DNA of 64,000 nt, taken from assembly GCA_015709675.1 (NCBI GenBank), contig CP054182.1, positions 3,079,448 through 3,143,447 on the forward strand, written 5' to 3'. Source of the DNA: Ignavibacteriales bacterium. GTDB lineage: Bacteria; Bacteroidota; Ignavibacteria; Ignavibacteriales; Ignavibacteriaceae. Shown piece after piece: positions 1 through 64,000 of this stretch. The position numbers were made by a program, and so were the translations under genes. Position 1 is the stretch's first letter. The number at the start of each line of letters is the position of its first letter. The notes under the pieces are model-generated. The model saw only the letters and a list, made by a program, of their open reading frames with translations. It ran no database searches and was not told the DNA's origin.

Positions 1-2511
1 ATGGGAGACGTAGTTGAAGCCGTAGCCATCATCGTAATTGTAGTTCTGGCTGGTGTGACTGGTTTTATTCAGGAATTTCAGGCAGGCAAGGCGATTGAAT
101 CCCTTAAAAAGATGGCGGCACCGCAAGCTCATGTAATAAGGGACGGCGTCGAAAAAGTTGTAAACTCAGAAGATCTGGTTCCTGGTGATGTTGTTGTCCT
201 GAAAACCGGTGATAAAATTCCTGCAGATGCGCGCCTCATAGAAGCACAAAACCTGAGAGTCGAGGAAGCTTCTCTCACGGGAGAATCTCTGGCAGTTGAA
301 AAACATACACATGAAATTTTAGAGCTTGATGTACCCCTCGGAGACCGTAAAAATATGGTTTATATGGGGACATCCATTTCCTACGGCCGCGGCAAGGCAA
401 TCGTAACTGATACCGGAATGAAAACTGAGTTTGGTAAGATTGCTTCCCTTCTGCAGAATACTGAAAACCGTAAAACCCCGCTCCAGCAGAATCTTGATGA
501 ACTCGGAAAGAAAATCGGTATTTTTTCAATTATCCTGGCGGGTGCAATGTCCGTTCTTGGAGTATTCCAGGGACATACGATTGTTGAAATGTTCGTCTGG
601 GGTGTTGCTGTTGCAGTAGCTGTTATTCCAGAAGCATTGCCGGCAGTTGTGACCATTTCTCTGGCCCTTGGTGTCAGAAGAATGGTTAAAAGAAGAGCAC
701 TTATCCGCAAACTTCCCGCTGTTGAAACCCTTGGGGCAATTAATATCATCTGCTCAGATAAAACCGGTACGCTTACTCAGGATGAAATGACCATCCGTAA
801 AATTTACAGCGGCGGAGAGGTTTTTGATCTGACCGGAGTTGGCTATAATCCTGCCGGTGAATTTCACATTAATGGTACAAAAACAGACGTAAGCGGTAAA
901 ACCGATCTGATGGCACTGCTGACCTATGGCTCTCTCTGTAACGATACAAAAATCGTGAAAGATGACGAGGGATGGGATGTGCTTGGCGATCCGACAGAAG
1001 GCGGAATCGTTGTTGCTGCAGAAAAAGCCGGTATCAAAGTTGAGGACATTCGCGGCAAACATGAACGAATTCATGAGATCCCATTCTCCTCAGAAACAAA
1101 GCGTATGTCAACCGTTCATAACGTTAACGGCACCAGAATGGTTTCAAGCAAGGGAGCAGTCGAGGTTATCCTTGATTCCTGCACCTACTACGCTGAGGGC
1201 GGTAAATCCGTTCCGCTGACTCCTGAAAAACGTTCACAGATCCTTGATGTCGCAACCGGGTTTGGCGAAAATGCACTCAGAGTGCTGGGAATATCCTATA
1301 AAGAAATGCCGAACACTGCGGATGATTACAGCGGCGGTGAAAATGCTGAGGCATTCAAAGATATTGAAAAGGATATGACCTTTGCCGGTTTAGTCGGCAT
1401 GATTGATCCTCCAAGAATGGAAGTTAAAGATTCCATTAAAACCTGTTTCTCAGCCGGTATTAAACCAATCATGATTACCGGTGATCATAAAATCACCGCT
1501 GTGGCTGTAGCAAAAGAGCTTGGCATTCTCCGTAACGGACGTGCAATTTCAGGTACAGAACTTGAAAAAATGAGCGACAAAGAATTCGAAATGAGCGTTG
1601 ATAACACAGAAGTGTATGCACGTATTTCTCCCGCTCACAAGCTGAAGATCGTTGAATCACTTATGAAAAAGGGCAATATCGTTGCGATGACCGGTGACGG
1701 AGTTAACGATGCCCCTTCTCTCAAAAAAGCTGATATCGGTGTCGCGATGGGCATCACCGGTACGGACGTGAGCAAGGAAGCAGCAGATATGATTCTGACT
1801 GATGATAACTTTGCTTCGATTGTTAATGCAGTAGAAGAAGGCAGAAGCATCTTTGAAAATATCCGCAAATATCTGGTATATCTTCTCAGCGGAAATATGG
1901 GTACTGTATTCGCGATGATCATTACTCTGCTTGCTACCCTTCCTCTGCCGCTTCATGCAGTGCAGATCTTATTCATCAACTTTATTATGGACGGGCTTAT
2001 CGCCATCGCCCTGGGAGTAGAGCCGCCAGAACCCGGTATCATGACCAAGAGACCACGTAAAGTGAATGAAGGAATTCTTAATACAAAAGCTCTCTGGTTT
2101 ATCGGTGCTGTCGGTTTATGGATATCCTTAGTAACCACGGCGGTATTTGTCTGGGGCCTTAATGATATGAGTTTATATCCTGAAGGTACTGACGCCAAGA
2201 CTATTGAAACAACAGCAGTTACCATGTTCTTCATGACGCTGATTTTCGCAAGATTATTCAATGGTTATAACTGCCGCTCGCTCTATCAGTCATCTTTTGC
2301 CATGAAAGTTTTTTCCAACAAATCTCTTTTCCTGGCAACGGGAGTTGCACTATTGATGTCCCTTTCATCTGTCGGATTTGAGATTTTACATCCGATATTT
2401 AAGGTTACCTATCTGACTGGATTTGAGTGGGTAGTAATCATTGGTGCCGGAGCAAGCACATTAGTATTCGGAGAAATCTGGAAACTGATAACAAAGAATA
2501 AATTTAACTAA
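1..2511 (+). CDS. Calcium-type cation-transporting P-type ATPase, 5' end outside window
   Basis: P2-type ATPase that uses ATP to pump a cation, probably Ca2+, across the cytoplasmic membrane. The visible 836 residues contain the actuator TGES (93-96), PEALP in M4 (210-214), the phosphorylation motif DKTGT with D253, KGA in the nucleotide domain (384-386) and the hinge TGDGVND (564-570). The first visible residues align with M2 of the family, so the cytosolic N-terminus and M1 lie before base 1; the ATG at base 1 is unlikely to be the true start. In M5 the position equal to SERCA E771 is T635, and in M6 the motif is N660-F-I-M-D664, as in PMCA-type pumps, which suggests a single ion site. A Na+ or other cation substrate cannot be excluded. 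Confidence 0.9.
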
Positions 2512-2516
2512 GTCTG

Positions 2517-2547
2517 TTTGACAAAAACCTAAAAATCATTATATTTG
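2517..2547 (+). promoter_or_regulatory. Bacteroidota-type promoter of the tRNA genes
   Basis: TTTG at 2517-2520 and TATATTTG at 2540-2547 are separated by 19 bases, an exact match to the Bacteroidota -33/-7 consensus TTTG-N19-TAnnTTTG. It lies between the ATPase stop codon and tRNA-Gly, so the likely start of transcription is near 2554. Confidence 0.75.
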
Positions 2548-2588
2548 TATTCTGTTTCGGGCAATTTCCGGAACAGAATAACAGATAA

Positions 2589-2661
<73 letters not shown>

Positions 2662-2668
2662 CAAAAGC

Positions 2669-2700
2669 AAAATCCACGCTTTGGTGTGGATTTTGTTTTT
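2669..2700 (+). terminator. Hairpin with T tract between the two tRNA genes
   Basis: AAAATCCAC pairs with GTGGATTTT around an 8-base loop and is followed by GTTTTTT. It looks like an intrinsic terminator or attenuator placed between tRNA-Gly and tRNA-Cys; it could equally be a processing signal in a joint transcript. Confidence 0.5.
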
Positions 2701-2711
2701 TATAGCGATAT

Positions 2712-2785
2712 GGCGCTGTACCCAAGTGGCTTAAGGGGAAGGTCTGCAAAACCTTTATTCGTCGGTTCGAATCCGACCGGCGCCT
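2712..2785 (+). tRNA. tRNA-Cys (anticodon GCA)
   Basis: Seventy-four-base cloverleaf. Acceptor GGCGCTG pairs with CGGCGCC with one G-U pair, the anticodon stem AAGGT/ACCTT encloses CTGCAAA with anticodon GCA, and the T arm contains GGTTCGAATCC. Discriminator T fits tRNA-Cys. CCA is not encoded. A terminator follows at once. Confidence 0.95.
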
Positions 2786-2793
2786 CAGAGATT

Positions 2794-2826
2794 AAAAACC
2801 CGGAAATTTACTTCCGGGTTTTTTTA
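2794..2826 (+). terminator. Intrinsic terminator after tRNA-Cys
   Basis: AACCCGGAA and TTCCGGGTT form a stem followed by a run of seven T. It ends the tRNA transcript. The stretch from here to 3018 shows no convincing gene or promoter. Confidence 0.85.
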
Positions 2827-3020
2827 TTCAGTGATTTTCCTGCCTCCCAGACCAGTCATCCTTGTAACCATTTCCCCTGCTGCCGGTAAGAACTATCAGT
2901 ACTCTTTTTATCACTGCGTCCAGCAATCCAAGTCATTTCTTTTTTGTCTTTGTATATGACAAATGCTTATTGCTTCTGCGCGCTGATTGCATCACTTTTT
3001 TTTAAGCTGGTTTAAAAATA

Positions 3021-3050
3021 AAAAGCCCCTCAGGTGAGGGGCTTTTTTTC
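3021..3050. terminator. Bidirectional terminator downstream of tonB-like gene
   Basis: AAAAGCCCCT and AGGGGCTTTT form a G+C-rich stem with a T run on both strands. It directly follows the stop codon of the minus-strand TonB gene and would also stop plus-strand transcripts coming from the tRNA side. Confidence 0.85.
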
Positions 3051-3058
3051 AAAGAAAA

Positions 3059-3718
3059 TTATTGTAGTCTGAATACGACCGGAATAGCAACCTGAACTTT
3101 CACAGGCTTACCGCGCTGTTTACCAGGCTTAAATTTGGTCTGTTTTACGGCTTCCATTGCAGCTTCGTCGCATCCGGCGCCGATACCTTTAACAACTTCA
3201 ACCTTGGTTACCTCGCCCCCTTCGTTAACGAATGCCTTGATAAATACCTTACCTTCAACACCGGCTCTCTTTGCAATTTCAGGATAAACAATCTTACTCT
3301 GAATTGCACCGATGCCTCCGATTGGTTCAGGCATTTCTTCAACCGCAACGAAATACTGAGGCTCTTCTTCAACAATGGTACGGGTCTCTTCTTTTGGAGG
3401 AGGAGGTGCTTCTACCACTGCCTGCTCGTCTATTTCTGTGTCGGCTATTTCGATATCGTCAAGAACATTATCAGATGGTGCTTCAATCGGGATAGGCGGT
3501 TTAGGCGGTGGAGGAGGGCGGTTCTCCTGCTTTGTCTGCTGGATATCCTCTACGCTAAACAGCTCCTGCGGAGCATCAAAATCAACTTCCTGCGCTTTCA
3601 TATCAGGCCAGAACTTGAAGGCAACAATCATAAAAGCCAGTGCAATAATGACCGCAAGTTCAAAGGTCCTTTTGTATTTGCTGCGCATGTCAGCTATTGG
3701 GTTTTTCATTCGAAGCAT
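3059..3718 (-). CDS. TonB-family energy transducer
   Basis: Couples the inner-membrane proton motive force to outer-membrane receptors. The 219-residue protein has a short cytoplasmic tail, one membrane segment at about 18-37, a proline-rich periplasmic linker from about residue 67 with a PPPPPKPP core, and a C-terminal TonB domain (about 135-219) with the usual YPEIAKRAGVEGKV core and the final FKPG...P.V pattern. The start is supported by AGGAGG five bases upstream of the ATG at 3718. It stands alone, with no ExbB or ExbD gene beside it. A TonB-dependent receptor that could use such a transducer lies at the other end of the window. Confidence 0.93.
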   Translation of the reverse strand: MLRMKNPIADMRSKYKRTFELAVIIALAFMIVAFKFWPDMKAQEVDFDAPQELFSVEDIQQTKQENRPPPPPKPPIPIEAPSDNVLDDIEIADTEIDEQAVVEAPPPPKEETRTIVEEEPQYFVAVEEMPEPIGGIGAIQSKIVYPEIAKRAGVEGKVFIKAFVNEGGEVTKVEVVKGIGAGCDEAAMEAVKQTKFKPGKQRGKPVKVQVAIPVVFRLQ

Positions 3719-3828
3719 TTTAGCCTCCTGTAATCCTGTTTATAAAACTCTTTTCAAACTTTATACTACCGAAAAATAGAAAAGTTCCAGCTATTTTTTT
3801 AGTGTTTTTTGAGGGAAAATTAAGGTTT

Positions 3829-4245
3829 TCAGGAAAAACTTTTATTTTCACCCGTTTTAACCGGCAGTCTCAAAAAACCGAGACAAAGATATGCACCCAG
3901 AATACTGCCCGCAAAATCAGCCAGCCAGTCCAGAAATTCGGCATTACGCCCCGGAATAAAACTCTGATGAAACTCATCCAGTGCACCGTAAAGAGTCGCC
4001 ACAGTTATGGCTGCCAGAACTGCATAACCTCTGAGTTCCGGGTACTTTTTCTGAACCATAAATGCGAGCGTCAGCAGAAAACTAAGTCCGCCGTACGCAA
4101 GAAAGTGCATCGTCTTGTCACTGTATGAAATTTCAGGAAGACTTTTCGACGGAATTGATGTAGCAATAAGCAGTGTCAGCCAATAAACCACAAGCGGAAA
4201 ATAGACAGCATACTTTTTATTTTTTTCAAGAAATTGTAGTATCAA
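3829..4245 (-). CDS. VanZ-like family membrane protein
   Basis: Small membrane protein of 138 residues with about four hydrophobic segments and the family motif DEFHQSFIPGR followed by LADFAGSILGA (about 91-117). VanZ-like proteins are widespread; only the enterococcal member is tied to teicoplanin tolerance, so no resistance role is claimed. Its start overlaps the end of nnr by 20 bases, which indicates translation coupling and makes it the last gene of the asnS-nuo operon. No clear intrinsic terminator follows. Confidence 0.85.
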   Translation of the reverse strand: MILQFLEKNKKYAVYFPLVVYWLTLLIATSIPSKSLPEISYSDKTMHFLAYGGLSFLLTLAFMVQKKYPELRGYAVLAAITVATLYGALDEFHQSFIPGRNAEFLDWLADFAGSILGAYLCLGFLRLPVKTGENKSFS

Positions 4246-5824
4246 CGGACTCCCTCAAAAGTTTAATTGCATCAGGAATAATATCAATAATGTCAGACGC
4301 AGAATAACCATAAAATGTTTTATTCGCCGACAGAATATCAGCCGCAAGACCATGCAGATATACTCCTGATATAACCGCTTTTTCCCTGTCCTTATACTGT
4401 GCGTAGAATCCGGATATCATTCCGGCAAGCACATCCCCTGACCCGATTTTAGCAAGCCCCTGATTTCCAGTTGTGTTAATGAATGACTCACCGGAATCAC
4501 CGAAAATTATGGTCCTGAAATCCTTATAGACCAGAATCACATTATTCTCCTCCGCGAATGACTTCCCTGCCGATAGCAGGTCTTTGCGCATCACATCAAT
4601 GTTTTTTCCTGTAAGCCGCGAAAACTCGCCCGGATGTGGGGTGAGAATTACCTGATTCAAAGGAAATTCAGAAATACCAGAAGAGATGGCATTAAGACCG
4701 TCAGCGTCCAGAACTGCAGCAACTTCCCACTTCAGCAATTCCCTCAGTGCTGAAACTGTTTCTTCTGATCTGCCTAATCCGGGACCTATCAGAAGGGTAT
4801 CACTTTCTTCTGTTTGTTTTTTAAGTTCAGGAAGCGCTTCGGGTATCAGATATCCTTTGCCGGCATCATCATACTGGACAATGATTAATTCAGGCTGATT
4901 AAGCTGGGAAACGATAGCTGTATATACTGATGAGGGTACGGCAAGTTTAACTGAGCCGCATCCTGTCTTGAGAGCCGCTTTTGCCGAGAGAACCGCTGCT
5001 CCGGGATAAGTCCTGCTCCCTGCAATAATCAGAAGTCTGCCCCCTGAGTATTTATGTATACCCCGCTCTTTGACGGGAAGAGAGTAAAAACAATCTTCAG
5101 GTTCCACCAAATAATCCTCAGCAGGCAGCAATTCAGGATCAAACCTGAATCCTATATCCGCAGGTATAACTTTTCCTGAATGGAGATAACCATCCCCGAA
5201 AAACAATCCCCGCTTGTACGCAGCAAGGGATATAGTATAATCAGCTTTGAACACCATTTCTTTTCCGTCATCTGAATAATCCCCTGTCAGACTGCCGGTA
5301 TCAGCATCAATTCCTGCAGGTATATCAAGTGCAATCTTCCTTGCAGAAAGTAAATTCATCTTCTTAATGACCGGATGAAGTGATTCCTGCAGCGGGCCTT
5401 TTACTCCGCTGCCAAGAATTGCTTCAAAAAGCACTGTTACGTTAAGAAGTGGCGCTAAATCAATAAGTGATTTATAATTAACAAGTTCAAGCTGTGGATA
5501 GGTATTGCGGCTGTTAAGGAGGATCCTGTAGTTGGCTGCCGCATCAGGCGAGAGTTCTGATATATCAAAAAGCGAAACCAGAAGAACCTGGTAGCCGCCA
5601 TTCAGGAAGTGGCGCGCAAGTGAGTAACCATCTCCTCCGTTATTCCCTTTCCCGCAGACGATTCCGATGACATCATTATCCGGATCTAATTTTAGTTCCG
5701 TTGTTGATATCTGATAGATATTTTTTGCGGCATTTTCCATCAAAACAATTGACGGAACCTGCGATCGTTCAATCACATCCCGGTCAAATTGCCTGACCTG
5801 TCCGGATGTGTAAAGAGGTATCAC
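4226..5824 (-). CDS. nnr: Bifunctional NAD(P)H-hydrate epimerase / ADP-dependent dehydratase
   Basis: Repairs damaged NADH and NADPH: the N-terminal YjeF domain epimerises hydrated NAD(P)H and the C-terminal ribokinase-like domain dehydrates the S form using ADP. In 532 residues the epimerase part shows GKGNNGGDG (58-66) and the dehydratase part shows LTPHPGEFSRLTG and GSGDVLAG (461-468) with D464 as the likely catalytic base. Length is normal for the fused form. The start is a GTG without a strong Shine-Dalgarno sequence. It lies 16 bases after nuoN, so the repair enzyme is apparently co-transcribed with the enzyme that oxidises NADH. Confidence 0.95.
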   Translation of the reverse strand: MIPLYTSGQVRQFDRDVIERSQVPSIVLMENAAKNIYQISTTELKLDPDNDVIGIVCGKGNNGGDGYSLARHFLNGGYQVLLVSLFDISELSPDAAANYRILLNSRNTYPQLELVNYKSLIDLAPLLNVTVLFEAILGSGVKGPLQESLHPVIKKMNLLSARKIALDIPAGIDADTGSLTGDYSDDGKEMVFKADYTISLAAYKRGLFFGDGYLHSGKVIPADIGFRFDPELLPAEDYLVEPEDCFYSLPVKERGIHKYSGGRLLIIAGSRTYPGAAVLSAKAALKTGCGSVKLAVPSSVYTAIVSQLNQPELIIVQYDDAGKGYLIPEALPELKKQTEESDTLLIGPGLGRSEETVSALRELLKWEVAAVLDADGLNAISSGISEFPLNQVILTPHPGEFSRLTGKNIDVMRKDLLSAGKSFAEENNVILVYKDFRTIIFGDSGESFINTTGNQGLAKIGSGDVLAGMISGFYAQYKDREKAVISGVYLHGLAADILSANKTFYGYSASDIIDIIPDAIKLLRESVDTTIS

Positions 5825-5840
5825 GTTATAGTACTGTTAC

Positions 5841-7271
5841 TCAGAAAGAGTTAATTAGCCGGACGATTGAGCCCGGTGCGAGACCCATCATGATAACAAG
5901 GATCGCTGAGATTACGATACCAAGTAATGCTGTATGAGACTCTGTAATAATTTCATTTGCTTCAGGTTCACTCTTACGGAAATACATCACAACGATAATG
6001 CGCAGATAGAAATATGCGCTAATAGCTGAGCTTAATGCACCAAGTATTGCCAGCCATACATTGCCGGCTTCAAGCGAGGCAATAAACACATAGTATTTGC
6101 CAAAGAAACCCGCGAACGGAGGCAGTCCGGAAAGAGTAAACATGAAAAGCGCAAGCAGTCCTGCAAGCAGAGGGTTTCTGTCTGAAAGTCCGGCATAACT
6201 GTCAATTGAATCTTCAGTATCACCTTTTCTTTCAATAAGTGACACAATACCGAAGGCACCAAGATTCATGAAAGCGTATGCTGCCAGATAAAACATAATG
6301 CCCGATGTTCCGGTATCATTACCCGCCGCTAAGCCGATCAGCATATAACCGGCATGAGCAATGGAGGAATATGCCAGCATTCTCTTTATATCCGTCTGCG
6401 CGAGAGCAACAATGCTTCCAAAAATCATTGATGCGGCAGAAAGAACAGTAAAGAGAGGAGAAAATACCTGAGGATTTTTTGAACCGATAAACGGAATCAT
6501 AATTAGCAGCAGCGCGCTGAATGCAGCAGCTTTGCCTATGGTTGACATCATTGCCGTAACTGAAGTGGGAGCCCCCTGATATACATCCGGTACCCACATA
6601 TGGAATGGGAATGCTGCAATCTTAAAAGAAAAACCGATTACAAAGAGGAGAATACCAACATAAAAAAGAACCGGGGTTGTATCACCGCTCAGCATTGAGT
6701 AGAGTGACTGAATATTGAGTGATCCGGCTGAACCATAAATGAGAGCCATTCCATAGACGATAAATCCTGTGGCAAAGGACCCAAGAAGGAAGTATTTAAG
6801 CGATGCTTCGTTTGAACGGAGATTTTTTCTCTGGAATCCGGCAAGAACATAAAAGCAGATGGACATCAGCTCAAGTCCGATGAAAATCATTACCAGGTCG
6901 GTAGCTGATGCCATAAGCATCATGCCAAGTACGGAAGATTGCATTAAAATATAGTATTCACCAAAGTAAATATCCGCTTTCTTTAAATAATCCATCGAAA
7001 GCAGCGCGACGATTGCAGCGCCGAAATTAAAGATAAAGTAAAAGATATTTACTGTCCCGCCTGTGGCCATCATACCGCCAAAGACTGAAGAGACATTATT
7101 CACGGTATAGAGTGAATAATATGCAACAGCCAGATGCAGCAGAAAACTGAACCAGGCAAGGAAACCCTCACTCTTTTTACTGTACATTTCAACAGTAAGA
7201 GAAATCAGAATTCCCGCCCCAATCAGAAGGAGTGGAAGTATATTTAAATAGTCAGTACTTGTTAGATTCAT
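5841..7271 (-). CDS. nuoN: NADH-quinone oxidoreductase subunit N
   Basis: Antiporter-like proton-pumping subunit of the complex I membrane arm, 476 residues with about 14 membrane helices. The helix-5 glutamate expected for the family is visible in GLELMSICFYVL (E134), and lysines in the later helices also fit. Domain content and length match NuoN, as does its place downstream of nuoL and nuoM. It is parted from nuoM by an antiporter gene and an unknown gene, which is not the usual order. The start ATG at 7271 is two bases from the stop of the upstream gene. Confidence 0.95.
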   Translation of the reverse strand: MNLTSTDYLNILPLLLIGAGILISLTVEMYSKKSEGFLAWFSFLLHLAVAYYSLYTVNNVSSVFGGMMATGGTVNIFYFIFNFGAAIVALLSMDYLKKADIYFGEYYILMQSSVLGMMLMASATDLVMIFIGLELMSICFYVLAGFQRKNLRSNEASLKYFLLGSFATGFIVYGMALIYGSAGSLNIQSLYSMLSGDTTPVLFYVGILLFVIGFSFKIAAFPFHMWVPDVYQGAPTSVTAMMSTIGKAAAFSALLLIMIPFIGSKNPQVFSPLFTVLSAASMIFGSIVALAQTDIKRMLAYSSIAHAGYMLIGLAAGNDTGTSGIMFYLAAYAFMNLGAFGIVSLIERKGDTEDSIDSYAGLSDRNPLLAGLLALFMFTLSGLPPFAGFFGKYYVFIASLEAGNVWLAILGALSSAISAYFYLRIIVVMYFRKSEPEANEIITESHTALLGIVISAILVIMMGLAPGSIVRLINSF

Positions 7272-7273
7272 AG

Positions 7274-7639
7274 TTACTCAAAAAATAAAATGTCTTTACC
7301 GGCTGATTCAATCAGCGTTTTATTCTTTTCTTTCAGATAAACAACAAATTTCAGGTGCTTCTTTTCGTCAAAGATATCCTCACCCTTTTCAACTGCAATA
7401 AACTTAATCGTTTCATACCTGGATACTTCCTCACTCAGGTTTTTGTAACCGAGAAAGTATATATCCATAAATCCTTCACCATATCCGAGGTCAATATCCT
7501 CTGAACTCTGTGAAAAATCAGTAATGATCTCATCTTCGATAATTATCTTGAGCAGCTCACAATGGAAAGGAAATATCAGTCTGTTTCCAAAGTGCATTCC
7601 AGTTGTTCCGGTGGCGATCGATTCTGTTATTGAAACCAT
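7274..7639 (-). CDS. Hypothetical protein inside the nuo operon
   Basis: I do not recognise this 121-residue protein. It has no membrane segment and no signal peptide, and is rich in Asp, Glu, Lys and aromatic residues, so it is probably a small soluble alpha/beta protein. It is almost certainly translated: it sits 6 bases after the antiporter gene and 2 bases before nuoN, all on the same strand, and no other frame is coding here. The position suggests a cytoplasmic partner of the antiporter or of complex I, but that is inference only. Confidence 0.75.
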   Translation of the reverse strand: MVSITESIATGTTGMHFGNRLIFPFHCELLKIIIEDEIITDFSQSSEDIDLGYGEGFMDIYFLGYKNLSEEVSRYETIKFIAVEKGEDIFDEKKHLKFVVYLKEKNKTLIESAGKDILFFE

Positions 7640-7645
7640 AGCAGC

Positions 7646-9034
7646 TTACCTGAAGAAAAGCAGATAAATTATAAAAAATACCGGCAGCAGCACAGGGATA
7701 GAATATTTTACCATGTAGGTAAAAAAGCTTGGCATTTCTATACCAGCACGCTCACTGATTGACTTCACCATAAAATTCGGTCCATTACCGATATAGGTCA
7801 TTGCACCAAAGAACACCGCTGCAACTGAGATTGCTCTCAGATAGACGTCATCATGGACAACAAACTCCATCACCTCGGATTTCACATTCACATCCAGCCC
7901 GTATTTACCCATTGCAGCACTTAAAAAGTTCAAATAGGTAGGAGCATTATCCAGGAATGAGGAGAGCGAACCGGTTGCCCAGTAAAAAGTACCCTGATTC
8001 AGGATATTACTGTATACTCTTGCCTCGTAAGCGATAAGCTGAAGCGCGGGAATCATTGTAATAAATATCCCGACAAAGAGATATGCTACCTCCTTAATAG
8101 GTTCAAAATCAAATTCATTCGCTTTAAGAACCTCCTGGTCCGCAGTACGGTAGGCTAGAACTACTACTGACATCATAATGATTTCCCGGATGCCAAACGG
8201 AAGCGGAGCCAGTGAAGGGACCCATGAAATCACTGCCGGATCAATAAAGACGCTAACAATGATTATAAACAGATAACCAATATTTTTCAGTCCTTTAAAT
8301 TCTATTTTGCCACTAAAGGAAGCATCTGATTGAGCGGCCTCCCCTTTATTCATGCTGTCAATCACATAAAAGATTGCAAGAACAAAAAGAAGAGCAGGTA
8401 CCCAGATATACCAGACATTCTGTATCACCCAGAAAAACGGAACACCGCGCAGAAATCCAAGAAATAATGGAGGATCACCTATGGGTGTCAGTGCACCGCC
8501 GATATTACTAACGGAAAATATAAAGAATATGATATGATATGGCTTAATCCTGTCCTTATTCATCCTGATAAAAGGACGGATGAGCAGCATTGATGCACCG
8601 GTAGTCCCGATGACATTTGCCAAAACAGAACCGGTCAGAAGGAACGCAACATTGAACAGAGGTGTTGATTTTCTGTCCACTTTGATAAGAATGCCGCCTG
8701 AAGCAACAAAGAGAGAAGCAAGAAGAGCAATAAATGAGATATACTCAGTTGCTGTGTGCAGAAGACTGGTAGTATCTCCCAGCACTCCGGCATAATAGAC
8801 AGCAGTTATTATTCCGAGCAGAATGGAAATCTTCGGATAATGGTGCTCCCAGAAATGCTTGTAAAAGATTGGTCCGGTAGCTATCATCAAAAGTAACAGC
8901 ACAAATGGTAAAACCATCCATGGACTTGGAAGAGCGTGCCCGGCCACATCATGCGGAGTTTCAACCAGTACATCAGCAGCATTCACTGCTGATGTAAACA
9001 AAAACGAGAAGAGAGTGAGAAGTAATTTTTTCAT
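7646..9034 (-). CDS. Putative Na+:H+ antiporter (ion transporter superfamily, NhaD/CitMHS-like)
   Basis: Integral membrane transporter of 462 residues. A hydrophobic leader of about 20 residues that could be cleaved is followed by 11 to 13 membrane helices. GSVLANVIGTTGASMLLIRP (about 133-152) and ALTPIGDPPLFLGFLRG (about 180-196) resemble the two re-entrant hairpins of NhaD and arsenite/citrate permeases, with TPIGDPP as the strongest signature. A Na+/H+ role is favoured over citrate by its place between nuoM and nuoN, but the substrate cannot be read from sequence. Spacing of 9 bases to nuoM and 6 bases to the next gene places it firmly in the complex I operon. Confidence 0.82.
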   Translation of the reverse strand: MKKLLLTLFSFLFTSAVNAADVLVETPHDVAGHALPSPWMVLPFVLLLLMIATGPIFYKHFWEHHYPKISILLGIITAVYYAGVLGDTTSLLHTATEYISFIALLASLFVASGGILIKVDRKSTPLFNVAFLLTGSVLANVIGTTGASMLLIRPFIRMNKDRIKPYHIIFFIFSVSNIGGALTPIGDPPLFLGFLRGVPFFWVIQNVWYIWVPALLFVLAIFYVIDSMNKGEAAQSDASFSGKIEFKGLKNIGYLFIIIVSVFIDPAVISWVPSLAPLPFGIREIIMMSVVVLAYRTADQEVLKANEFDFEPIKEVAYLFVGIFITMIPALQLIAYEARVYSNILNQGTFYWATGSLSSFLDNAPTYLNFLSAAMGKYGLDVNVKSEVMEFVVHDDVYLRAISVAAVFFGAMTYIGNGPNFMVKSISERAGIEMPSFFTYMVKYSIPVLLPVFFIIYLLFFR

Positions 9035-9043
9035 TGAATTAGT

Positions 9044-10558
9044 TTAATACTTAAATATCTCAGCAAGAAGACTCGCAGAGAATCCTTCAGTCATAATTAA
9101 AAACGTGGAGGGGTATACACCGATCCAGACAACAAAAATGAGAATAGGAATCATGATGGCTATCTCTCGGCCGGTCATATCAGTTAATTCCCTGACATGA
9201 TTATTCTTTACCTCGCCAAAAACAACTCTCTGATACATCCAAAGCAAATAAACCGCAGCGAAAATAACTCCGGACGCTGCAAATACTGTGTACCACCAGC
9301 TGTTCAGAACCGGTGATTTGAAGGTTCCGATAAGGATTAGAAACTCACCGATAAATCCGTTTAATCCGGGCAGGCCGATAGATGAAAGCGAAGTAATCAG
9401 AAGCATTGTTGAATAAACGGGTAAAATCTTCGCGATTCCGCCATAATCAGCAATTTCTCTTGTATGCATTCTGTCATAAATAAAGCCCACCAAAAGGAAG
9501 AGTGCGCCTGTTGAAAGTCCGTGGTTGATCATCTGAATGATTGCCCCCTGCATTGCTTCCTGAGTGAAAGCGAAAATACCAAGAACTACAAAACCCAGAT
9601 GCGCAACAGATGAATATGCAACCAGTTTCTTCATATCTTTCTGTACCATCGCCACAAAGGCACCGTAAAGAATACCTATGACCGAAAGTACGGCGAAGAG
9701 TGGTGCAAAATACACTGCTGACTGTGGGAACAAGGGAAGACAGAAGCGGATGAGTCCGTAGGTACCCATTTTCAGAAGCACTCCGGCAAGAATCACTGAG
9801 CCGGCTGTGGGCGCCTGAACGTGTGCATCCGGCAGCCAGGTGTGCAATGGAAAGAGGGGTACTTTAATAGCAAAACTCAGCGCGAATGCCAGGAACAGAA
9901 TCTTCTGAATGTCAAAACCGACCTGCGGTCCGACTGAATAAAGCGCAATCAGATCCGTGGTAAATGTACCAAGCACATTAGAACCTTCGACCGCGAGCCA
10001 GATAATGGCAACAAGCATGAGCAGACTGCCTGCCATGGTGTAGATAAAGAACTTCACGGAAGCATAGATTCTTTGTTCCCCGCCCCATATACCGATGATA
10101 AAATACATCGGGATGAGCATTGCTTCCCAGAATATATAAAATAAGAAAAGATCAAGTGAGAGGAACACACCAAGCATACCCACTTCAAGCATTAGCATGA
10201 AAAAGGTAAACTCTTTAACCTTTACCTTTATATTATCCCAGGTTGCGAGCAGGGTAAGCGGGGTTAAAAAGGTTGTGAGCAGCACCAGAATAAGGGATAG
10301 ACCGTCAATGCCAACCTTGTAGGAAATATTAAAATCAGAAATCCAGGGGAAGGTATGTACCATCTGGAATTCCTTAAATCCGTTTTTACCGTAATCAAAA
10401 AGATCAAGGATATATAACGAAACAATAAATGCCGCGATGGAGACTACAAGACCTGCTGTTCTGACGATACTATCCTTCCCTTTTGGGATAAACAGGATGG
10501 CCAGGGACCCCACCAGAGGAATCAGTATGAGAAGTGTTAAAATTGATTCGCTATTCAT
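9044..10558 (-). CDS. nuoM: NADH-quinone oxidoreductase subunit M
   Basis: Proton-pumping antiporter-like subunit of complex I, 504 residues and about 14 membrane helices. FWEAMLIPMYFIIG (143-156) carries the essential helix-5 glutamate E145, and AFALSFAIKVPLFPLHTWLP with DAHVQAPTAGSVILAGVLLK just after it is the signature block of NuoM with the functional lysines. It is one base apart from nuoL and is followed by the antiporter gene instead of nuoN. Confidence 0.96.
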   Translation of the reverse strand: MNSESILTLLILIPLVGSLAILFIPKGKDSIVRTAGLVVSIAAFIVSLYILDLFDYGKNGFKEFQMVHTFPWISDFNISYKVGIDGLSLILVLLTTFLTPLTLLATWDNIKVKVKEFTFFMLMLEVGMLGVFLSLDLFLFYIFWEAMLIPMYFIIGIWGGEQRIYASVKFFIYTMAGSLLMLVAIIWLAVEGSNVLGTFTTDLIALYSVGPQVGFDIQKILFLAFALSFAIKVPLFPLHTWLPDAHVQAPTAGSVILAGVLLKMGTYGLIRFCLPLFPQSAVYFAPLFAVLSVIGILYGAFVAMVQKDMKKLVAYSSVAHLGFVVLGIFAFTQEAMQGAIIQMINHGLSTGALFLLVGFIYDRMHTREIADYGGIAKILPVYSTMLLITSLSSIGLPGLNGFIGEFLILIGTFKSPVLNSWWYTVFAASGVIFAAVYLLWMYQRVVFGEVKNNHVRELTDMTGREIAIMIPILIFVVWIGVYPSTFLIMTEGFSASLLAEIFKY

Positions 10559-10559
10559 A

Positions 10560-12500
10560 TTACAAACTTGTTATAATCCAAAATAGTGCGGTTAAAATTC
10601 CAAGCATCATCACGAGTGCATAAAACTGCGTGACGCCGGTCTGCATTCTTCTGATGACATCTGCTGATCTCAGGAAAAACGATGCTGTACCGTTCACAAG
10701 ACCGTCAATCAGTTTTACATCTGCTACTTTCCAGAGCACTTTGTCCGAAAACTTTACCAAAGGATTGACTACGGTCGCGTCATACACTTCATCCACAAAA
10801 TATTTGTTCAGGAGCAGGTTATACACTCCCTTAAAACGCGAGGCTGTCTGAGCCGCAATTTCCTGTCTTTTTGTATATATCGTGAGCGCCAGATAGATGG
10901 CTGAGCCTGCCAGAGCGACTGAAACTGCCATAAGGATCAGTTCCGTTGTATGAGAGTGGGTTCCGTGAGCTGAAAGCTTGGAAGCTGCCTGAGCAAAGAC
11001 CGGTTCAAGCCAGCCATGAAACAAATTGCCATGAGCACCGGAAAAGACTTCCGGAATACCAATGAATCCGCCAATGATGCTCAGTACTGCAAGAATCATC
11101 AGAGGCACGGTCATAACAGCCGGTGATTCATGAGGATGAACATGATGATGATCAAAACGCTCTTTCCCGAAGAAAGTAAGGGATACCAGGCGGAACATAT
11201 AGAAAGCGGTCATCAGAGCAGTAATAGCTCCGACCAGCCAGAATCCGAAACCGCCGTTGGCAAAAGAATACCAGAGAATCTCATCTTTTGAAAAGAAACC
11301 TGAAAAAGGAGGAATTCCCGCGATGGCAATCGCCGCAATCAGGAATGTGAGATATGTGCGGGGCATATATTTCTTCAGCCCTCCGTATTTCATAATATTC
11401 TGCTCTTCATGCATTCCATGGATCACAGAGCCGGCGCCAAGGAATAAAAGCGCCTTGAAGAACGCGTGGGTCATTACGTGAAAGATTCCAGCACTGAATG
11501 CACCGACACCAAGTGCAAGGAACATATATCCAAGCTGGCTCACTGTTGAATACGCCAGTACCTTTTTAATATCAGTCTGAACCAGGCCTATGGTGGCCGC
11601 AAAGAATGCAGTCAGAATTCCAATTACCGCAACTACATCCATCATTACGGCAGAAGAAGCAAAAATTACAGAAGTTCTTGCCACCATATATACACCGGCA
11701 GTCACCATCGTTGCAGCATGGATGAGTGCTGAAACCGGGGTTGGGCCGGCCATTGCATCAGGAAGCCAGACGTAAAGCGGAATCTGTGCTGATTTACCGG
11801 TTGCTCCTATAAAAAGGAAGAGCGCGATCATGGTGAACACAAACTCTGAAGTTCCACCCGCGGCTGCGGCCGGAAGCACTTCTGAAAATGTAAGGCTTCC
11901 GAACTCCATAAAGATCAAAAACATTCCGAGAAGGAATCCAAAGTCACCAATTCTGTTTACAACAAATGCTTTCTTGGCTGCATCCGCAACGGTACTTTTT
12001 TCAAATTTACGGTCATACCAGAATCCGATGAGGAGATACGAGCAGAGGCCCACACCTTCCCAGCCAAGGAAAAGAAGAAGGAAATTATCAGCGAGAATCA
12101 GATTCATCATCGCAAAGATGAAAAGGTTCAGATATGCAAAAAATCTCCAGAATCCTTTATCTCCGTGCATGTATCCGATGGAATAAATATGAATCAGGAA
12201 ACCAACGCCCGTTACCACAAGAGCCATCACAATAGAAAGCTGATCTACCTGATATGCAGCAGAAATATCAAGTCCGCCGGTCTTTAGCCAGGTGAAAAGC
12301 GTGACTATGACGGTTCTCTGTTCAGCGGGAAGTGCAAGCAGTTCGAAAAACGCGCCTGCAGCAATAACGAACGGGATTCCGACCGCACTGCTTCCGATTA
12401 TGCCTATTACTTTTTCATTTTTAATTTTTGATCCGAACAGTCCGTTTATCAGAAATCCGACGAACGGCAGGAGTACGGTTAAATATATTAATTGTATCAT
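10560..12500 (-). CDS. nuoL: NADH-quinone oxidoreductase subunit L
   Basis: Distal proton-pumping subunit of complex I, 646 residues. The core has FLGWEGVGLCSYLLIGFW (144-161) with E148, and ATGKSAQIPLYVWLPDAMAG followed by PTPVSALIHAATMV, the canonical NuoL block. The C-terminal region beyond about residue 480 would hold the long lateral helix and the last membrane segment; a His-rich loop (HHHVHPHE) lies at about 444-452. Length is normal. It is followed at one base by nuoM. Confidence 0.96.
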   Translation of the reverse strand: MIQLIYLTVLLPFVGFLINGLFGSKIKNEKVIGIIGSSAVGIPFVIAAGAFFELLALPAEQRTVIVTLFTWLKTGGLDISAAYQVDQLSIVMALVVTGVGFLIHIYSIGYMHGDKGFWRFFAYLNLFIFAMMNLILADNFLLLFLGWEGVGLCSYLLIGFWYDRKFEKSTVADAAKKAFVVNRIGDFGFLLGMFLIFMEFGSLTFSEVLPAAAAGGTSEFVFTMIALFLFIGATGKSAQIPLYVWLPDAMAGPTPVSALIHAATMVTAGVYMVARTSVIFASSAVMMDVVAVIGILTAFFAATIGLVQTDIKKVLAYSTVSQLGYMFLALGVGAFSAGIFHVMTHAFFKALLFLGAGSVIHGMHEEQNIMKYGGLKKYMPRTYLTFLIAAIAIAGIPPFSGFFSKDEILWYSFANGGFGFWLVGAITALMTAFYMFRLVSLTFFGKERFDHHHVHPHESPAVMTVPLMILAVLSIIGGFIGIPEVFSGAHGNLFHGWLEPVFAQAASKLSAHGTHSHTTELILMAVSVALAGSAIYLALTIYTKRQEIAAQTASRFKGVYNLLLNKYFVDEVYDATVVNPLVKFSDKVLWKVADVKLIDGLVNGTASFFLRSADVIRRMQTGVTQFYALVMMLGILTALFWIITSL

Positions 12501-12516
12501 CTGTCAGATTTCCGGA

Positions 12517-12819
12517 TTACCACTTTAGGATATTTATTTCATCAATATTGAGGGTAGCCTTGTTCCTGTATATAGCGATAAGGATAGCCAGACCTACTGC
12601 CGCTTCAGCTGCCGCGACAGCCATTACAAAAAAGACGAACAACTGACCTATTACATTACCCAGATAGGAAGAATAAGCCACAAAAGTCAGATTTGCGGAA
12701 TTGAGCATCAGCTCAATGGACATGAAAACTACTATAGCGTTTCTTCTGGTAAGCACCCCAACAACACCCGTTACAAACATGAATCCGCTGAGAATAAGAT
12801 AATGTTCTAATGTAATCAT
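12517..12819 (-). CDS. nuoK: NADH-quinone oxidoreductase subunit K
   Basis: Small membrane subunit of complex I, 100 residues with three helices. It keeps the two buried glutamates used in proton transfer, one in [12 protein letters not shown] (E36) and one in [13 protein letters not shown] (about E72). Length and order between nuoJ and nuoL are standard. Confidence 0.97.
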
Positions 12820-12827
12820 AGTACCTG

Positions 12828-13343
12828 TTATTCAAATTTCTTTTTGGATATTACCAGTGCCCCGATCGTTGCAGCCAGAAGCAGAAAAGCTATGGCTTCA
12901 AAAGGGAGCAGGTAGTTGGTTATCAGTTCCCTGCCGATAAACTCAACCTCACCGGTTCTGATTCTCTGTTCAGCAGCCACGCTCTTCCCTGATGATACCG
13001 TCCCTGCTATAATGATATATATCAGCTGAGCGAAAACCAGCACACCCACGCCAATGGAGAGTTTCTGCAGTGTCGGGTTGCCTGAGAAAATTGACTTCTC
13101 TTTTTCAGGACGGAGCAGCATAATCACGAATAAAAACAGCACCATGATGGCGCCGGCATACACAATTACCTGCACAACCGCAATAAACTGGGCGAAAAGC
13201 GTAACATAAATGCCCGCCAGAGCAGCAAAATTAAGCACTAAAAACAATGCTGATATGACAGGCTCACGCCTTGAAACAACCAGCACGGCTGTAACGGCGC
13301 ATATCGTTGCGAAAAAGTAAAATAAAATAGTTTCCAAGCTCAT
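12828..13343 (-). CDS. nuoJ: NADH-quinone oxidoreductase subunit J
   Basis: Membrane subunit of complex I, 171 residues with five predicted helices. The helix-3 block [19 protein letters not shown] (about 59-77) is the family signature, including the conserved Tyr and Gly that form the flexible pi-bulge. It is the first nuo gene of this operon and lies 7 bases after asnS. In most nuo operons nuoI precedes it; here that place is taken by asnS. Confidence 0.96.
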
Positions 13344-13350
13344 CAGTTAC

Positions 13351-14649
13351 CTAAGGAGTATTTCTGTAAATCATTCTTGCAAATGGAATTGTTTCCCTCA
13401 CATGCTCCAGACCACAAATCCAGGCCACAGTCCGTTCAAGACCAAGGCCGAAACCTGAATGAGGGACTGAGCCGAATCTCCGCAGATCAAGGTACCACTC
13501 AAAAGCCTCCATCGGAAGATCATGTTCCTTAATTCTTTCCTGCAGCACATCCAGACTCTCTTCCCTCTGGCTTCCGCCAATGATCTCACCATAACCTTCA
13601 GGCGCAAGAACATCCACGGCAAGAGCTAAATTCGGATTTTCCGGGTCTCTTTTCATATAAAAAGCTTTAACCGCCGAAGGATAGCGGTGAACCATGACCG
13701 GCTTGTCAAATTTCGAGGAAATTACGGTCTCATCTGTCGCGCCAAGATCGTTTCCGTACTCAAACGGCAATCCTTCTTTATGCAAAATCTCAACTGCTTC
13801 ATCGTATGAAATTCTTGGAAGAGGGCGGACAACACTCTGAAGTTTTGTAATGTCACGTTCAAGTATTTTCAGTTCTTCAGCCCTGTCATTAAGAACAGAC
13901 TGAACAATATACTCCAGGAATTCTTCAGCCAGATCCATGTTGTCATTCAGATCATTAAATGCGACTTCAGGTTCAACCATCCAGAATTCAGTCAAATGTC
14001 TTCTGGTTTTGGATTTTTCTGCACGGAATGTGGGGCCGAAAGTGTAAACCTTACCAAGCGCTAACGCACCTGCTTCAGCGTACAACTGACCAGACTGGGT
14101 CAGATACGCTTTTCCTAGGTCAAAATACTCAGTTTCAAATAGTGTGGAGGTTCCTTCGCAGGCTGCGGGGGTAATTATCGGGGCGTCCATCAGGGTGAAT
14201 CCCCTCTCGTCAAAAAAGTCCCTGATCGCCTTCACGATGCGGTGCCTGATCTTCATGATTGCCACCTGCCTGCTTGAACGCAGCCAGAGGTGCCTTTTAT
14301 CCATGAGAAACTCAACCCCATGTTCTTTAGGGGTTATCGGGTAATCATGGGTTTCATGAAGAACGGTGACATCGGTAGCGTCCAGTTCATAACCGCCTGG
14401 TGAGCGGGGTTCTTCTTTAACTTTACCGGTGACGGTTATTGAGGATTCCTGACCGATTTTGTCTGTCAGTTCAAAAACTTCGGGGGTAACATTCCCCTTG
14501 AAATATACGCATTGAAGGTATCCGCTTCCGTCGCGTAAAATGAGAAAGCGTAGTTTACCTGATGACCTTTTATTGTATAGCCAACCGGAAACCTGGATTT
14601 CCTGACCGACATAGTTTTTAAGGTCTTTTATAGATATTTTTTTAGACAT
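13351..14649 (-). CDS. asnS: Asparagine--tRNA ligase
   Basis: Charges tRNA-Asn with asparagine. The 432-residue class IIb synthetase has an N-terminal OB-fold anticodon domain (about 17-100), motif 2 in [20 protein letters not shown] and motif 3 [12 protein letters not shown] (399-410). The block [19 protein letters not shown] is typical of AsnRS rather than AspRS. A strong Bacteroidota-type promoter lies just upstream, and the stop codon is 7 bases from nuoJ, so asnS appears to be the first gene of the nuoJKLMN operon. Confidence 0.95.
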
Positions 14650-14678
14650 TAACTGAAATAAAAAAATTAAGCAGTCTG

Positions 14679-14708
14679 CAAATATATAAAATGTTTCCCT
14701 TTGCCCAA
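14679..14708 (-). promoter_or_regulatory. Bacteroidota-type promoter of asnS-nuoJKLMN operon
   Basis: On the minus strand TTG (14708-14706) is followed after 19 bases by TATATTTG (14686-14679), the same -7 octamer as the tRNA promoter. Transcription would begin near 14672, leaving a leader of about 23 bases before the asnS ATG. Confidence 0.75.
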
Positions 14709-14715
14709 CCCGGAA

Positions 14716-15552
14716 TCAGGGATTTGGCTTAATTTGAGGGATATTTGAATTGGAGAAGATGCTCGTGTCCCCCTCCCAATGCCAGTGCCAGGGCTCGAAA
14801 GCAACACCAAGAGCGTTACCTCTTGGATAGGAAAGATAAAAATTGAACCTGGAAGCATTCTGCTGCAGCCAAGCATATTCTTCCAGTTTTTCGAAATCCT
14901 CTGCTCTCTGGGTACCGGAAAACCCGTTTATTCCATCTTCTGAAATAAAATCAATCGCGGTGAAAAGCGGGCTTCCATGTTCACTGAAGCCGGGCATGGC
15001 GATCCACCGGGCGTTTTCCTTGAGAGAAAAATTGCTGGTATTGACCAAATAATAAAAAAAGAGGTAAGACTGACGTCCCGGCGAGCGATAGCCGGAATCA
15101 ATATAAAGCCGTCTGCCAAGATCTGCCTTCATGCTGTCCATCATCTCCTTATAGTCTCTGAAGGCATGCCTGGGGTAATACTGCACACCTGTTTCTGCGC
15201 TGTCAGGGCTATTTTGCAGAACAACATTGGGAATCTGAACCAGATCAGCGGGTTTATCCAATGAATAAAACTTCCCCTTAAACCCAAGCTCAGAGGGTGG
15301 TATCCTGAATATCCTTTTCACGAAAGCTGCTTCGTAAAAAGAAAGCATTCCCATAAGTGTATCAATGTCCAGAGTGGCTCTGAGTTCACGAGGAACATTT
15401 TTATCATGTTCCATCCACTTTTCCACAACAGAATTCGATACGTAACGATGAACCGGATTAAGACTATCGTAATCGGGCTGAATCAGGTACATGGTCACAG
15501 GCACCAGTGCCAGTGAGAGGAGTACCCCTGTTATAAGGAAGACTTTCTTCAT
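14716..15552 (-). CDS. M15-family (VanY-like) D-Ala-D-Ala carboxypeptidase
   Basis: Zinc carboxypeptidase acting on peptidoglycan stem peptides, 278 residues. An N-terminal hydrophobic segment (about 4-24) anchors or exports it. The catalytic region shows YRSPGRQS (155-162), FSEHGSPLFTAIDF (189-202) with H192 and D201 as likely zinc ligands, and EPWHWHWEG (253-261) with E253 and H256/H258. The distance from the first His to the Asp is longer than the usual SxH-x6-D of VanX/VanY. Its ATG overlaps the stop of the STAS gene by one base, so it is translated from the same message as the partner-switching genes. The family name does not imply vancomycin resistance. Confidence 0.88.
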   Translation of the reverse strand: MKKVFLITGVLLSLALVPVTMYLIQPDYDSLNPVHRYVSNSVVEKWMEHDKNVPRELRATLDIDTLMGMLSFYEAAFVKRIFRIPPSELGFKGKFYSLDKPADLVQIPNVVLQNSPDSAETGVQYYPRHAFRDYKEMMDSMKADLGRRLYIDSGYRSPGRQSYLFFYYLVNTSNFSLKENARWIAMPGFSEHGSPLFTAIDFISEDGINGFSGTQRAEDFEKLEEYAWLQQNASRFNFYLSYPRGNALGVAFEPWHWHWEGDTSIFSNSNIPQIKPNP

Positions 15553-15896
15553 CAGCTAAGGTAAAACAGAGACAGACCTTCTTCCCGGGTATCGGCAATT
15601 GTGAATAGTTTTTCATAACCGGTAATCTGAAACACCTTACGGTTGCTTTCGTTCATTCCGGTCAGAACCAGTTTACCAAGCTTGGCTTTCATTTTTTTCA
15701 GGGCAATCATAAAAACTCTCAGGCCCGCACTGCTAATGAATGTCAGATTTTCGCAGTCAATCAGCATTTTACTTTCATTCAGACCGTCAATGTACTCATT
15801 TATAGTGTTTTCGAAGCCCTCTGCATGCATAATATCCAGACGGCCTGAAAGCGCTATAATTCTTACCGAATTTTCCTGTTCTACATGAATTTCCAT
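15552..15896 (-). CDS. STAS-domain anti-sigma factor antagonist
   Basis: RsbV/SpoIIAA-like single STAS domain of 114 residues. ISSAGLR (54-60) holds the serine that the kinase partner phosphorylates, and D47 lies in the preceding strand IDCENLTF. I chose the start at 15896 because AGGAG (15906-15902) lies five bases upstream; an in-frame ATG at 15911 overlaps the previous stop codon but has no such site. It is flanked by its probable kinase and by the carboxypeptidase. Confidence 0.9.
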   Translation of the reverse strand: MEIHVEQENSVRIIALSGRLDIMHAEGFENTINEYIDGLNESKMLIDCENLTFISSAGLRVFMIALKKMKAKLGKLVLTGMNESNRKVFQITGYEKLFTIADTREEGLSLFYLS

Positions 15897-15901
15897 TTTT
15901 A

Positions 15902-15906
15902 CTCCT
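15902..15906 (-). promoter_or_regulatory. Ribosome binding site fixing the STAS start
   Basis: AGGAG on the minus strand, five bases before the ATG at 15896. It favours this start over the in-frame ATG at 15911, which would place the site inside the coding region. Confidence 0.7.
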
Positions 15907-15910
15907 GACA

Positions 15911-16333
15911 TTAATTTATTTTTTTCTGAACTGTAAAAATATTGAATTCCCCTTCTCTTTTATAATCTAAATGTTCTGAAAAATCCCTGACCATATTGAT
16001 GCCCCATCCGCCAATGTGCATTTCGAGGTTAAATTCATCACGCTCTGCTTCTGTTCTCAGTTTGGAAAGGGGGTTAAACGGGCGGCCATTATCACGGAAG
16101 ATCATAGTCAGAAGATCTTCTTCAACCCTGAATATAAGCGTGATATCTTCTTTGGTATTTCCCTGATCTGTAAATCCATAGTTGATAATATTCAGAAGAA
16201 TTTCTTCAAGTATGGTATAGAGCTCATCAAGGGTTTCCTGATCGCATTTTTTTGCAAAGGGGAGTTTTAGCATTTCCTGCTCTGCACGCTGCAGTTCCCT
16301 GGTGTCCTTTTCTATTTTGAGAACGGTATCCAT
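15911..16333 (-). CDS. RsbW/SpoIIAB-like serine kinase (HATPase_c_2 ATP-binding protein)
   Basis: GHKL-type ATP-binding protein of 140 residues that is expected to bind or phosphorylate the STAS protein encoded next. The N box is EEILLNIINYGF (43-54), the G1 box is FRDNGRPFNP (79-88) and the glycine-rich lid is HIGGWGINMVRDF (106-118). It has no sensor or H-box domain, so it is not a classical histidine kinase. Whether its target is a sigma factor is unknown, because no cognate sigma gene adjoins it. Confidence 0.9.
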   Translation of the reverse strand: MDTVLKIEKDTRELQRAEQEMLKLPFAKKCDQETLDELYTILEEILLNIINYGFTDQGNTKEDITLIFRVEEDLLTMIFRDNGRPFNPLSKLRTEAERDEFNLEMHIGGWGINMVRDFSEHLDYKREGEFNIFTVQKKIN

Positions 16334-16483
16334 CCAACCTGCTGATTATTGAAATTTCATCTGTTACATAATATCAGAATTTTCTGGCATTTGGAAATGA
16401 TTTCTTTAAGCCGGCAAAAGTATTTACCGCATATTTTGGCTAAACCTGACCAAAATATTATCAATTATAATTTAATTTTAAGA

Positions 16484-17269
16484 ATGATGTTTGAAAAATT
16501 ACTTGAAATTACTGCCCAGGCCTCCTCATTTGTTAGAGAGAAGGCACTCACCCCCTTTACTGTTGAATTCAAAACCGGGGAAATGAACCTGGTGACCGAT
16601 GCTGATAAAGGATCAGAAAAACTGATTATTGACTTCATCCATAAAAATTTTCCCGGGCACGGGATTCTGGCTGAGGAATCCGGAGGAGAGGATCAAAATG
16701 CTGAATATCTTTGGGTAATTGACCCCTTGGACGGAACCACAAACTTTGCCCACGGACTCCCTCTTTACGCGGTATCTATCGGTGTTATGAAAAACGGTGA
16801 GACAATCATGGGAGCGGTTGCAGATGTTTCGCGCGGAATTATTTATTCAGCTGAAAAAGGGGGAGGCGCTTACGCAAACAATAAAAGAATTACCGTCAGT
16901 TCAAGGAGCCGTCTTGAGGAATCCCTCTTGGTAACCGGCTTCCCTTATGATGTCCGTGAACATGCTGACCCGATTCTTAATGTTCTGGGTGGTTTTCTCA
17001 AAACTGCCCGTGGTATAAGACGGCTTGGCTCAGCCGCACTGGATTTTTGCTTTATCGCACAGGGAGTATTCGACGGATACTGGGAAATGCACCTGCAGTC
17101 CTGGGATATTTGCGCAGGGCAAATAATTGTTGAGGAAGCTGGCGGCAGAGTGACCGATTTTGCAGGTAATAGATTGAGCATCTTCTCAAAAGAAATCCTC
17201 TGTTCTAACGGACTGATTCACCCGCTCATGCACAAGATCATCGCAGAGTCACTTGGACGCAATTCGTAA
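16484..17269 (+). CDS. Inositol-1-monophosphatase family protein
   Basis: Mg2+-dependent phosphatase of the IMPase/SuhB family, 261 residues. Metal-binding motifs are visible: LAEESGG (62-68) with E64/E65, IDPLDGTTNFAHG (79-91) with D80 and D83, and QSWDICAGQIIVEEAGG near the C-terminus. I chose the first ATG of the ATG-ATG pair at 16484; an open frame runs upstream to 16349 from a TTG, but the added residues do not look like the family. Substrates may be inositol phosphate, fructose-1,6-bisphosphate or related sugars. Confidence 0.88.
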   Translation: MMFEKLLEITAQASSFVREKALTPFTVEFKTGEMNLVTDADKGSEKLIIDFIHKNFPGHGILAEESGGEDQNAEYLWVIDPLDGTTNFAHGLPLYAVSIGVMKNGETIMGAVADVSRGIIYSAEKGGGAYANNKRITVSSRSRLEESLLVTGFPYDVREHADPILNVLGGFLKTARGIRRLGSAALDFCFIAQGVFDGYWEMHLQSWDICAGQIIVEEAGGRVTDFAGNRLSIFSKEILCSNGLIHPLMHKIIAESLGRNS

Positions 17270-17996
17270 TTACGCAGTTACTATTGCCTATGACGGCACG
17301 AACTACAGCGGATGGCAGATTCAGGCAAATGCCGATTCGGTTCAGCAGAGAATTAAGGATGCTCTGCAGAAAATCTTGCGGCATGAGGTAACTCTCACCG
17401 GTGCCGGAAGGACGGACACCGGAGTTCATGCCCTGGGGCAGACTGCAAATTTCAAGACTGAAAAGGAACTTGATGCTTTTCAGTTCCTATATTCACTGAA
17501 CTCAATGCTTCCGTATGATATTGCCGTACGGGATTTACGGGAGGTTCCCCTCTCCTTCGATGCACGGCACAGCGCCGTAAGGAGATCGTATATATATGTC
17601 ATCAGCCGTTTGAAAGACCCCTTCCGGTATAAATACAGCCATTATCTGTATAATCCTCCGTCAGCATCAGAACTAAACGCATTAACGGACGTTCTGATCA
17701 GGAATAATGATTTTGCTTCGTTCACAAAAAATGCTGAAAAACAGCAGCATACGCTTTGCAACTTATACTCCGCCTCATGGCGCAGTCACAGAGACTTCCT
17801 TGTTTTTACTATTACCGGCAACAGGTTTCTTCATGGTATGGTGAGAACCATCGTCGGTACACTTCTCCGTACCGCGGAGGAAGGGGGAAATGAAAATGAT
17901 ATTCAAAACATCCTGGACAAACGGGACAGGACAGCAGCGGGTGAGGCAGTCCCCGCAAAAGGTCTTTTTTTAAGAAAGGTTCATTATGGAAAGTGA
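17253..17996 (+). CDS. truA: tRNA pseudouridine(38-40) synthase
   Basis: Converts uridines 38 to 40 in the tRNA anticodon stem-loop to pseudouridine. The 247-residue protein has the catalytic block GAGRTDTGVHALGQ (50-63) with D55, and FTITGNRFLHGMVRTIVG in the second half. The start is a TTG at 17253 inside the end of the IMPase gene (17-base overlap); no better start exists in frame before the conserved first strand YAVTIAYDGTNYSGW. Confidence 0.94.
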   Translation: MDAIRNYAVTIAYDGTNYSGWQIQANADSVQQRIKDALQKILRHEVTLTGAGRTDTGVHALGQTANFKTEKELDAFQFLYSLNSMLPYDIAVRDLREVPLSFDARHSAVRRSYIYVISRLKDPFRYKYSHYLYNPPSASELNALTDVLIRNNDFASFTKNAEKQQHTLCNLYSASWRSHRDFLVFTITGNRFLHGMVRTIVGTLLRTAEEGGNENDIQNILDKRDRTAAGEAVPAKGLFLRKVHYGK

Positions 17997-18723
17997 TTTT
18001 AAGGATAAAGTTATTCTTATCACCGGCGGCTCAAGAGGAATTGGCGCGGCTTGTGTTAAAGCATTCATCAAATACGGGGCAAAAGTGTACTTTACGTACC
18101 TCAATAAAAAAAAGGACCACACCTGGCTTGAACCGGCAAAAGGATTCCGGGTAAATATGAATGATGAAGATGAAATTATTTCCTGCGTAAAAAAAATTAT
18201 TAAAAAAGAAAAACGGATTGATGTGCTTGTTAACAACGCAGGCATCTGGACTGACGGGAATGCAGATGAAATGTCAACCAAAGTCTGGGAAGAGACCCAG
18301 CGCGTAAACATGACCTCTTCATTTATCTTTACAAGAGAAGTACTCCCCGTTATGAAGGAACAGCGGGAAGGTAAAATTATTTTTGTCTCATCCACAGCCG
18401 GTCAGCGCGGTGAGGCATTTCATTCACATTATGCCGCTTCAAAGGGGGCAATGATTTCTTTCACTAAGTCAGTCGCCGCAGAAGCCGGACCGTTTAATAT
18501 TAATGTTAACTGCGTCGCTCCGGGCTGGGTATATACTGACATGAGCATGGATGCATATACCAATGAGGAATCACTCCGGAAAATTCTTGACGGTATTCCG
18601 CTCGGACGAATTGCCACGGCTGATGATATTGCCGGTCCCATTCTCTTTCTTGCAAGCAGCCTAAGCCGCCACGTACAGGGAGAAATCCTTAACGTCAATG
18701 GCGGAAGCGTGCTTTGCGGATAA
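17986..18723 (+). CDS. Short-chain dehydrogenase/reductase, FabG-like
   Basis: NAD(P)-dependent oxidoreductase of 245 residues. It shows the cofactor loop TGGSRGIG (13-20), NNAG (83-86), the catalytic Ser in VSSTAG (about S136) and Y149-x3-K153. The C-terminus GEILNVNGGSVLCG fits classical SDRs. It may be a 3-oxoacyl-ACP reductase, but no fatty acid genes are near and the substrate is open. Its ATG overlaps the truA stop by 11 bases. Confidence 0.88.
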   Translation: MESDFKDKVILITGGSRGIGAACVKAFIKYGAKVYFTYLNKKKDHTWLEPAKGFRVNMNDEDEIISCVKKIIKKEKRIDVLVNNAGIWTDGNADEMSTKVWEETQRVNMTSSFIFTREVLPVMKEQREGKIIFVSSTAGQRGEAFHSHYAASKGAMISFTKSVAAEAGPFNINVNCVAPGWVYTDMSMDAYTNEESLRKILDGIPLGRIATADDIAGPILFLASSLSRHVQGEILNVNGGSVLCG

Positions 18724-18747
18724 TTTAAAGAGAAGCTTTACAGATAT

Positions 18748-19275
18748 ATGACGGAGTTTCTTTCTTCACTGCATCCTAAAATGGTGCACTTTCCGGTTGC
18801 ACTGCTCTTTACGGCAGGTCTGCTGGAACTATTGTTTTTAATCATAAGGAAGAGGTTTATTTCTGATGCCGCGCTTTTACTGTTATGCATCGGAGTGTTT
18901 ACTTCAGTAGCTGCCCTGGTTACAGGCGAACAGGCAGCGCTACAGGCCAGAGAACTGATGCAAAGTACTTCACCCGGGTATCAGCACTATCTGCTCGAGA
19001 TAGAAAGGCACGAGGACTCCGCAACGATTGTTGTCTGGGTCTTCACCCTGCTGCTTATTTTGCGCGGCTGGCTCTTTATTAAAATCCGGGTTCGAAAGCA
19101 AACGATTAGTTCTTTATCCTACCTGAAGGTTATCATTGTTCTTCTTACAATCGCGGGTATGTATTTCCTTTATCAGGCAGGCGACCTGGGCGGAAGGCTG
19201 GTATATAAATATGGCATCGGGACAGAGCTCTTTAAAAAAGGCGTGAATCCGCAGGATACTCTTGGAACCGAATAA
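18748..19275 (+). CDS. DUF2231-type membrane protein
   Basis: Membrane protein of 175 residues with four hydrophobic segments. The opening LHPKMVHFPVALLFTAGLL and the later QAGDLGGRLVYKYGIG are typical of DUF2231 proteins, often found with haem or cytochrome genes. The conserved histidines H9 and H14 could bind haem, but this is not shown. It is 24 bases after the SDR and overlaps the next membrane gene. Confidence 0.78.
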   Translation: MTEFLSSLHPKMVHFPVALLFTAGLLELLFLIIRKRFISDAALLLLCIGVFTSVAALVTGEQAALQARELMQSTSPGYQHYLLEIERHEDSATIVVWVFTLLLILRGWLFIKIRVRKQTISSLSYLKVIIVLLTIAGMYFLYQAGDLGGRLVYKYGIGTELFKKGVNPQDTLGTE

Positions 19276-20038
19276 AATTTCGCTACTGAACCGCCTTACG
19301 GTTTATCTGACAGTTGTGATCATAGCATGGGGATTTTATTTTGCGGAAATCTCTCCCCTGTTTTCCTTCATCGGGTTCAGGATATATATCCCTCTGCTCC
19401 CTCTTACTTATATTATTTATCTTCGCTTCCGTAACGGTGAACCATTCCTTTTCAGGCCGTTCCCCTGGAAAACCAGCTTAGCCATTATCGCGGGAAATCT
19501 GCTTATTGCTGCAGGAGGATGGTATTTTGCACTGCTCAAATTCCGTCTTCCTGAATTTCATTTCGAACTTGCGGCTTCATCACTGGCAGACTTTCCTGTT
19601 TATTTTATCTGGAATGTTCCGCTGTTCTTTCACATCTGGTCAGGATTACGTGGCGAAAAAGAATCAGCAGGCAGTATCCTCCTGGCTTCTCTGTTTCTTC
19701 TTCTCTTCTTTTCTCCGCAAATTTATCATGAGATTCTTTCCCTCAATAAACCGGAGGAGGCTGTTCCTCTTGCCGGTTTTATCGCAGCAGTCACAGTACT
19801 GTGGATATTCTCCAAATCGCCCCTTCATTTTGCACTGAATGTTTTTAGCACTGCCTGGATTATCCTTCTGATCTACGGTACTGACCACCGGCTGCTGCTG
19901 AACACATTCCTTGCTTTCCGTTATGATGTCTGGGAGGGATTCTTTAAGGCAAAAAGCGAAATTCTCAACTATTTCAGAGCAGGCGGTGTAATGTTTTCTA
20001 TACTTGTGGCTCTGTTTGCTTATAAAAGAACCACTTAG
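19262..20038 (+). CDS. Hypothetical multi-spanning membrane protein
   Basis: I do not recognise a family. The 258 residues form about eight hydrophobic segments rich in Phe, Leu, Trp and Tyr. A motif NVPLFFHIWSGLRGEKES lies mid-protein between helices. The general plan recalls CPBP-type membrane proteases, but the paired Glu and His motifs of that family are not clear. The start is a TTG at 19262 that overlaps the DUF2231 stop codon by 14 bases, so the two are probably co-translated. Confidence 0.7.
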   Translation: MEPNKISLLNRLTVYLTVVIIAWGFYFAEISPLFSFIGFRIYIPLLPLTYIIYLRFRNGEPFLFRPFPWKTSLAIIAGNLLIAAGGWYFALLKFRLPEFHFELAASSLADFPVYFIWNVPLFFHIWSGLRGEKESAGSILLASLFLLLFFSPQIYHEILSLNKPEEAVPLAGFIAAVTVLWIFSKSPLHFALNVFSTAWIILLIYGTDHRLLLNTFLAFRYDVWEGFFKAKSEILNYFRAGGVMFSILVALFAYKRTT

Positions 20039-20118
20039 TGCAGATTCTGGCTGCACCATAGCAATACATCGAAAAATTGTTTATTTTTAATTTTTCCATT
20101 TTAAACTGCTCACTCTCA

Positions 20119-21423
20119 ATGAAAAGACCGGCGTTTGTATTCTTTTTGCTTCTGCTGAATTCCATGCTTCTGCCGCAGCAGCATCTTTTTGATACAATTC
20201 TCAGGATGAAAGACTCCGTCAATCTGGATAATATCGTTAATCATATCCGCAATCTCCAGTATGCAGGAGGATTTTACAGCAGAGTAAATTTTACCCCCGG
20301 TAATGATTCTGCCTTCGTTTATCTGCGTGAGCAGTTTCAGCAGCTTACCAAAAACGGCACCGTCACTGTTGATACCTTCTATATATCAAGCGCAACTCCG
20401 CCGCTGAATACTCAGCCGCTGTTTAATATCACCGCTACGATTAAAGGAACTGAAGACTCACTTAAATATTATCTAATAGGCGCTCATTATGATGCTTCTG
20501 CCAGCAGAATGGGCTCAACCATATGGAATCAGCAGTGGCGGACCATTAAAGCGCCGGGAGCTGATGATAATGCCTCAGGAGTAGCGGCATTACTGGAAAT
20601 GATCAGGATTCTAAGCGATACAGCTAATGGTTACAAACCGGCATATACATTAAAACTCACAGCATTTGGTGCGGAAGAAACCGGACCGGCTTATTCGAGC
20701 AATCATCATGGAAGCAAGTATATGGCCGCGCGGGCAGCGGAAAACGGACAGCGTTTGCAGGGGATGATTTCGTTTGATATGGTCGGATATAATCCCGATT
20801 ATCTGTTTACATCAATAGTCTCTAATAACAATTCGAGTTTTCTGGCAAATAATCTGAGAGAAGCAAATACCCTGTTTGATGTCGGACTTCTGATGGGCAG
20901 TCTTGTTTCATCAACGGCAACATACAGTGATCATCAGTCATTCTGGGATGCTGGTTATCAGGCTTTGCTTGTGATTGAAAATGCGCCCCCATGGAATAAT
21001 GGTCCGTTCTATACAGCAAATCCATATTATCATACTTCCTCAGATACACTGGAAACTCTTAATCTGAATCTGATTAAATCAGTCACCCAGTTAAATCTTA
21101 CCGCTTTTGCTGCCTTTGGTTCACATCTTTCAACGGATGTACATGATAAGGAGATGACACCTGAGAATTACAAAATTCTTGAGGTTTACCCCAACCCCTT
21201 TAACGGACAGGCAAAATTGAGGTTTAATTTAAAGCAGAGCGGAATACTGCGGCTGAGTGTTTATTCGGTTACCGGTCAGGAGCAGTTTTCTGAAATGATT
21301 GAGTGCGCGGGCGGGCTGAATGAGGTACCGCTGAACGGAAATAATCTGACAAGCGGAGTTTATTTTGTGAGTCTGACGGGTAGAGACGTAGGGCTTAACG
21401 GAAAGTTTATTTTGATAAAGTAA
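20119..21423 (+). CDS. Secreted M28-family metallopeptidase with T9SS sorting domain
   Basis: Exported aminopeptidase-like enzyme of 434 residues. Signal peptide about 1-20 (MKRPAFVFFLLLLNSMLL). The peptidase core shows LIGAHYDAS, APGADDNASGVAALLEM and FGAEETGP, giving the usual His, Asp and Glu ligands for two zinc ions. The last 80 residues form a T9SS type A sorting domain starting at YPNPFNGQAKLRF and ending SGVYFVSLTG...KFILIK. The start at 20119 is the ATG that opens the signal peptide; the frame extends upstream to a TTG without family similarity. Confidence 0.9.
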   Translation: MKRPAFVFFLLLLNSMLLPQQHLFDTILRMKDSVNLDNIVNHIRNLQYAGGFYSRVNFTPGNDSAFVYLREQFQQLTKNGTVTVDTFYISSATPPLNTQPLFNITATIKGTEDSLKYYLIGAHYDASASRMGSTIWNQQWRTIKAPGADDNASGVAALLEMIRILSDTANGYKPAYTLKLTAFGAEETGPAYSSNHHGSKYMAARAAENGQRLQGMISFDMVGYNPDYLFTSIVSNNNSSFLANNLREANTLFDVGLLMGSLVSSTATYSDHQSFWDAGYQALLVIENAPPWNNGPFYTANPYYHTSSDTLETLNLNLIKSVTQLNLTAFAAFGSHLSTDVHDKEMTPENYKILEVYPNPFNGQAKLRFNLKQSGILRLSVYSVTGQEQFSEMIECAGGLNEVPLNGNNLTSGVYFVSLTGRDVGLNGKFILIK

Positions 21424-21432
21424 AAGGATTCC

Positions 21433-21460
21433 GCTCCGCCAACCCCTGGCGGAGCAGAAC
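21433..21460. terminator. Convergent terminator-like hairpin
   Basis: GCTCCGCCA and TGGCGGAGC form a strong nine-pair stem with a five-base loop between convergent genes. The T tracts are short on both sides (CTTTT, CCTTTT), so termination may be partial. Confidence 0.6.
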
Positions 21461-21471
21461 TTTTACCCTCA

Positions 21472-21747
21472 TCAACGATATCTTAAATCAATAACTCTTG
21501 CTGGTCCGGGTACAACCTGATAACCTGCAGGTGCCTGGCTTCCAATGGTCATGCTGTAAACTTTTTCAGGTGATCTGAATTCTGCCGGCTGATAATAGTT
21601 CTTCTGAACTTTAATTCCGGGAACTGCGGTAACGGATGTTCTTTTAACACTTTTCATTTTGTACACCATATAAGCTGTTACTACTGAGAAGATACCTCCG
21701 CCAACTACCAGGAGGGCAACATCTGCGAATAATTCTGATAATTCCAT
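21472..21747 (-). CDS. Hypothetical small membrane protein
   Basis: Unrecognised 91-residue protein. One or two hydrophobic segments span about 6-31, followed by a basic, soluble tail rich in Pro, Tyr and Val that ends near a terminator. The N-out or N-in topology cannot be told. It stands alone between convergent and divergent neighbours, with 250 bases of apparently empty sequence upstream. Confidence 0.6.
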   Translation of the reverse strand: MELSELFADVALLVVGGGIFSVVTAYMVYKMKSVKRTSVTAVPGIKVQKNYYQPAEFRSPEKVYSMTIGSQAPAGYQVVPGPARVIDLRYR

Positions 21748-21997
21748 TGGTAAACTTCTTCTTTTTATTAATTATACTGATCTATGTATTCCAAATAGCG
21801 TGCCAATCTTAACTTTACGCATTTATTGCGGTAAATGCTCATTTCGGACGGGGAAACTGTCTTGGAACGATATTTTGTATTAAAATGATACAAGAAAATC
21901 TTACTTGCGCAGCCAGGTTCTGCTCTGCTTGTGGGTTGAATACCAGGGGAAGAGAAAAATCATTGAAGAATTGGCAGAAAGAAAGTAACTTTACTTA

Positions 21998-22408
21998 ATG
22001 AAAAAAATACTCCACACAGGACTTCTCGCAGTACTTTTTTCCGGGATTCTATTTTATTCCGGATGTGATGATACAACAAACACGGCAGAATTAGATAATA
22101 TCGTTATTCCTGCTTCAAATGTCAGTTACAGGAGACACATCCAGCCGGTATTCGATCTTAAATGCAATAATGCGGGCTGCCACAATGACGCTGACCGGGC
22201 GGGGGGTCTGGCACTGACTTCCCATCAAAACACTACATCCAACTTCGATATCGTCTTCCCCGGAGAGCCAAATAACAGTCTCCTGATTCAATCTATCAGA
22301 GGGCTCTCGCTATACCCAATGCCCCCGCTTAATTATTATCCCCTGACCAAAAACCAGATCGAAGGGATTACTACCTGGGTGCGCGAGGGTGCTAAAGATA
22401 ATCCCTGA
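21998..22408 (+). CDS. Lipoprotein with a c-type cytochrome domain
   Basis: Periplasmic or surface lipoprotein of 136 residues. The leader ends in the lipobox FYSGC with C23 as the lipidated residue. A single haem-binding domain follows with an unusual C56-NNAG-C61-H62 spacing (CX4CH instead of CXXCH) and a likely axial methionine in YPMPP (M108). The layout matches small cytochrome-like domains annotated near planctomycete-type cytochromes, and ITTWVREGAKDN is the usual C-terminal helix. An electron-transfer role is inferred. Confidence 0.85.
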   Translation: MKKILHTGLLAVLFSGILFYSGCDDTTNTAELDNIVIPASNVSYRRHIQPVFDLKCNNAGCHNDADRAGGLALTSHQNTTSNFDIVFPGEPNNSLLIQSIRGLSLYPMPPLNYYPLTKNQIEGITTWVREGAKDNP

Positions 22409-22416
22409 GAAATATT

Positions 22417-23403
22417 TTATATCCATCCTTCTTTTTTATACCATGCACAGGTTTGGGCAATTCCCTGCTCTATTGAGATTTCCTGCCTGAACCCAAAATC
22501 CCTTTTTGCTTTTGCGCTGTCACAAATCCAATAACTCTGAGTTAGGTCTCTGGCCTTTTCAATATTAAGTGTTGCAGCCTTACTGCTGAACAGTGAGAAG
22601 AACTGGGCAACCGCGGCAATCACAAAAACCACTCCATGAGGAACCGGAATAGTCAGCGCTTTCTTTTTAAGTATATCAGCTGTAACTGCTCCAATCTCTT
22701 TCCATGTATAATATTTTTCAGAGGTGATAAAGTATATCTCCCCCTTCGATTTATCAGCTTCAGCGGCCATTACCATACCCCTGACCAGATCCTTCACATG
22801 AATGAGACTTACCTTCTTCTGGTCAAATCCAACTGAAGTTGTAATTCCCTTTGAGAATGTATTAAAATATATAAATATCTCTGTATCACGCTCGCCATAA
22901 ACCGCAGGGGCACGGCAAATCGTGATGGGGAGCTTATCCATATATCTCATCGCCGTTTTTTCCTGTTCACGCTTGCTTCTGCCGTATGTGGTTATTGGCC
23001 GGCATTCCATATCTTCAGTTACCGCCTTTCCATCGGATGATGGTCCCGCAGCTGTCTGAGAACTGACTATGAGCACCCTCCTTAACGTAGGAGCAGCACG
23101 CAATGCGGCCTTGAGAAGGGTTTCAGTTGCTTCAACATTTCCATCATAGTACCCTTCCGGCTTCTTGGATTTAACCACCCCGGCCACGTGATATAAATAG
23201 TCAGCTCCTTCCAGAACTTTCTCAAGAGCCTCCTGACTCTCAAGCCCTACAGGCAGTATCTCAACCGGCTTACCGTTCAGCCATTTAAGATCACTTGACT
23301 TGCGGACAATACACCTGACCTGCAGCCCCTTCTCGAGCAAAAGATCTACCAAATGACTTCCGACGAACCCGTTTCCCCCCGTTACGACTGCTATTTTATT
23401 CAT
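22417..23403 (-). CDS. NAD-dependent epimerase/dehydratase family protein, CerR-like
   Basis: Extended SDR of 328 residues with TGGNGFVG (8-15) and the catalytic pair Y140-x3-K144. I chose the ATG at 23403, with AGGAA close upstream, over a TTG at 23433. It is divergent from a serine palmitoyltransferase-like gene and a GNAT gene. In Caulobacter and some Bacteroidota an SDR of this kind (CerR) reduces the keto group of oxidised ceramide, and that function is inferred here from context. An alternative is a nucleotide-sugar or sterol-type dehydratase. Confidence 0.82.
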   Translation of the reverse strand: MNKIAVVTGGNGFVGSHLVDLLLEKGLQVRCIVRKSSDLKWLNGKPVEILPVGLESQEALEKVLEGADYLYHVAGVVKSKKPEGYYDGNVEATETLLKAALRAAPTLRRVLIVSSQTAAGPSSDGKAVTEDMECRPITTYGRSKREQEKTAMRYMDKLPITICRAPAVYGERDTEIFIYFNTFSKGITTSVGFDQKKVSLIHVKDLVRGMVMAAEADKSKGEIYFITSEKYYTWKEIGAVTADILKKKALTIPVPHGVVFVIAAVAQFFSLFSSKAATLNIEKARDLTQSYWICDSAKAKRDFGFRQEISIEQGIAQTCAWYKKEGWI

Positions 23404-23443
23404 TTTCCTTTGAATTGGGTCTATATTGTTCAAAATTTTAAAA

Positions 23444-23472
23444 TTGATTTACCAAAATAATCTTTATATTTG
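23444..23472 (+). promoter_or_regulatory. Bacteroidota-type promoter of the spt-like gene
   Basis: TTG at 23444-23446, 18 bases, then TATATTTG at 23465-23472. Transcription would begin near 23479. The in-frame TTG at 23470 overlaps the -7 element and therefore cannot be the translation start. Confidence 0.75.
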
Positions 23473-23498
23473 AAAGTTTTTCTATACGATATTACTTC

Positions 23499-23503
23499 GG
23501 AGG
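23499..23503 (+). promoter_or_regulatory. Ribosome binding site fixing a TTG start
   Basis: GGAGG lies five bases before the TTG at 23509, within GGAGGAG. It decides the start of the PLP enzyme in favour of 23509. Confidence 0.7.
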
Positions 23504-23508
23504 AGTAT

Positions 23509-24702
23509 TTGGATCTCTTTAAAAAATGTTATGAATTTACGAGGGCCGATGAAATAAAGGCCATGGACTTATATCCCTATTTCCGTCCTATTCAGGAAAA
23601 TGAAGGGCCTGTTGTTCAGATTGAAGGACGGAAGGTTGTGATGGCCGGCTCAAATAACTATCTGGGTCTGACCTCGCATCCTAAAGTAAAAGAAGCTGCC
23701 ATTAAAGCAATTGAAAAATATGGAACCGGCTGTTCCGGCTCCCGCTACCTTACCGGTACGATTGATCTTCATAATGAGCTTGAATACCGTCTTGCAAAAT
23801 TCTTTAATAAGCCCGCTGTTCTCTTATATTCTACCGGATACCAGACGGCTCAGGGTATTATCCCGACTCTGGTAAATCGCGGCGAATACGTGGTTTCCGA
23901 CAAAGATAATCATGCCTGCATAGTTGCAGGGAACCTGATGGCAAGAGGTGCAACGGCTGAGATTGTCCGCTACAAGCACAATGACATGAATGACCTTGAA
24001 AGGGTCATGAAGAAACTACCTATTGATGCCGGTAAACTTTTAGTAAGTGACGGTGTCTTTTCAACGGGCGGAGAGATTGTTGACCTGAAAACACTTAATC
24101 AGATTGCCAAAAAATATAATGCCAAAATTCTGATTGATGATGCGCATGCAACAGGAGTAATCGGCAAGGGAGGAAGAGGAACAGCCAGCGAGTTTGATCT
24201 TGAAGATGAGATTGACCTTACCATGGGTACTTTTAGCAAGACTTTCGCATCACTCGGCGGATTTGTCGCCGGTGAAGAACGTGTTATCAATTTCCTGAAG
24301 CATGCATCCCCTGCACTTATCTTCAGTGCATCCCCTACTCCGGCTTCTGTTGCTGCAGCACTGGCAGCATTAGATATTCTGGAAGCTGAACCGGAACGGG
24401 TAACCAGACTTATCCGGAACGCAACCAAAGTAAGAACGGAATTAAAAGAAGCCGGCTTCAATGTTGTTGACGGAAGAACTGCAATTGTGCCGGTTATTGT
24501 GGGCAGTGACGAACTTGCATTCCAGATGTGGCGTCTGCTTTATGAAGCAGGTGTTTTTGTGAATGTATTTATTTCGCCGGGAGTACCGGCGGGCCGTCAG
24601 ATGATGAGAACAAGCTATATGTCAACCCATGAGGATGAACATCTTGATTACATCATTGATACTTTTAAGAAAACCGGCAGACAGTTAGGTCTTATAGAAT
24701 GA
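23509..24702 (+). CDS. PLP-dependent alpha-oxoamine synthase, probable serine palmitoyltransferase
   Basis: Fold-type I PLP enzyme of the BioF/Kbl/Spt family, 397 residues. It condenses an amino acid with an acyl thioester. Seen: SNNYLGL near residue 48, the PLP-stacking H135 in DNHAC, DDAHATG (210-216) and the Schiff-base lysine K244 in [15 protein letters not shown] at 23509 is chosen from promoter and ribosome-site evidence. The pairing with a GNAT acyltransferase and a CerR-like SDR favours serine palmitoyltransferase, the first step of sphingolipid synthesis, over biotin or threonine metabolism, for which no other genes are present. The stop overlaps the next ATG by four bases. Confidence 0.85.
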
Positions 24703-25820
24703 GTAAAGTGGAAATCGTCCCCGTTAAAGATAAAAGTCAGCTGATGACTTTTATCAAATTCCCATGGGAAATATATAAGGACGATCCGAATTGGGTTCCC
24801 CATCTCATAATGGACAGAAAAAAAGTCCTTAGCAAAGAAAAGAATCCGTTTTTTGAACATGGAGATGCTGATTATTTCCTTGCCTATAAAAATGGCAAAC
24901 TAAGCGGAAGAATAGCAGCCATAAAAAATGATCTGCATAATCAGCACCATCATGATAAAACAGGATTTTTCGGATTCTTTGAATGTTATAATGATCAGGA
25001 AGTGGCAAATGCTTTGTTTGATTCAGCAAAAGACTGGCTGAAACAGCGCGGCTTTGATAATATGCGCGGGCCGGCTAATCCATCAAGCAATGATGAATAC
25101 GGTATGCTCTTTGAAGGGTATGATGACCCTCCGCGTCTGCTTATGTCTTATAATCCCCCGTATTACAATGATCTCTGCGCTAACTACGGCTTTGCAAAAG
25201 CAAAAGATCTTTTCGCCTATTCCATCGAGAACAAAGATATGGTGCAGGAGAAAAAGATTGAACGTATTGCAGAACTGGCCAAACAGCGTGCCGGAATAAC
25301 TATCCGTGAAATCAACATGAAAGATTTCAAGGCGGAACTCGAGAAAGTAAAATTCGTATATAATAAAGCATGGGCTCCTAACTGGGGCTTTGTGCCGATG
25401 ACGGATAAAGAAATTGATGCTGTAGCAGCGGACCTTAAACCGATTGTTGAACCTTCCATTGTACTCTTTGGAGAAATTGATGGTCATGTAGCCGGTTTTG
25501 CGCTTTGTATGCTCGATTACAATGCAGTCTTCAAAAAAATGAATGGCAGGCTTTTCCCCTTTGGCTGGTATCACCTCCTTACCGGCAAGAAGTATATAAC
25601 CTGGGCGCGAATTCTTATTCTTGGTGTGGTACCAGAATATCAGAAAAAAGGACTGGATGCCGTATTTTACTGGGAAGTCCTTAAACGTGCCGAGAAGATA
25701 GGTATCCTGCGCGGTGAAGCGTCATGGATTCTTGAAGACAATACCATGATGAACCGCGGTGCAGAAGCAATGCACGGTAAAGTATATAAAAAATACCGTA
25801 TTTACGATAAACCAATCTGA
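24699..25820 (+). CDS. GNAT-superfamily acyltransferase, candidate bacterial ceramide synthase
   Basis: Protein of 373 residues with two GNAT-like halves. [15 protein letters not shown] (about 25-39) and the segment [19 protein letters not shown] (about 123-141) match a family of bacterial proteins annotated as N-acetyltransferases that includes, as I recall, the bacterial ceramide synthase of Caulobacter. That enzyme N-acylates 3-ketosphinganine. The assignment is inference from memory of the family and from coupling to the spt-like gene (ATGA overlap). The true substrate may be another long-chain amine. Confidence 0.75.
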
Positions 25821-27787
25821 TGCGTAAATTGCTCCTCCTGCTGTTCCTGACGGCAGAATTGGTCTTTCCGCAGTTTTCATTACGTGACTCCTCCCTGCTG
25901 AGGAGTCTTTTTTTTCGTACTCCGGCTCAGGGTCTGGTAATTCAATATCTTCATGCTGATGATTCAGATTCTATAAAAGCAGGTCTGCTTGCCGCAGGAA
26001 ATATGCCTGACTCCCTTTATATCAATGAAATTCTTAAACTTCCCTTTTCGTTGTACCCAAATGAGATTTCATTCGCACTGAGCAAACAAACTGCCGGACA
26101 GCAAATCAGTGATTATCTCTGGGCAGGGTTTGAAAAGCACAAACAGAAGGATTTGCGGAAAGTTATTGCAGAAACTCTTGGATTAACCGGTTCAAGTGAG
26201 GATTTCAAAAAGCTTTCGACCTTCTGGTTAAAAAAGAATAATCTTCCGGGAATCTCCGAAGCTATCTTTCATTTCAGGAACAGGCAGATAAAGCAGGATT
26301 CCCTGCAGAGGCTTATCCTGCTCACCGAGCTCAGTTCATCTGAAAAAGCAAGACAAATATCAGCACTCTTTTCACTAAACAGATTTGGGAAAGACGCCGA
26401 AATAAAAAAGGCAGCTGAAAAATATTTATTCCTGTTGGGAGGTGGCAGAAACCCTGATATATTTGCCGGGCTTTTACAGCTCCTCCGGCGCAACAGCGAT
26501 ACACTCTCCTCTTTTTCCATGGTGCGTCCTTACCTGAGGCATAAAAAGTTTATCGTCAAAACCGAAGCAATATCGGCACTAAAAAACTACAGATTTACAA
26601 AAACCAGAGAGTATAAGCTGCTCGGAGAACTGCTGCTTTCTGACAATCACGGCATTGCGTATCAGACTTCTCAGCAAATACGCCAGAATATGTTTTCTGA
26701 TAAGGCAGCAGATTATTTGTCAAAAACCATCAGAAACTATTTAAACACAGCAGCCGCAGTAACACCGGTCAGTCAGGAGTATATTCTTACTTTGCTTTAT
26801 CTCAATCCTGATCAGAGAAAAAGTATTTTCTCCGGATATGAGGGCAGGCTTAACCGCAGTTACTGGTATATAGCTCAGGAAATTATTGGCACTCCGGCCC
26901 CCGAACTTCTGGAATATGCCGTGAGTGAGTTTCCTGGACTTGACCAGCCCGCGCGTCTGCAGTCATTCACACAACTCTATAAACCGGATGTGCAGTCTCT
27001 TTTAGCGGCTAATCCCCTTTACAAACAGTATATATGGATGATATTGAAGTCCGGAGAATCCCCTCTCATTTCAACTTTTGCTGATCAGGCAACTGAGGCG
27101 GTAGTTCAGACCGGGAGTGATAATTATCAGAAACAACTTCTGAGTCTTTTCAAGGAAAGAATTGACGATGCTGACTTCAACGAAGCGCTTATTTCAATTT
27201 ATAACTTTATAAAAAAATTTTTCCCTGAGTCTCTGCAGTATCTTAACGAATTAGCTTCCCGCTCAAAACTGAAATCAATCAATGGATTAAGCGGAAAACC
27301 TTCAATCGCGGGTGAAAACAGCATGAGGGAAAAACTGTTTTCTGAGCTGATGCAGAATGCATTTTCAACCAGCACAGCTGAAATTGAAACAAGCGAAGGG
27401 AAAATTACCGTAAAATTAAATTCCGGAATTGCTCCCTTTTCGGCAGGAAATTTTATCAAACTGGCAAAAGACGGATTTTTTAAGGGGGTAAACTTTCACA
27501 GAGTGGTTCCCGGCTTTGTCATCCAGGCAGGTGACCGCACGGGAACAGGATGGGGCGGCCCCGGTTATGAAATCATTTCTGAATACTCATGGGCTCCGTA
27601 TATACCAGGCACCATGGGCATGGCAAGCGCGGGCAAGGATACAGAGGGTTCACAATGGTTTATTACGCAATGGTATTACCCTCACCTTCAAGGCAGATAT
27701 ACGGTCTTTGGCAGCGTTATTGAAGGATTTGACACTGTTACCCGCATACCGCAGGGTACGTATATCAGAACGATTACCGTCCGCTAA
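25820..27787 (+). CDS. Exported HEAT-repeat protein with C-terminal cyclophilin PPIase domain
   Basis: Protein of 655 residues with a signal peptide (about 1-18), a long alpha-helical region of HEAT-like repeats (about 40-480) and a cyclophilin domain at about 519-655. The latter shows VNFHRVVPGFVIQAGD with the catalytic Arg (R561), GTMGMAS and EGSQWFIT. The site equal to human CypA W121 is His, and that equal to H126 is Tyr. It probably catalyses prolyl isomerisation or acts as a chaperone in the periplasm. Its ATG shares one base with the preceding stop codon, so it is co-translated with the putative ceramide synthase. Confidence 0.88.
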   Translation: MRKLLLLLFLTAELVFPQFSLRDSSLLRSLFFRTPAQGLVIQYLHADDSDSIKAGLLAAGNMPDSLYINEILKLPFSLYPNEISFALSKQTAGQQISDYLWAGFEKHKQKDLRKVIAETLGLTGSSEDFKKLSTFWLKKNNLPGISEAIFHFRNRQIKQDSLQRLILLTELSSSEKARQISALFSLNRFGKDAEIKKAAEKYLFLLGGGRNPDIFAGLLQLLRRNSDTLSSFSMVRPYLRHKKFIVKTEAISALKNYRFTKTREYKLLGELLLSDNHGIAYQTSQQIRQNMFSDKAADYLSKTIRNYLNTAAAVTPVSQEYILTLLYLNPDQRKSIFSGYEGRLNRSYWYIAQEIIGTPAPELLEYAVSEFPGLDQPARLQSFTQLYKPDVQSLLAANPLYKQYIWMILKSGESPLISTFADQATEAVVQTGSDNYQKQLLSLFKERIDDADFNEALISIYNFIKKFFPESLQYLNELASRSKLKSINGLSGKPSIAGENSMREKLFSELMQNAFSTSTAEIETSEGKITVKLNSGIAPFSAGNFIKLAKDGFFKGVNFHRVVPGFVIQAGDRTGTGWGGPGYEIISEYSWAPYIPGTMGMASAGKDTEGSQWFITQWYYPHLQGRYTVFGSVIEGFDTVTRIPQGTYIRTITVR

Positions 27788-27789
27788 AT

Positions 27790-28668
27790 CTACCTCAGCA
27801 TCTCATCATATTTTGAAGCATGCGGAGGGTCTAACCTCTTCAGTTTCCTGAAAACTTCCTTATCAGCATAATCAGAGAGCAGATCAACTATCTCACCGTG
27901 CTTTGCATCAAAAAACGTTTTTGGATAGACACTTTTAAGATCTATCTGTGACTGAATTGATTCAAGAGCGTCCACAATCTTCACTACTCTTTCCTGAGCA
28001 GACTTTCTGTTCCTGACCGAAAGATCAACACCGAGATGATAATCAGCAAATGCTTCTCTGAACAGACGGTATTTTTCATTCAGCATATTTTCAACAAGGT
28101 CTTTTCTGTTGTATGATCCTGTTGCAGATTCCCAGCCCTTCGAATAACGTGAGGATGCGGCCAAATTAACGATGTCAGCAGCTCTCTTAAAATTTTCAGT
28201 CCCGGCCAGTTTCTCCCATGAATCTTCATCAAGTCCGATTATGACATACGCATAATAATCCAGCAGGCTGGTAACTGAATTGAACATCATAGGGTTAAAA
28301 TAAAACTGCTGGTTTCTTTCATACATCAGATTCCAGTTTGAATCAAATACGCGAAGCATTGGGGAAAATTTATCAGATTTGTATATCTGCCTTTGGCTAA
28401 CAACAACTAACTGCGCCTGATAATTTAGCTCATCTGTTGCTGAGATAAAAGAAATCTGAAACGAGCAGCGGATTTTCGCGTAGGGCCACTCACTTCCCGT
28501 AAACCTGGTATTATTTATGTAGTTTTCAAGATCGGCTGCAAAATTGACAAGAATCTCTTTATTCACGACAGGCAGATTCTGAAAATTTGCCGTCACCGTG
28601 GCAAGAAGTTCCTGGCCTGAGGCGGGACGGAACATCAGGATTATAAAGAAAACCAGATATTTTCTCAT
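27790..28668 (-). CDS. DUF4835 family protein (PorD-like)
   Basis: Exported protein of 292 residues of a family known mainly from Bacteroidota; some databases link it to T9SS as PorD-like, which I recall but cannot verify. A signal peptide covers about 1-18. The core has LLATVTANFQNLPVVNKEI and later LLDYYAYVIIGLDEDSW, features I associate with DUF4835. The start at 28668 is the ATG of the signal peptide with GGAAAG upstream; the longer frame from 28770 would overlap the divergent gene. Convergent with the previous gene, with stops two bases apart. Confidence 0.85.
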   Translation of the reverse strand: MRKYLVFFIILMFRPASGQELLATVTANFQNLPVVNKEILVNFAADLENYINNTRFTGSEWPYAKIRCSFQISFISATDELNYQAQLVVVSQRQIYKSDKFSPMLRVFDSNWNLMYERNQQFYFNPMMFNSVTSLLDYYAYVIIGLDEDSWEKLAGTENFKRAADIVNLAASSRYSKGWESATGSYNRKDLVENMLNEKYRLFREAFADYHLGVDLSVRNRKSAQERVVKIVDALESIQSQIDLKSVYPKTFFDAKHGEIVDLLSDYADKEVFRKLKRLDPPHASKYDEMLR

Positions 28669-28740
28669 TTTGCTTTCCGTGATTTGTTTTTGCAATTTTG
28701 AACACAGCAATTTAGGAAAAAAATAACTGCTTTGAAATCC

Positions 28741-29571
28741 ATGAATAATTTCGGGAGTTTCGGAATTCATTACCTGTCCTGGGCAGCCGCTTTACTGCTT
28801 TCAGCCCTGCAGTTTTCATACGGACAGTTCTATAACGGGGTCAGACAGACCGCGCTTAGTTTCTCCTCTGTCTCCTATTACCAGGATGTTTTCTCTGCTG
28901 TTCAGAATCCGGCGCTCTTCTCCCCTGGTGAACAGGTTGAGATAAAGTCCTTTTATTCCCCTTCACCTTTCGGACTAAACGAACTGGCACTTCTGGGTGC
29001 GGGAGCTTCATTTTCTTTGAGCGGAACAAGAGTAACAACATCAATAGCTTCTTACGGATACAGTCTCTACCGGGAAAATACGCTCATGATATCCGCGGCG
29101 GCCAATATGTTTGGATTCAACGCCGGATTATCCCTTCAGGCAGCGCATGTGAATATTAAAGGTTACGGCACATCTCTGGTTCCGGTCTTTTCGGCAGGAA
29201 TCCGTTATCCGCTCTTTCCGTTTCTTTCAGTTGGTTCATCCTTCAGTAATCTTGCAAATGCAAGCTGGAGCAATACTAACGATCAGATAGGCCAGACCTC
29301 ACTCTTTGGTATCAGATACGAAGAAGAGGATTTTCTCGCTCTTTCTTTTACCCTGAAAAATGAATCAGGGTATAAGGCCGAACAGCTCGCAGGTCTTGAA
29401 GTGAAACCTTCAGAATATCTGCTTTTAATGGCAGGAATGCAGTTTACCACGCGCCAGTATTCCACAGGCATTTCATTTATTTATATGGGAATCGTTGCAG
29501 ACTACGCCACAGTTATTCACCCGATACTCGGACTTTCTCATCAGTTTGCATTGGGATATACCATTCGATGA
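28741..29571 (+). CDS. PorV/PorQ-like outer-membrane beta-barrel protein
   Basis: Protein of 276 residues with a signal peptide (about 1-27, ending near SYG) and many alternating amphipathic strands typical of an outer-membrane barrel. SSVSYYQDVFSAVQNPALFS near the N-terminus resembles the NPA motif of PorV, PorQ and FadL-like proteins. The start is the ATG at 28741; a TTG nine bases upstream is in frame. It overlaps the next gene by four bases (ATGA), so the two barrels are probably made together. An exact role in T9SS is inference. Confidence 0.75.
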   Translation: MNNFGSFGIHYLSWAAALLLSALQFSYGQFYNGVRQTALSFSSVSYYQDVFSAVQNPALFSPGEQVEIKSFYSPSPFGLNELALLGAGASFSLSGTRVTTSIASYGYSLYRENTLMISAAANMFGFNAGLSLQAAHVNIKGYGTSLVPVFSAGIRYPLFPFLSVGSSFSNLANASWSNTNDQIGQTSLFGIRYEEEDFLALSFTLKNESGYKAEQLAGLEVKPSEYLLLMAGMQFTTRQYSTGISFIYMGIVADYATVIHPILGLSHQFALGYTIR

Positions 29572-31433
29572 GAGTGCCGGGGGTTATAGCATTCTTTCTG
29601 ATTTTCAGCTTTGGGCTGCTCGCCCAGACTGACTCACTGGAAGGTGTTTCAGAACCGTTTAATTTTGTGAGCGAAGAGGAGTCAGGTTCTTTTTTTGAAT
29701 ATATAACCGATTTATTCACTACAGGAATTCATCTCAACCGCGCCAGTAAAGCGGATTTCCTGGAACTTGATGGCTTTGACGAAGAGACCGCTGAAAAAAT
29801 CATTCATTACCGGCGTGAAAACGGTAAGTTTTATTCCACGGGAGAACTATATATTATTCCCGGAATTAATCAGGATATCATAAGAAAATACTTCTCTTTT
29901 TTCAGAGTTGACGAAGCATGGGCATCCGGCAGAATCATAAACGGTAATCTACTGTACAGGCAGGAAAAACAATTTAACAATGATCTGCCAGCATCATATC
30001 CCGGGAGCGAATTCAGGCAGATGTTAAAAGCAGATATCCGTTTTCCAAATGATATTCAGGCGAGATTTATAACCGAAAAAGATCCTGGTGAACTCAGTTT
30101 TGCCGATCATTACACCGGATTCATAAACTGGAAAAGCGCAACTATGATCCGGTCGCTTACCACCGGTTCCTTTATTCTCCGCTCACCCGCCGGATTGCTT
30201 TCCGGAGCAGCTTACTATATACCATTCGGCAGCCGTATATCCCGGTTCAGTCCGGATATTCAGGTAAGAGGTTTTAGCAGCAGTGAGGAAAACCGTTTCT
30301 TGCTTGGCGGTGCGGCTGAACTTGAACTTTCCGGTGTTACGCTCACTCCTTTTTACTCAAGTAACAGCTATGATGGCAGTTTCAGCAGTTATAATGAGTA
30401 TTATTCCCTCATTGATGGCGGCTATCACAGGAGTATTACTGAACGCAGGTTAAGGGACGGGCTGAAGATTACGAGTTCTGGGATATCTGCTAATGTTACA
30501 CATTCCTCAGGGGCCGGAGGAAGTTTTACATTTTATCATCAGGATATAAAAAGTGCGTTAAACCGGGGTGTGAATAATTTCGCGTCCGCTTCCCTGTCAG
30601 CAAGTTTTTACGAATTTTCCGCAATGAGTGAGTTGGTTTACAGCAGCAGCGGATTAAATGTTGTTATCCATGCAGGCAGAAAATCAACGGGAAAAACCCC
30701 TGCAGGAGTATATTTTAGACGGCTTAGGGAAAACAGTCTTCCTGTATACGCAAATCCATACCGTGAAAGCAGTTATCTTTATTCCGAGACCGGAGGCGGC
30801 TTATACTTTCGAATAAATCCATTTTCACTTCCGTTAGATATCGTCACAGATGTTTTTAGTTACCATAGGAAAACAGAACCGGTCACTTTGACAGGATTCA
30901 GATGCATGATAAAGAGTGAAAAACGATTGAATTCCTCAACAGTCATTAAGGCCGTTTATTCGGTCCGGTCAAAAGATAAAATAATCTCCGAACTCCTTTC
31001 ACAAAAAAACAGCATGGGAGCCCGGCATTCGGTATCAATTATTGTGCAGAATTATTTTTCCGCGGAAGCCTCCGTCCGGAACCGGCTGATATATAATGTC
31101 TATGATAATACAGTAACAGTAAGCGAAGACGGATTTGCTTATATAACCGAATTCCGGTACCAAAAGGAGAAGTATGGTATTATCCTGGGCTACTCCGGAT
31201 TTAGCGGAGAGATGATTGAGACTGCATCCTATTTCAGCGAACGGACTTTCCTCGATTACGGTCTCTTTAAATCACTCATCGGTACAGGAAACTACCTTTA
31301 CACTTCCCTGTTTGCAAATCTTCCGTTTGGTTTCAGACTCTCTTTGAGAGCCGGACTGGAAAACAAAACCAGTTATGACGGCTTAGCTGTAAACAGTAGT
31401 AACGGCAGTGTTATCCTCCAGTACACGTGGTAA
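29568..31433 (+). CDS. ComEA-like helix-hairpin-helix domain fused to an outer-membrane barrel
   Basis: Protein of 621 residues. After a signal peptide (about 1-20) there is a ComEA-type double HhH domain (about 52-114) with HLNRASKADFLELDGFDEET and YRRENGKFYSTGEL, close to known DNA-binding HhH proteins of competence. The remaining 500 residues are Gly, Ser, Tyr rich amphipathic strands and end in ILQYTW, a typical aromatic outer-membrane signal. The combination suggests an outer-membrane protein that binds DNA in the periplasm or at the pore. Translation is coupled to the PorV-like gene. Function is not established. Confidence 0.82.
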   Translation: MRVPGVIAFFLIFSFGLLAQTDSLEGVSEPFNFVSEEESGSFFEYITDLFTTGIHLNRASKADFLELDGFDEETAEKIIHYRRENGKFYSTGELYIIPGINQDIIRKYFSFFRVDEAWASGRIINGNLLYRQEKQFNNDLPASYPGSEFRQMLKADIRFPNDIQARFITEKDPGELSFADHYTGFINWKSATMIRSLTTGSFILRSPAGLLSGAAYYIPFGSRISRFSPDIQVRGFSSSEENRFLLGGAAELELSGVTLTPFYSSNSYDGSFSSYNEYYSLIDGGYHRSITERRLRDGLKITSSGISANVTHSSGAGGSFTFYHQDIKSALNRGVNNFASASLSASFYEFSAMSELVYSSSGLNVVIHAGRKSTGKTPAGVYFRRLRENSLPVYANPYRESSYLYSETGGGLYFRINPFSLPLDIVTDVFSYHRKTEPVTLTGFRCMIKSEKRLNSSTVIKAVYSVRSKDKIISELLSQKNSMGARHSVSIIVQNYFSAEASVRNRLIYNVYDNTVTVSEDGFAYITEFRYQKEKYGIILGYSGFSGEMIETASYFSERTFLDYGLFKSLIGTGNYLYTSLFANLPFGFRLSLRAGLENKTSYDGLAVNSSNGSVILQYTW

Positions 31434-31438
31434 AAGGT

Positions 31439-32680
31439 TTATCCGTTTCGAGTGATAAGCCGTACCGAGTGCCTGAAACTGAGATAGTACCACACCCATT
31501 CAGCCATTACCTTAAAGCGGTTTCTGAACCCGATCAGATAAAGGACGTGAATAAATGACCAGAGCAGCCAGGCAATCACCCCAGAGAATTTAAGATTTCC
31601 GACTACGGCAATCGCTTTTGCCCTGCCAATCGTTGCCATACTTCCTTTGTTTCGATAAACAAAAGGTTTTCGATTCTGTTTTTTGTTATTGTCAATCAGT
31701 GAAACAACATGTCTCGCCTGCTGGATTGCAACCGTTGCAATTCCCGGAAGCACTCCTTCCTTCTCATCCTTAAAAAAAGCTGAGTCTCCGATTACGAAAA
31801 TATCCGGTGAACCTGGAATAGAAAGATCCGGTTCGACGAATACTCTGCCAGCCCTGTCAAGAGGTACATCCAAAGATTGCAATAAGGGGGATGCCTGATT
31901 TCCCGCTGCCCAAATGATGGTTCCTGCATGTATTTTTTCATTATCCAGCATGACTGCCCCGTCATTCAAAGAAGTGACCTTTCTGCCGGATAAAACGGTT
32001 ACCCCCATTTCGCTGAGGTCTTCCTTTGCTCTGAATGAAAGGTCATCGGGATAGGAACTCAGAATTCCCGGTGCTGCTTCAATAAGGAATATTCTGGTAT
32101 CTGAAGTATTTATTCTTCTGAAATCATCCTTGAGGTCTTTTCTTGCCATCTCCGCAATAGCGCCTGCCATCTCCACCCCTGTAGGCCCGCCTCCGATAAC
32201 CACAAATGTCATAAGAGTTTTTCTTTCCTCCGGGTCAGTGGTCAGTTCGGCACGTTCAAAAGCAAGGAGTATTTTCTCACGAATCTGAAGAGCATCCTCA
32301 ACGGTTTTTAATCCCGGAGCGTTTTTTTCCCATTCAGGATTTCCAAAATATGAATGCCTGGCTCCCGGTGCTAAGATGAGATAGTCAAAATCCACTGAAG
32401 AACTGCTTAATTTAAGTTTTTTAGCTGTTTTATCTACTGACTTCACTTCATCCATCAAAACGGTGACGTTCTCCTGATCCTTAAAAACTGCCCTGATCGG
32501 GACGGCAATATCTGCAGGTGAAAGTGCTGCAGTTGCAACCTGATACAGAAGCGGCTGGAAGAGATGATGATTTGTGCGATCAATAACGAGGACATCAAAA
32601 TCGGTGTTTTTAAATCTTTTAGCAGCCGTCAGTCCTCCAAAACCGCCGCCAACTATTACTACTTTCTCTTTTTTAGACAT
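31439..32680 (-). CDS. Type II NADH dehydrogenase (NDH-2 family flavoprotein)
   Basis: FAD-dependent oxidoreductase of 413 residues that passes electrons from NADH to quinone without pumping. FAD-binding GGGFGG (11-16), NADH-binding GGGPTGVEMAG (about 169-179) and VIGDSAFF (about 298-305) are visible. The C-terminal WYYLSFRHSVRLITRNG is the amphipathic membrane anchor expected for NDH-2. It offers an alternative to the complex I encoded elsewhere in the window. It converges on the HhH-barrel gene with only five bases between the stop codons. Confidence 0.92.
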   Translation of the reverse strand: MSKKEKVVIVGGGFGGLTAAKRFKNTDFDVLVIDRTNHHLFQPLLYQVATAALSPADIAVPIRAVFKDQENVTVLMDEVKSVDKTAKKLKLSSSSVDFDYLILAPGARHSYFGNPEWEKNAPGLKTVEDALQIREKILLAFERAELTTDPEERKTLMTFVVIGGGPTGVEMAGAIAEMARKDLKDDFRRINTSDTRIFLIEAAPGILSSYPDDLSFRAKEDLSEMGVTVLSGRKVTSLNDGAVMLDNEKIHAGTIIWAAGNQASPLLQSLDVPLDRAGRVFVEPDLSIPGSPDIFVIGDSAFFKDEKEGVLPGIATVAIQQARHVVSLIDNNKKQNRKPFVYRNKGSMATIGRAKAIAVVGNLKFSGVIAWLLWSFIHVLYLIGFRNRFKVMAEWVWYYLSFRHSVRLITRNG

Positions 32681-32897
32681 GGAACTCTCAGTTTACTTTA
32701 CCTGGTTTAACTCAAAAAGATGCCAAATGTTCCGGCAAAATAGGAATTTCGTTACATCTTATCCCCCTTGTTTCGATGAACACATTAGATTAATGAGGAC
32801 TGGTTTTTAAGGATGATGAAAACGCTGAAGAATGGCCTTAAAGAATCAGAAACAGCGCATAAATCTTCGAAAAATCGGGAAATATTCACCTTTTTAA

Positions 32898-32928
32898 TTG
32901 TTTTTTCCGATAGAAAGTGCTATTTTTA
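32898..32928 (+). promoter_or_regulatory. Probable promoter of fur-feoAB
   Basis: TTG at 32898-32900, 20 bases, then TATTTTTA at 32921-32928, a one-base variant of TAnnTTTG at the correct distance. Transcription would begin near 32935, about 22 bases before the Fur start. I see no clear Fur box in the region. Confidence 0.55.
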
Positions 32929-32956
32929 TGTAGATTAAATCTTAATAATAAGCAAA

Positions 32957-33415
32957 ATGATCAAAAATAAGCAGGCAGCCGAAATCTTCAGAGAGTTTCT
33001 GAAAAACGGCAAAAACAGGATAACCCCTGAGAGATTTGAGGTCATGGATGCTGCGCTTGAAATAGACGGTCATTTTTCCGCGGATGAATTGTATATCATT
33101 ATGAAAAACAACAAATCCCGTGTATCCCGCGCTACCGTCTATAAAACTCTTGAATTGCTCACCCAGTGCGACCTGCTGTCGCTTCGTAATTTTGGCGATA
33201 ACATGAAGCGTTATGAGAGCAATTATAAGCGGCAGAATCATGATCATCTTATCTGCCTCGATTGCGGACGGATTGTTGAGTTTACCAACAACAAAATAAA
33301 AAAGATTCAGGAAGAGATTTGTGACGCGCTCGGTTATGAACCCTCTACCTATTCATTTAATCTTTTTGTACGCTGTAAAAATAAAAAGGAATGTCCCTAC
33401 TATCATGGAAACTAG
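32957..33415 (+). CDS. Fur-family metal-dependent transcriptional regulator
   Basis: DNA-binding repressor of 152 residues. A winged helix spans about 20-85 with RITPERFEVMDAAL and VSRATVYKTLELL. The dimerisation domain has HDHLICLDCGRIVEF with H95 and H97 as likely metal ligands, the CLDCG pair, and a second cysteine pair in CKNKKECPYY near the end, consistent with a structural zinc. It overlaps feoA by 11 bases, so iron-dependent control of ferrous uptake is likely (inference). Confidence 0.92.
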   Translation: MIKNKQAAEIFREFLKNGKNRITPERFEVMDAALEIDGHFSADELYIIMKNNKSRVSRATVYKTLELLTQCDLLSLRNFGDNMKRYESNYKRQNHDHLICLDCGRIVEFTNNKIKKIQEEICDALGYEPSTYSFNLFVRCKNKKECPYYHGN

Positions 33416-33632
33416 AACTTTAGATCAGGTAAAAAAAGGTAATTTTATCACTATAATGCATCTTCCTTCCGGAACCATAAAAGTGCAGTTAATCCGGATT
33501 GGTATTTCCGAAGGAGACAAAGTGCTCTGCCTCGAAAGGCTTCCCGGCGGAACCATTGTAATCCAGAAGAACCGTCAGGAAATCGCAATCGGGTATGATC
33601 TTGCCCGTCAGATAAAATTCACTGCACATTAA
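33405..33632 (+). CDS. feoA: FeoA-domain protein
   Basis: Small SH3-like protein of 75 residues needed for Fe2+ uptake by FeoB. METRTLDQVKKGNFITI and the block GISEGDKVLCLERLPGGTIV followed by IAIGYDLARQI are typical FeoA. I chose the ATG at 33405, inside the end of fur; the frame runs further upstream but only in the shadow of fur. feoB follows after nine bases. Confidence 0.93.
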   Translation: METRTLDQVKKGNFITIMHLPSGTIKVQLIRIGISEGDKVLCLERLPGGTIVIQKNRQEIAIGYDLARQIKFTAH

Positions 33633-33641
33633 CCGGTATAT

Positions 33642-35675
33642 ATGAAATCAGAGGGCATTACGGCAGCACCGTCACCAGGGAGTGTTATATCCCCGTCATC
33701 ACCGGCGGGAGGTTCAGGTAAAAAATCAGTTGTTTTAGTAGGCAACCCAAATGTAGGGAAATCCCTTTTCTTTAACCACCTGAGCGGAATGTATGTTGAC
33801 GTTTCGAACTTCCCGGGTACCACAGTTTCAATTTCAAAAGGTCATTACAAAAATTACGAAATTCTTGATACCCCTGGTGTTTACGGAGTTTCATCGTTCA
33901 ATGATGAAGAAAAAGTAGCACGAGATGTAATTGTTGATTCTGATATTGTATTAAACGTCGTAAACTCGCTGCACCTGGAACGTGATATCTTCCTTACCAT
34001 GCAGCTGATTGATATGGGGAAGAAAATTTCAGTGCTTCTTAATTTCTCTGATGAAGTCAGAAAACAAAAAATCAAAATTGATGCCTCAAAACTTTCCAAT
34101 CTTCTTGGCGTTCCTGTATTCGAGACATCTGCCGTTGATAAGAAGGGCTTTGAATTTCTGGATGAAGCAATACAAAATGCACGCCAGGGACACACAACAA
34201 AAGAAATTGATAAACTCCTTTCCAGAGAACCATATACCTCGCTCCCCCGTGCTGATGCACTCCTGATACTTGAAGGAGATGAGCATTACGCAAAAAAACA
34301 TGGTGCTGAAAACGGAACCGCGGACGACCGTGAGATGATTTATGTGGAGAGGAGGAACCGTGTAAATCAGATCTGCGCGGACGTTGAGTTTGAAGACAGT
34401 TCAAGAGGCAAGTTTTTTAATCTGCTTGGCCGGCTGAGTATTAATCCTCTTACCGGAATTCCTGTTCTGCTTGTGATGCTTTACCTTATGTACCTCTTTA
34501 TCGGTGATGTGGTTTCGCAGCGCGTTGTCGGTTTCACTGAAGATTATATCGGTAAAACGATATTTGAGTACAATCTTAAGAAATATGTGGCGGAATTTAC
34601 CCCCTCAGACATTACCGTACAGATTCTGAATGAGGATGAGGAAGTTCTTAACGAGAAGGAATTTTCTTTCTCGACTGATTTGAATGAAGATGCTCAGAAG
34701 AAAAATGAATTTCTGGAATTTTCTCAGCAGCCCGGAGCAGTCTCGGAATTTAATTTCCCCAATGCAATTCCTCGTTTATTCTTCGGAGAGTTTGGTGTGG
34801 TTTCGATGACGGTGACCTATCTCCTCTTCCTGCTGCTGCCTCTGGTAATTGGTTTCTACCTGGCAATGGCAGTGCTTGAAGACAGCGGTTATCTCCCCCG
34901 GCTTGCAACCATGATGGACCGGTCTCTCACCCGCATAGGTCTTAACGGCAGAGCTGTAATTCCTATTCTTCTTGGCTTTGGATGCGTGACGATGGCCACG
35001 ATAACCACAAGAATTCTTGGTACGGACAGGGAAAAGACCATTGCGACCGCAATTCTGCAGTTTGTAATACCCTGCAGCGCACAGCTTGCCGTTATCGCCG
35101 TTCTTATTAGCGGTGCCGGATTAAGCTCTTTGCTGATCTATGTATTTGTAATTTTCACTGTTTTAATCCTGATATCAACTACCCTGAATAAATTTCTTCC
35201 AGGACAGTCCTCCCCTCTCTTAATTGATCTTCCGATCATGAGAATTCCAAGAGGCGGAAATGTTCTGAAGAAAACTTACTTCAGAACTCTTGGGTTTATG
35301 AAGGAGGCTTCAGTATGGTTTTTTGTAGGAGCGCTGTTTGTAGGATTACTGGAGGTAACCGGATGGTTATATGATTTCCAGGACCTGCTCGCTCCTATTA
35401 CCACCAGCTGGCTGAAACTTCCGAAAGAGGCTGCTACTGCTTTTGTGATGGGTGTGGTGCGCAGAGATTTCGGCGCTGCAGGACTGTTTAGTCTTGAACT
35501 GACCGCCATGCAGGTTACCGTGGCAATTATAACCATAACACTCTTTGTCCCGTGTATTGCATCATTCATGGTAATGCTTAATGAAAGGGGATTAAAAGAG
35601 GGACTGATTATCTGGGCATCAACATGGATATTTGCTTTCCTGATCGGGGGAATTGTAGCGCAGATTATCGTCTAA
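33642..35675 (+). CDS. feoB: Ferrous iron transporter FeoB
   Basis: Inner-membrane Fe2+ transporter with an N-terminal GTPase, 677 residues. G1 is GNPNVGKS (34-41), G2 FPGTT (57-61), G3 DTPG (76-79) and the NxxD of G4 is in NFSDE. A helical GDI-like part follows, then the membrane region with two Gate motifs. The first Gate reads GFGCVTMATITTRIL where most FeoB have GFGCNVPA, and the second has FVPCIASF. About 25 residues rich in Ser, Pro and Gly precede the G domain. Operon with fur and feoA. Confidence 0.95.
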   Translation: MKSEGITAAPSPGSVISPSSPAGGSGKKSVVLVGNPNVGKSLFFNHLSGMYVDVSNFPGTTVSISKGHYKNYEILDTPGVYGVSSFNDEEKVARDVIVDSDIVLNVVNSLHLERDIFLTMQLIDMGKKISVLLNFSDEVRKQKIKIDASKLSNLLGVPVFETSAVDKKGFEFLDEAIQNARQGHTTKEIDKLLSREPYTSLPRADALLILEGDEHYAKKHGAENGTADDREMIYVERRNRVNQICADVEFEDSSRGKFFNLLGRLSINPLTGIPVLLVMLYLMYLFIGDVVSQRVVGFTEDYIGKTIFEYNLKKYVAEFTPSDITVQILNEDEEVLNEKEFSFSTDLNEDAQKKNEFLEFSQQPGAVSEFNFPNAIPRLFFGEFGVVSMTVTYLLFLLLPLVIGFYLAMAVLEDSGYLPRLATMMDRSLTRIGLNGRAVIPILLGFGCVTMATITTRILGTDREKTIATAILQFVIPCSAQLAVIAVLISGAGLSSLLIYVFVIFTVLILISTTLNKFLPGQSSPLLIDLPIMRIPRGGNVLKKTYFRTLGFMKEASVWFFVGALFVGLLEVTGWLYDFQDLLAPITTSWLKLPKEAATAFVMGVVRRDFGAAGLFSLELTAMQVTVAIITITLFVPCIASFMVMLNERGLKEGLIIWASTWIFAFLIGGIVAQIIV

Positions 35676-35684
35676 GGAAATGTA

Positions 35685-36419
35685 ATGACAAAAAAACAGC
35701 CAAAACAGGTTATCTCTAAATATCCCATTCGCTGGGCCAAAAAGAACTTCTCTATAAAGATATTCTGTTCAATTCCGAATATCGCCACGGGAATACTGCT
35801 GCAGGCTGGTAAAAATCATTTCCTTATTGATCCGGGTGACGGCATACTTCGCGATATTAATAAGGAGCTCAGCGCTGAAAAAGTCGCGGCAATTTCAGAT
35901 ATATTTATCACCCACGGCCACCATGACCACGTGGGAGGTGTCTGGTCATTCCTCACCTATTTACGTGTTGTGAGAAAGAGCGACCGCCTCAACATCTATT
36001 ACCCGGACGGCTGTGTTGAGATAGAAAGCATTTATAGTGCTTTCAGCAAAGTTTATGCAAAAAGCACAACTTATCAAATAGCTCTTAAAAAGATTTCCAA
36101 ACATTCCACTTTCAGGACAAAGGAAGTTGCTGTTAAGCCTTTCCCCGTAATCCACAAAGAAATTTCAATCGAAACCGGTAAAAGCCGTATCGTTCCAGCT
36201 TTAGGCTATAATTTCACCTACGGCGATACCCGCATCTGCTATGGCGGTGACACAGCATATTGCGAAGCGTTAGTACGCAATGCAAAGGATGCTGATTTAG
36301 CAATCCTTGAAGCCGGACATGATGATGAAACTCCTGATGATATGCATATGACCATGCGCGAAGCTGTTTCAATCGGAAAGAGCGCAAAGGAGTATTTCTT
36401 AGTACACGTTCCGGAATAA
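35685..36419 (+). CDS. MBL-fold metallo-hydrolase, RNase Z-like
   Basis: Metallo-beta-lactamase fold enzyme of 244 residues. The metal motif THGHHDHVGG (76-85) is of the HxHxDH type, and CYGGDTAYCE plus the final DLAILEAGHDDE and MTMREAVSIGKSA supply the other ligands. The pattern resembles the RNase Z branch but lacks clear proof of a tRNA exosite. AAGGA upstream supports the ATG at 35685. It follows feoB by nine bases and is probably co-transcribed. Confidence 0.85.
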   Translation: MTKKQPKQVISKYPIRWAKKNFSIKIFCSIPNIATGILLQAGKNHFLIDPGDGILRDINKELSAEKVAAISDIFITHGHHDHVGGVWSFLTYLRVVRKSDRLNIYYPDGCVEIESIYSAFSKVYAKSTTYQIALKKISKHSTFRTKEVAVKPFPVIHKEISIETGKSRIVPALGYNFTYGDTRICYGGDTAYCEALVRNAKDADLAILEAGHDDETPDDMHMTMREAVSIGKSAKEYFLVHVPE

Positions 36420-36453
36420 TTAACCACTCTTTTCATTAACCTTACAACCTGCT

Positions 36454-37488
36454 ATGAAACAACTTTACATTTTTCTGTTTATTCTCACTTCCCTCACCCT
36501 GGCACAATCAGACACCATGAGATTCGAGGGTGAAAAGCGTCTAAAAAATATCAAAATGCTCACCTTCCAGGGAGAAAATGCGGAAGCGTACCTTTCATTC
36601 TCGGGTGATAAATTAATTTTTCAGAAAACGGACGGTGATCTGGAATGTGACCAGATTTTCACCATGGGCACTGACGGCTCAAACCAAAAAATGGTTTCGA
36701 ACGGAAAAGGAAGAACCACCTGTGCTTACTACCTTCCGGGGGACAAACAGATTATATACGCATCCACACATCATTTTGATGAAAAATGCCCACCTCCGCC
36801 TGACAGATCAAAAGGTTACGTCTGGAAGTTATATGAATCTTTTGATTTGTTTATCGCAGATGCCGACGGCAGCAATATCCGCCAGATAACCGATGCACCA
36901 GGTTATGATGCAGAAGCAACAGTTTCTCCTAAAGGTGATAAAATTATCTTCACCTCTCTCCGTGATGGTGACCCGGAATTATACGTTTGCGATATAGACG
37001 GTTCCAATCAGAAACGCCTCACTTTTGAAAAAGGTTATGATGGCGGTGCATTCTTCTCGCATGACGGAAGTAAAATCGTTTTCCGCGCAAGCAGACCAAA
37101 GACTGAAAAAGAACTTGAAGATTATAATGAACTGGTAACCAGCGGTTACGTACGTCCTACGGCTTTAGAAATTTTTGTGATGGCTGCAGACGGCAGCAAT
37201 ATGAAACAGATCACAAACTTTGGGAAAGCAAGTTTCGCTCCATATTTCCATCCAAACGGCAAGAAAATCATCTTCTCTTCCAATATAAACAGCAAGAGCG
37301 GAAGAAACTTTGATCTTTATACCATAAATCTTGACGGTACCGGTCTTGAACAGATTACTTATAATGAGTCTTTTGACGGCTTCCCTTTCTTTACTCCTGA
37401 CGGTAAGAAGCTGATTTTTGCTTCCAACCGATATAACAAAAATCCCAATGATACCAATATTTTTATTGCGGAGTGGGTAAATGAATAA
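36454..37488 (+). CDS. Exported TolB-like beta-propeller (PD40 repeat) protein
   Basis: Protein of 344 residues with a signal peptide (about 1-18). At least five repeats carry the pattern DGSN..(K/R)QIT or similar, followed by SPKGDKIIFTSLRDGD-like strands, the WD40-like beta-propeller of TolB. It contains a short insertion EKCPPPPDRSKG. No peptidase domain is present; it may bind peptide or glycan or partner with the downstream M28 peptidase, whose ATG overlaps its end by eight bases. Confidence 0.85.
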   Translation: MKQLYIFLFILTSLTLAQSDTMRFEGEKRLKNIKMLTFQGENAEAYLSFSGDKLIFQKTDGDLECDQIFTMGTDGSNQKMVSNGKGRTTCAYYLPGDKQIIYASTHHFDEKCPPPPDRSKGYVWKLYESFDLFIADADGSNIRQITDAPGYDAEATVSPKGDKIIFTSLRDGDPELYVCDIDGSNQKRLTFEKGYDGGAFFSHDGSKIVFRASRPKTEKELEDYNELVTSGYVRPTALEIFVMAADGSNMKQITNFGKASFAPYFHPNGKKIIFSSNINSKSGRNFDLYTINLDGTGLEQITYNESFDGFPFFTPDGKKLIFASNRYNKNPNDTNIFIAEWVNE

Positions 37489-39271
37489 CAGGTTTTATCA
37501 GTCTGCTTTGGCTGCATTGTTTACCTTAGGAATATTTTCTTCTGCTTATGCCCAGACTTCTCCTGAAATCAAAGAAAAAGATTTTAGGAAACATATATCT
37601 CATCTGGCTTCTGACGAACTCAAAGGCAGAATGACCGGCACTGAACAAGAAAAGGCAGCAGCCGAATATATCAGCAAGGAGTTTAAGCGCTTCGGGCTAA
37701 AGCCATACTTTAATGGAAGCTGGTTTCAGAATTTTCCTTTCATCTCAGGTGTTGAGTTAAAAGGAAATAACAGCTTTACTTTCTCATCAACCGACAAAAA
37801 ATATGTAGTTGAAAAAGACTTCATCCCGCTTGGCTTCAGTTCTTCCCTGAGCGTTTCAGGTGAAGTTGTATTTGCCGGCTATGGGATATCTTCCAAAGAC
37901 AACGGCTATGATGACTATGAAGGTCTGAACCTTGAAGGCAAGATTGTATTAGTTCTCCGTTACAATCCGGAGTATGATAATCCCCATTCAAAGCTTGAAG
38001 AGTTCGCATCATTCCGTTACAAAGCAAACATTGCAAAAGAAAAAGGCGCAAAAGCCATTCTCTTTGTGAACGGTCCGGCTCCTGTTGAAGAAGATAAACT
38101 GCAGAAACTCACTTATGACCGTGCCTCCTCTGTACCGGGAATTGCAGCCGTTCATATCTCCCGCTCTGCTGCAGATGCAATGCTTTCCAAAAGCGGATTT
38201 ACCGTTAAATCACTTCAGGAGAAAATAAAAGCTGATGGTGAACCGCATTCCTTTTCAGTAGCTGGAGTAACCGTTCAACTGGAAACCGGTGTTGCCGAAG
38301 TTAAAAAAGAAGGAATTAATGTAGCTGGTATCATCCCCGGTTCTGATAAAAACCTGAAAGATGAATATATTGTCATCGGTGCACATTACGATCATCTTGG
38401 TATGGGAGGAGCTAACTCACTTTATCGCGGTGATGAACCGCAGATTCACAACGGAGCAGATGATAATGCTTCAGGCACAAGCGGTATTCTCGAGCTGGCA
38501 GAATATCTCAGTAAAAACAAAAAACAGTTAAAACGCAGTATTATCCTGGCAGGTTTCTCTGGTGAGGAACTTGGACTTCTTGGTTCCTCCCACATGGTGA
38601 ATAATCCTGTTGTTGCTAATGAGAAGATTACAGCAATGATCAATCTTGATATGATTGGCCGGCTTACTGACAGTGCGCTCATTGTTTACGGTACAGGCAC
38701 TTCTTCCGGCTGGAAAGAGATGCTCAATAAAAACAAGCCCGCGGATCTTAATCTTACCTTTAATGATGAAGGTTATGGTCCAAGTGACCACTCCTCATTC
38801 TATGGAAAAAATATCCCTGTGTTGTTTTTCTTTACTGGCACCCATTCTGATTACCATAGACCCGGTGACGATGCGGAAAAGATAAACTATACCGGGCTTG
38901 AAGCTGTGGTGAAGTATGTGGCTGCAATGGTCATGGATATATCTCAAATGAGCTCCAGACCAGAATATGTAAATGTACCAAGAAAAGACAATCAGAGAAT
39001 GGGCGGCTGGAAAGTTTATGTAGGCACTATCCCCGATTATGCTTATTCAGGTCAGGGGCTTAAAATTACGGGTGTTAATGAAGGCAGCCCGGCTAAAAAA
39101 GCAGGTTTGCACGGAGGTGATATAATTACCAAATTTGGTGCAAAACAGATTAATAACATATACGATTATGTTTATGCTCTGCAGGAATTAGTCCCCGGTG
39201 ATATTGTTGACCTTGATGTAACCCGTGGTGAAGAAAAAATTCAGCTTAAACTTGAGCTTGGGGCAAAATAG
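37481..39271 (+). CDS. Exported M28 aminopeptidase with PA and PDZ domains
   Basis: Secreted zinc peptidase of 596 residues with a signal peptide (about 1-24). A protease-associated domain lies at about 125-250, the M28 domain at about 275-485 and a PDZ domain at about 510-596. Zinc ligands can be read as H302 (AHYDHLG), D327 (GADDN), E363 (GEELG), D390 (NLDMIG) and H459 (SDYHRPG), with E362 as the general base. Unlike the other M28 gene in this window it lacks a T9SS sorting domain. A terminator follows 16 bases after the stop. Confidence 0.92.
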   Translation: MNNRFYQSALAALFTLGIFSSAYAQTSPEIKEKDFRKHISHLASDELKGRMTGTEQEKAAAEYISKEFKRFGLKPYFNGSWFQNFPFISGVELKGNNSFTFSSTDKKYVVEKDFIPLGFSSSLSVSGEVVFAGYGISSKDNGYDDYEGLNLEGKIVLVLRYNPEYDNPHSKLEEFASFRYKANIAKEKGAKAILFVNGPAPVEEDKLQKLTYDRASSVPGIAAVHISRSAADAMLSKSGFTVKSLQEKIKADGEPHSFSVAGVTVQLETGVAEVKKEGINVAGIIPGSDKNLKDEYIVIGAHYDHLGMGGANSLYRGDEPQIHNGADDNASGTSGILELAEYLSKNKKQLKRSIILAGFSGEELGLLGSSHMVNNPVVANEKITAMINLDMIGRLTDSALIVYGTGTSSGWKEMLNKNKPADLNLTFNDEGYGPSDHSSFYGKNIPVLFFFTGTHSDYHRPGDDAEKINYTGLEAVVKYVAAMVMDISQMSSRPEYVNVPRKDNQRMGGWKVYVGTIPDYAYSGQGLKITGVNEGSPAKKAGLHGGDIITKFGAKQINNIYDYVYALQELVPGDIVDLDVTRGEEKIQLKLELGAK

Positions 39272-39286
39272 CTCAGTTAGTTCAAT

Positions 39287-39328
39287 TAAAAAAGCTCCAT
39301 CAGCCAAAAACTGTTGGAGCTATTTTTT
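39287..39328. terminator. Bidirectional terminator between convergent genes
   Basis: AGCTCCA and TGGAGCT enclose an inner CAG/CTG pairing; T runs follow on both strands (ATTTTTT and TTTTTT). It closes the fur-to-peptidase transcript and also the T9SS cargo gene on the other strand. Confidence 0.8.
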
Positions 39329-39338
39329 GAAATATATC

Positions 39339-41066
39339 TTACTTCAACAAAACCGATTTTATCTGTTTTGTACCAATCTTAGTTTGCAGTCGCACAATAT
39401 AAATACCGGATGATAGGTTCGTACCAGATTCATCCTTTCCGTTCCAGTTAAATCTTTCCCGATTTCCGGTACTGATTCCTTCTGCTAAAGTAATAATCTG
39501 CCTGCCCATTATGTCATAAATAACCACTTCAAACCCTTCATGATGTGGTACCGTTACCTCGTAGGTTTGAGTTGCATTGAATGGGTTAGGGTAAGCTGTA
39601 ATTGAAAAATCATCAGGAGAGATTATTTCATCTTCTAAACTTGTACCAATTGTTGGTTTATAAATTTTCGAAAACTCTCTCACCTGGAATGAATTAAAAT
39701 TATGTGTAATATAGTCCTGAGATATAATCACTTCCATATTTCCGTCACCGTCAATATCATACATGGTTCCGCCAAAGTATTCACTGCTGACGCCAGAGGG
39801 TACTTTATCTCTAAATTTAACATAATAGAGAGCATAATTGTGTTCATTTGGAAATCCGCGGAAGGTTAATATAAAAAACACATTGTCCAGACAGACAATA
39901 AGTTCTTCTACACCGTCACCGTTAATATCCTTTGCAAGCATATTATAGGCAGCAAACGAGAAGATCCCTGGTATTTCAATTCTTGCAACCTGCTGATACT
40001 GATTGTCTCCTGTTGCTTCAAATGCAGTGAAGCGCGTAATACCAACTCCGTTCCGGAAGGCATCTCCGCCGACCCAAAACTCCTTCCTTCCATTACCGTC
40101 TATATCATTACTTGCGGCATGCATATAGGGATTTGAATGTCCAACAGTACCCGTCCATGAATTCGTGTAGGTACCGAGTACTGGTGAATATTCAAGTATC
40201 TGGATTTTACCCTTCACATTACCCAATACTATATCAGCATATCCGTCACCATCAATGTCTTCTGCTGAAAATCCTGCGGAATATACATCCTCCTGTCTGA
40301 ATTCATAAACACTGTCAAAACCATTTTGCTGAGAATTAACAGTCTTAATAAAGTTTCTACCGGGTGATGCAAGTGAATAATAAACCAAATCAGTATTATC
40401 ATCAAGATTGAAATCCCCAAAAGTCGGATCATTCATTTGATACCCCATATCGTTTAGCATCATTTCATTAACGGGGAAGGATGTATCACTTGGCGCATTC
40501 ATAACAAAACCATATTTACTGCCTGGAAAAGTCTGAATATATACCTCTAGGTCACCATCATTATCTATATCATACAATGCTTTGGCTCTCAGTAGTGTAT
40601 CCTTATATATATGTCTGATGATATAATTGTCGAGTTGAGAATCATATTCAAATATTTTCACCGGAAAAGGACCATTGGGGGCATCTAAAAAATATAAATC
40701 GCTTCCATAAAATTCCGTTATCCCATTCTTGTTAACATCACCAATCAATACTGGGGCTACAAAACCGCCAGTAGCATTAACCTCCTTCCAAAATGTGTAG
40801 CGATCGTGGTATAAAAGTGTATCTACATTTAGAACATCTATTACAACTGTGTCTATTCCATCAACAGGAAGATTGCCTTGTTCAGGATAAATACCTTTTA
40901 CAATGGATTTACCCCCAGGATATTTTATCAATAGCAAACTGTCCGAATTATTGTATAACTCACTTTCAATGTTTTGCTTTAACAACTCCTGCTTTATTTG
41001 CTTCAAATTCTGACCATGCAGAAATATAATCTGCAAAAACAAAAGGCATAATACAATGTTCTTCAT
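39339..41066 (-). CDS. T9SS-exported FG-GAP/VCBS repeat protein
   Basis: Surface or secreted protein of 575 residues. The signal peptide MKNIVLCLLFLQIIFLHG is followed by repeats holding Ca2+-type loops such as DIDNDGDLE, DIDGDGYAD, DIDGNGRKE, DINGDGVEE and DIDGDGNME, typical of FG-GAP/VCBS propellers. The C-terminal domain begins at YPNPFNATQTYEV and ends QIKSVLLK, a T9SS type A sorting signal. I chose the ATG at 41066 because GGAGA stands five bases upstream. Function is probably adhesion or binding; nothing more can be said. Confidence 0.87.
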   Translation of the reverse strand: MKNIVLCLLFLQIIFLHGQNLKQIKQELLKQNIESELYNNSDSLLLIKYPGGKSIVKGIYPEQGNLPVDGIDTVVIDVLNVDTLLYHDRYTFWKEVNATGGFVAPVLIGDVNKNGITEFYGSDLYFLDAPNGPFPVKIFEYDSQLDNYIIRHIYKDTLLRAKALYDIDNDGDLEVYIQTFPGSKYGFVMNAPSDTSFPVNEMMLNDMGYQMNDPTFGDFNLDDNTDLVYYSLASPGRNFIKTVNSQQNGFDSVYEFRQEDVYSAGFSAEDIDGDGYADIVLGNVKGKIQILEYSPVLGTYTNSWTGTVGHSNPYMHAASNDIDGNGRKEFWVGGDAFRNGVGITRFTAFEATGDNQYQQVARIEIPGIFSFAAYNMLAKDINGDGVEELIVCLDNVFFILTFRGFPNEHNYALYYVKFRDKVPSGVSSEYFGGTMYDIDGDGNMEVIISQDYITHNFNSFQVREFSKIYKPTIGTSLEDEIISPDDFSITAYPNPFNATQTYEVTVPHHEGFEVVIYDIMGRQIITLAEGISTGNRERFNWNGKDESGTNLSSGIYIVRLQTKIGTKQIKSVLLK

Positions 41067-41071
41067 AAGAT

Positions 41072-41076
41072 TCTCC
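41072..41076 (-). promoter_or_regulatory. Ribosome binding site fixing the FG-GAP protein start
   Basis: GGAGA on the minus strand, five bases before the ATG at 41066. The site overlaps an earlier in-frame ATG at 41078, which is therefore the weaker candidate. Confidence 0.65.
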
Positions 41077-41093
41077 ATTTATACAGAATGAAA

Positions 41094-41126
41094 GCTGGTC
41101 ATCATCTGGTTTAGATGATGACCAGC
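41094..41126 (-). terminator. Strong hairpin between two T9SS cargo genes
   Basis: GCTGGTCATCATCT pairs perfectly with AGATGATGACCAGC around a five-base loop, a 14-pair stem. The following bases on the minus strand are TTTCATTCTGT, so the T tract is poor. It may be a terminator, attenuator or mRNA-stabilising element. Confidence 0.6.
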
Positions 41127-41143
41127 AGGAACACTTTTACAGA

Positions 41144-42841
41144 TTATTTTAATAAAGCTAATTTAATACTTCGAACAGTTTTGGCCGTTATCAACCGGCA
41201 AACATACATCCCGCTTGGTAAGTTTTGTCCATCAAGCACTTTTGTATGCATTCCTTTTGTAAGCGGCTGATTAATCAATATTGCCACCTCGCTACCATTC
41301 ATGTCAAATATCCTCAAATCTACAAATTGTTCACTTTCTAAAGCAAAAGAAATCTTTGTGGTCGGGTTAAATGGATTTGGATAATTTGCAAATACTGAAT
41401 AATCTAATTCTTCCATCTCTTCGTTGCCAGAGAATTCCTTACTAAGCTCACCCCCAACAACATAACAACTTGCCGTGCCTGAAAATTCAGATTCATTGTC
41501 GTTCAAATCTATTGCCTTTAATTTGTATTGAATCTGTGTACCAGCAGGATCCCCGGCTTGTCTCAAATTCAGCGTATTATCTACATAGTATAGATTTGTA
41601 GTAGTTGCTAAGTAAGCCCATGAAGCAGTACCATATTTTCTATATACTTTATAGCCGTTTATATCAGCTTCATTATTCCTGCTCCATTCCAGCCGCGGAT
41701 GTCCTGTTTGGTTCACCTGTGCAAGGTTCTGTGGTGCTAAAGGAGCAGCATCATTTTGCTTAAATTTAAGGTAATTATCAATCCCATATTTCCATACACA
41801 ATAAATGTCATTCGAGACAGATGTCATATCTGAAATACTTATCGAACTGCCTTGCTCGATCTCAGTTACACTGCTCCAGGAAATATTGTTATGTGTTCTA
41901 AATTCAAGATGATTGCCTACATACAGGATATGTGAGTACCCATTCGATGTTGTGACAAACGAAACTGGAGCCATTACATTGGTTGCTTGGAAAAGTTGTT
42001 CGGCTGATGACCAGGTTGTGCTGCCAACTGCCCGCATTTTTACATTGAGATTATTATAAAACAATCCCATCCCACCAACAAACTCATAGTAAAAATTAAA
42101 TAAGTTTCCATTACCTACCCCAATTCTTTCTAACGAAGATGCAGGTGATGGTCCAAAAACTACCTGAGAATTTCCCCAGGTTGACTGATACTTATCTCTT
42201 ACTCTTGCAGTTCCCTGATTACCAGGATTTTGATTATAACCGGTATTAAAAGAAACATGGACTCTGTCCTGAGAAACTGTTACGCTGGCATACCCGCCCA
42301 CAACGCTATATTCATCTGTAACTTCTTTATAATCCAACCACTCATTACTTGGCGCTAGTCTGTAATAATAAGATTCATAGTTATATCCATTATTTTGAAG
42401 TGAATAGACAAGGTGAACTGAATTATTATCATAGACAGCATCCAAGCTATTGCAGGTATTTGTTGAAATGTCAATTTCACTAATGTTCGTCCAATTACTC
42501 CCTGCATTTGTTGAATATTTTCCCTTTATATAGCCACCATCACGATATATGATGTAAACCTTATCGTTTGAACCTGTTATTGAAGGGAAATTACCCGAAG
42601 AAGAAATTGTGGCTGATGAAACAACTGACCCGGAAGTATTAAGCCGGTAATACTTAATTGAGCCGTTTTGCCCCTCTCTAAGTGCTAAGTGAATCCCATC
42701 CCTATTGGCAAATTGGTCTAATTTGTCAAGGTAGGGCTCATTAATGGAAGTCGTAACTACAGACTGCCACTGTTGTGCCCAAACGAGGGGGGGGGGGGCG
42801 ATTAAAAAGAAAGCGAGAAATAGGAAAAATTTGGTTTTCAT
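41144..42841 (-). CDS. T9SS-exported FnIII protein with poly-C tract in its signal peptide
   Basis: Secreted protein of 565 residues. The signal peptide is about 1-22 and contains the run APPP encoded by a tract of 12 C. A large beta-rich region of Ser, Asn and Tyr follows (sialidase-like or propeller strands, family not recognised), then one fibronectin type III-like domain (about 365-460) and the T9SS type A sorting domain from YPNPFNPTTKISF to SIKLALLK. Start at 42841; the upstream TTG at 42874 overlaps a -7 promoter element and is rejected. One base more or less in the tract would shift the frame and stop translation within about 20 codons. Confidence 0.85.
   Translation of the reverse strand: MKTKFFLFLAFFLIAPPPLVWAQQWQSVVTTSINEPYLDKLDQFANRDGIHLALREGQNGSIKYYRLNTSGSVVSSATISSSGNFPSITGSNDKVYIIYRDGGYIKGKYSTNAGSNWTNISEIDISTNTCNSLDAVYDNNSVHLVYSLQNNGYNYESYYYRLAPSNEWLDYKEVTDEYSVVGGYASVTVSQDRVHVSFNTGYNQNPGNQGTARVRDKYQSTWGNSQVVFGPSPASSLERIGVGNGNLFNFYYEFVGGMGLFYNNLNVKMRAVGSTTWSSAEQLFQATNVMAPVSFVTTSNGYSHILYVGNHLEFRTHNNISWSSVTEIEQGSSISISDMTSVSNDIYCVWKYGIDNYLKFKQNDAAPLAPQNLAQVNQTGHPRLEWSRNNEADINGYKVYRKYGTASWAYLATTTNLYYVDNTLNLRQAGDPAGTQIQYKLKAIDLNDNESEFSGTASCYVVGGELSKEFSGNEEMEELDYSVFANYPNPFNPTTKISFALESEQFVDLRIFDMNGSEVAILINQPLTKGMHTKVLDGQNLPSGMYVCRLITAKTVRSIKLALLK
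42787..42798 (-). repeat. Homopolymer tract of 12 C (coding strand) in a signal peptide
   Basis: Twelve consecutive G on the plus strand, which is C12 in the coding strand of the FnIII cargo gene, codons 15 to 19. It is by far the longest G or C run I saw in the window. Removal of one C leads to TAG and gain of one C to TAA soon after the tract, so length changes would switch the gene off. A sequencing or assembly error in the tract is possible. Confidence 0.9.
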
Positions 42842-42873
42842 ACTAGGACCCTTAAATTGTTTTGAATACGCCA

Positions 42874-42904
42874 CAAACCTAAAAACTCTTTTTTAAAAAG
42901 TCAA
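42874..42904 (-). promoter_or_regulatory. Bacteroidota-type promoter of the FnIII cargo gene
   Basis: On the minus strand TTG (42904-42902), 20 bases, then TAGGTTTG (42881-42874). Transcription would begin near 42867, giving a leader of about 26 bases before the ATG at 42841. Confidence 0.7.
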
Positions 42905-43222
42905 GTGAAAAATTCGGTAAAAATAAAATCAGTTTATTGAGAGCTCAATTCTTCCCAAGTGCAGTGCGCTGAATCTCTGAAAAGCCGTTGTATGATGAAT
43001 CTTAGATAAGAAAAACCATAAAAAAATTTCATCAATTCATTAATGCCGGCAAAACTCAACATTTACTGAAATGTAATATAGATATGCAAATAACCCAGAT
43101 TTAATACTGAATTATTTGCCGGATTGTTTTCCGGCAGTGCAAAACAAAATCACCAACCCGTTTAAGCAGCAAGGTTAAATCTTGCTTACCAGGTATAATT
43201 GCAGGCGGTAAAAATACCTACC
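42905..43222. other. Intergenic region without a recognised gene
   Basis: A+T-rich stretch between the FnIII cargo gene and the anti-sigma gene. It holds a short hairpin TGCCGGA/TCCGGCA at 43117-43136 and an imperfect one (AGCAAG/CTTGCT) at 43168-43186; neither is followed by a T run. I see no open frame with coding character and no RNA gene. Confidence 0.6.
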
Positions 43223-44029
43223 TCAATACTCCTTCGGTGCCTGCACTCCTATTATTATCTGATCACCTGAGGGAGCATCTACCCCGCCTTTGGGCTCAAC
43301 GGTGATAACAAGACCTTCAATTTGTTCAAGGTCAGCAATAGGCAGATTCATCAAAGGATGATATAATACTGAATCTTCATCTAAGATCTGGAGTACTCCC
43401 CCGTTAATCATCTTACTGTCTTTTACTAACCACAATTGATAATCTTTTTTCTTATTAGCAGGAAGTTTTGTTTCTGACTGAAACAACCCTGTAGAGTTAT
43501 CCTTTGTGAGAAAAACTCTGGCTTTGGCGGGCAATCCGTCCGGCGAAGTATGAAGATTAAATAACATATATTTATCCGGATAGATAGTCTGAGCAAGTTC
43601 AGCATAAACCCGGTTTCTCTGCATGAGCGAGACAAGCTCCGCCTGCTTTTCGGTTACCTGATTAAATTGAATATATATAACCGATGCTGCCACAATAACA
43701 GCCGCTCCAAGAGCATAGGCAGCCGGGTGCCCCACAACAAAATTTATGATGGTAGAAAAAATCGAATCCTTCTCCTGAGCAAATAACTTTTTTCTTTTCG
43801 AAATTCTGCTTAAAATCACTCTTTTAATCCGGTTGGATGGCTCAGGGCTTTGTGCTGAAAGCGCCAGACTGTTATAGGCATCAGTGCTATGTTTTTCAAG
43901 AGCGTCCGCTAATTCCGGGTCCTGTTCCCGTAGCTCAAGTATTTCAATTCGTTCCTCATTGGTGAGAAGGTCAAACTTCTCAAGAAAAAGCAATTCTTTA
44001 AATCGTTTCGTTTTATTCATGTCCTTCAT
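43223..44029 (-). CDS. RskA-type anti-sigma factor
   Basis: Membrane-bound regulator of 268 residues. A cytoplasmic N-terminal part of about 100 residues (helical, Glu-rich) would hold the sigma factor; one membrane segment lies near HPAAYALGAAVIVAASVIYI (about 105-124); the periplasmic part contains the RskA C-terminal domain with LFNLHTSPDGLPAKARVFL and YQLWLVKD. No zinc-finger HxxxCxxC motif is visible. The start at 44029 gives a 17-base overlap with the sigma gene; the ATG at 44020 is an alternative. Confidence 0.87.
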   Translation of the reverse strand: MKDMNKTKRFKELLFLEKFDLLTNEERIEILELREQDPELADALEKHSTDAYNSLALSAQSPEPSNRIKRVILSRISKRKKLFAQEKDSIFSTIINFVVGHPAAYALGAAVIVAASVIYIQFNQVTEKQAELVSLMQRNRVYAELAQTIYPDKYMLFNLHTSPDGLPAKARVFLTKDNSTGLFQSETKLPANKKKDYQLWLVKDSKMINGGVLQILDEDSVLYHPLMNLPIADLEQIEGLVITVEPKGGVDAPSGDQIIIGVQAPKEY

Positions 44030-44606
44030 TGTACTGTTCCAGTAATCTGTGAAGTTTAATAAGCCCTTGCCGCATCCTTGTTTTAATCGTTCCAAGTGGC
44101 AGTTCAAGAGTGTCTGAAATTTCGGTATGGGTCATTCCTTCAAAAAATGACATTTCAATAACAAGTTTCTGTTCTGGCGGTATCTGCTTCAATGCTTTAA
44201 TGATTCGCTCAGCGGTTTCATCTATAAGCATGGACTGAAGACCATTCCGGGTTACTGAGTTTTCATGTTCGGAAAAATCATCCGGAGTTTCGCTGAATTG
44301 CTGAGCTTCCTTAAATTCCTTCGACCTGATTTTATCAATAGCCAGGTTTCTGGTCATCGCGGTAATCCATGAGTAAACGCTCCCCTTTTGTTCAGAAAAA
44401 GACTCTGCATTTTCCCATATTTTTATGAATACATTCTGCAGCAATTCTTCTGAAAGCATTCTGTCCCGGGTAATCCGGTAAATGATTCTGTAACAGAGAC
44501 TACCATAAAGGTCATACAACTCACCAAGCGCCCGCTCCTGTTTATGGACGATTTCTTTGATGATATTTACTTCTGCTGAACCGGACAAACCGGCAAATCC
44601 AGCCAC
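44013..44606 (-). CDS. ECF-type RNA polymerase sigma factor (SigK-like)
   Basis: Alternative sigma factor of 197 residues with region 2 (LYDLYGSLCYRIIYRITRD, then ELLQNVFIKIWENA and SWITAMTRNLAIDKIRS) and region 4 (IPPEQKLVIEMSFFEGMTHT with EISDTLELPLGTIKTRMRQG). The start is a GTG at 44606 with GAGG four bases before it; the nearby ATG is out of frame. It directly precedes its probable membrane anti-sigma factor. Targets are unknown, although two surface-protein genes lie downstream. Confidence 0.92.
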   Translation of the reverse strand: MAGFAGLSGSAEVNIIKEIVHKQERALGELYDLYGSLCYRIIYRITRDRMLSEELLQNVFIKIWENAESFSEQKGSVYSWITAMTRNLAIDKIRSKEFKEAQQFSETPDDFSEHENSVTRNGLQSMLIDETAERIIKALKQIPPEQKLVIEMSFFEGMTHTEISDTLELPLGTIKTRMRQGLIKLHRLLEQYNEGHE

Positions 44607-44678
44607 ATGACCTCACATTAATTATACGAATTTGCACATGAAACAGATGTAATAATAATCTGAATTCCGGACTTTAAA

Positions 44679-44722
44679 ATAAAAAAGGCGGCGCAATCCC
44701 GATTTACGGGGTACACCGCCTT
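44679..44722 (-). terminator. Intrinsic terminator of nuoABCDEF
   Basis: On the minus strand AAGGCGG pairs with CCGCCTT around an inner CCCCGT/CGGG pairing and is followed by TTTTATTTT. It shows that the operon ends after nuoF and does not continue into nuoG. Confidence 0.85.
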
Positions 44723-44736
44723 AAAATGTTTAGGAA

Positions 44737-46059
44737 TCAGACTGTTATATCACTCAGCGGATTAACGGTCTGCCTCATGGAGTGTACCTTTTCTTTAACT
44801 TTAAGCTGATAATTCTCAGAAACCCGAGCTTCAAATTCATCTCTGAACCGGGTCACCATGAATTTAACCGGCCAGGCAGCAGCCTCGCCGAGCGCACAGA
44901 TGGTATTACCCTCGATATTATTCGCGACAGTTACCAGCAAATCAACATCATGGGTTGAACCCTCGCCTCTGAGGATTCTTTTGAGAAGCTTTTCAAGCCA
45001 GCCCGTACCTTCGCGGCACGGGGTGCACTGTCCGCAGCTTTCATGATGGTAAAATTTCGCTATTCTGGCAAGAACTTTCACCAGATCGGTATCTTCATCC
45101 ATAACCATGATACCGCCGGTACCAATTGCCGAGCCCGCTGCCCTGAGAGATTCTGCATCCATTTTGACCCCCTCCAGACTATCGCCTCTGAGCGGAGGCA
45201 TCGAAGATCCGCCGGGAATAACGCATTTGATTTTTTTATCCCCCGGAACACCGCCGGCATATTTATAAATAATATCAGTAAGCAGTGTGCCTGACGGGAG
45301 TTCATATACCCCTGGCTTATTCACATGGCCGCTGACACCAAATAATATGGTTCCAGGGTGTTTTGGCTCCCCGATGGCTGAAAACCACTCCCAGCCCTTG
45401 GTTATAATCGGAGGAACATTGGTAATGGTCTCTACATTATTAATTGTGGTGGGGCAGCCCCAGAGACCGTTCTGTGCCGGGAATGGCGGCTTAACTCTCG
45501 GATATCCGCGCTTCCCTTCAATGGAGTTCATCAATGATGATTCTTCTCCGCAGATATATGCTCCGGCTCCCTTGTGAATATAAATATTGCAATGGAACTG
45601 CGTGCCGAATGTTTCTTTCATCTTCTCGCCAACCAGACCTGCTTCATAGGCATCGTCAAGGGCTTTCTGCATCAGCTTAATCCACTTATGATACTCGCCT
45701 CTTATATAAATGTAGCAGTTATTCGCCTGAATTGCATAACAGGTAATAAGGATGCCTTCTATCAGCTGATGAGGGTTATACTCAAAAATCTGTCTGTCCT
45801 TAAATGAGCCCGGTTCGCTCTCATCGCCGTTCACGCAAAGGTATTTCGGCTTGGAGGTTGTTTTGGGCATAAAGCTCCATTTCAGACCGGCGGAGAATGC
45901 TGCTCCCCCTCTGCCGCGGAGACCTGATTTCTTCACCTGATCTATAATATCATCGGGTGACTGGCCGTAGGCCTTTTTTACTGCCTGGTAGCCGCCGTTT
46001 GCTTTATATACATCAAGCTGATGGAGATTTGGTATATCGGGTAAAACTATTTTTTCCAT
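44737..46059 (-). CDS. nuoF: NADH-quinone oxidoreductase subunit F
   Basis: NADH-binding subunit of the complex I peripheral arm, 440 residues. NADH site GRGGAAFSAGLKW (about 49-61), FMN site ICGEESSLMNSIEGKRGYPR (about 169-188), and the N3 4Fe-4S ligands in SCGQCTPCREG and the final Cys in NTICALGEA. The protein starts at a good ATG and is six bases after nuoE. Presence of NuoE and NuoF shows that this complex I can oxidise NADH, unlike the short 11-subunit forms. Confidence 0.97.
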   Translation of the reverse strand: MEKIVLPDIPNLHQLDVYKANGGYQAVKKAYGQSPDDIIDQVKKSGLRGRGGAAFSAGLKWSFMPKTTSKPKYLCVNGDESEPGSFKDRQIFEYNPHQLIEGILITCYAIQANNCYIYIRGEYHKWIKLMQKALDDAYEAGLVGEKMKETFGTQFHCNIYIHKGAGAYICGEESSLMNSIEGKRGYPRVKPPFPAQNGLWGCPTTINNVETITNVPPIITKGWEWFSAIGEPKHPGTILFGVSGHVNKPGVYELPSGTLLTDIIYKYAGGVPGDKKIKCVIPGGSSMPPLRGDSLEGVKMDAESLRAAGSAIGTGGIMVMDEDTDLVKVLARIAKFYHHESCGQCTPCREGTGWLEKLLKRILRGEGSTHDVDLLVTVANNIEGNTICALGEAAAWPVKFMVTRFRDEFEARVSENYQLKVKEKVHSMRQTVNPLSDITV

Positions 46060-46065
46060 ACAATC

Positions 46066-46539
46066 TTATTTAAGTGAGTCCAGAATCTGAAGAGTTTTTT
46101 CGGTATCAATGTTCTCATGATAATCTTCATTGACCGCTATCATCGGGGCAGTGCCGCAGGAGCCCATGCATTCAACTTCTTCAAGGGAGAAGAGCATATC
46201 TTCAGATACGCCTCCGTTTTCCAGTTTCAGTTTATCGCGGACGGCATTGTAGATATCATATCCTCCGCGGAGCATGCAGGAAACATTTGTGCAAACCTGG
46301 ATGTGGTATTTGCCAGCCGGTTTTTTGTGGTACATCGTATAAAATGTTACCACGCCAAGAACTTCTTCCTGAGTCATCTCAAGAATGCGGGCTACTTCGG
46401 TCATTGCTTCGCCGGAGATCCAGCCGTGCTGCTCCTGAACGATATATAACACCGGCATTACTGCCGCTTTTTTCTGCGGATATTTTGCAATTGCCGCTTC
46501 AACTTTCCGGAGATTTTCTTCTGTGAACTGAAATTTCAT
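46066..46539 (-). CDS. nuoE: NADH-quinone oxidoreductase subunit E
   Basis: Thioredoxin-like 2Fe-2S subunit (cluster N1a) of the NADH module, 157 residues. Cluster ligands C83 and C88 in CTNVSC and C124 and C128 in CMGSC are all present. It works directly with NuoF and lies between nuoD and nuoF. Confidence 0.97.
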   Translation of the reverse strand: MKFQFTEENLRKVEAAIAKYPQKKAAVMPVLYIVQEQHGWISGEAMTEVARILEMTQEEVLGVVTFYTMYHKKPAGKYHIQVCTNVSCMLRGGYDIYNAVRDKLKLENGGVSEDMLFSLEEVECMGSCGTAPMIAVNEDYHENIDTEKTLQILDSLK

Positions 46540-46554
46540 GTACCTTAAATCCTG

Positions 46555-47808
46555 TTATTTATCTGCTTCGCCCATCACCGGATCAATACTTCCGATAATC
46601 GCAATAACATCTGAAATCATGTGCCCTTTTACCAGATGAGGCAGGGACTGTAAATTAACAAAGGAGGGGGAACGGATTTTCAATTTCCATGGATGTCCTT
46701 CACCTTCACTCACGATATAAAATCCGAGTTCTCCTTTAGGATTCTCAACCGCATGATATATCTGACCCTTTGGCGGATTAGTGCCAAAGTTCACCAGCAT
46801 GAAGTCGTGAATCAGCTCTTCCATTCTGGAGTATATCTCTGTTTTTTTCGGGAGCACCTTTTTGGGAGCATTGAGCATAATTTCACCTGCAGGCATTTTG
46901 TCAATCACCTGTCTGATAATCTTTACGCTCTCACGGATTTCATCTGCCCTTACAAAATAACGGGCAAGACTGTCCCCTTCATTGAAGGTGACAACCTTAA
47001 AATCCATCTCATTATAGAAAAGATATGGCGCTGCCCTTCTCAGGTCGTATGCCACTCCGCTTCCTCTGAGTGAAGGTCCGGTTAAGCCAAGACTTAATGC
47101 ATCTTCACCTGAGATAACGCCAATACCTTCAAGACGCTCAAGGAAAATTCTGTTTCCGTTGAGCAGGCGTTCCATCTCATCAAGTTTTTCTTCGAGCTGC
47201 TCTATGAAATCCTTTACACCCCGCAGCGTGCCTGCGTCAATATCCTGCGCAACACCGCCGATACGGGTATAGCTTGTGGTGAATCGTGCTCCGCAGATTA
47301 CATCATACAGATCAAGTATTTTTTCCCGCTCACGCAGACCCCACAGGAATACCGTAAGTGCTCCTACATCCATTGCCAGCGCGCCGATTGCCACCAGATG
47401 TGAAGCGATCCGTGAAAGCTCGCTCATCATCATTCGTATATACTGAGCGCGTTTAGGGGCTTCTATATCAAGCAGTTTCTCTACCGCAAGCGCGTAAGCA
47501 ACATTGTTGGCCGGAGGAGAAAGATAGTCAAGACGGTCGGTGTGCGGTATATATTCAAGATAGCCCATGTTTTCAGCCATCTTTTCATAACCGCGGTGCA
47601 GGTACCCTAACTCGGGAACGCAGGCAACAACTGTTTCGCCGTCAAGACGGAGCAGCAGCCGGAGCACGCCGTGTGTAGCAGGGTGCTGCGGTCCCATGTT
47701 AAGTACCATTTCATTTTCTAACGCATCCTCAACGGTGATATCTGAGTCCATGGCAAGGAGTGCCTGAACTATTTTCGGATGCACATCATCTTTGGTTAAT
47801 TTCTGCAT
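46555..47808 (-). CDS. nuoD: NADH-quinone oxidoreductase subunit D
   Basis: Quinone-site subunit, 417 residues, related to the large subunit of NiFe hydrogenase. NMGPQHPATHGVLRLLLRLD (about 32-51) is the defining motif, with the His that contacts quinone; the Tyr of that site lies in the segment GYLEYIPHTDRLDYLSP. About 25 extra residues precede the usual start of the family, which is a mild N-terminal extension. It is not fused to NuoC. Confidence 0.97.
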   Translation of the reverse strand: MQKLTKDDVHPKIVQALLAMDSDITVEDALENEMVLNMGPQHPATHGVLRLLLRLDGETVVACVPELGYLHRGYEKMAENMGYLEYIPHTDRLDYLSPPANNVAYALAVEKLLDIEAPKRAQYIRMMMSELSRIASHLVAIGALAMDVGALTVFLWGLREREKILDLYDVICGARFTTSYTRIGGVAQDIDAGTLRGVKDFIEQLEEKLDEMERLLNGNRIFLERLEGIGVISGEDALSLGLTGPSLRGSGVAYDLRRAAPYLFYNEMDFKVVTFNEGDSLARYFVRADEIRESVKIIRQVIDKMPAGEIMLNAPKKVLPKKTEIYSRMEELIHDFMLVNFGTNPPKGQIYHAVENPKGELGFYIVSEGEGHPWKLKIRSPSFVNLQSLPHLVKGHMISDVIAIIGSIDPVMGEADK

Positions 47809-47817
47809 AGAGTACTT

Positions 47818-48300
47818 CTACTTTTTCGGAAGGGGAAGTGATCCGGGAATTCCCATAAGCGGGAAATCTTTCCGGAGAGGATGATATTCAAATTCTTCGG
47901 GCATATACATTCTTCTCAGATCCGGATGGTTTTTGAAGTGTATGCCGTACATATCGTATGTTTCGCGCTCAGCCCAGTCTGCGGATTTCCAGATGGAATA
48001 GACAGAATCAATTTCGCATTCGCTCTCATCCACCGAAGTTAACAGACGGAGCCGGAATTTATTATTTATAGAAAACATCTGATAAACCACCTGAAAACGG
48101 TTGGTTCTTTTTGCCCAGTCAATCGCTGTAACGTCTTCAAGCTGAACAAAATCAAGCTGGGGCTCATTTTTCAGGAAATCGCACAGTTCTATAACGATAT
48201 CCTTCGGAAAACTAATAGTCAGTTCTCCTCTGAATTCAGAAAAGTCAAACTGCACCCCTGGAAATTGCTCCGTCAGGAGCTTTTCTAATGTTTCGCGCAT
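47818..48300 (-). CDS. nuoC: NADH-quinone oxidoreductase subunit C
   Basis: Peripheral arm subunit, 160 residues. The block WKSADWAERETYDMYGIHFK followed by NHPDLRRMYMPEEFEYHPLR is the family signature. It is a separate gene here, nine bases before nuoD, whereas some bacteria have a fused NuoCD. Confidence 0.96.
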   Translation of the reverse strand: MRETLEKLLTEQFPGVQFDFSEFRGELTISFPKDIVIELCDFLKNEPQLDFVQLEDVTAIDWAKRTNRFQVVYQMFSINNKFRLRLLTSVDESECEIDSVYSIWKSADWAERETYDMYGIHFKNHPDLRRMYMPEEFEYHPLRKDFPLMGIPGSLPLPKK

Positions 48301-48304
48301 ATGT

Positions 48305-48817
48305 TTAATTCTGGTTTATAAGAGATTTTGGAAGATCCTGGAAATCCCGCGCTCTTGTATTGCCGATTTTTTCCTGAATGTGCATCAGAGCGTTAAGAAG
48401 ATTATCAGGTCTTGGCGGGCATCCTGCCACGTAGATATCAACCGGTAAAAACTGGTCAATTCCCTGCACCACTGAATATGAGCGGTACATTCCTCCGGTA
48501 GAGGTGCATGCTCCCATGGCAATTACCCATTTCGGGTCAGGCATCTGATCGTAGATTTTTTTCACCACTTTTGACATCTTGTAGGTAACCGTACCGGCTA
48601 CCAGCATAACATCTGACTGGCGGGGTGTAAAACGCATAACCTCTGAGCCAAAACGAGCAATGTCATATTTCGGGTCTGCTGAGGCCATCATTTCGATAGC
48701 GCAGCATGAAATACCCATTGGCATTGGCCATACGGCACTTTTTCTTGCCCAGCCGGTAATTGCGTCAATGGTGGTGGTTACAAAACCTTCCTGCTGAATG
48801 ATTGCTTCTAATCCCAC
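48305..48817 (-). CDS. nuoB: NADH-quinone oxidoreductase subunit B
   Basis: Carries the terminal 4Fe-4S cluster N2 next to the quinone site, 170 residues. The ligands C38, C39, C104 and C133 stand in [19 protein letters not shown] and VAGCPPRPD. Its start overlaps the end of nuoA by ten bases. Confidence 0.97.
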
Positions 48818-49182
48818 TTAAAGCCTCCTTTTTTATATACGTAAAGAAAACCAATTTCAAACACTATCAAAAACAATAACATCGAATAAAAAGCCGTAGT
48901 TCCTACTGCCGGATCATTATACAGAGACTTAAACTGGACTGCCCACGGATAGACAAAAATTACCTCAAGATCAAAAATGATGAATAACATCGCGACCAGG
49001 TAATATTTTACGGATACCCTCTCAAAAGCGGTGCCGACGGGTTTCATCCCGCTTTCGTACGTGGAGAGTTTTTCCTCGTTCGGACGCTGGGGACCGAAGA
49101 GACCGGAGGACATAACCGTCCCAACGGCAAAAACTATTGCAAATCCGAAGACAAGGAATAATGGTATATAGGTTTCAATCAT
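48808..49182 (-). CDS. nuoA: NADH-quinone oxidoreductase subunit A
   Basis: Small membrane subunit of complex I, 124 residues with three helices. [20 protein letters not shown] (about 43-62) and [16 protein letters not shown] (about 71-86) are the conserved loop and helix. It is the first gene of the nuoABCDEF operon. No Shine-Dalgarno sequence or TAnnTTTG promoter is obvious in the 250 bases upstream, which are shared with a divergent gene. Confidence 0.97.
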
Positions 49183-49433
49183 AAGGAAAATTAATTATTT
49201 TGAACTCCAATTTATTATAATTGGCTTTTATAATCAATTTACAATAAATTCTTTCTGATATTTAACGATTTTATGCACGGAAGCAGCCTTATTCTCACAA
49301 AAATCAGCTCCTGCGAACAGAGTTTTGGGGAGTTTTCTCCACTTTTGACTGCCCCTCTGAATTCAGCCGGGACTCCCCTTGGCTTCCTGCTTAATGTCCT
49401 CAAATTCCAACCTAAACCTTCTGAAGGAATCAC

Positions 49434-50834
49434 ATGAAAATCAAATTTATTGGCGCTGCACGCACCGTTACCGGATCACAACATCTCCTCGAAGTTAACG
49501 GAACGAAAATACTGCTTGATTCAGGCCTTTTTCAGGGAAAAAGAAAAGAATCCTTTGAATTAAACCGGAATTTCGACCAGTTTGACCCTGCTGAAATTGA
49601 TTGTATCGTCCTCTCCCACGCACACGTGGATCATTGCGGAAATATCCCCTCCCTGGTCAGAAGGGGCTTCAAAGGGCCTATTTACTCGACTTTCGCAACC
49701 AGAGACCTTACCTCCCTCCTCCTAAAAGATAGCTGCCATATTCAGGAAAAAGACCTGGAATTCGTCAACAAAAAAAGGAAAAAGAACGGACAGCATCTTT
49801 TTGAGCCGCTGTATGAGATTGAGGATGTGGAAGAAACCATGAATCTTTTCATGTGCATCAATTACCACCGGACCCTGCAGATCGCCCCGGGCGTTAAAAT
49901 CACCTTTTATGATGCCGGCCATATCCTCGGGAGTGCTGTTACTCACTTTGAACTGGAAGAACATGGCAAGAAAATAGACTTCGGATTCTCGGGTGATATT
50001 GGAAGGGTAAATATGCCCATACTCCGGGATCCGGAAATTTTACCCGATGTGGATTATTTTATTTGTGAATCCACCTATGGCGGCAGATTCCATGATGACT
50101 ATGCGGAAACTGAGTCAAAACTTGCTGAACTGCTCAATAAAGCGCATCATCAAAAATCGAAGATTATTGTTCCGGCATTCAGCGTAGGCAGAACCCAGGA
50201 AATTCTTTATTCCCTCCACCTGGTTTTTGAGAACAAACTGGCTCCGAGAATTCCGATATATGTAGACAGTCCCCTCTCAGTAAATGCTACCGATGTTTAC
50301 GGGCTGCACAGCGAATGCTTTGATGATGAGATGAAAAAGATTGTGCGGGAGAATCAGGATCCCTTCGGATTTGCAAAACTCTCATATATAACAGCCGTTG
50401 AGGACTCAAAAGAACTGAATGAAAAATCAGGGCCTATGATGATTATTTCTGCCTCGGGAATGGCGGAGGCCGGCCGTGTTCTTCACCACCTGGCGAATAA
50501 CATTCAGAATCCGAATAACATCGTTCTGATGGTCGGATACTGCGCGGAAAATACTCTGGGCAGAAAAATCGTTGAGCGCGAACCGGAAGTCAATATCTTC
50601 GGAGAAATGTTCAGTCTTAAATCGGAAGTGGCAGTATTCAACTCACTTTCAGCACACGCTGATGCTGATGAGCTTCTGGAATATTGTAACGGACTGGATA
50701 AAAATAAGCTGAAAAAAGTATTCCTTGTTCATGGCGATTATGACCAGCAGGTAAAAATGTCCGAACGGCTTATTAAAAACGGTTTTCAGTCTGTTGAAAT
50801 ACCCGAAAGGGGCCAGGAATTTCTTCTCACCTGA
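49434..50834 (+). CDS. Beta-CASP metallo-beta-lactamase RNA nuclease
   Basis: MBL-fold nuclease of 466 residues of the RNA-specificity (beta-CASP) group. HAHVDHCG (about 62-69) is the metal motif, followed by CESTYGGRFH, the beta-CASP insertion (about 205-390) with IIVPAFSVGRTQEIL, and the late motifs ISASGMAEAGRVLHHL and LSAHADADELLEYC. The family (COG1236) includes Ysh1-like nucleases of bacteria that process RNA. The ATG at 49434 has AAGGA five to six bases upstream. It heads a run of plus-strand genes. Confidence 0.93.
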   Translation: MKIKFIGAARTVTGSQHLLEVNGTKILLDSGLFQGKRKESFELNRNFDQFDPAEIDCIVLSHAHVDHCGNIPSLVRRGFKGPIYSTFATRDLTSLLLKDSCHIQEKDLEFVNKKRKKNGQHLFEPLYEIEDVEETMNLFMCINYHRTLQIAPGVKITFYDAGHILGSAVTHFELEEHGKKIDFGFSGDIGRVNMPILRDPEILPDVDYFICESTYGGRFHDDYAETESKLAELLNKAHHQKSKIIVPAFSVGRTQEILYSLHLVFENKLAPRIPIYVDSPLSVNATDVYGLHSECFDDEMKKIVRENQDPFGFAKLSYITAVEDSKELNEKSGPMMIISASGMAEAGRVLHHLANNIQNPNNIVLMVGYCAENTLGRKIVEREPEVNIFGEMFSLKSEVAVFNSLSAHADADELLEYCNGLDKNKLKKVFLVHGDYDQQVKMSERLIKNGFQSVEIPERGQEFLLT

Positions 50835-50840
50835 GAACTG

Positions 50841-51824
50841 ATGAAAACAGCTCTGTTTTATGTGAGTACCGCAATAATCCTCCTGCTTCAGGGGTGTGAA
50901 CGGCTTCCGGTTACTTCACCAGGATCAGATACATTTCCGCCTGCAGTGCCATCCGGCCTGCAGGTTTCCTATGAAGCTGACGGTGAGGTTGAGCTGATCT
51001 GGGAAAGAAATTATGAACCGGATATCGAATCTTATACCATTTACCGGCGGCCGGACAGTTCCGGAAGTATATATACCATGGCGGGAAGGACCTTTGACAG
51101 CTATTTTTTTGATACAGAACTTGAGTACAACGTCCGGTATATCTACCGAATAACGGCTGAGGATAATGCAGGTAATATCAGCGCGTTTTCTGATTCAGTA
51201 ATTGCAGCACCGGTAAATCTCTATGCTCCCCGGAGACCACGGAATCTTCTTGTCTATGGCCAGAATTTGCAGGGGAAACTCTCAGTTGAACTGAGCTGGG
51301 CAAAACCATTTGATACTGATATAGCGTATTTCCAGATACACAGAGGTACCGATGAAGCATTTGTGCCGGATGCTTTAAATCAGGCAGGCAACTCTCAAAC
51401 AACCCGGTTCACTGATTCATCAGGACTGCAGACCGGCATACAATACTTTTATAAACTGATTGCTGTTGATAAAGGCGGTCTGAAAAGTATTGCAAGCAGT
51501 GTGAATTCAGATATTATTCTCCCCCTGCCTGAAATCATCTATCCACGGAACGGTGATATCATCCCCCGTTTTTATCATGTAAGGGTAAGCGGCATTCCAT
51601 TCAGTGCATCCTACAGGCTTATTCTGCAAAGCAATGAAGTATCAGGAATGCTCTGGTCAACAGAACTGTGGCATAACGGCGGATCAGACGAAGTGAGCAT
51701 ACCCATTCAAACCTACTATCTGTCTGCAAACCGTGATTATTATATCAGGATTGAAACCTACCGTAAATCAGAGGTGTTCCCGAATGGAATTACTGCCGCT
51801 GTAAAATTTGCGATTACGAACTGA
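50841..51824 (+). CDS. Lipoprotein with fibronectin type III domains
   Basis: Lipoprotein of 327 residues with lipobox LLQGC (C19). Two fibronectin type III-like domains are visible at about 33-125 and 128-228 (patterns ELIWERNYEPDIESYTIYRR and ELSWAKPFDTDIAYFQIHRG), followed by a beta-rich tail. It has no catalytic motif. The end overlaps the ATG of a large outer-membrane protein by one base, so the pair may act together at the outer membrane. It lies six bases after the nuclease gene. Confidence 0.85.
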   Translation: MKTALFYVSTAIILLLQGCERLPVTSPGSDTFPPAVPSGLQVSYEADGEVELIWERNYEPDIESYTIYRRPDSSGSIYTMAGRTFDSYFFDTELEYNVRYIYRITAEDNAGNISAFSDSVIAAPVNLYAPRRPRNLLVYGQNLQGKLSVELSWAKPFDTDIAYFQIHRGTDEAFVPDALNQAGNSQTTRFTDSSGLQTGIQYFYKLIAVDKGGLKSIASSVNSDIILPLPEIIYPRNGDIIPRFYHVRVSGIPFSASYRLILQSNEVSGMLWSTELWHNGGSDEVSIPIQTYYLSANRDYYIRIETYRKSEVFPNGITAAVKFAITN

Positions 51825-53725
51825 TGAAATCAGCTGCCCTCTCAGTTTATATACTCCTTTTATTTCTGCAGGGTCCGGGGTTTTCAGCAGAGCCCGATTC
51901 TATTCCGGATCCTGACACAGCGCTGAAACCCTTTTATTATACACAATATGACAAACAACTGGTAACTCATCTTTTTACAAATAAGCTGTTGTATAAGGGA
52001 AGTTACAGCGGAGCAGAGTTCTTCGCAAAGAATATTTTCACGTCAACCATAACGGAAGTTTCATCAAAATTCATCAAAGATGAGGAGGAGACGGAAATAA
52101 CCGGTGAATATTTTCTGAACCGTTCAGTCAGCACCGGTATATCAGCATCAAGAATTGCACAGAATGATAACCGCTCCGTTGAACTCAACTCCTCGGCACT
52201 TAACCGATACACCCTGCATCTGGGCATAAAACCGGCTGGAGAATTATATATACAATCCTTTGCCGGATACTCAGGGCATAAGCAGCTGAATGAAAACAAC
52301 AGCGGGGTTTACTATGGTGCTTCAGCAATACTCCCGGAAACATTTTTTGAGAATACCAGGACTGAGGGATCTGTTCTTCTGAGTAATGAAGATATTATGC
52401 CCCGCAGAAACCTGAACAGGACAGTGCGCCTTAGTGTGGTTAATCTGTTTCCGGAGGCAGTCCTGATGGGTATCAGTGCTGATTACACAAACCAGAGAAG
52501 GGACTTCTATCTCAACGCAGACCCTGCGCTGCAGTCACTCCACAGTATAACAAGAAATATTCAAACCCGCAGCGAAATAAAATCAGAACTCAGCGGCTTT
52601 GTCCAGTCGGGTAATTTGTTTCCTCTCATCAGAGCCGAAGGAGAATTCCGGCTGCAATACCGAACGGTTGACAGAGATTACCGTTACAAACCCATCACTT
52701 TCACCAATGCAACCGGACTTGGCTCTGAATTAAGTGCTTTTCGTTTTGAGGGAAGCGGCAGTGCGGCTATCAACTTTTATCCGGTACTGATCCGGCTCAG
52801 GGGCACCATTATCCAGCAGGAAGAGAAAAACAGTCTTCGCAGTGAACCCTCCGTAGATGCTTTTCTTCTTCAGCAGTTTAATCAAAAAGAGCAGGAAAAG
52901 AACTTCCTGACAACCCGGATAAGTTTAGGCACATCAATCTCATGGTATCTTTCGGAAGATGAGTTTTTTGCACTCGATGCAACGCAGCAAAAACTCACGT
53001 ATGATACGCCTGCCCTTCTGAATTATGATGACCGGGATGAACTGATGAGTGTTCTGAGAATTTCGTATGAAAATCGCACAAAACGTGAGTTTCAGTGGTC
53101 AGCTGGTCTGGAAGGTTATATTTCGCGGAACGCATACCTTTTTGCCCAAAGAAGCGCCAACAACTCCCATAACCGTTTTCTGAAGTATTTTGCCTCATCC
53201 CTGCTCCGGTTCCCAGGACTTACCTCACGGAACTATGCAGAGGTTTCCGCGCTTTATACTGTATACGATTTTGAGGATCTTCTCCCTAATTATAGGAGTC
53301 TCTCTTTCAGGCAGTTTTTTCTCTCCGACTCAACATCCGTTCCGCTTAGCGGAGGTTTGTCTTTTCAGGCGGATATCAGTCTGAAACTGGCGGAACAGGG
53401 TTTTCTCTACTGGGAAGAGTTCAGCACTTTGCCTGAAAGATATGTTAAAGAATTTCTGATTTCTCCTAAACTTGAATACCGTTTTTTTGATCTGGTCATA
53501 TTTGCCGGTTACCGATTTCTGAACATATCCCTTTTCCGTTATGAAAAGACCGTAAAATCTCTCAGTGAGAATTATAGCTCCAGCGGGCCGGTGTTTTCAT
53601 TGTATTATAGCCGGGGTGAAAAGTATTCTGCCTCTCTGAGTATTTATCAGGAGTATCAGAAAAGCAATACCACGTCCGGCAGGCAGAATTCAAATATAAA
53701 CACCTCTGTGCAGTGGTTTTTTTAG
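51824..53725 (+). CDS. Hypothetical outer-membrane beta-barrel protein
   Basis: Protein of 633 residues with a signal peptide (about 1-22). Beyond about residue 60 it consists of amphipathic strands with many Tyr, Phe and Arg and turns rich in Asn and Asp, and it ends in TSVQWFF with aromatic C-terminal residues, as in outer-membrane barrels. No plug or known family motif was recognised. Its coupling to the FnIII lipoprotein suggests a two-part outer-membrane complex (inference). Confidence 0.72.
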   Translation: MKSAALSVYILLLFLQGPGFSAEPDSIPDPDTALKPFYYTQYDKQLVTHLFTNKLLYKGSYSGAEFFAKNIFTSTITEVSSKFIKDEEETEITGEYFLNRSVSTGISASRIAQNDNRSVELNSSALNRYTLHLGIKPAGELYIQSFAGYSGHKQLNENNSGVYYGASAILPETFFENTRTEGSVLLSNEDIMPRRNLNRTVRLSVVNLFPEAVLMGISADYTNQRRDFYLNADPALQSLHSITRNIQTRSEIKSELSGFVQSGNLFPLIRAEGEFRLQYRTVDRDYRYKPITFTNATGLGSELSAFRFEGSGSAAINFYPVLIRLRGTIIQQEEKNSLRSEPSVDAFLLQQFNQKEQEKNFLTTRISLGTSISWYLSEDEFFALDATQQKLTYDTPALLNYDDRDELMSVLRISYENRTKREFQWSAGLEGYISRNAYLFAQRSANNSHNRFLKYFASSLLRFPGLTSRNYAEVSALYTVYDFEDLLPNYRSLSFRQFFLSDSTSVPLSGGLSFQADISLKLAEQGFLYWEEFSTLPERYVKEFLISPKLEYRFFDLVIFAGYRFLNISLFRYEKTVKSLSENYSSSGPVFSLYYSRGEKYSASLSIYQEYQKSNTTSGRQNSNINTSVQWFF

Positions 53726-53774
53726 TGATGAAATCTCACAGAATTCTTAACTTTCTCAATCAAATTTTGGATGC

Positions 53775-54182
53775 ATGAGTAACTATTTTCTCGAAATACC
53801 AAGTGATGCCTCTCAGCTGATAACTGTTGAGGAGTTCGTAAACTATGCTGCAGCAGAACTGCAGCTGGGCGAGGATATGATTGCTGAAATGCTCCTGATA
53901 GTTACCGAGGCCACAACCAACGCAATAAGACACGCTAATAAAAACAATCCTGAAAAAACCGTGAGCATCCAGATTTACCGAAACGGAGAGTTCATTACAA
54001 TCAGTATTAAAGATCAGGGGGCTGGTTTTGATCCTGACAATATTCCTGATCCAACCACTCCGGAAAATATCCTTAAAGACCATGGGCGCGGTCTGTTTCT
54101 TATGAGAACCTATGCGGAGGATGTACGCTTCAATATCACCCCTGAGGGCACTGAAACAATTCTCATGTTAAAAATAAAATAA
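53775..54182 (+). CDS. Second RsbW-like serine kinase (HATPase_c_2)
   Basis: GHKL ATP-binding protein of 135 residues. N box VTEATTNAIRHANKNNP (about 46-62), G1 box IKDQGAGFDPDNIPDP (about 76-91) and lid DHGRGLFLMRTYAED (about 102-116). No STAS or PP2C gene is adjacent, so its partner is unknown. It might act on the STAS protein encoded near 15.7 kb or on a distant antagonist. It lies between an outer-membrane gene and mdh. Confidence 0.9.
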   Translation: MSNYFLEIPSDASQLITVEEFVNYAAAELQLGEDMIAEMLLIVTEATTNAIRHANKNNPEKTVSIQIYRNGEFITISIKDQGAGFDPDNIPDPTTPENILKDHGRGLFLMRTYAEDVRFNITPEGTETILMLKIK

Positions 54183-54308
54183 GCTGTTATTTTTAACTCT
54201 TCCCCTCCCCTTAATTACTGCTCTCTTTGATCTGCGGTTTGTTTTATTCTCGGATAATTCTTAGGATATTTGAGAGTAAAATTTTCAATTATTTCCAAAG
54301 GATAGAAA

Positions 54309-55274
54309 ATGAGCAGAAAAAAAATAGCTTTAATTGGAGGAGGCCAGATTGGCGGAGTCCTCGCTCAGCTTGCGGCAATGCGTCAGCTTGGCGATGTAAT
54401 TCTTTTTGATATCGTAGAAGATCTTCCGCAGGGTAAAACTCTTGATATTGCTGAGGCCTCTGCAATTGATAAGTTTGATGTATCAGTAAAAGGCACAAAC
54501 GATTACAAAGATATCGCCGGCTCTGATCTGGTAATTATTACCGCAGGACTGCCCCGCAAGCCTGGGATGAGCAGAGATGATTTGCTTTCTGTAAATGCAA
54601 AGATCATGAAAACAGTTGCTGAAGGTGTCCGTGAATATGCACCAAACTCAATTGTAATCATCATCTCAAATCCATTAGACGCAATGGTTACCCTTTTCAA
54701 GAAGGTATCAGGATTCCCTGCCAACAGGGTTATGGGACAGGCAGGAGTCCTCGACTCATCCAGATTTGCCTCATTTATCGCCTGGGAGCTTGGTGTATCG
54801 GTTAAGGATGTAAGCGCACCGGTTCTGGGCGGTCATGGTGACACAATGGTCCCTCTGGTGCGTTATGCCAGTGTGAACGGACTCCCGGTTATGGAATTAC
54901 TGGAAAGAAAATATAATGATTCGGCAAAAGCTAAAGAAGTAATGACTGCCATGGTGGAAAGAACCAAACAGGCCGGCGGAGAGGTCGTAAAACTGCTTAA
55001 AACCGGTTCTGCCTTCTATTCTCCTGCATCAGCAGCTATTCAGATGGCTGAAGCCATTCTGAGGGACGAAAAACGCGTCCTGATGGTCTGTGCGCTTCTT
55101 GAGGGAGAATTTGGTGTTAACGGCTACTACGTTGGCGTACCGGCCATCCTGGGTGCTAATGGTGTTGAGAAAGTTGTTGAAGTATCACTCAACGCAGAAG
55201 AAAAGGCACTGATGGATAATTCAGTTAATGCTGTTACAACCTTAGTGGAGGATATGGAACGGCTCGGGTTTTAA
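54309..55274 (+). CDS. mdh: Malate dehydrogenase
   Basis: NAD-dependent oxidation of malate to oxaloacetate, LDH-like type, 321 residues. Rossmann GGGQIGG (10-16), D34 for NAD preference, substrate arginines R83 and R89 in [11 protein letters not shown], and the catalytic H176 in [15 protein letters not shown] lies six to seven bases before the ATG. A GATATTTG at 54265-54272 is close to the -7 consensus, but the nearest TTTG is 23 bases away, so the promoter remains uncertain. A strong terminator follows. Confidence 0.95.
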
Positions 55275-55296
55275 TCCCCTGATCGAAATAAGCATA

Positions 55297-55328
55297 AAAA
55301 AAACCCGCTCAATTTGAGCGGGTTTTTT
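55297..55328. terminator. Bidirectional terminator between mdh and rpmA
   Basis: AAACCCGCTCA and TGAGCGGGTTT with T runs on both strands. It serves mdh on the plus strand and the rplU-rpmA message on the minus strand. Confidence 0.9.
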
Positions 55329-55348
55329 ATTAAACGGGGTTTAGATTC

Positions 55349-55606
55349 TTAGTTCGCGTTGTAAACAGAAACGAACTGTCTGTCGCCTCTGCCACGCTCA
55401 AACTTAACCTGACCGGTAATAAGGGCAAAAAGAGTGTCATCTCCGCCGATACCGACATTATTGCCAGGATGAAATTTGGTACCACGCTGGCGCACAAGAA
55501 TTTCACCAGCATTGACAACCTGACCACCAAATCTCTTTACGCCGAGCCGCTGGGCATTACTGTCTCTTCCGTTTTTGGTAGAACCCTGACCTTTTTTATG
55601 AGCCAT
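55349..55606 (-). CDS. rpmA: 50S ribosomal protein L27
   Basis: Large-subunit protein near the peptidyl transferase centre, 85 residues. [20 protein letters not shown] and the block [20 protein letters not shown] are canonical. The N-terminus is short and begins with AHKKG, so it is not of the type that needs cleavage by a Prp protease. It is ten bases after rplU. Confidence 0.98.
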
Positions 55607-55616
55607 TGTGTTATCC

Positions 55617-55925
55617 TTATCCTATTTTTGTAATTTCTACACGGGTTAAATCGGTTCTGTGGCCGTAGCTCTTTTTGTAACCGGTTCTTCTTTTCTTTTT
55701 AAATACTAATATTTTATCGTCCTGAACATGCTCAAGCACTTTACCGGATACTTTTAATCCGTTTACATAGGGTGCACCCACTTTTGTACCTGAATCATCA
55801 GAAAGAAGCAGAACTTTATCAAAAGTTACTTCAGACTCAACTTCTGCATGCAGAAGGGGTACATAGTGTTTTTCTTTTTCAGAAACAATAAATTGTTTAC
55901 CTGCAATCTCAACAACTGCGAACAT
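55617..55925 (-). CDS. rplU: 50S ribosomal protein L21
   Basis: Large-subunit protein of 102 residues that contacts 23S rRNA and L20. [20 protein letters not shown] and the C-terminal [20 protein letters not shown] are typical. First gene of the rplU-rpmA pair with its own promoter. Confidence 0.97.
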
Positions 55926-55950
55926 TCAGACTCCGTTTAAAGATAGACCC

Positions 55951-55982
55951 CAAAAATAAGAAATATCAATAAAAAAATCAAA
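55951..55982 (-). promoter_or_regulatory. Bacteroidota-type promoter of rplU-rpmA
   Basis: On the minus strand TTTG (55982-55979), 20 bases, then TATTTTTG (55958-55951), an exact TAnnTTTG. Transcription would begin near 55945, about 20 bases before the rplU ATG. Confidence 0.75.
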
Positions 55983-55991
55983 AATAAAATT

Positions 55992-57038
55992 CTACTTTTT
56001 CAACATGAAATAGAATTCAGAGCCCTGCCCGGGCACACTGTCCACCTGAATTACCGACCCATGGGCCTCTATAATATGCTTCACAATAGCCAGACCTAAC
56101 CCCGTGCCTTCAATTTCCTTGGATCTGGCTTTATCTACCCTGTAAAAGCGCTCAAAAACGCGTGACAGATCCTCTTCGGCGATGCCGATACCTGTATCCC
56201 GGACTGAAATACGGGCTTTTTTCTGTTCACTGCTCACTTCCACCGTTATTTCCCCGGTTTCTGTGTATTTGATCGCATTCTGGATCAGATTATGCATCAC
56301 CTGCTTAAGCCGGTTTTTGTCCCCGTAAACATCAAAATCCTTTTCCGGCAGGATAAACCTGAAACCAATCCCCTTCCGGGCTGCCTCATCAGCATAATCG
56401 GAAAAATTGGTTTTCAAATAATCACACACAGCAAAATAGCGGAAACTCATTTTCATCTCACCTGCTTCGATAAGGGAGATTTCCACCAGATCATTCAGCA
56501 GTGAGGCGAGGTTATTGCTGTGGAACATCGCCTTTTCAAGAAAATGGATATTCACTTTAGGGTCATGAATTGCTCCGTTCAGCAAAGTTTCAAGAAAACC
56601 CTGTATGGCAAAAAGCGGAGTCTTTAATTCATGAGAAACATTACTCAGAAACTCAGTCCTCACCCTCTCAAGCCGGCGGAGTGAGTTAATATCACGCTGA
56701 ATCTGTCTGTAGGCCAGCTGAATTTCCGATTCGAGGTCTTGTAATCCGGAGTTGAGGGTTATACTCTCATGTGAGGGGAGTTCATTTTGCCTGATCTTTC
56801 TGATTACCGCGATCAGTTCTTTAATGTCTGCTCTTTTTCTTCGGTGGAAGAGAAAAGCAAACGATACTGTAAGTACTGAAAATAAAAGAAGGTATAAAAT
56901 GGTTAATTCTTCGGGTACCGCTAAGAAAGAAATAAGAACTGAAACAGAGATATAAAAGATTATATATTCTTTATAGTAAAGAATCCTGCTTCTGAACTGA
57001 ATCAAAATATCAGTAAAGGACTTTAATCCTGTAGCCAA
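55992..57038 (-). CDS. PhoR-like sensor histidine kinase
   Basis: Membrane histidine kinase of 348 residues. Two membrane segments (about 27-41 and 46-64) are separated by only a few residues, so there is almost no periplasmic sensor domain. The H box is SNVSHELKTPLFAIQGF with H136, the N box NLIQNAIKYTETGE, G1 VRDTGIGIAEED and G2 GTGLGLAIVKHII. The start is uncertain: the TTG at 57038 lies inside the response regulator gene, and a TTG at 57005 is an alternative. It probably phosphorylates the PhoB-like protein. Confidence 0.92.
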   Translation of the reverse strand: MATGLKSFTDILIQFRSRILYYKEYIIFYISVSVLISFLAVPEELTILYLLLFSVLTVSFAFLFHRRKRADIKELIAVIRKIRQNELPSHESITLNSGLQDLESEIQLAYRQIQRDINSLRRLERVRTEFLSNVSHELKTPLFAIQGFLETLLNGAIHDPKVNIHFLEKAMFHSNNLASLLNDLVEISLIEAGEMKMSFRYFAVCDYLKTNFSDYADEAARKGIGFRFILPEKDFDVYGDKNRLKQVMHNLIQNAIKYTETGEITVEVSSEQKKARISVRDTGIGIAEEDLSRVFERFYRVDKARSKEIEGTGLGLAIVKHIIEAHGSVIQVDSVPGQGSEFYFMLKK

Positions 57039-57696
57039 CGCCTTTTATTGTCTCAATAGCATCAGAATAGCGGCCAAGTTTTTCACGTATCTTTCTTACA
57101 TGAACATCAATCGTTCTGTCCCCCACATAAACATCGGAGCCCCAGACTTCTTTCAGAAGCAATTCGCGGTTAAGAACTTTGCCGGGGAAACTCATAAGAA
57201 AAAAAAGAAGTTCAAATTCCTTTTTGGGGAAGATGACTTCTTCAGAATTTATATATACGAGATACTTTTCCCGGTTTATGGTTATAGGACCATTTTCAAT
57301 CTGCACAACCGAATGCTCCTGTCCGGATGACTCCATATTTCTGAAAATGGTTTGTACCCGGGCAATCAGTTTTTGGGGTGAAATTGGCTTAACGATATAG
57401 TCATTAGCCCCCATGTTTAAGCCGTTAATTTCATCTGCTTCCGCTGCCTTAGCTGTGAGAAAAATTACCGGAAGTTTCTCCGTTTTTTTATCATCTCTAA
57501 GGCGTTTGCAGACTTCAAACCCGTTAAGTTTAGGCATCATTACATCAAGTATCACAAGATCAGGATTTTCCTGAACTTTACTTAATGCCTCCTCCCCGTC
57601 ATAGGCAGTTATTACAAAATAATTCTCCTTCTCCAGGTTATACCTGACCATCTCAACAATATCTTTCTCATCGTCAACAAGGAGAATTTTTCTCAT
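57010..57696 (-). CDS. OmpR/PhoB-family response regulator
   Basis: Two-component regulator of 228 residues. The receiver domain has acidic D8 and D9, phospho-acceptor D51 in VILDVMMPKLNG, and a conserved Lys in IVKPISPQKL. The C-terminal winged helix shows FPKKEFELLFFLMSFPG and RTIDVHVRKIREKLG, close to PhoB. It is coupled by a four-base overlap with the preceding oxidoreductase gene and is followed by the kinase. Confidence 0.95.
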   Translation of the reverse strand: MRKILLVDDEKDIVEMVRYNLEKENYFVITAYDGEEALSKVQENPDLVILDVMMPKLNGFEVCKRLRDDKKTEKLPVIFLTAKAAEADEINGLNMGANDYIVKPISPQKLIARVQTIFRNMESSGQEHSVVQIENGPITINREKYLVYINSEEVIFPKKEFELLFFLMSFPGKVLNRELLLKEVWGSDVYVGDRTIDVHVRKIREKLGRYSDAIETIKGVGYRIKVLY

Positions 57697-58700
57697 AACT
57701 TGAGTGCTATTTCCTTTTTATCAGAGTTTGACTGATACATCGCCTCAATAATCCGCATGCGTGAAAGTGATTCATTTCCGGGAGAAAGATTAGGATTCAG
57801 CCCTTTACATGCACCGATAAAGTGTTTAATTTCATTCTGGTAAGACTTCTTGAAGAGAGTAATCTCCGATTCAGACTTGAACGGAGTCATATCAACCATA
57901 GTGCCTCCGCTTCTTTTGTAAACCCGGAACGGATTAATACTGGCATTCCCCTTTGAACCATATACATCAAAATATAAATTATCCCTGTCTGAGCCGATTG
58001 ACCAGCTTGATTCAAGGAAAATGAGGGAGTTGTTCGCACAACGAATTTTACTGATTGAAGAATCTTCTACGCTGCTGGTAAAATGTGAAAAATTATGTGT
58101 TGAAACTGACTTAATTGCCGGATAATTTAGCAGCCAGAGACTCAGATCAAGCAGCACGATTCCAAGATCAAAAATAACCCCGCCGCCACTTTTTTCCTTA
58201 TCGGTAAACCATTTGCTGTCACTGCTCTGCTTTTTAAGCCAGCCGGCTTTAACATAGAAAAGTTCACCAATTTCACCGGAATTCGCAATACTCTTCAGCA
58301 GCATAATATCAGGCCGGTAACGCATATTCATTCCAACCATCATGGTTACTTTTGTCTTCTGAGCCAGTTCGACAATGTCCTTTGCCTCCTGATAGGTTCT
58401 GGCAATTGGTTTTTCGATAAGAAGATTAATCTTTCGGCTGATAATCTCCTTTGCGATTTCTGTATGGGTTGAGGTAGGTGTTGCCACTAAAACAGCATCA
58501 ACCTGAACCTCATCAAGCATCTGGCGGTAATCAGTATATGCACCTGATATATTATACTTTTCAGAAACTGTTTTCAGCCGGTTTTTATTTAGTTCGGCCG
58601 CGGCTGGTACGGTAACGCCCGCCATTTTCTTAAGGATTGGTAAATGAACCAGCTGCGCTACACTCCCCAATCCTATTACTGCAATCCTGAAGTTTTCCAT
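57693..58700 (-). CDS. Gfo/Idh/MocA family oxidoreductase
   Basis: NAD(P)-dependent sugar-type dehydrogenase of 335 residues. N-terminal Rossmann motif VIGLGSVAQ (8-16) and the family motif LIEKPIARTYQEA (about 93-105). The central region has GGGVIFDLGIVLLDLSLWLL instead of the common GG...DxGxHxxD form, in which the His of the catalytic pair is replaced (DLGIVLLD). Its substrate is unknown. It sits one base after dxs and is coupled to the response regulator gene. Confidence 0.88.
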   Translation of the reverse strand: MENFRIAVIGLGSVAQLVHLPILKKMAGVTVPAAAELNKNRLKTVSEKYNISGAYTDYRQMLDEVQVDAVLVATPTSTHTEIAKEIISRKINLLIEKPIARTYQEAKDIVELAQKTKVTMMVGMNMRYRPDIMLLKSIANSGEIGELFYVKAGWLKKQSSDSKWFTDKEKSGGGVIFDLGIVLLDLSLWLLNYPAIKSVSTHNFSHFTSSVEDSSISKIRCANNSLIFLESSWSIGSDRDNLYFDVYGSKGNASINPFRVYKRSGGTMVDMTPFKSESEITLFKKSYQNEIKHFIGACKGLNPNLSPGNESLSRMRIIEAMYQSNSDKKEIALKL

Positions 58701-58701
58701 A

Positions 58702-60609
58702 TCAGATCTCTATTTTATGATTTTCCATAAATTCGGCCACTCTTTCGGTTATGCCTCTTGGATCAATCTTAAGCAGCGCGTGAAGTTCTGCCTGAGTTCC
58801 ATGGTCCACAAAATAATCAGGAAGCCCTATACGCAGAAGATCATTCTTCAGGCCTTTGTCAATCATATATTCTGCTACAGCACTGCCGAAGCCGCCGACA
58901 ATACTATTTTCTTCCAAAGTGACTATCTTTGAGTAATTCGCTGCTGCTTCATCAATAATATCGGTATCAAGCGGTTTAACATATCTCATGTTATAAAGGC
59001 CAGCGTTGATTCCCTGTTCCTTCAGAAGAGGCAGAGCCTTTTCAGCATAATCAACCATTGAACCGACTGCAAGAATTGCCACATCCTCCCCTTTATTGAG
59101 CAGTTCACCCTTGCCTATCGGATACATCTCAAACTCTTCTTTCATCTCAACTCCGAGAGCTGATCCTCTTGGGTAGCGGACTGCTACAGGTCCTTTTTTG
59201 TAATAAACCGCCGTATATACCATATTGCGGAGTTCAGCCTCATCCTTAGGGGCCATTATAACCATTCCGGGAATCATTCTTAGATAACTGAGATCAAAGG
59301 TACCATGATGTGTTGGACCATCCGCACCGACAAGTCCCGCACGATCAAGAATAAATACTGCATGTAATTTCTGCAGTGCAACATCATGAATAATCTGATC
59401 AAAAGCTCTCTGCATGAATGTAGAGTATATAGCAACCACTGGAGTGATTCCCTGAGTAGCAAGCCCCGCAGCAAAAGTCACAGCGTGTTCTTCTGCTATA
59501 CCAACATCAATATAATTTGCGGGATGACGCTCCTGAAGGATATTAAGTCCGGTTCCGTCCGGCATTGCAGCAGTGATTCCGACAACTTTCTTATCCTTTT
59601 CTACAATATCGCTCAGTGCATTACCGAAGATGGTTGTATATGCCGGAGGAGCGCCTGATTTTTTGAAGGCCTTTCCGGTAAGTTTGTCAAACGGTGTTGA
59701 GGCATGCAAACGCTGCTCATGAGATTCAGCGGGTGCATAACCCTTTCCTTTCTGTGTAATGGTATGAATAAGGATGGGACCGTTTAACTCTCTGACCTGT
59801 TCAAATAATTTGATCAGCTGATGTAAATTGTGTCCGTTTACCGGCCCAAAATAACGGAATCCCAAAGCTTCAAAAAGCATACCCGGAGTAACAACGGATT
59901 TAATTCCGCTCTCCAGGCGTCCTGCAATTTTTCTGAGGCGGTCGCCAAAAGTATCAAGTTTGCCGGTCATATCCCATACATATCCCTTAAACTTATTGTA
60001 ATCCGGGTGAGCAATCATCTGAGTAAAATAATTTGATAACTGCCACACATTCGGTGCTATTGACATATTATTGTCGTTGAGCACCACAACCAGATCTGAG
60101 CGCAGTACACCGGAGTTATTCATCGCTTCATATGCCATGCCGCCGGTCATTGCGCCATCACCAATAACTGCAACTACTTTATTGCGGGTATTGTTATACT
60201 TCTGAGCAACAGCCATTCCAAGTGCTGCAGAGATGGACGTTGATGCGTGTCCGGCTCCGAAAGTATCGTATTCGCTCTCTGTGCGTTTTAAAAATCCGGA
60301 AATACCATTCAGCTGCCTGATAGTGGGGAGAAGTTCTTTTCTGCCGGTGATAATTTTATGCGGGTATGCCTGATGCCCTGTATCCCACACAATAAGATCA
60401 TCCGGGGTCTTAAATGCCGTGTGAAGCGCAACGGTAAGTTCCACAGTACCGAGTCCGCCTCCAAAGTGACCACCAATCTCCGAAATCACATCAACCATGT
60501 AATTCCGGATATCCTGGCATAGCTCCCGCAGGGTTTTGATATCCATATCCCTCATGCGGGATGGATTATCAATCTGTTTAAGGACTTTATAATTGTTCAT
60601 GTCAACCAT
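58702..60609 (-). CDS. dxs: 1-deoxy-D-xylulose-5-phosphate synthase
   Basis: First step of the non-mevalonate isoprenoid pathway; makes DXP from pyruvate and glyceraldehyde-3-phosphate with ThDP. The 635 residues show DTGHQAYPHKIITGR, the ThDP motif GDGAMTGGMAYEAMN with VVLNDNNMSIAPN, the glutamate in DVGIAEEHAVTFAAG and DRAGLVGADGPTHHG. GGAGAG lies eight bases before the ATG at 60609. Linked to xseAB, as is common in bacteria. Confidence 0.97.
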   Translation of the reverse strand: MVDMNNYKVLKQIDNPSRMRDMDIKTLRELCQDIRNYMVDVISEIGGHFGGGLGTVELTVALHTAFKTPDDLIVWDTGHQAYPHKIITGRKELLPTIRQLNGISGFLKRTESEYDTFGAGHASTSISAALGMAVAQKYNNTRNKVVAVIGDGAMTGGMAYEAMNNSGVLRSDLVVVLNDNNMSIAPNVWQLSNYFTQMIAHPDYNKFKGYVWDMTGKLDTFGDRLRKIAGRLESGIKSVVTPGMLFEALGFRYFGPVNGHNLHQLIKLFEQVRELNGPILIHTITQKGKGYAPAESHEQRLHASTPFDKLTGKAFKKSGAPPAYTTIFGNALSDIVEKDKKVVGITAAMPDGTGLNILQERHPANYIDVGIAEEHAVTFAAGLATQGITPVVAIYSTFMQRAFDQIIHDVALQKLHAVFILDRAGLVGADGPTHHGTFDLSYLRMIPGMVIMAPKDEAELRNMVYTAVYYKKGPVAVRYPRGSALGVEMKEEFEMYPIGKGELLNKGEDVAILAVGSMVDYAEKALPLLKEQGINAGLYNMRYVKPLDTDIIDEAAANYSKIVTLEENSIVGGFGSAVAEYMIDKGLKNDLLRIGLPDYFVDHGTQAELHALLKIDPRGITERVAEFMENHKIEI

Positions 60610-60623
60610 GGAAAGACTCTCCG

Positions 60624-60869
60624 TTATATTTCTTCTTCTTTTTCATCGTTCCCAGTATCAAGCTGGGAAATTTTTGATTTTAGTGTAGTTATTTTTAATT
60701 CAGCTTCGTTAAGCACCTTGAGGCATTCACCAACCAGAATAATACCTTCCTCGTATAATGCGATGCTTTCATTGATATCAATTTCTTCACTCTCAAGAGC
60801 TTCTGATATATATTCAAGCCGTTTCAGTTTGCTGCTGAAAGAGGCACTGTCCTGTTGTTTTTTACTCAT
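60624..60869 (-). CDS. xseB: Exodeoxyribonuclease VII small subunit
   Basis: Small subunit of 81 residues that binds the coiled-coil arms of XseA. It has SFSSKLKRLEYISEALESEE and SIALYEEGIILVGECLKVL, the helical hairpin of the family. It overlaps xseA by eight bases and precedes dxs by 14. Confidence 0.94.
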   Translation of the reverse strand: MSKKQQDSASFSSKLKRLEYISEALESEEIDINESIALYEEGIILVGECLKVLNEAELKITTLKSKISQLDTGNDEKEEEI

Positions 60870-62052
60870 TTGGTATTTTTACTTCACCATCATGGAATTT
60901 AAGCAGAAAAGGCTCACCCGTTAATAAACGATTTGCGCTCGTTACAAATTTATTGCCCTGCGAAACCAAAACAAAACCTTTTTTTTGGATTTTTGCAGCG
61001 TCAAAAGCACCTATCCGGGCTTCCAATTGCTTCACCCTGTGTTTAATCCGGTCAAATTTCCTGTCCGCCGCAAAAAATACCTTTTGAGCAGCAGAATCCA
61101 CTTTCTGATTCAAAAAGCGCAACCTTCCCTCAATAGATCTGAAACCGTGTGAATGGACAAAATGGTGAAGTTTCTGGCGGTTATTGTAAATAATATCCTC
61201 AAGATAGCCGTCAAACATCGTCCCCACAGACAGCAGGTTCTTTATAATTTTTGTCCTGTCCGGTGTAACGAGTTCCATTGCTGCTGAGGGAGTGGGAGCC
61301 CGCAAATCCGCGGCATAATCGGCAATGGTATAGTCCACTTCATGCCCCACCGCTGAGACAACGGGAAACGGCATGGAAGCAATCTGGCGGGCAACAATTT
61401 CTTCATTAAATGCCCACAGGTCTTCAATTGAACCGCCTCCCCGCCCTATAATGGCTACATCAATACTTTTTTCCATAGCCAGAAGTTTCATGGCCATTAC
61501 TATACTTTGTGCAGCGCCTTCACCCTGAACTTTGCATGGAGATAGTAAAAGTTCTGCAAGAGGGAATCTCCGCCTGGCTATGGTGACCATATCACTTATT
61601 GCAGCTCCGTCAGGAGCCGTTACAATGCCAATTCTGAGGGGGAGTTCCGGCAAGGGCCTTTTTTTATCCGCATCAAAAAGTCCCTCATCCTCAAGTTTCT
61701 GTTTAAGACGGTCAAATGCCAGCTGAAGCTCACCAACACCTGCCGGCAGCATTTTTCTAACATCTATTGCGTAAGTGCCGCGCGGAGCATACACAGAAAT
61801 TCTGCCCTGAACCACAACCTTCATCCCGTCAACGGGGCGAAAAAAAACGCCTGCATTCAGACTCTTCCACATTGTGCCGTTAATCTGAGCGGATGAATCC
61901 TTCAGAGTAAAATACCAATGACCCGATACGTGATCTTTGAAATTTGATATTTCCCCTTCCAGTAAAACATCCTGGAATCCTTCTTCAAGAAATCGCTTGA
62001 TTGAATAGGTTAATTCGGAAACGGTCAGTTTACGGTCAGCGAAAATTCCCAT
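60862..62052 (-). CDS. xseA: Exodeoxyribonuclease VII large subunit
   Basis: Nuclease of 396 residues that degrades single-stranded DNA to oligonucleotides. The N-terminal OB fold includes LLEGEISNFKDHVSGHWYF (about 35-53); the catalytic domain shows RIGIVTAPDGAAISDM, IGRGGGSIEDLWAFNEE and PVVSAVGHEVDYTIADYAAD; a helical arm follows. Slightly shorter than E. coli XseA. Its ATG shares bases with the stop of the upstream receptor gene (ATGA). Confidence 0.96.
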   Translation of the reverse strand: MGIFADRKLTVSELTYSIKRFLEEGFQDVLLEGEISNFKDHVSGHWYFTLKDSSAQINGTMWKSLNAGVFFRPVDGMKVVVQGRISVYAPRGTYAIDVRKMLPAGVGELQLAFDRLKQKLEDEGLFDADKKRPLPELPLRIGIVTAPDGAAISDMVTIARRRFPLAELLLSPCKVQGEGAAQSIVMAMKLLAMEKSIDVAIIGRGGGSIEDLWAFNEEIVARQIASMPFPVVSAVGHEVDYTIADYAADLRAPTPSAAMELVTPDRTKIIKNLLSVGTMFDGYLEDIIYNNRQKLHHFVHSHGFRSIEGRLRFLNQKVDSAAQKVFFAADRKFDRIKHRVKQLEARIGAFDAAKIQKKGFVLVSQGNKFVTSANRLLTGEPFLLKFHDGEVKIPNE

Positions 62053-64000
62053 CAGAACCTGAAATTGAATCCAAAGGTTGGCAGAATCGGAAACATATTA
62101 TTCGCCTCTTTACCTAGGGTAAGATCTTCCTCAACAAAATAATCGTAACCGACCACATTCTTCCGGTTGTAGGCATTAACCACATCTATATAAAACTGCC
62201 ATTTAAGATTCCACAAAACTGTAGAATAGGTCGCCCTGATATCAAGACGGTGATAATCCGGTTTCCGGCTGTTAAAACGCTCACGGTTGCCGTAGTCAAT
62301 ATCATAAACCACCTCGGTTACCTCAGGATTTGAGAAGGAAGTTCTTGTGGCAATCTTCGGAGTTTCGGCTTTACCGTCCCCGTCTGCATCCACTAAGAGA
62401 ACTCTTGGTTTAATGCCTGAAGGTTCAGTAAACGGAAAACCAGAGCCAAACTGCCAGCGGACACCAAGATCCCAGGCTTCTCCGAGTTTATAGTTAAGAA
62501 CAATATTCACCGTATGACGCTGATCAAAACGGAATGGAATCTTTATTCCTTTTTCAAAACGGTCAGCATAAGCAAGCGAATAACTAATCCAGCCGTTCAG
62601 GCGGGCAGCGGCATCTATATTCTTTTTGCTAAGCAGTACTTCAAAACCATAGGATTCTCCCTGGCTGTTATTCACAGGAATCTGGGTTAAGGAATCCGTA
62701 AACTGCGGTACCGGTCTTGTCCATGCGTCTGGATAGCGTATATCCCTGCCTGGTATTGGTTCAGTAACAAAACGATACCCTGAGAATTGCTGCTGTACAA
62801 TCAGGTCTACAAAATTCTTATAATACATTTCCGTACGCAGATTCCATTCAGGAGTAAGCCAGCGCTCAACACCCAGAACGTAATGAATTGCTTTTTCAGC
62901 ATTGAGCCGCTGTGTATATACAGGGCTTAAATCAAACAGTGCCTGGCGGTCAACAGCTTTCTCGTAACCTGGAGACTGATAATAGATACCCCATCCGGCT
63001 CTGAGGGTAGTCAGGTTATCAGGTGAATATGAAAGTCCGAGCCGGGGAGCAAAGAATCCCTTCTTCAGAATTTCATAATTATCGTATCTCACACCCGCCT
63101 GAAAATAGAATCTTTCGGAAAGCTGAAAGTTATTCTGTATATATCCGCGAAATCTGTTGTAGGTCTGGATTTCCTGTAAATCATCAAGAACCGCGCGAAA
63201 ATTGGGATTAGAACCAAAGAATGCTCTGAGCCCCGGGTCAATCTCAAAATCAAAATCTATAATAGAGCGGATAAAATCATACCCGGCTCCGGCTTCAAGG
63301 ATATTTGAGCCCCACTGATACGTGAGTTTGTCTTCTATCGTAGCTTTTTCAGCAAGAAAACTTGATGTCGCTTTGAATCCGAGCAGATAGGGACTAACTG
63401 TGTCAGGAAGAATTTCTTCAAAGTTCTGGCGGTTCAATGAAGGATCAAGAATTTTGGAATCAAAATCGGCATCTCCTCCGTTTGTGTAATAGGAGAAAAT
63501 CAGCTTGTTAATAAATTTCTTTCTGTCAGCATATTGCCAGGAAAGACTTGCTACATTATTTGTTATATCATTGCTGACTGAAATGCTGTCAGGCTGTCTG
63601 CGGTTTTTTCCTGAAACAACATTAACGCCATCCTGCGAAAATATTCCAAGCATATTTATCTTATGACCTTTAAGAGGTCTGAAAGAGAGTTTTGCCTGTA
63701 TATCATAAAAATTCGGGAAACTTACATTTTCTTCAACAAGCCCGGCATTCTTTACGAAAGGCTCAACCACAAGATCATAATATGTCCTTCTTGAACTTAA
63801 TAGCCAGCTTCCATCAAGCCAGCGGGGGAATTTACCTTCGAATACCAGGTTTGCATCAACAATGGAGGCGTTTACACTGCCGTTGAGATGTGAAGTATAA
63901 TTTCCTTCCTTATTGGTCACATCAAGTACCGCAGAAAGCCGGTCACCATACATTGCGGGGAATGCACCGGTTACCAGGTTTACATCTGAAACTGTCTGCG
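62052..64000 (-). CDS. TonB-dependent outer-membrane receptor, 5' end outside window
   Basis: Outer-membrane transporter driven by TonB. The frame is open to the window edge, so the signal peptide and most of the plug lie beyond base 64000; the first visible residues, VNLVTGAFPAMYGDRLSAVL, are the end of the plug domain. The barrel shows strands such as FYFQAGVRYDNYEIL, APRLGLSYSP and WGIYYQSPGYE, and ends in FGFNFRF with the aromatic C-terminal signal. The substrate cannot be read; it is probably a larger organic ligand as in SusC/CarboxypepD_reg-type receptors. It is coupled to xseA. Confidence 0.9.
   Translation of the reverse strand, partial: QTVSDVNLVTGAFPAMYGDRLSAVLDVTNKEGNYTSHLNGSVNASIVDANLVFEGKFPRWLDGSWLLSSRRTYYDLVVEPFVKNAGLVEENVSFPNFYDIQAKLSFRPLKGHKINMLGIFSQDGVNVVSGKNRRQPDSISVSNDITNNVASLSWQYADRKKFINKLIFSYYTNGGDADFDSKILDPSLNRQNFEEILPDTVSPYLLGFKATSSFLAEKATIEDKLTYQWGSNILEAGAGYDFIRSIIDFDFEIDPGLRAFFGSNPNFRAVLDDLQEIQTYNRFRGYIQNNFQLSERFYFQAGVRYDNYEILKKGFFAPRLGLSYSPDNLTTLRAGWGIYYQSPGYEKAVDRQALFDLSPVYTQRLNAEKAIHYVLGVERWLTPEWNLRTEMYYKNFVDLIVQQQFSGYRFVTEPIPGRDIRYPDAWTRPVPQFTDSLTQIPVNNSQGESYGFEVLLSKKNIDAAARLNGWISYSLAYADRFEKGIKIPFRFDQRHTVNIVLNYKLGEAWDLGVRWQFGSGFPFTEPSGIKPRVLLVDADGDGKAETPKIATRTSFSNPEVTEVVYDIDYGNRERFNSRKPDYHRLDIRATYSTVLWNLKWQFYIDVVNAYNRKNVVGYDYFVEEDLTLGKEANNMFPILPTFGFNFRF

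Follow-up and report, generated by a model that had tools for sequence, protein, structure and literature searches.

The window analysed here is a stretch of 64,000 nucleotides from an Ignavibacteriales bacterium, at positions 3,079,448-3,143,447 of a single 4.21-Mb contig. Within it, the gene for a secreted protein carries an uninterrupted run of twelve cytosines in its first codons. Random on/off switching of genes is known from Neisseria and other pathogens, and the question raised by this locus is whether the run is such a switch, an accident of sequence, an error of assembly, or a stretch selected for the residues that it encodes. Slipped-strand translational phase variation is the probable answer, judged from the tract itself and from the company it keeps in related genomes.

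The C12 tract and its cargo gene

The tract reads as G12 on the plus strand, flanked by aaacga and cga, and as C12 on the minus strand, where it occupies codons 15-19 of an ATG-start open reading frame (ORF). It encodes three prolines in the context MKTKFFLFLAFFLIA-PPP-LVWA|QQWQ, and signal peptidase cleavage is inferred to follow VWA. The insertion of PPP/L accounts for the greater length of this signal peptide relative to its homologs (Table 1).

The encoded protein is a T9SS type A cargo protein, as had been proposed from the sequence. It combines an N-terminal signal peptide with a C-terminal sorting domain that scores above the curated cut-offs of both TIGR04183 (37.4 bits, cut-off 23) and Pfam Por_Secre_tail (PF18962; 37.7 bits, cut-off 27). 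The closest folds to its beta-propeller model are sialidases and PLL lectins, with a TM to target of up to 0.68. The 4.2-Mb genome contains at least 150 T9SS sorting domains.

Table 1. Features of the cargo locus, in window coordinates
Feature	Position	Strand	Remarks
T9SS type A cargo gene	41144..42841	-	565 aa; in frame in this assembly
Signal peptide MKTKFFLFLAFFLIAPPPLVWA	42776..42841	-	4-5 residues longer than in homologs
C12 homopolymer (G12 on + strand), codons 15-19	42787..42798	-	Proposed slipped-strand switch
Beta-propeller, residues about 24-362	41756..42772	-	Structure model, mean pLDDT 84
Fibronectin type III-like domain, residues about 364-461	41459..41752	-	
T9SS C-terminal sorting domain, residues 487-561	41159..41383	-	
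Terminator-like hairpin between both cargo genes	41094..41126	-	14-bp stem; pattern match
Second T9SS cargo gene (FG-GAP repeats)	39339..41078	-	No tract
Segment with both cargo genes	39335..43219	.	Missing in genus-mate G001

Simulated tract lengths fall into two groups. Lengths of 6, 9, 12, and 15 keep the frame and give products of 563-566 residues (564, 565, and 566 for C9, C12, and C15), whereas between 7 and 17 any length that breaks the frame leads to a stop after 26-34 residues. C11 yields 27 residues and ends at a TAG 9 codons past the tract, while C13 yields 33 residues and ends at a TAA about 14 codons past it. The original prediction had placed twelve C at codons 15-19 of a secreted-protein gene, with a TAG 9 codons on after loss of one base, a TAA about 15 codons on after gain of one, and product only from frame-preserving lengths; re-reading of the sequence and the simulation (about 14-15 codons for the TAA) bear this out. 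Two hallmarks of phase-variable genes are present at this locus: a G/C mononucleotide tract of 9 or more, and an early coding position from which both alternative frames end soon.

As a contingency locus, the C12 tract would change length by one C through replication slippage at elevated frequency. The full T9SS-exported protein with its beta-propeller, Fn3 domain, and sorting domain would come from lengths of 6, 9, 12, and 15, and other lengths would give a peptide of 26-34 residues consisting mostly of signal peptide. In-frame changes of three C would do nothing more than add or remove one proline in the c-region of the signal peptide. Given this division between frame-keeping and frame-breaking lengths, cells of one clone would switch a surface or secreted cargo protein on and off at random. 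Length variation at the window tract, its rate, the surface location of the product, and any adaptive value are presumed from this architecture.

The switch would probably affect the first cargo gene only, since a predicted terminator hairpin separates it from the second. Both genes lie on a segment that is missing in G001, the only genus-mate available for comparison. There, genes for an M28-type peptidase and an anti-sigma factor adjoin directly (L419 7565-7812). Because the cargo pair is absent from between flanking genes that otherwise adjoin, it is, on this comparison, an accessory island that was either gained in the window lineage or lost in G001. The nuoD of the window shares 93% identity with its counterpart in an Ignavibacteriaceae MAG; of the other 80 loci listed, nearly all come from MAGs of Ignavibacteria or Bacteroidota.

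Rarity and origin of the tract

The C12 tract is the only C or G run of at least 8 in the window, where all five C8 matches fall inside it, and the earlier observation that the window holds no comparable run stands. It is also the longest C/G run of the single-contig genome of 4.21 Mb, in which the second longest is 9. Runs of at least 8 number 26 genome-wide: most are of 8, about seven are of 9, none is of 10-11, and one is of 12. The run-length decay of 0.18 per base, obtained from 1003 C6 and 37 C8 overlapping matches, extrapolates to 0.03-0.05 expected runs of 12 or more in the genome. The run is thus unusual, and the number alone stays compatible with a single rare accident.

A genome scan for G/C runs at gene starts, suggested with the original prediction, returned this one C12 and one weaker G9; the scan found no run of 10-11. 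The G9 (G000:C1:1700218-1700226; L017, L311) lies in frame just past the lipobox region of a very long lipoprotein gene, around codon 29. It could be a further contingency locus in the same genome, though it is a weaker candidate than the C12. Loss of mismatch repair, which would make the cell a general hypermutator, was considered and is rejected: MutS and MutL are intact in the window genome.

Homologs of the window gene with 28-42% identity have ordinary signal peptides that lack both tract and PPP. Mixed proline codons in relatives had been named with the original prediction as evidence against it; since the homologs have no PPP at all, they speak neither for nor against the prediction on this point. 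A search of genome contigs with the cargo protein found no close relative. With the tract missing from homologs and the gene missing from G001, the tract is not conserved at the window locus; conservation in orthologs is common for phase-variable genes and is not required. The lack of PPP in the homologs' signal peptides points to an origin in the window lineage by insertion, and on this reading the tract is a lineage-specific insertion into the signal peptide.

The lack of tract and PPP in homologs also suits the strongest rival explanation, in which proline codons near the signal-peptide end have expanded by accident and only for a time. Such a run would slip like any C12 without selected switching, and a solitary run expected 0.03-0.05 times per genome is conceivable as a rare accident. 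This explanation is unlikely, though it is the alternative that deserves the most weight, and the related genomes bear on it from both sides.

Tracts at gene starts and in promoter spacers of relatives

All tracts of C10 or longer in 146 relatives were listed, and 111 of these tracts were read; a second scan, through some 390 genomes of the class, looked for ATGAAR with C9 or G9 following within 12-42 nt. Across the Ignavibacteria, exported proteins repeatedly have C/G tracts of 9-16 in their first codons. Nine T9SS cargo genes above the TIGR04183 cut-off, the window gene included, carry a tract at this position. In about two thirds of cases, the gene-start tract as assembled breaks the reading frame, and the remaining ORF is intact.

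Among these cargo genes, the C11 of G034 is out of frame and interrupts MKKISLFILLTVIIT/YAQPGK ahead of an intact T9SS ORF of 1358 codons, and G237 has an in-frame C10 at a comparable site in an M6 protease with a T9SS tail. Tracts in T9SS cargo genes of G142 (C11) and G387 (C10) are in frame, and that of G147 (G13) is out of frame. Out-of-frame tracts with an intact ORF behind also occur in exported proteins or lipoproteins of G192, G318 (a subtilase), G415, G217, and G190, and likewise in G168, G233, G360, G223, G095, G103, and G106.

Two comparisons weigh most. G174 and G206 belong to different genera, and their M6-like proteases are 56% identical; each has an out-of-frame poly-G tract at the same codon 12 (G11 in the T9SS cargo gene of G174, G12 in the exported protein of G206). 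G078 carries two T9SS paralogs, 40% identical, with a G11 that is out of frame and a G9 that is in frame at codons 12-13; the tract position is common to both while length and frame state differ. Tract position is thus kept between homologs at other loci of the clade, which speaks against accidental expansion, as does the recurrence of similar sites in unrelated exported proteins.

Two relatives show further arrangements. In G012, a DNA-methyltransferase-like gene (L253) has a C10 at about codon 33 that coincides with a PPP motif (FTPPPIARF), and on these sequence grounds the gene is a candidate for phase variation. In G045, a near-identical leader of about 120 bp with C12 or C14 precedes ORFs that differ (27% identical; L169, L264), an arrangement reminiscent of cassette exchange downstream of a shared poly-C leader.

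A second class of tract lies in promoters. TTGAC occurs 2-8 nt upstream of 9 of 99 tracts, against 0.66 expected, and a direct search for TTGAC followed by a tract found about 15 loci in eight genomes, compared with about 4 for a reversed control pattern. The promoters take the form TTGACATTTA-C10-ATTATATTTTATAAT and similar, with C9 to C13 following TTGACATTTA. Spacer tracts between TTGACA and a -10-like element are, as far as promoters can be read from sequence, the architecture of transcriptional phase variation. They also count against accidental expansion, since they argue for clade-wide use of such tracts. At the start of the window gene no promoter-spacer tract was seen, and TTGAC-C9 was not found in the window genome.

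The gene classes downstream of the promoter tracts were read from sequence and not by family search. T9SS cargo genes (G075, G080) and lipoproteins (G053, G080) are among them. In three genomes of one genus (G031, G048, G099), C10-12 tracts occupy promoter spacers before LuxR-type response regulators (L314, L315, L316, L317), and phase variation of these regulators is possible. In G075 and G448, promoters with TTGACA and C10 to C13 precede ABC exporters (L318, L319, L328), some of which have an N-terminal region that resembles a double-glycine peptidase by eye. Peptide export in these two genomes is possibly phase-variable.

The statistics of the relatives are mixed. When tracts were collected regardless of start codons, 8 of the 27 in coding sequence had a plausible start no more than 42 codons away, where 12% would be expected (p=0.012). 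Five of these 8 break the reading frame, compared with 2 of the 19 internal tracts (p=0.011), and 5 of the 8 are in predicted exported proteins, against a background of 31% (p=0.07), a weak enrichment. An expected enrichment of signal peptides in the ATGAAR-anchored sets is rejected: the proportion is 17/27 against a background of 66%, because ORFs starting with MK in those loci are already signal-peptide-like to that extent. Accidental expansion gains from one further count, as most long tracts in the relatives belong to the 'other' class, which is mostly intergenic. Out-of-frame tracts in MAGs may also include homopolymer or assembly errors.

An error of this kind at the window locus itself, where a sequencing or consensus artefact would conceal a shorter or interrupted run, is improbable. 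The genome is one contig of 4.2 Mb from what is probably an uncultured organism and may therefore have been assembled from long reads, which do not give homopolymer lengths reliably. Long-read sequencing, however, usually shortens homopolymer runs. A length of exactly 12 preserves the frame, which a wrong length would break two times in three, and similar tracts occur in many relatives with independent assemblies. Selection for the PPP stretch itself, as a helix breaker before the cleavage site or as a translational pause, is scarcely credible: the c-region of signal peptides tolerates proline at -5 to -7, but no homolog has PPP, and such selection would not require pure CCC codons with an extra C on either side.

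Known systems and the proposed phasome

With these alternatives weighed, slipped-strand phase variation remains the preferred reading of the window tract, and the prediction of a phase-variable C12 is strengthened by N-terminal tracts in both frame states and by promoter-spacer tracts across the class. The mechanism is known from pilC-like and Opa-like genes. In Neisseria, the pilC tract is located in the signal-peptide region, the CTCTT repeats of opa lie in the sequence coding for the signal peptide, and genes of the porA/opc type undergo homopolymer phase variation in the promoter spacer.

Like pilC, the window gene has a G/C homopolymer near the 5' end of the frame for a secreted and presumably surface-associated protein, with frame-keeping lengths in the ON state. 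The window protein is unrelated to that of pilC, is predicted to be secreted by the T9SS, and belongs to an environmental Ignavibacteria lineage, and its length variation is inferred. As in opa, a repeat that codes for part of the signal peptide shifts the reading frame; opa, in contrast, uses a pentanucleotide unit and is a multi-gene family, whereas the window tract is a mononucleotide. The porA/opc architecture is matched by the poly-C tracts of relatives between TTGACA and a -10-like element, but not by the window gene. Work on the Neisseria phasome uses a threshold of 9 for phase-variable poly-G/C, which the window tract exceeds at 12, and lists pilC as G9-20 and opa among the phase-variable genes (PMC5953494).

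Among the open-access papers searched, no report was found that joins phase variation with Ignavibacteria, and 'phase variable' is joined with the type IX system only in a review. Phase variation thus appears unreported there for this host clade and for the T9SS cargo class.

On balance, the evidence leans towards a class-wide phasome in the Ignavibacteria, which are free-living and mostly uncultured. Poly-C/G tracts in signal peptides and promoter spacers would randomly turn on or off the genes for T9SS cargo, secreted proteases, lipoproteins, LuxR-type regulators, and peptide exporters, and the window gene would be a recently recruited member. If this is true, an environmental phylum possesses a phase-variable repertoire aimed at T9SS cargo and secreted proteases, which would indicate selection by phage predation, by grazing, or by changing substrates. 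Genes that look 'broken' in such MAGs may then be merely switched off.
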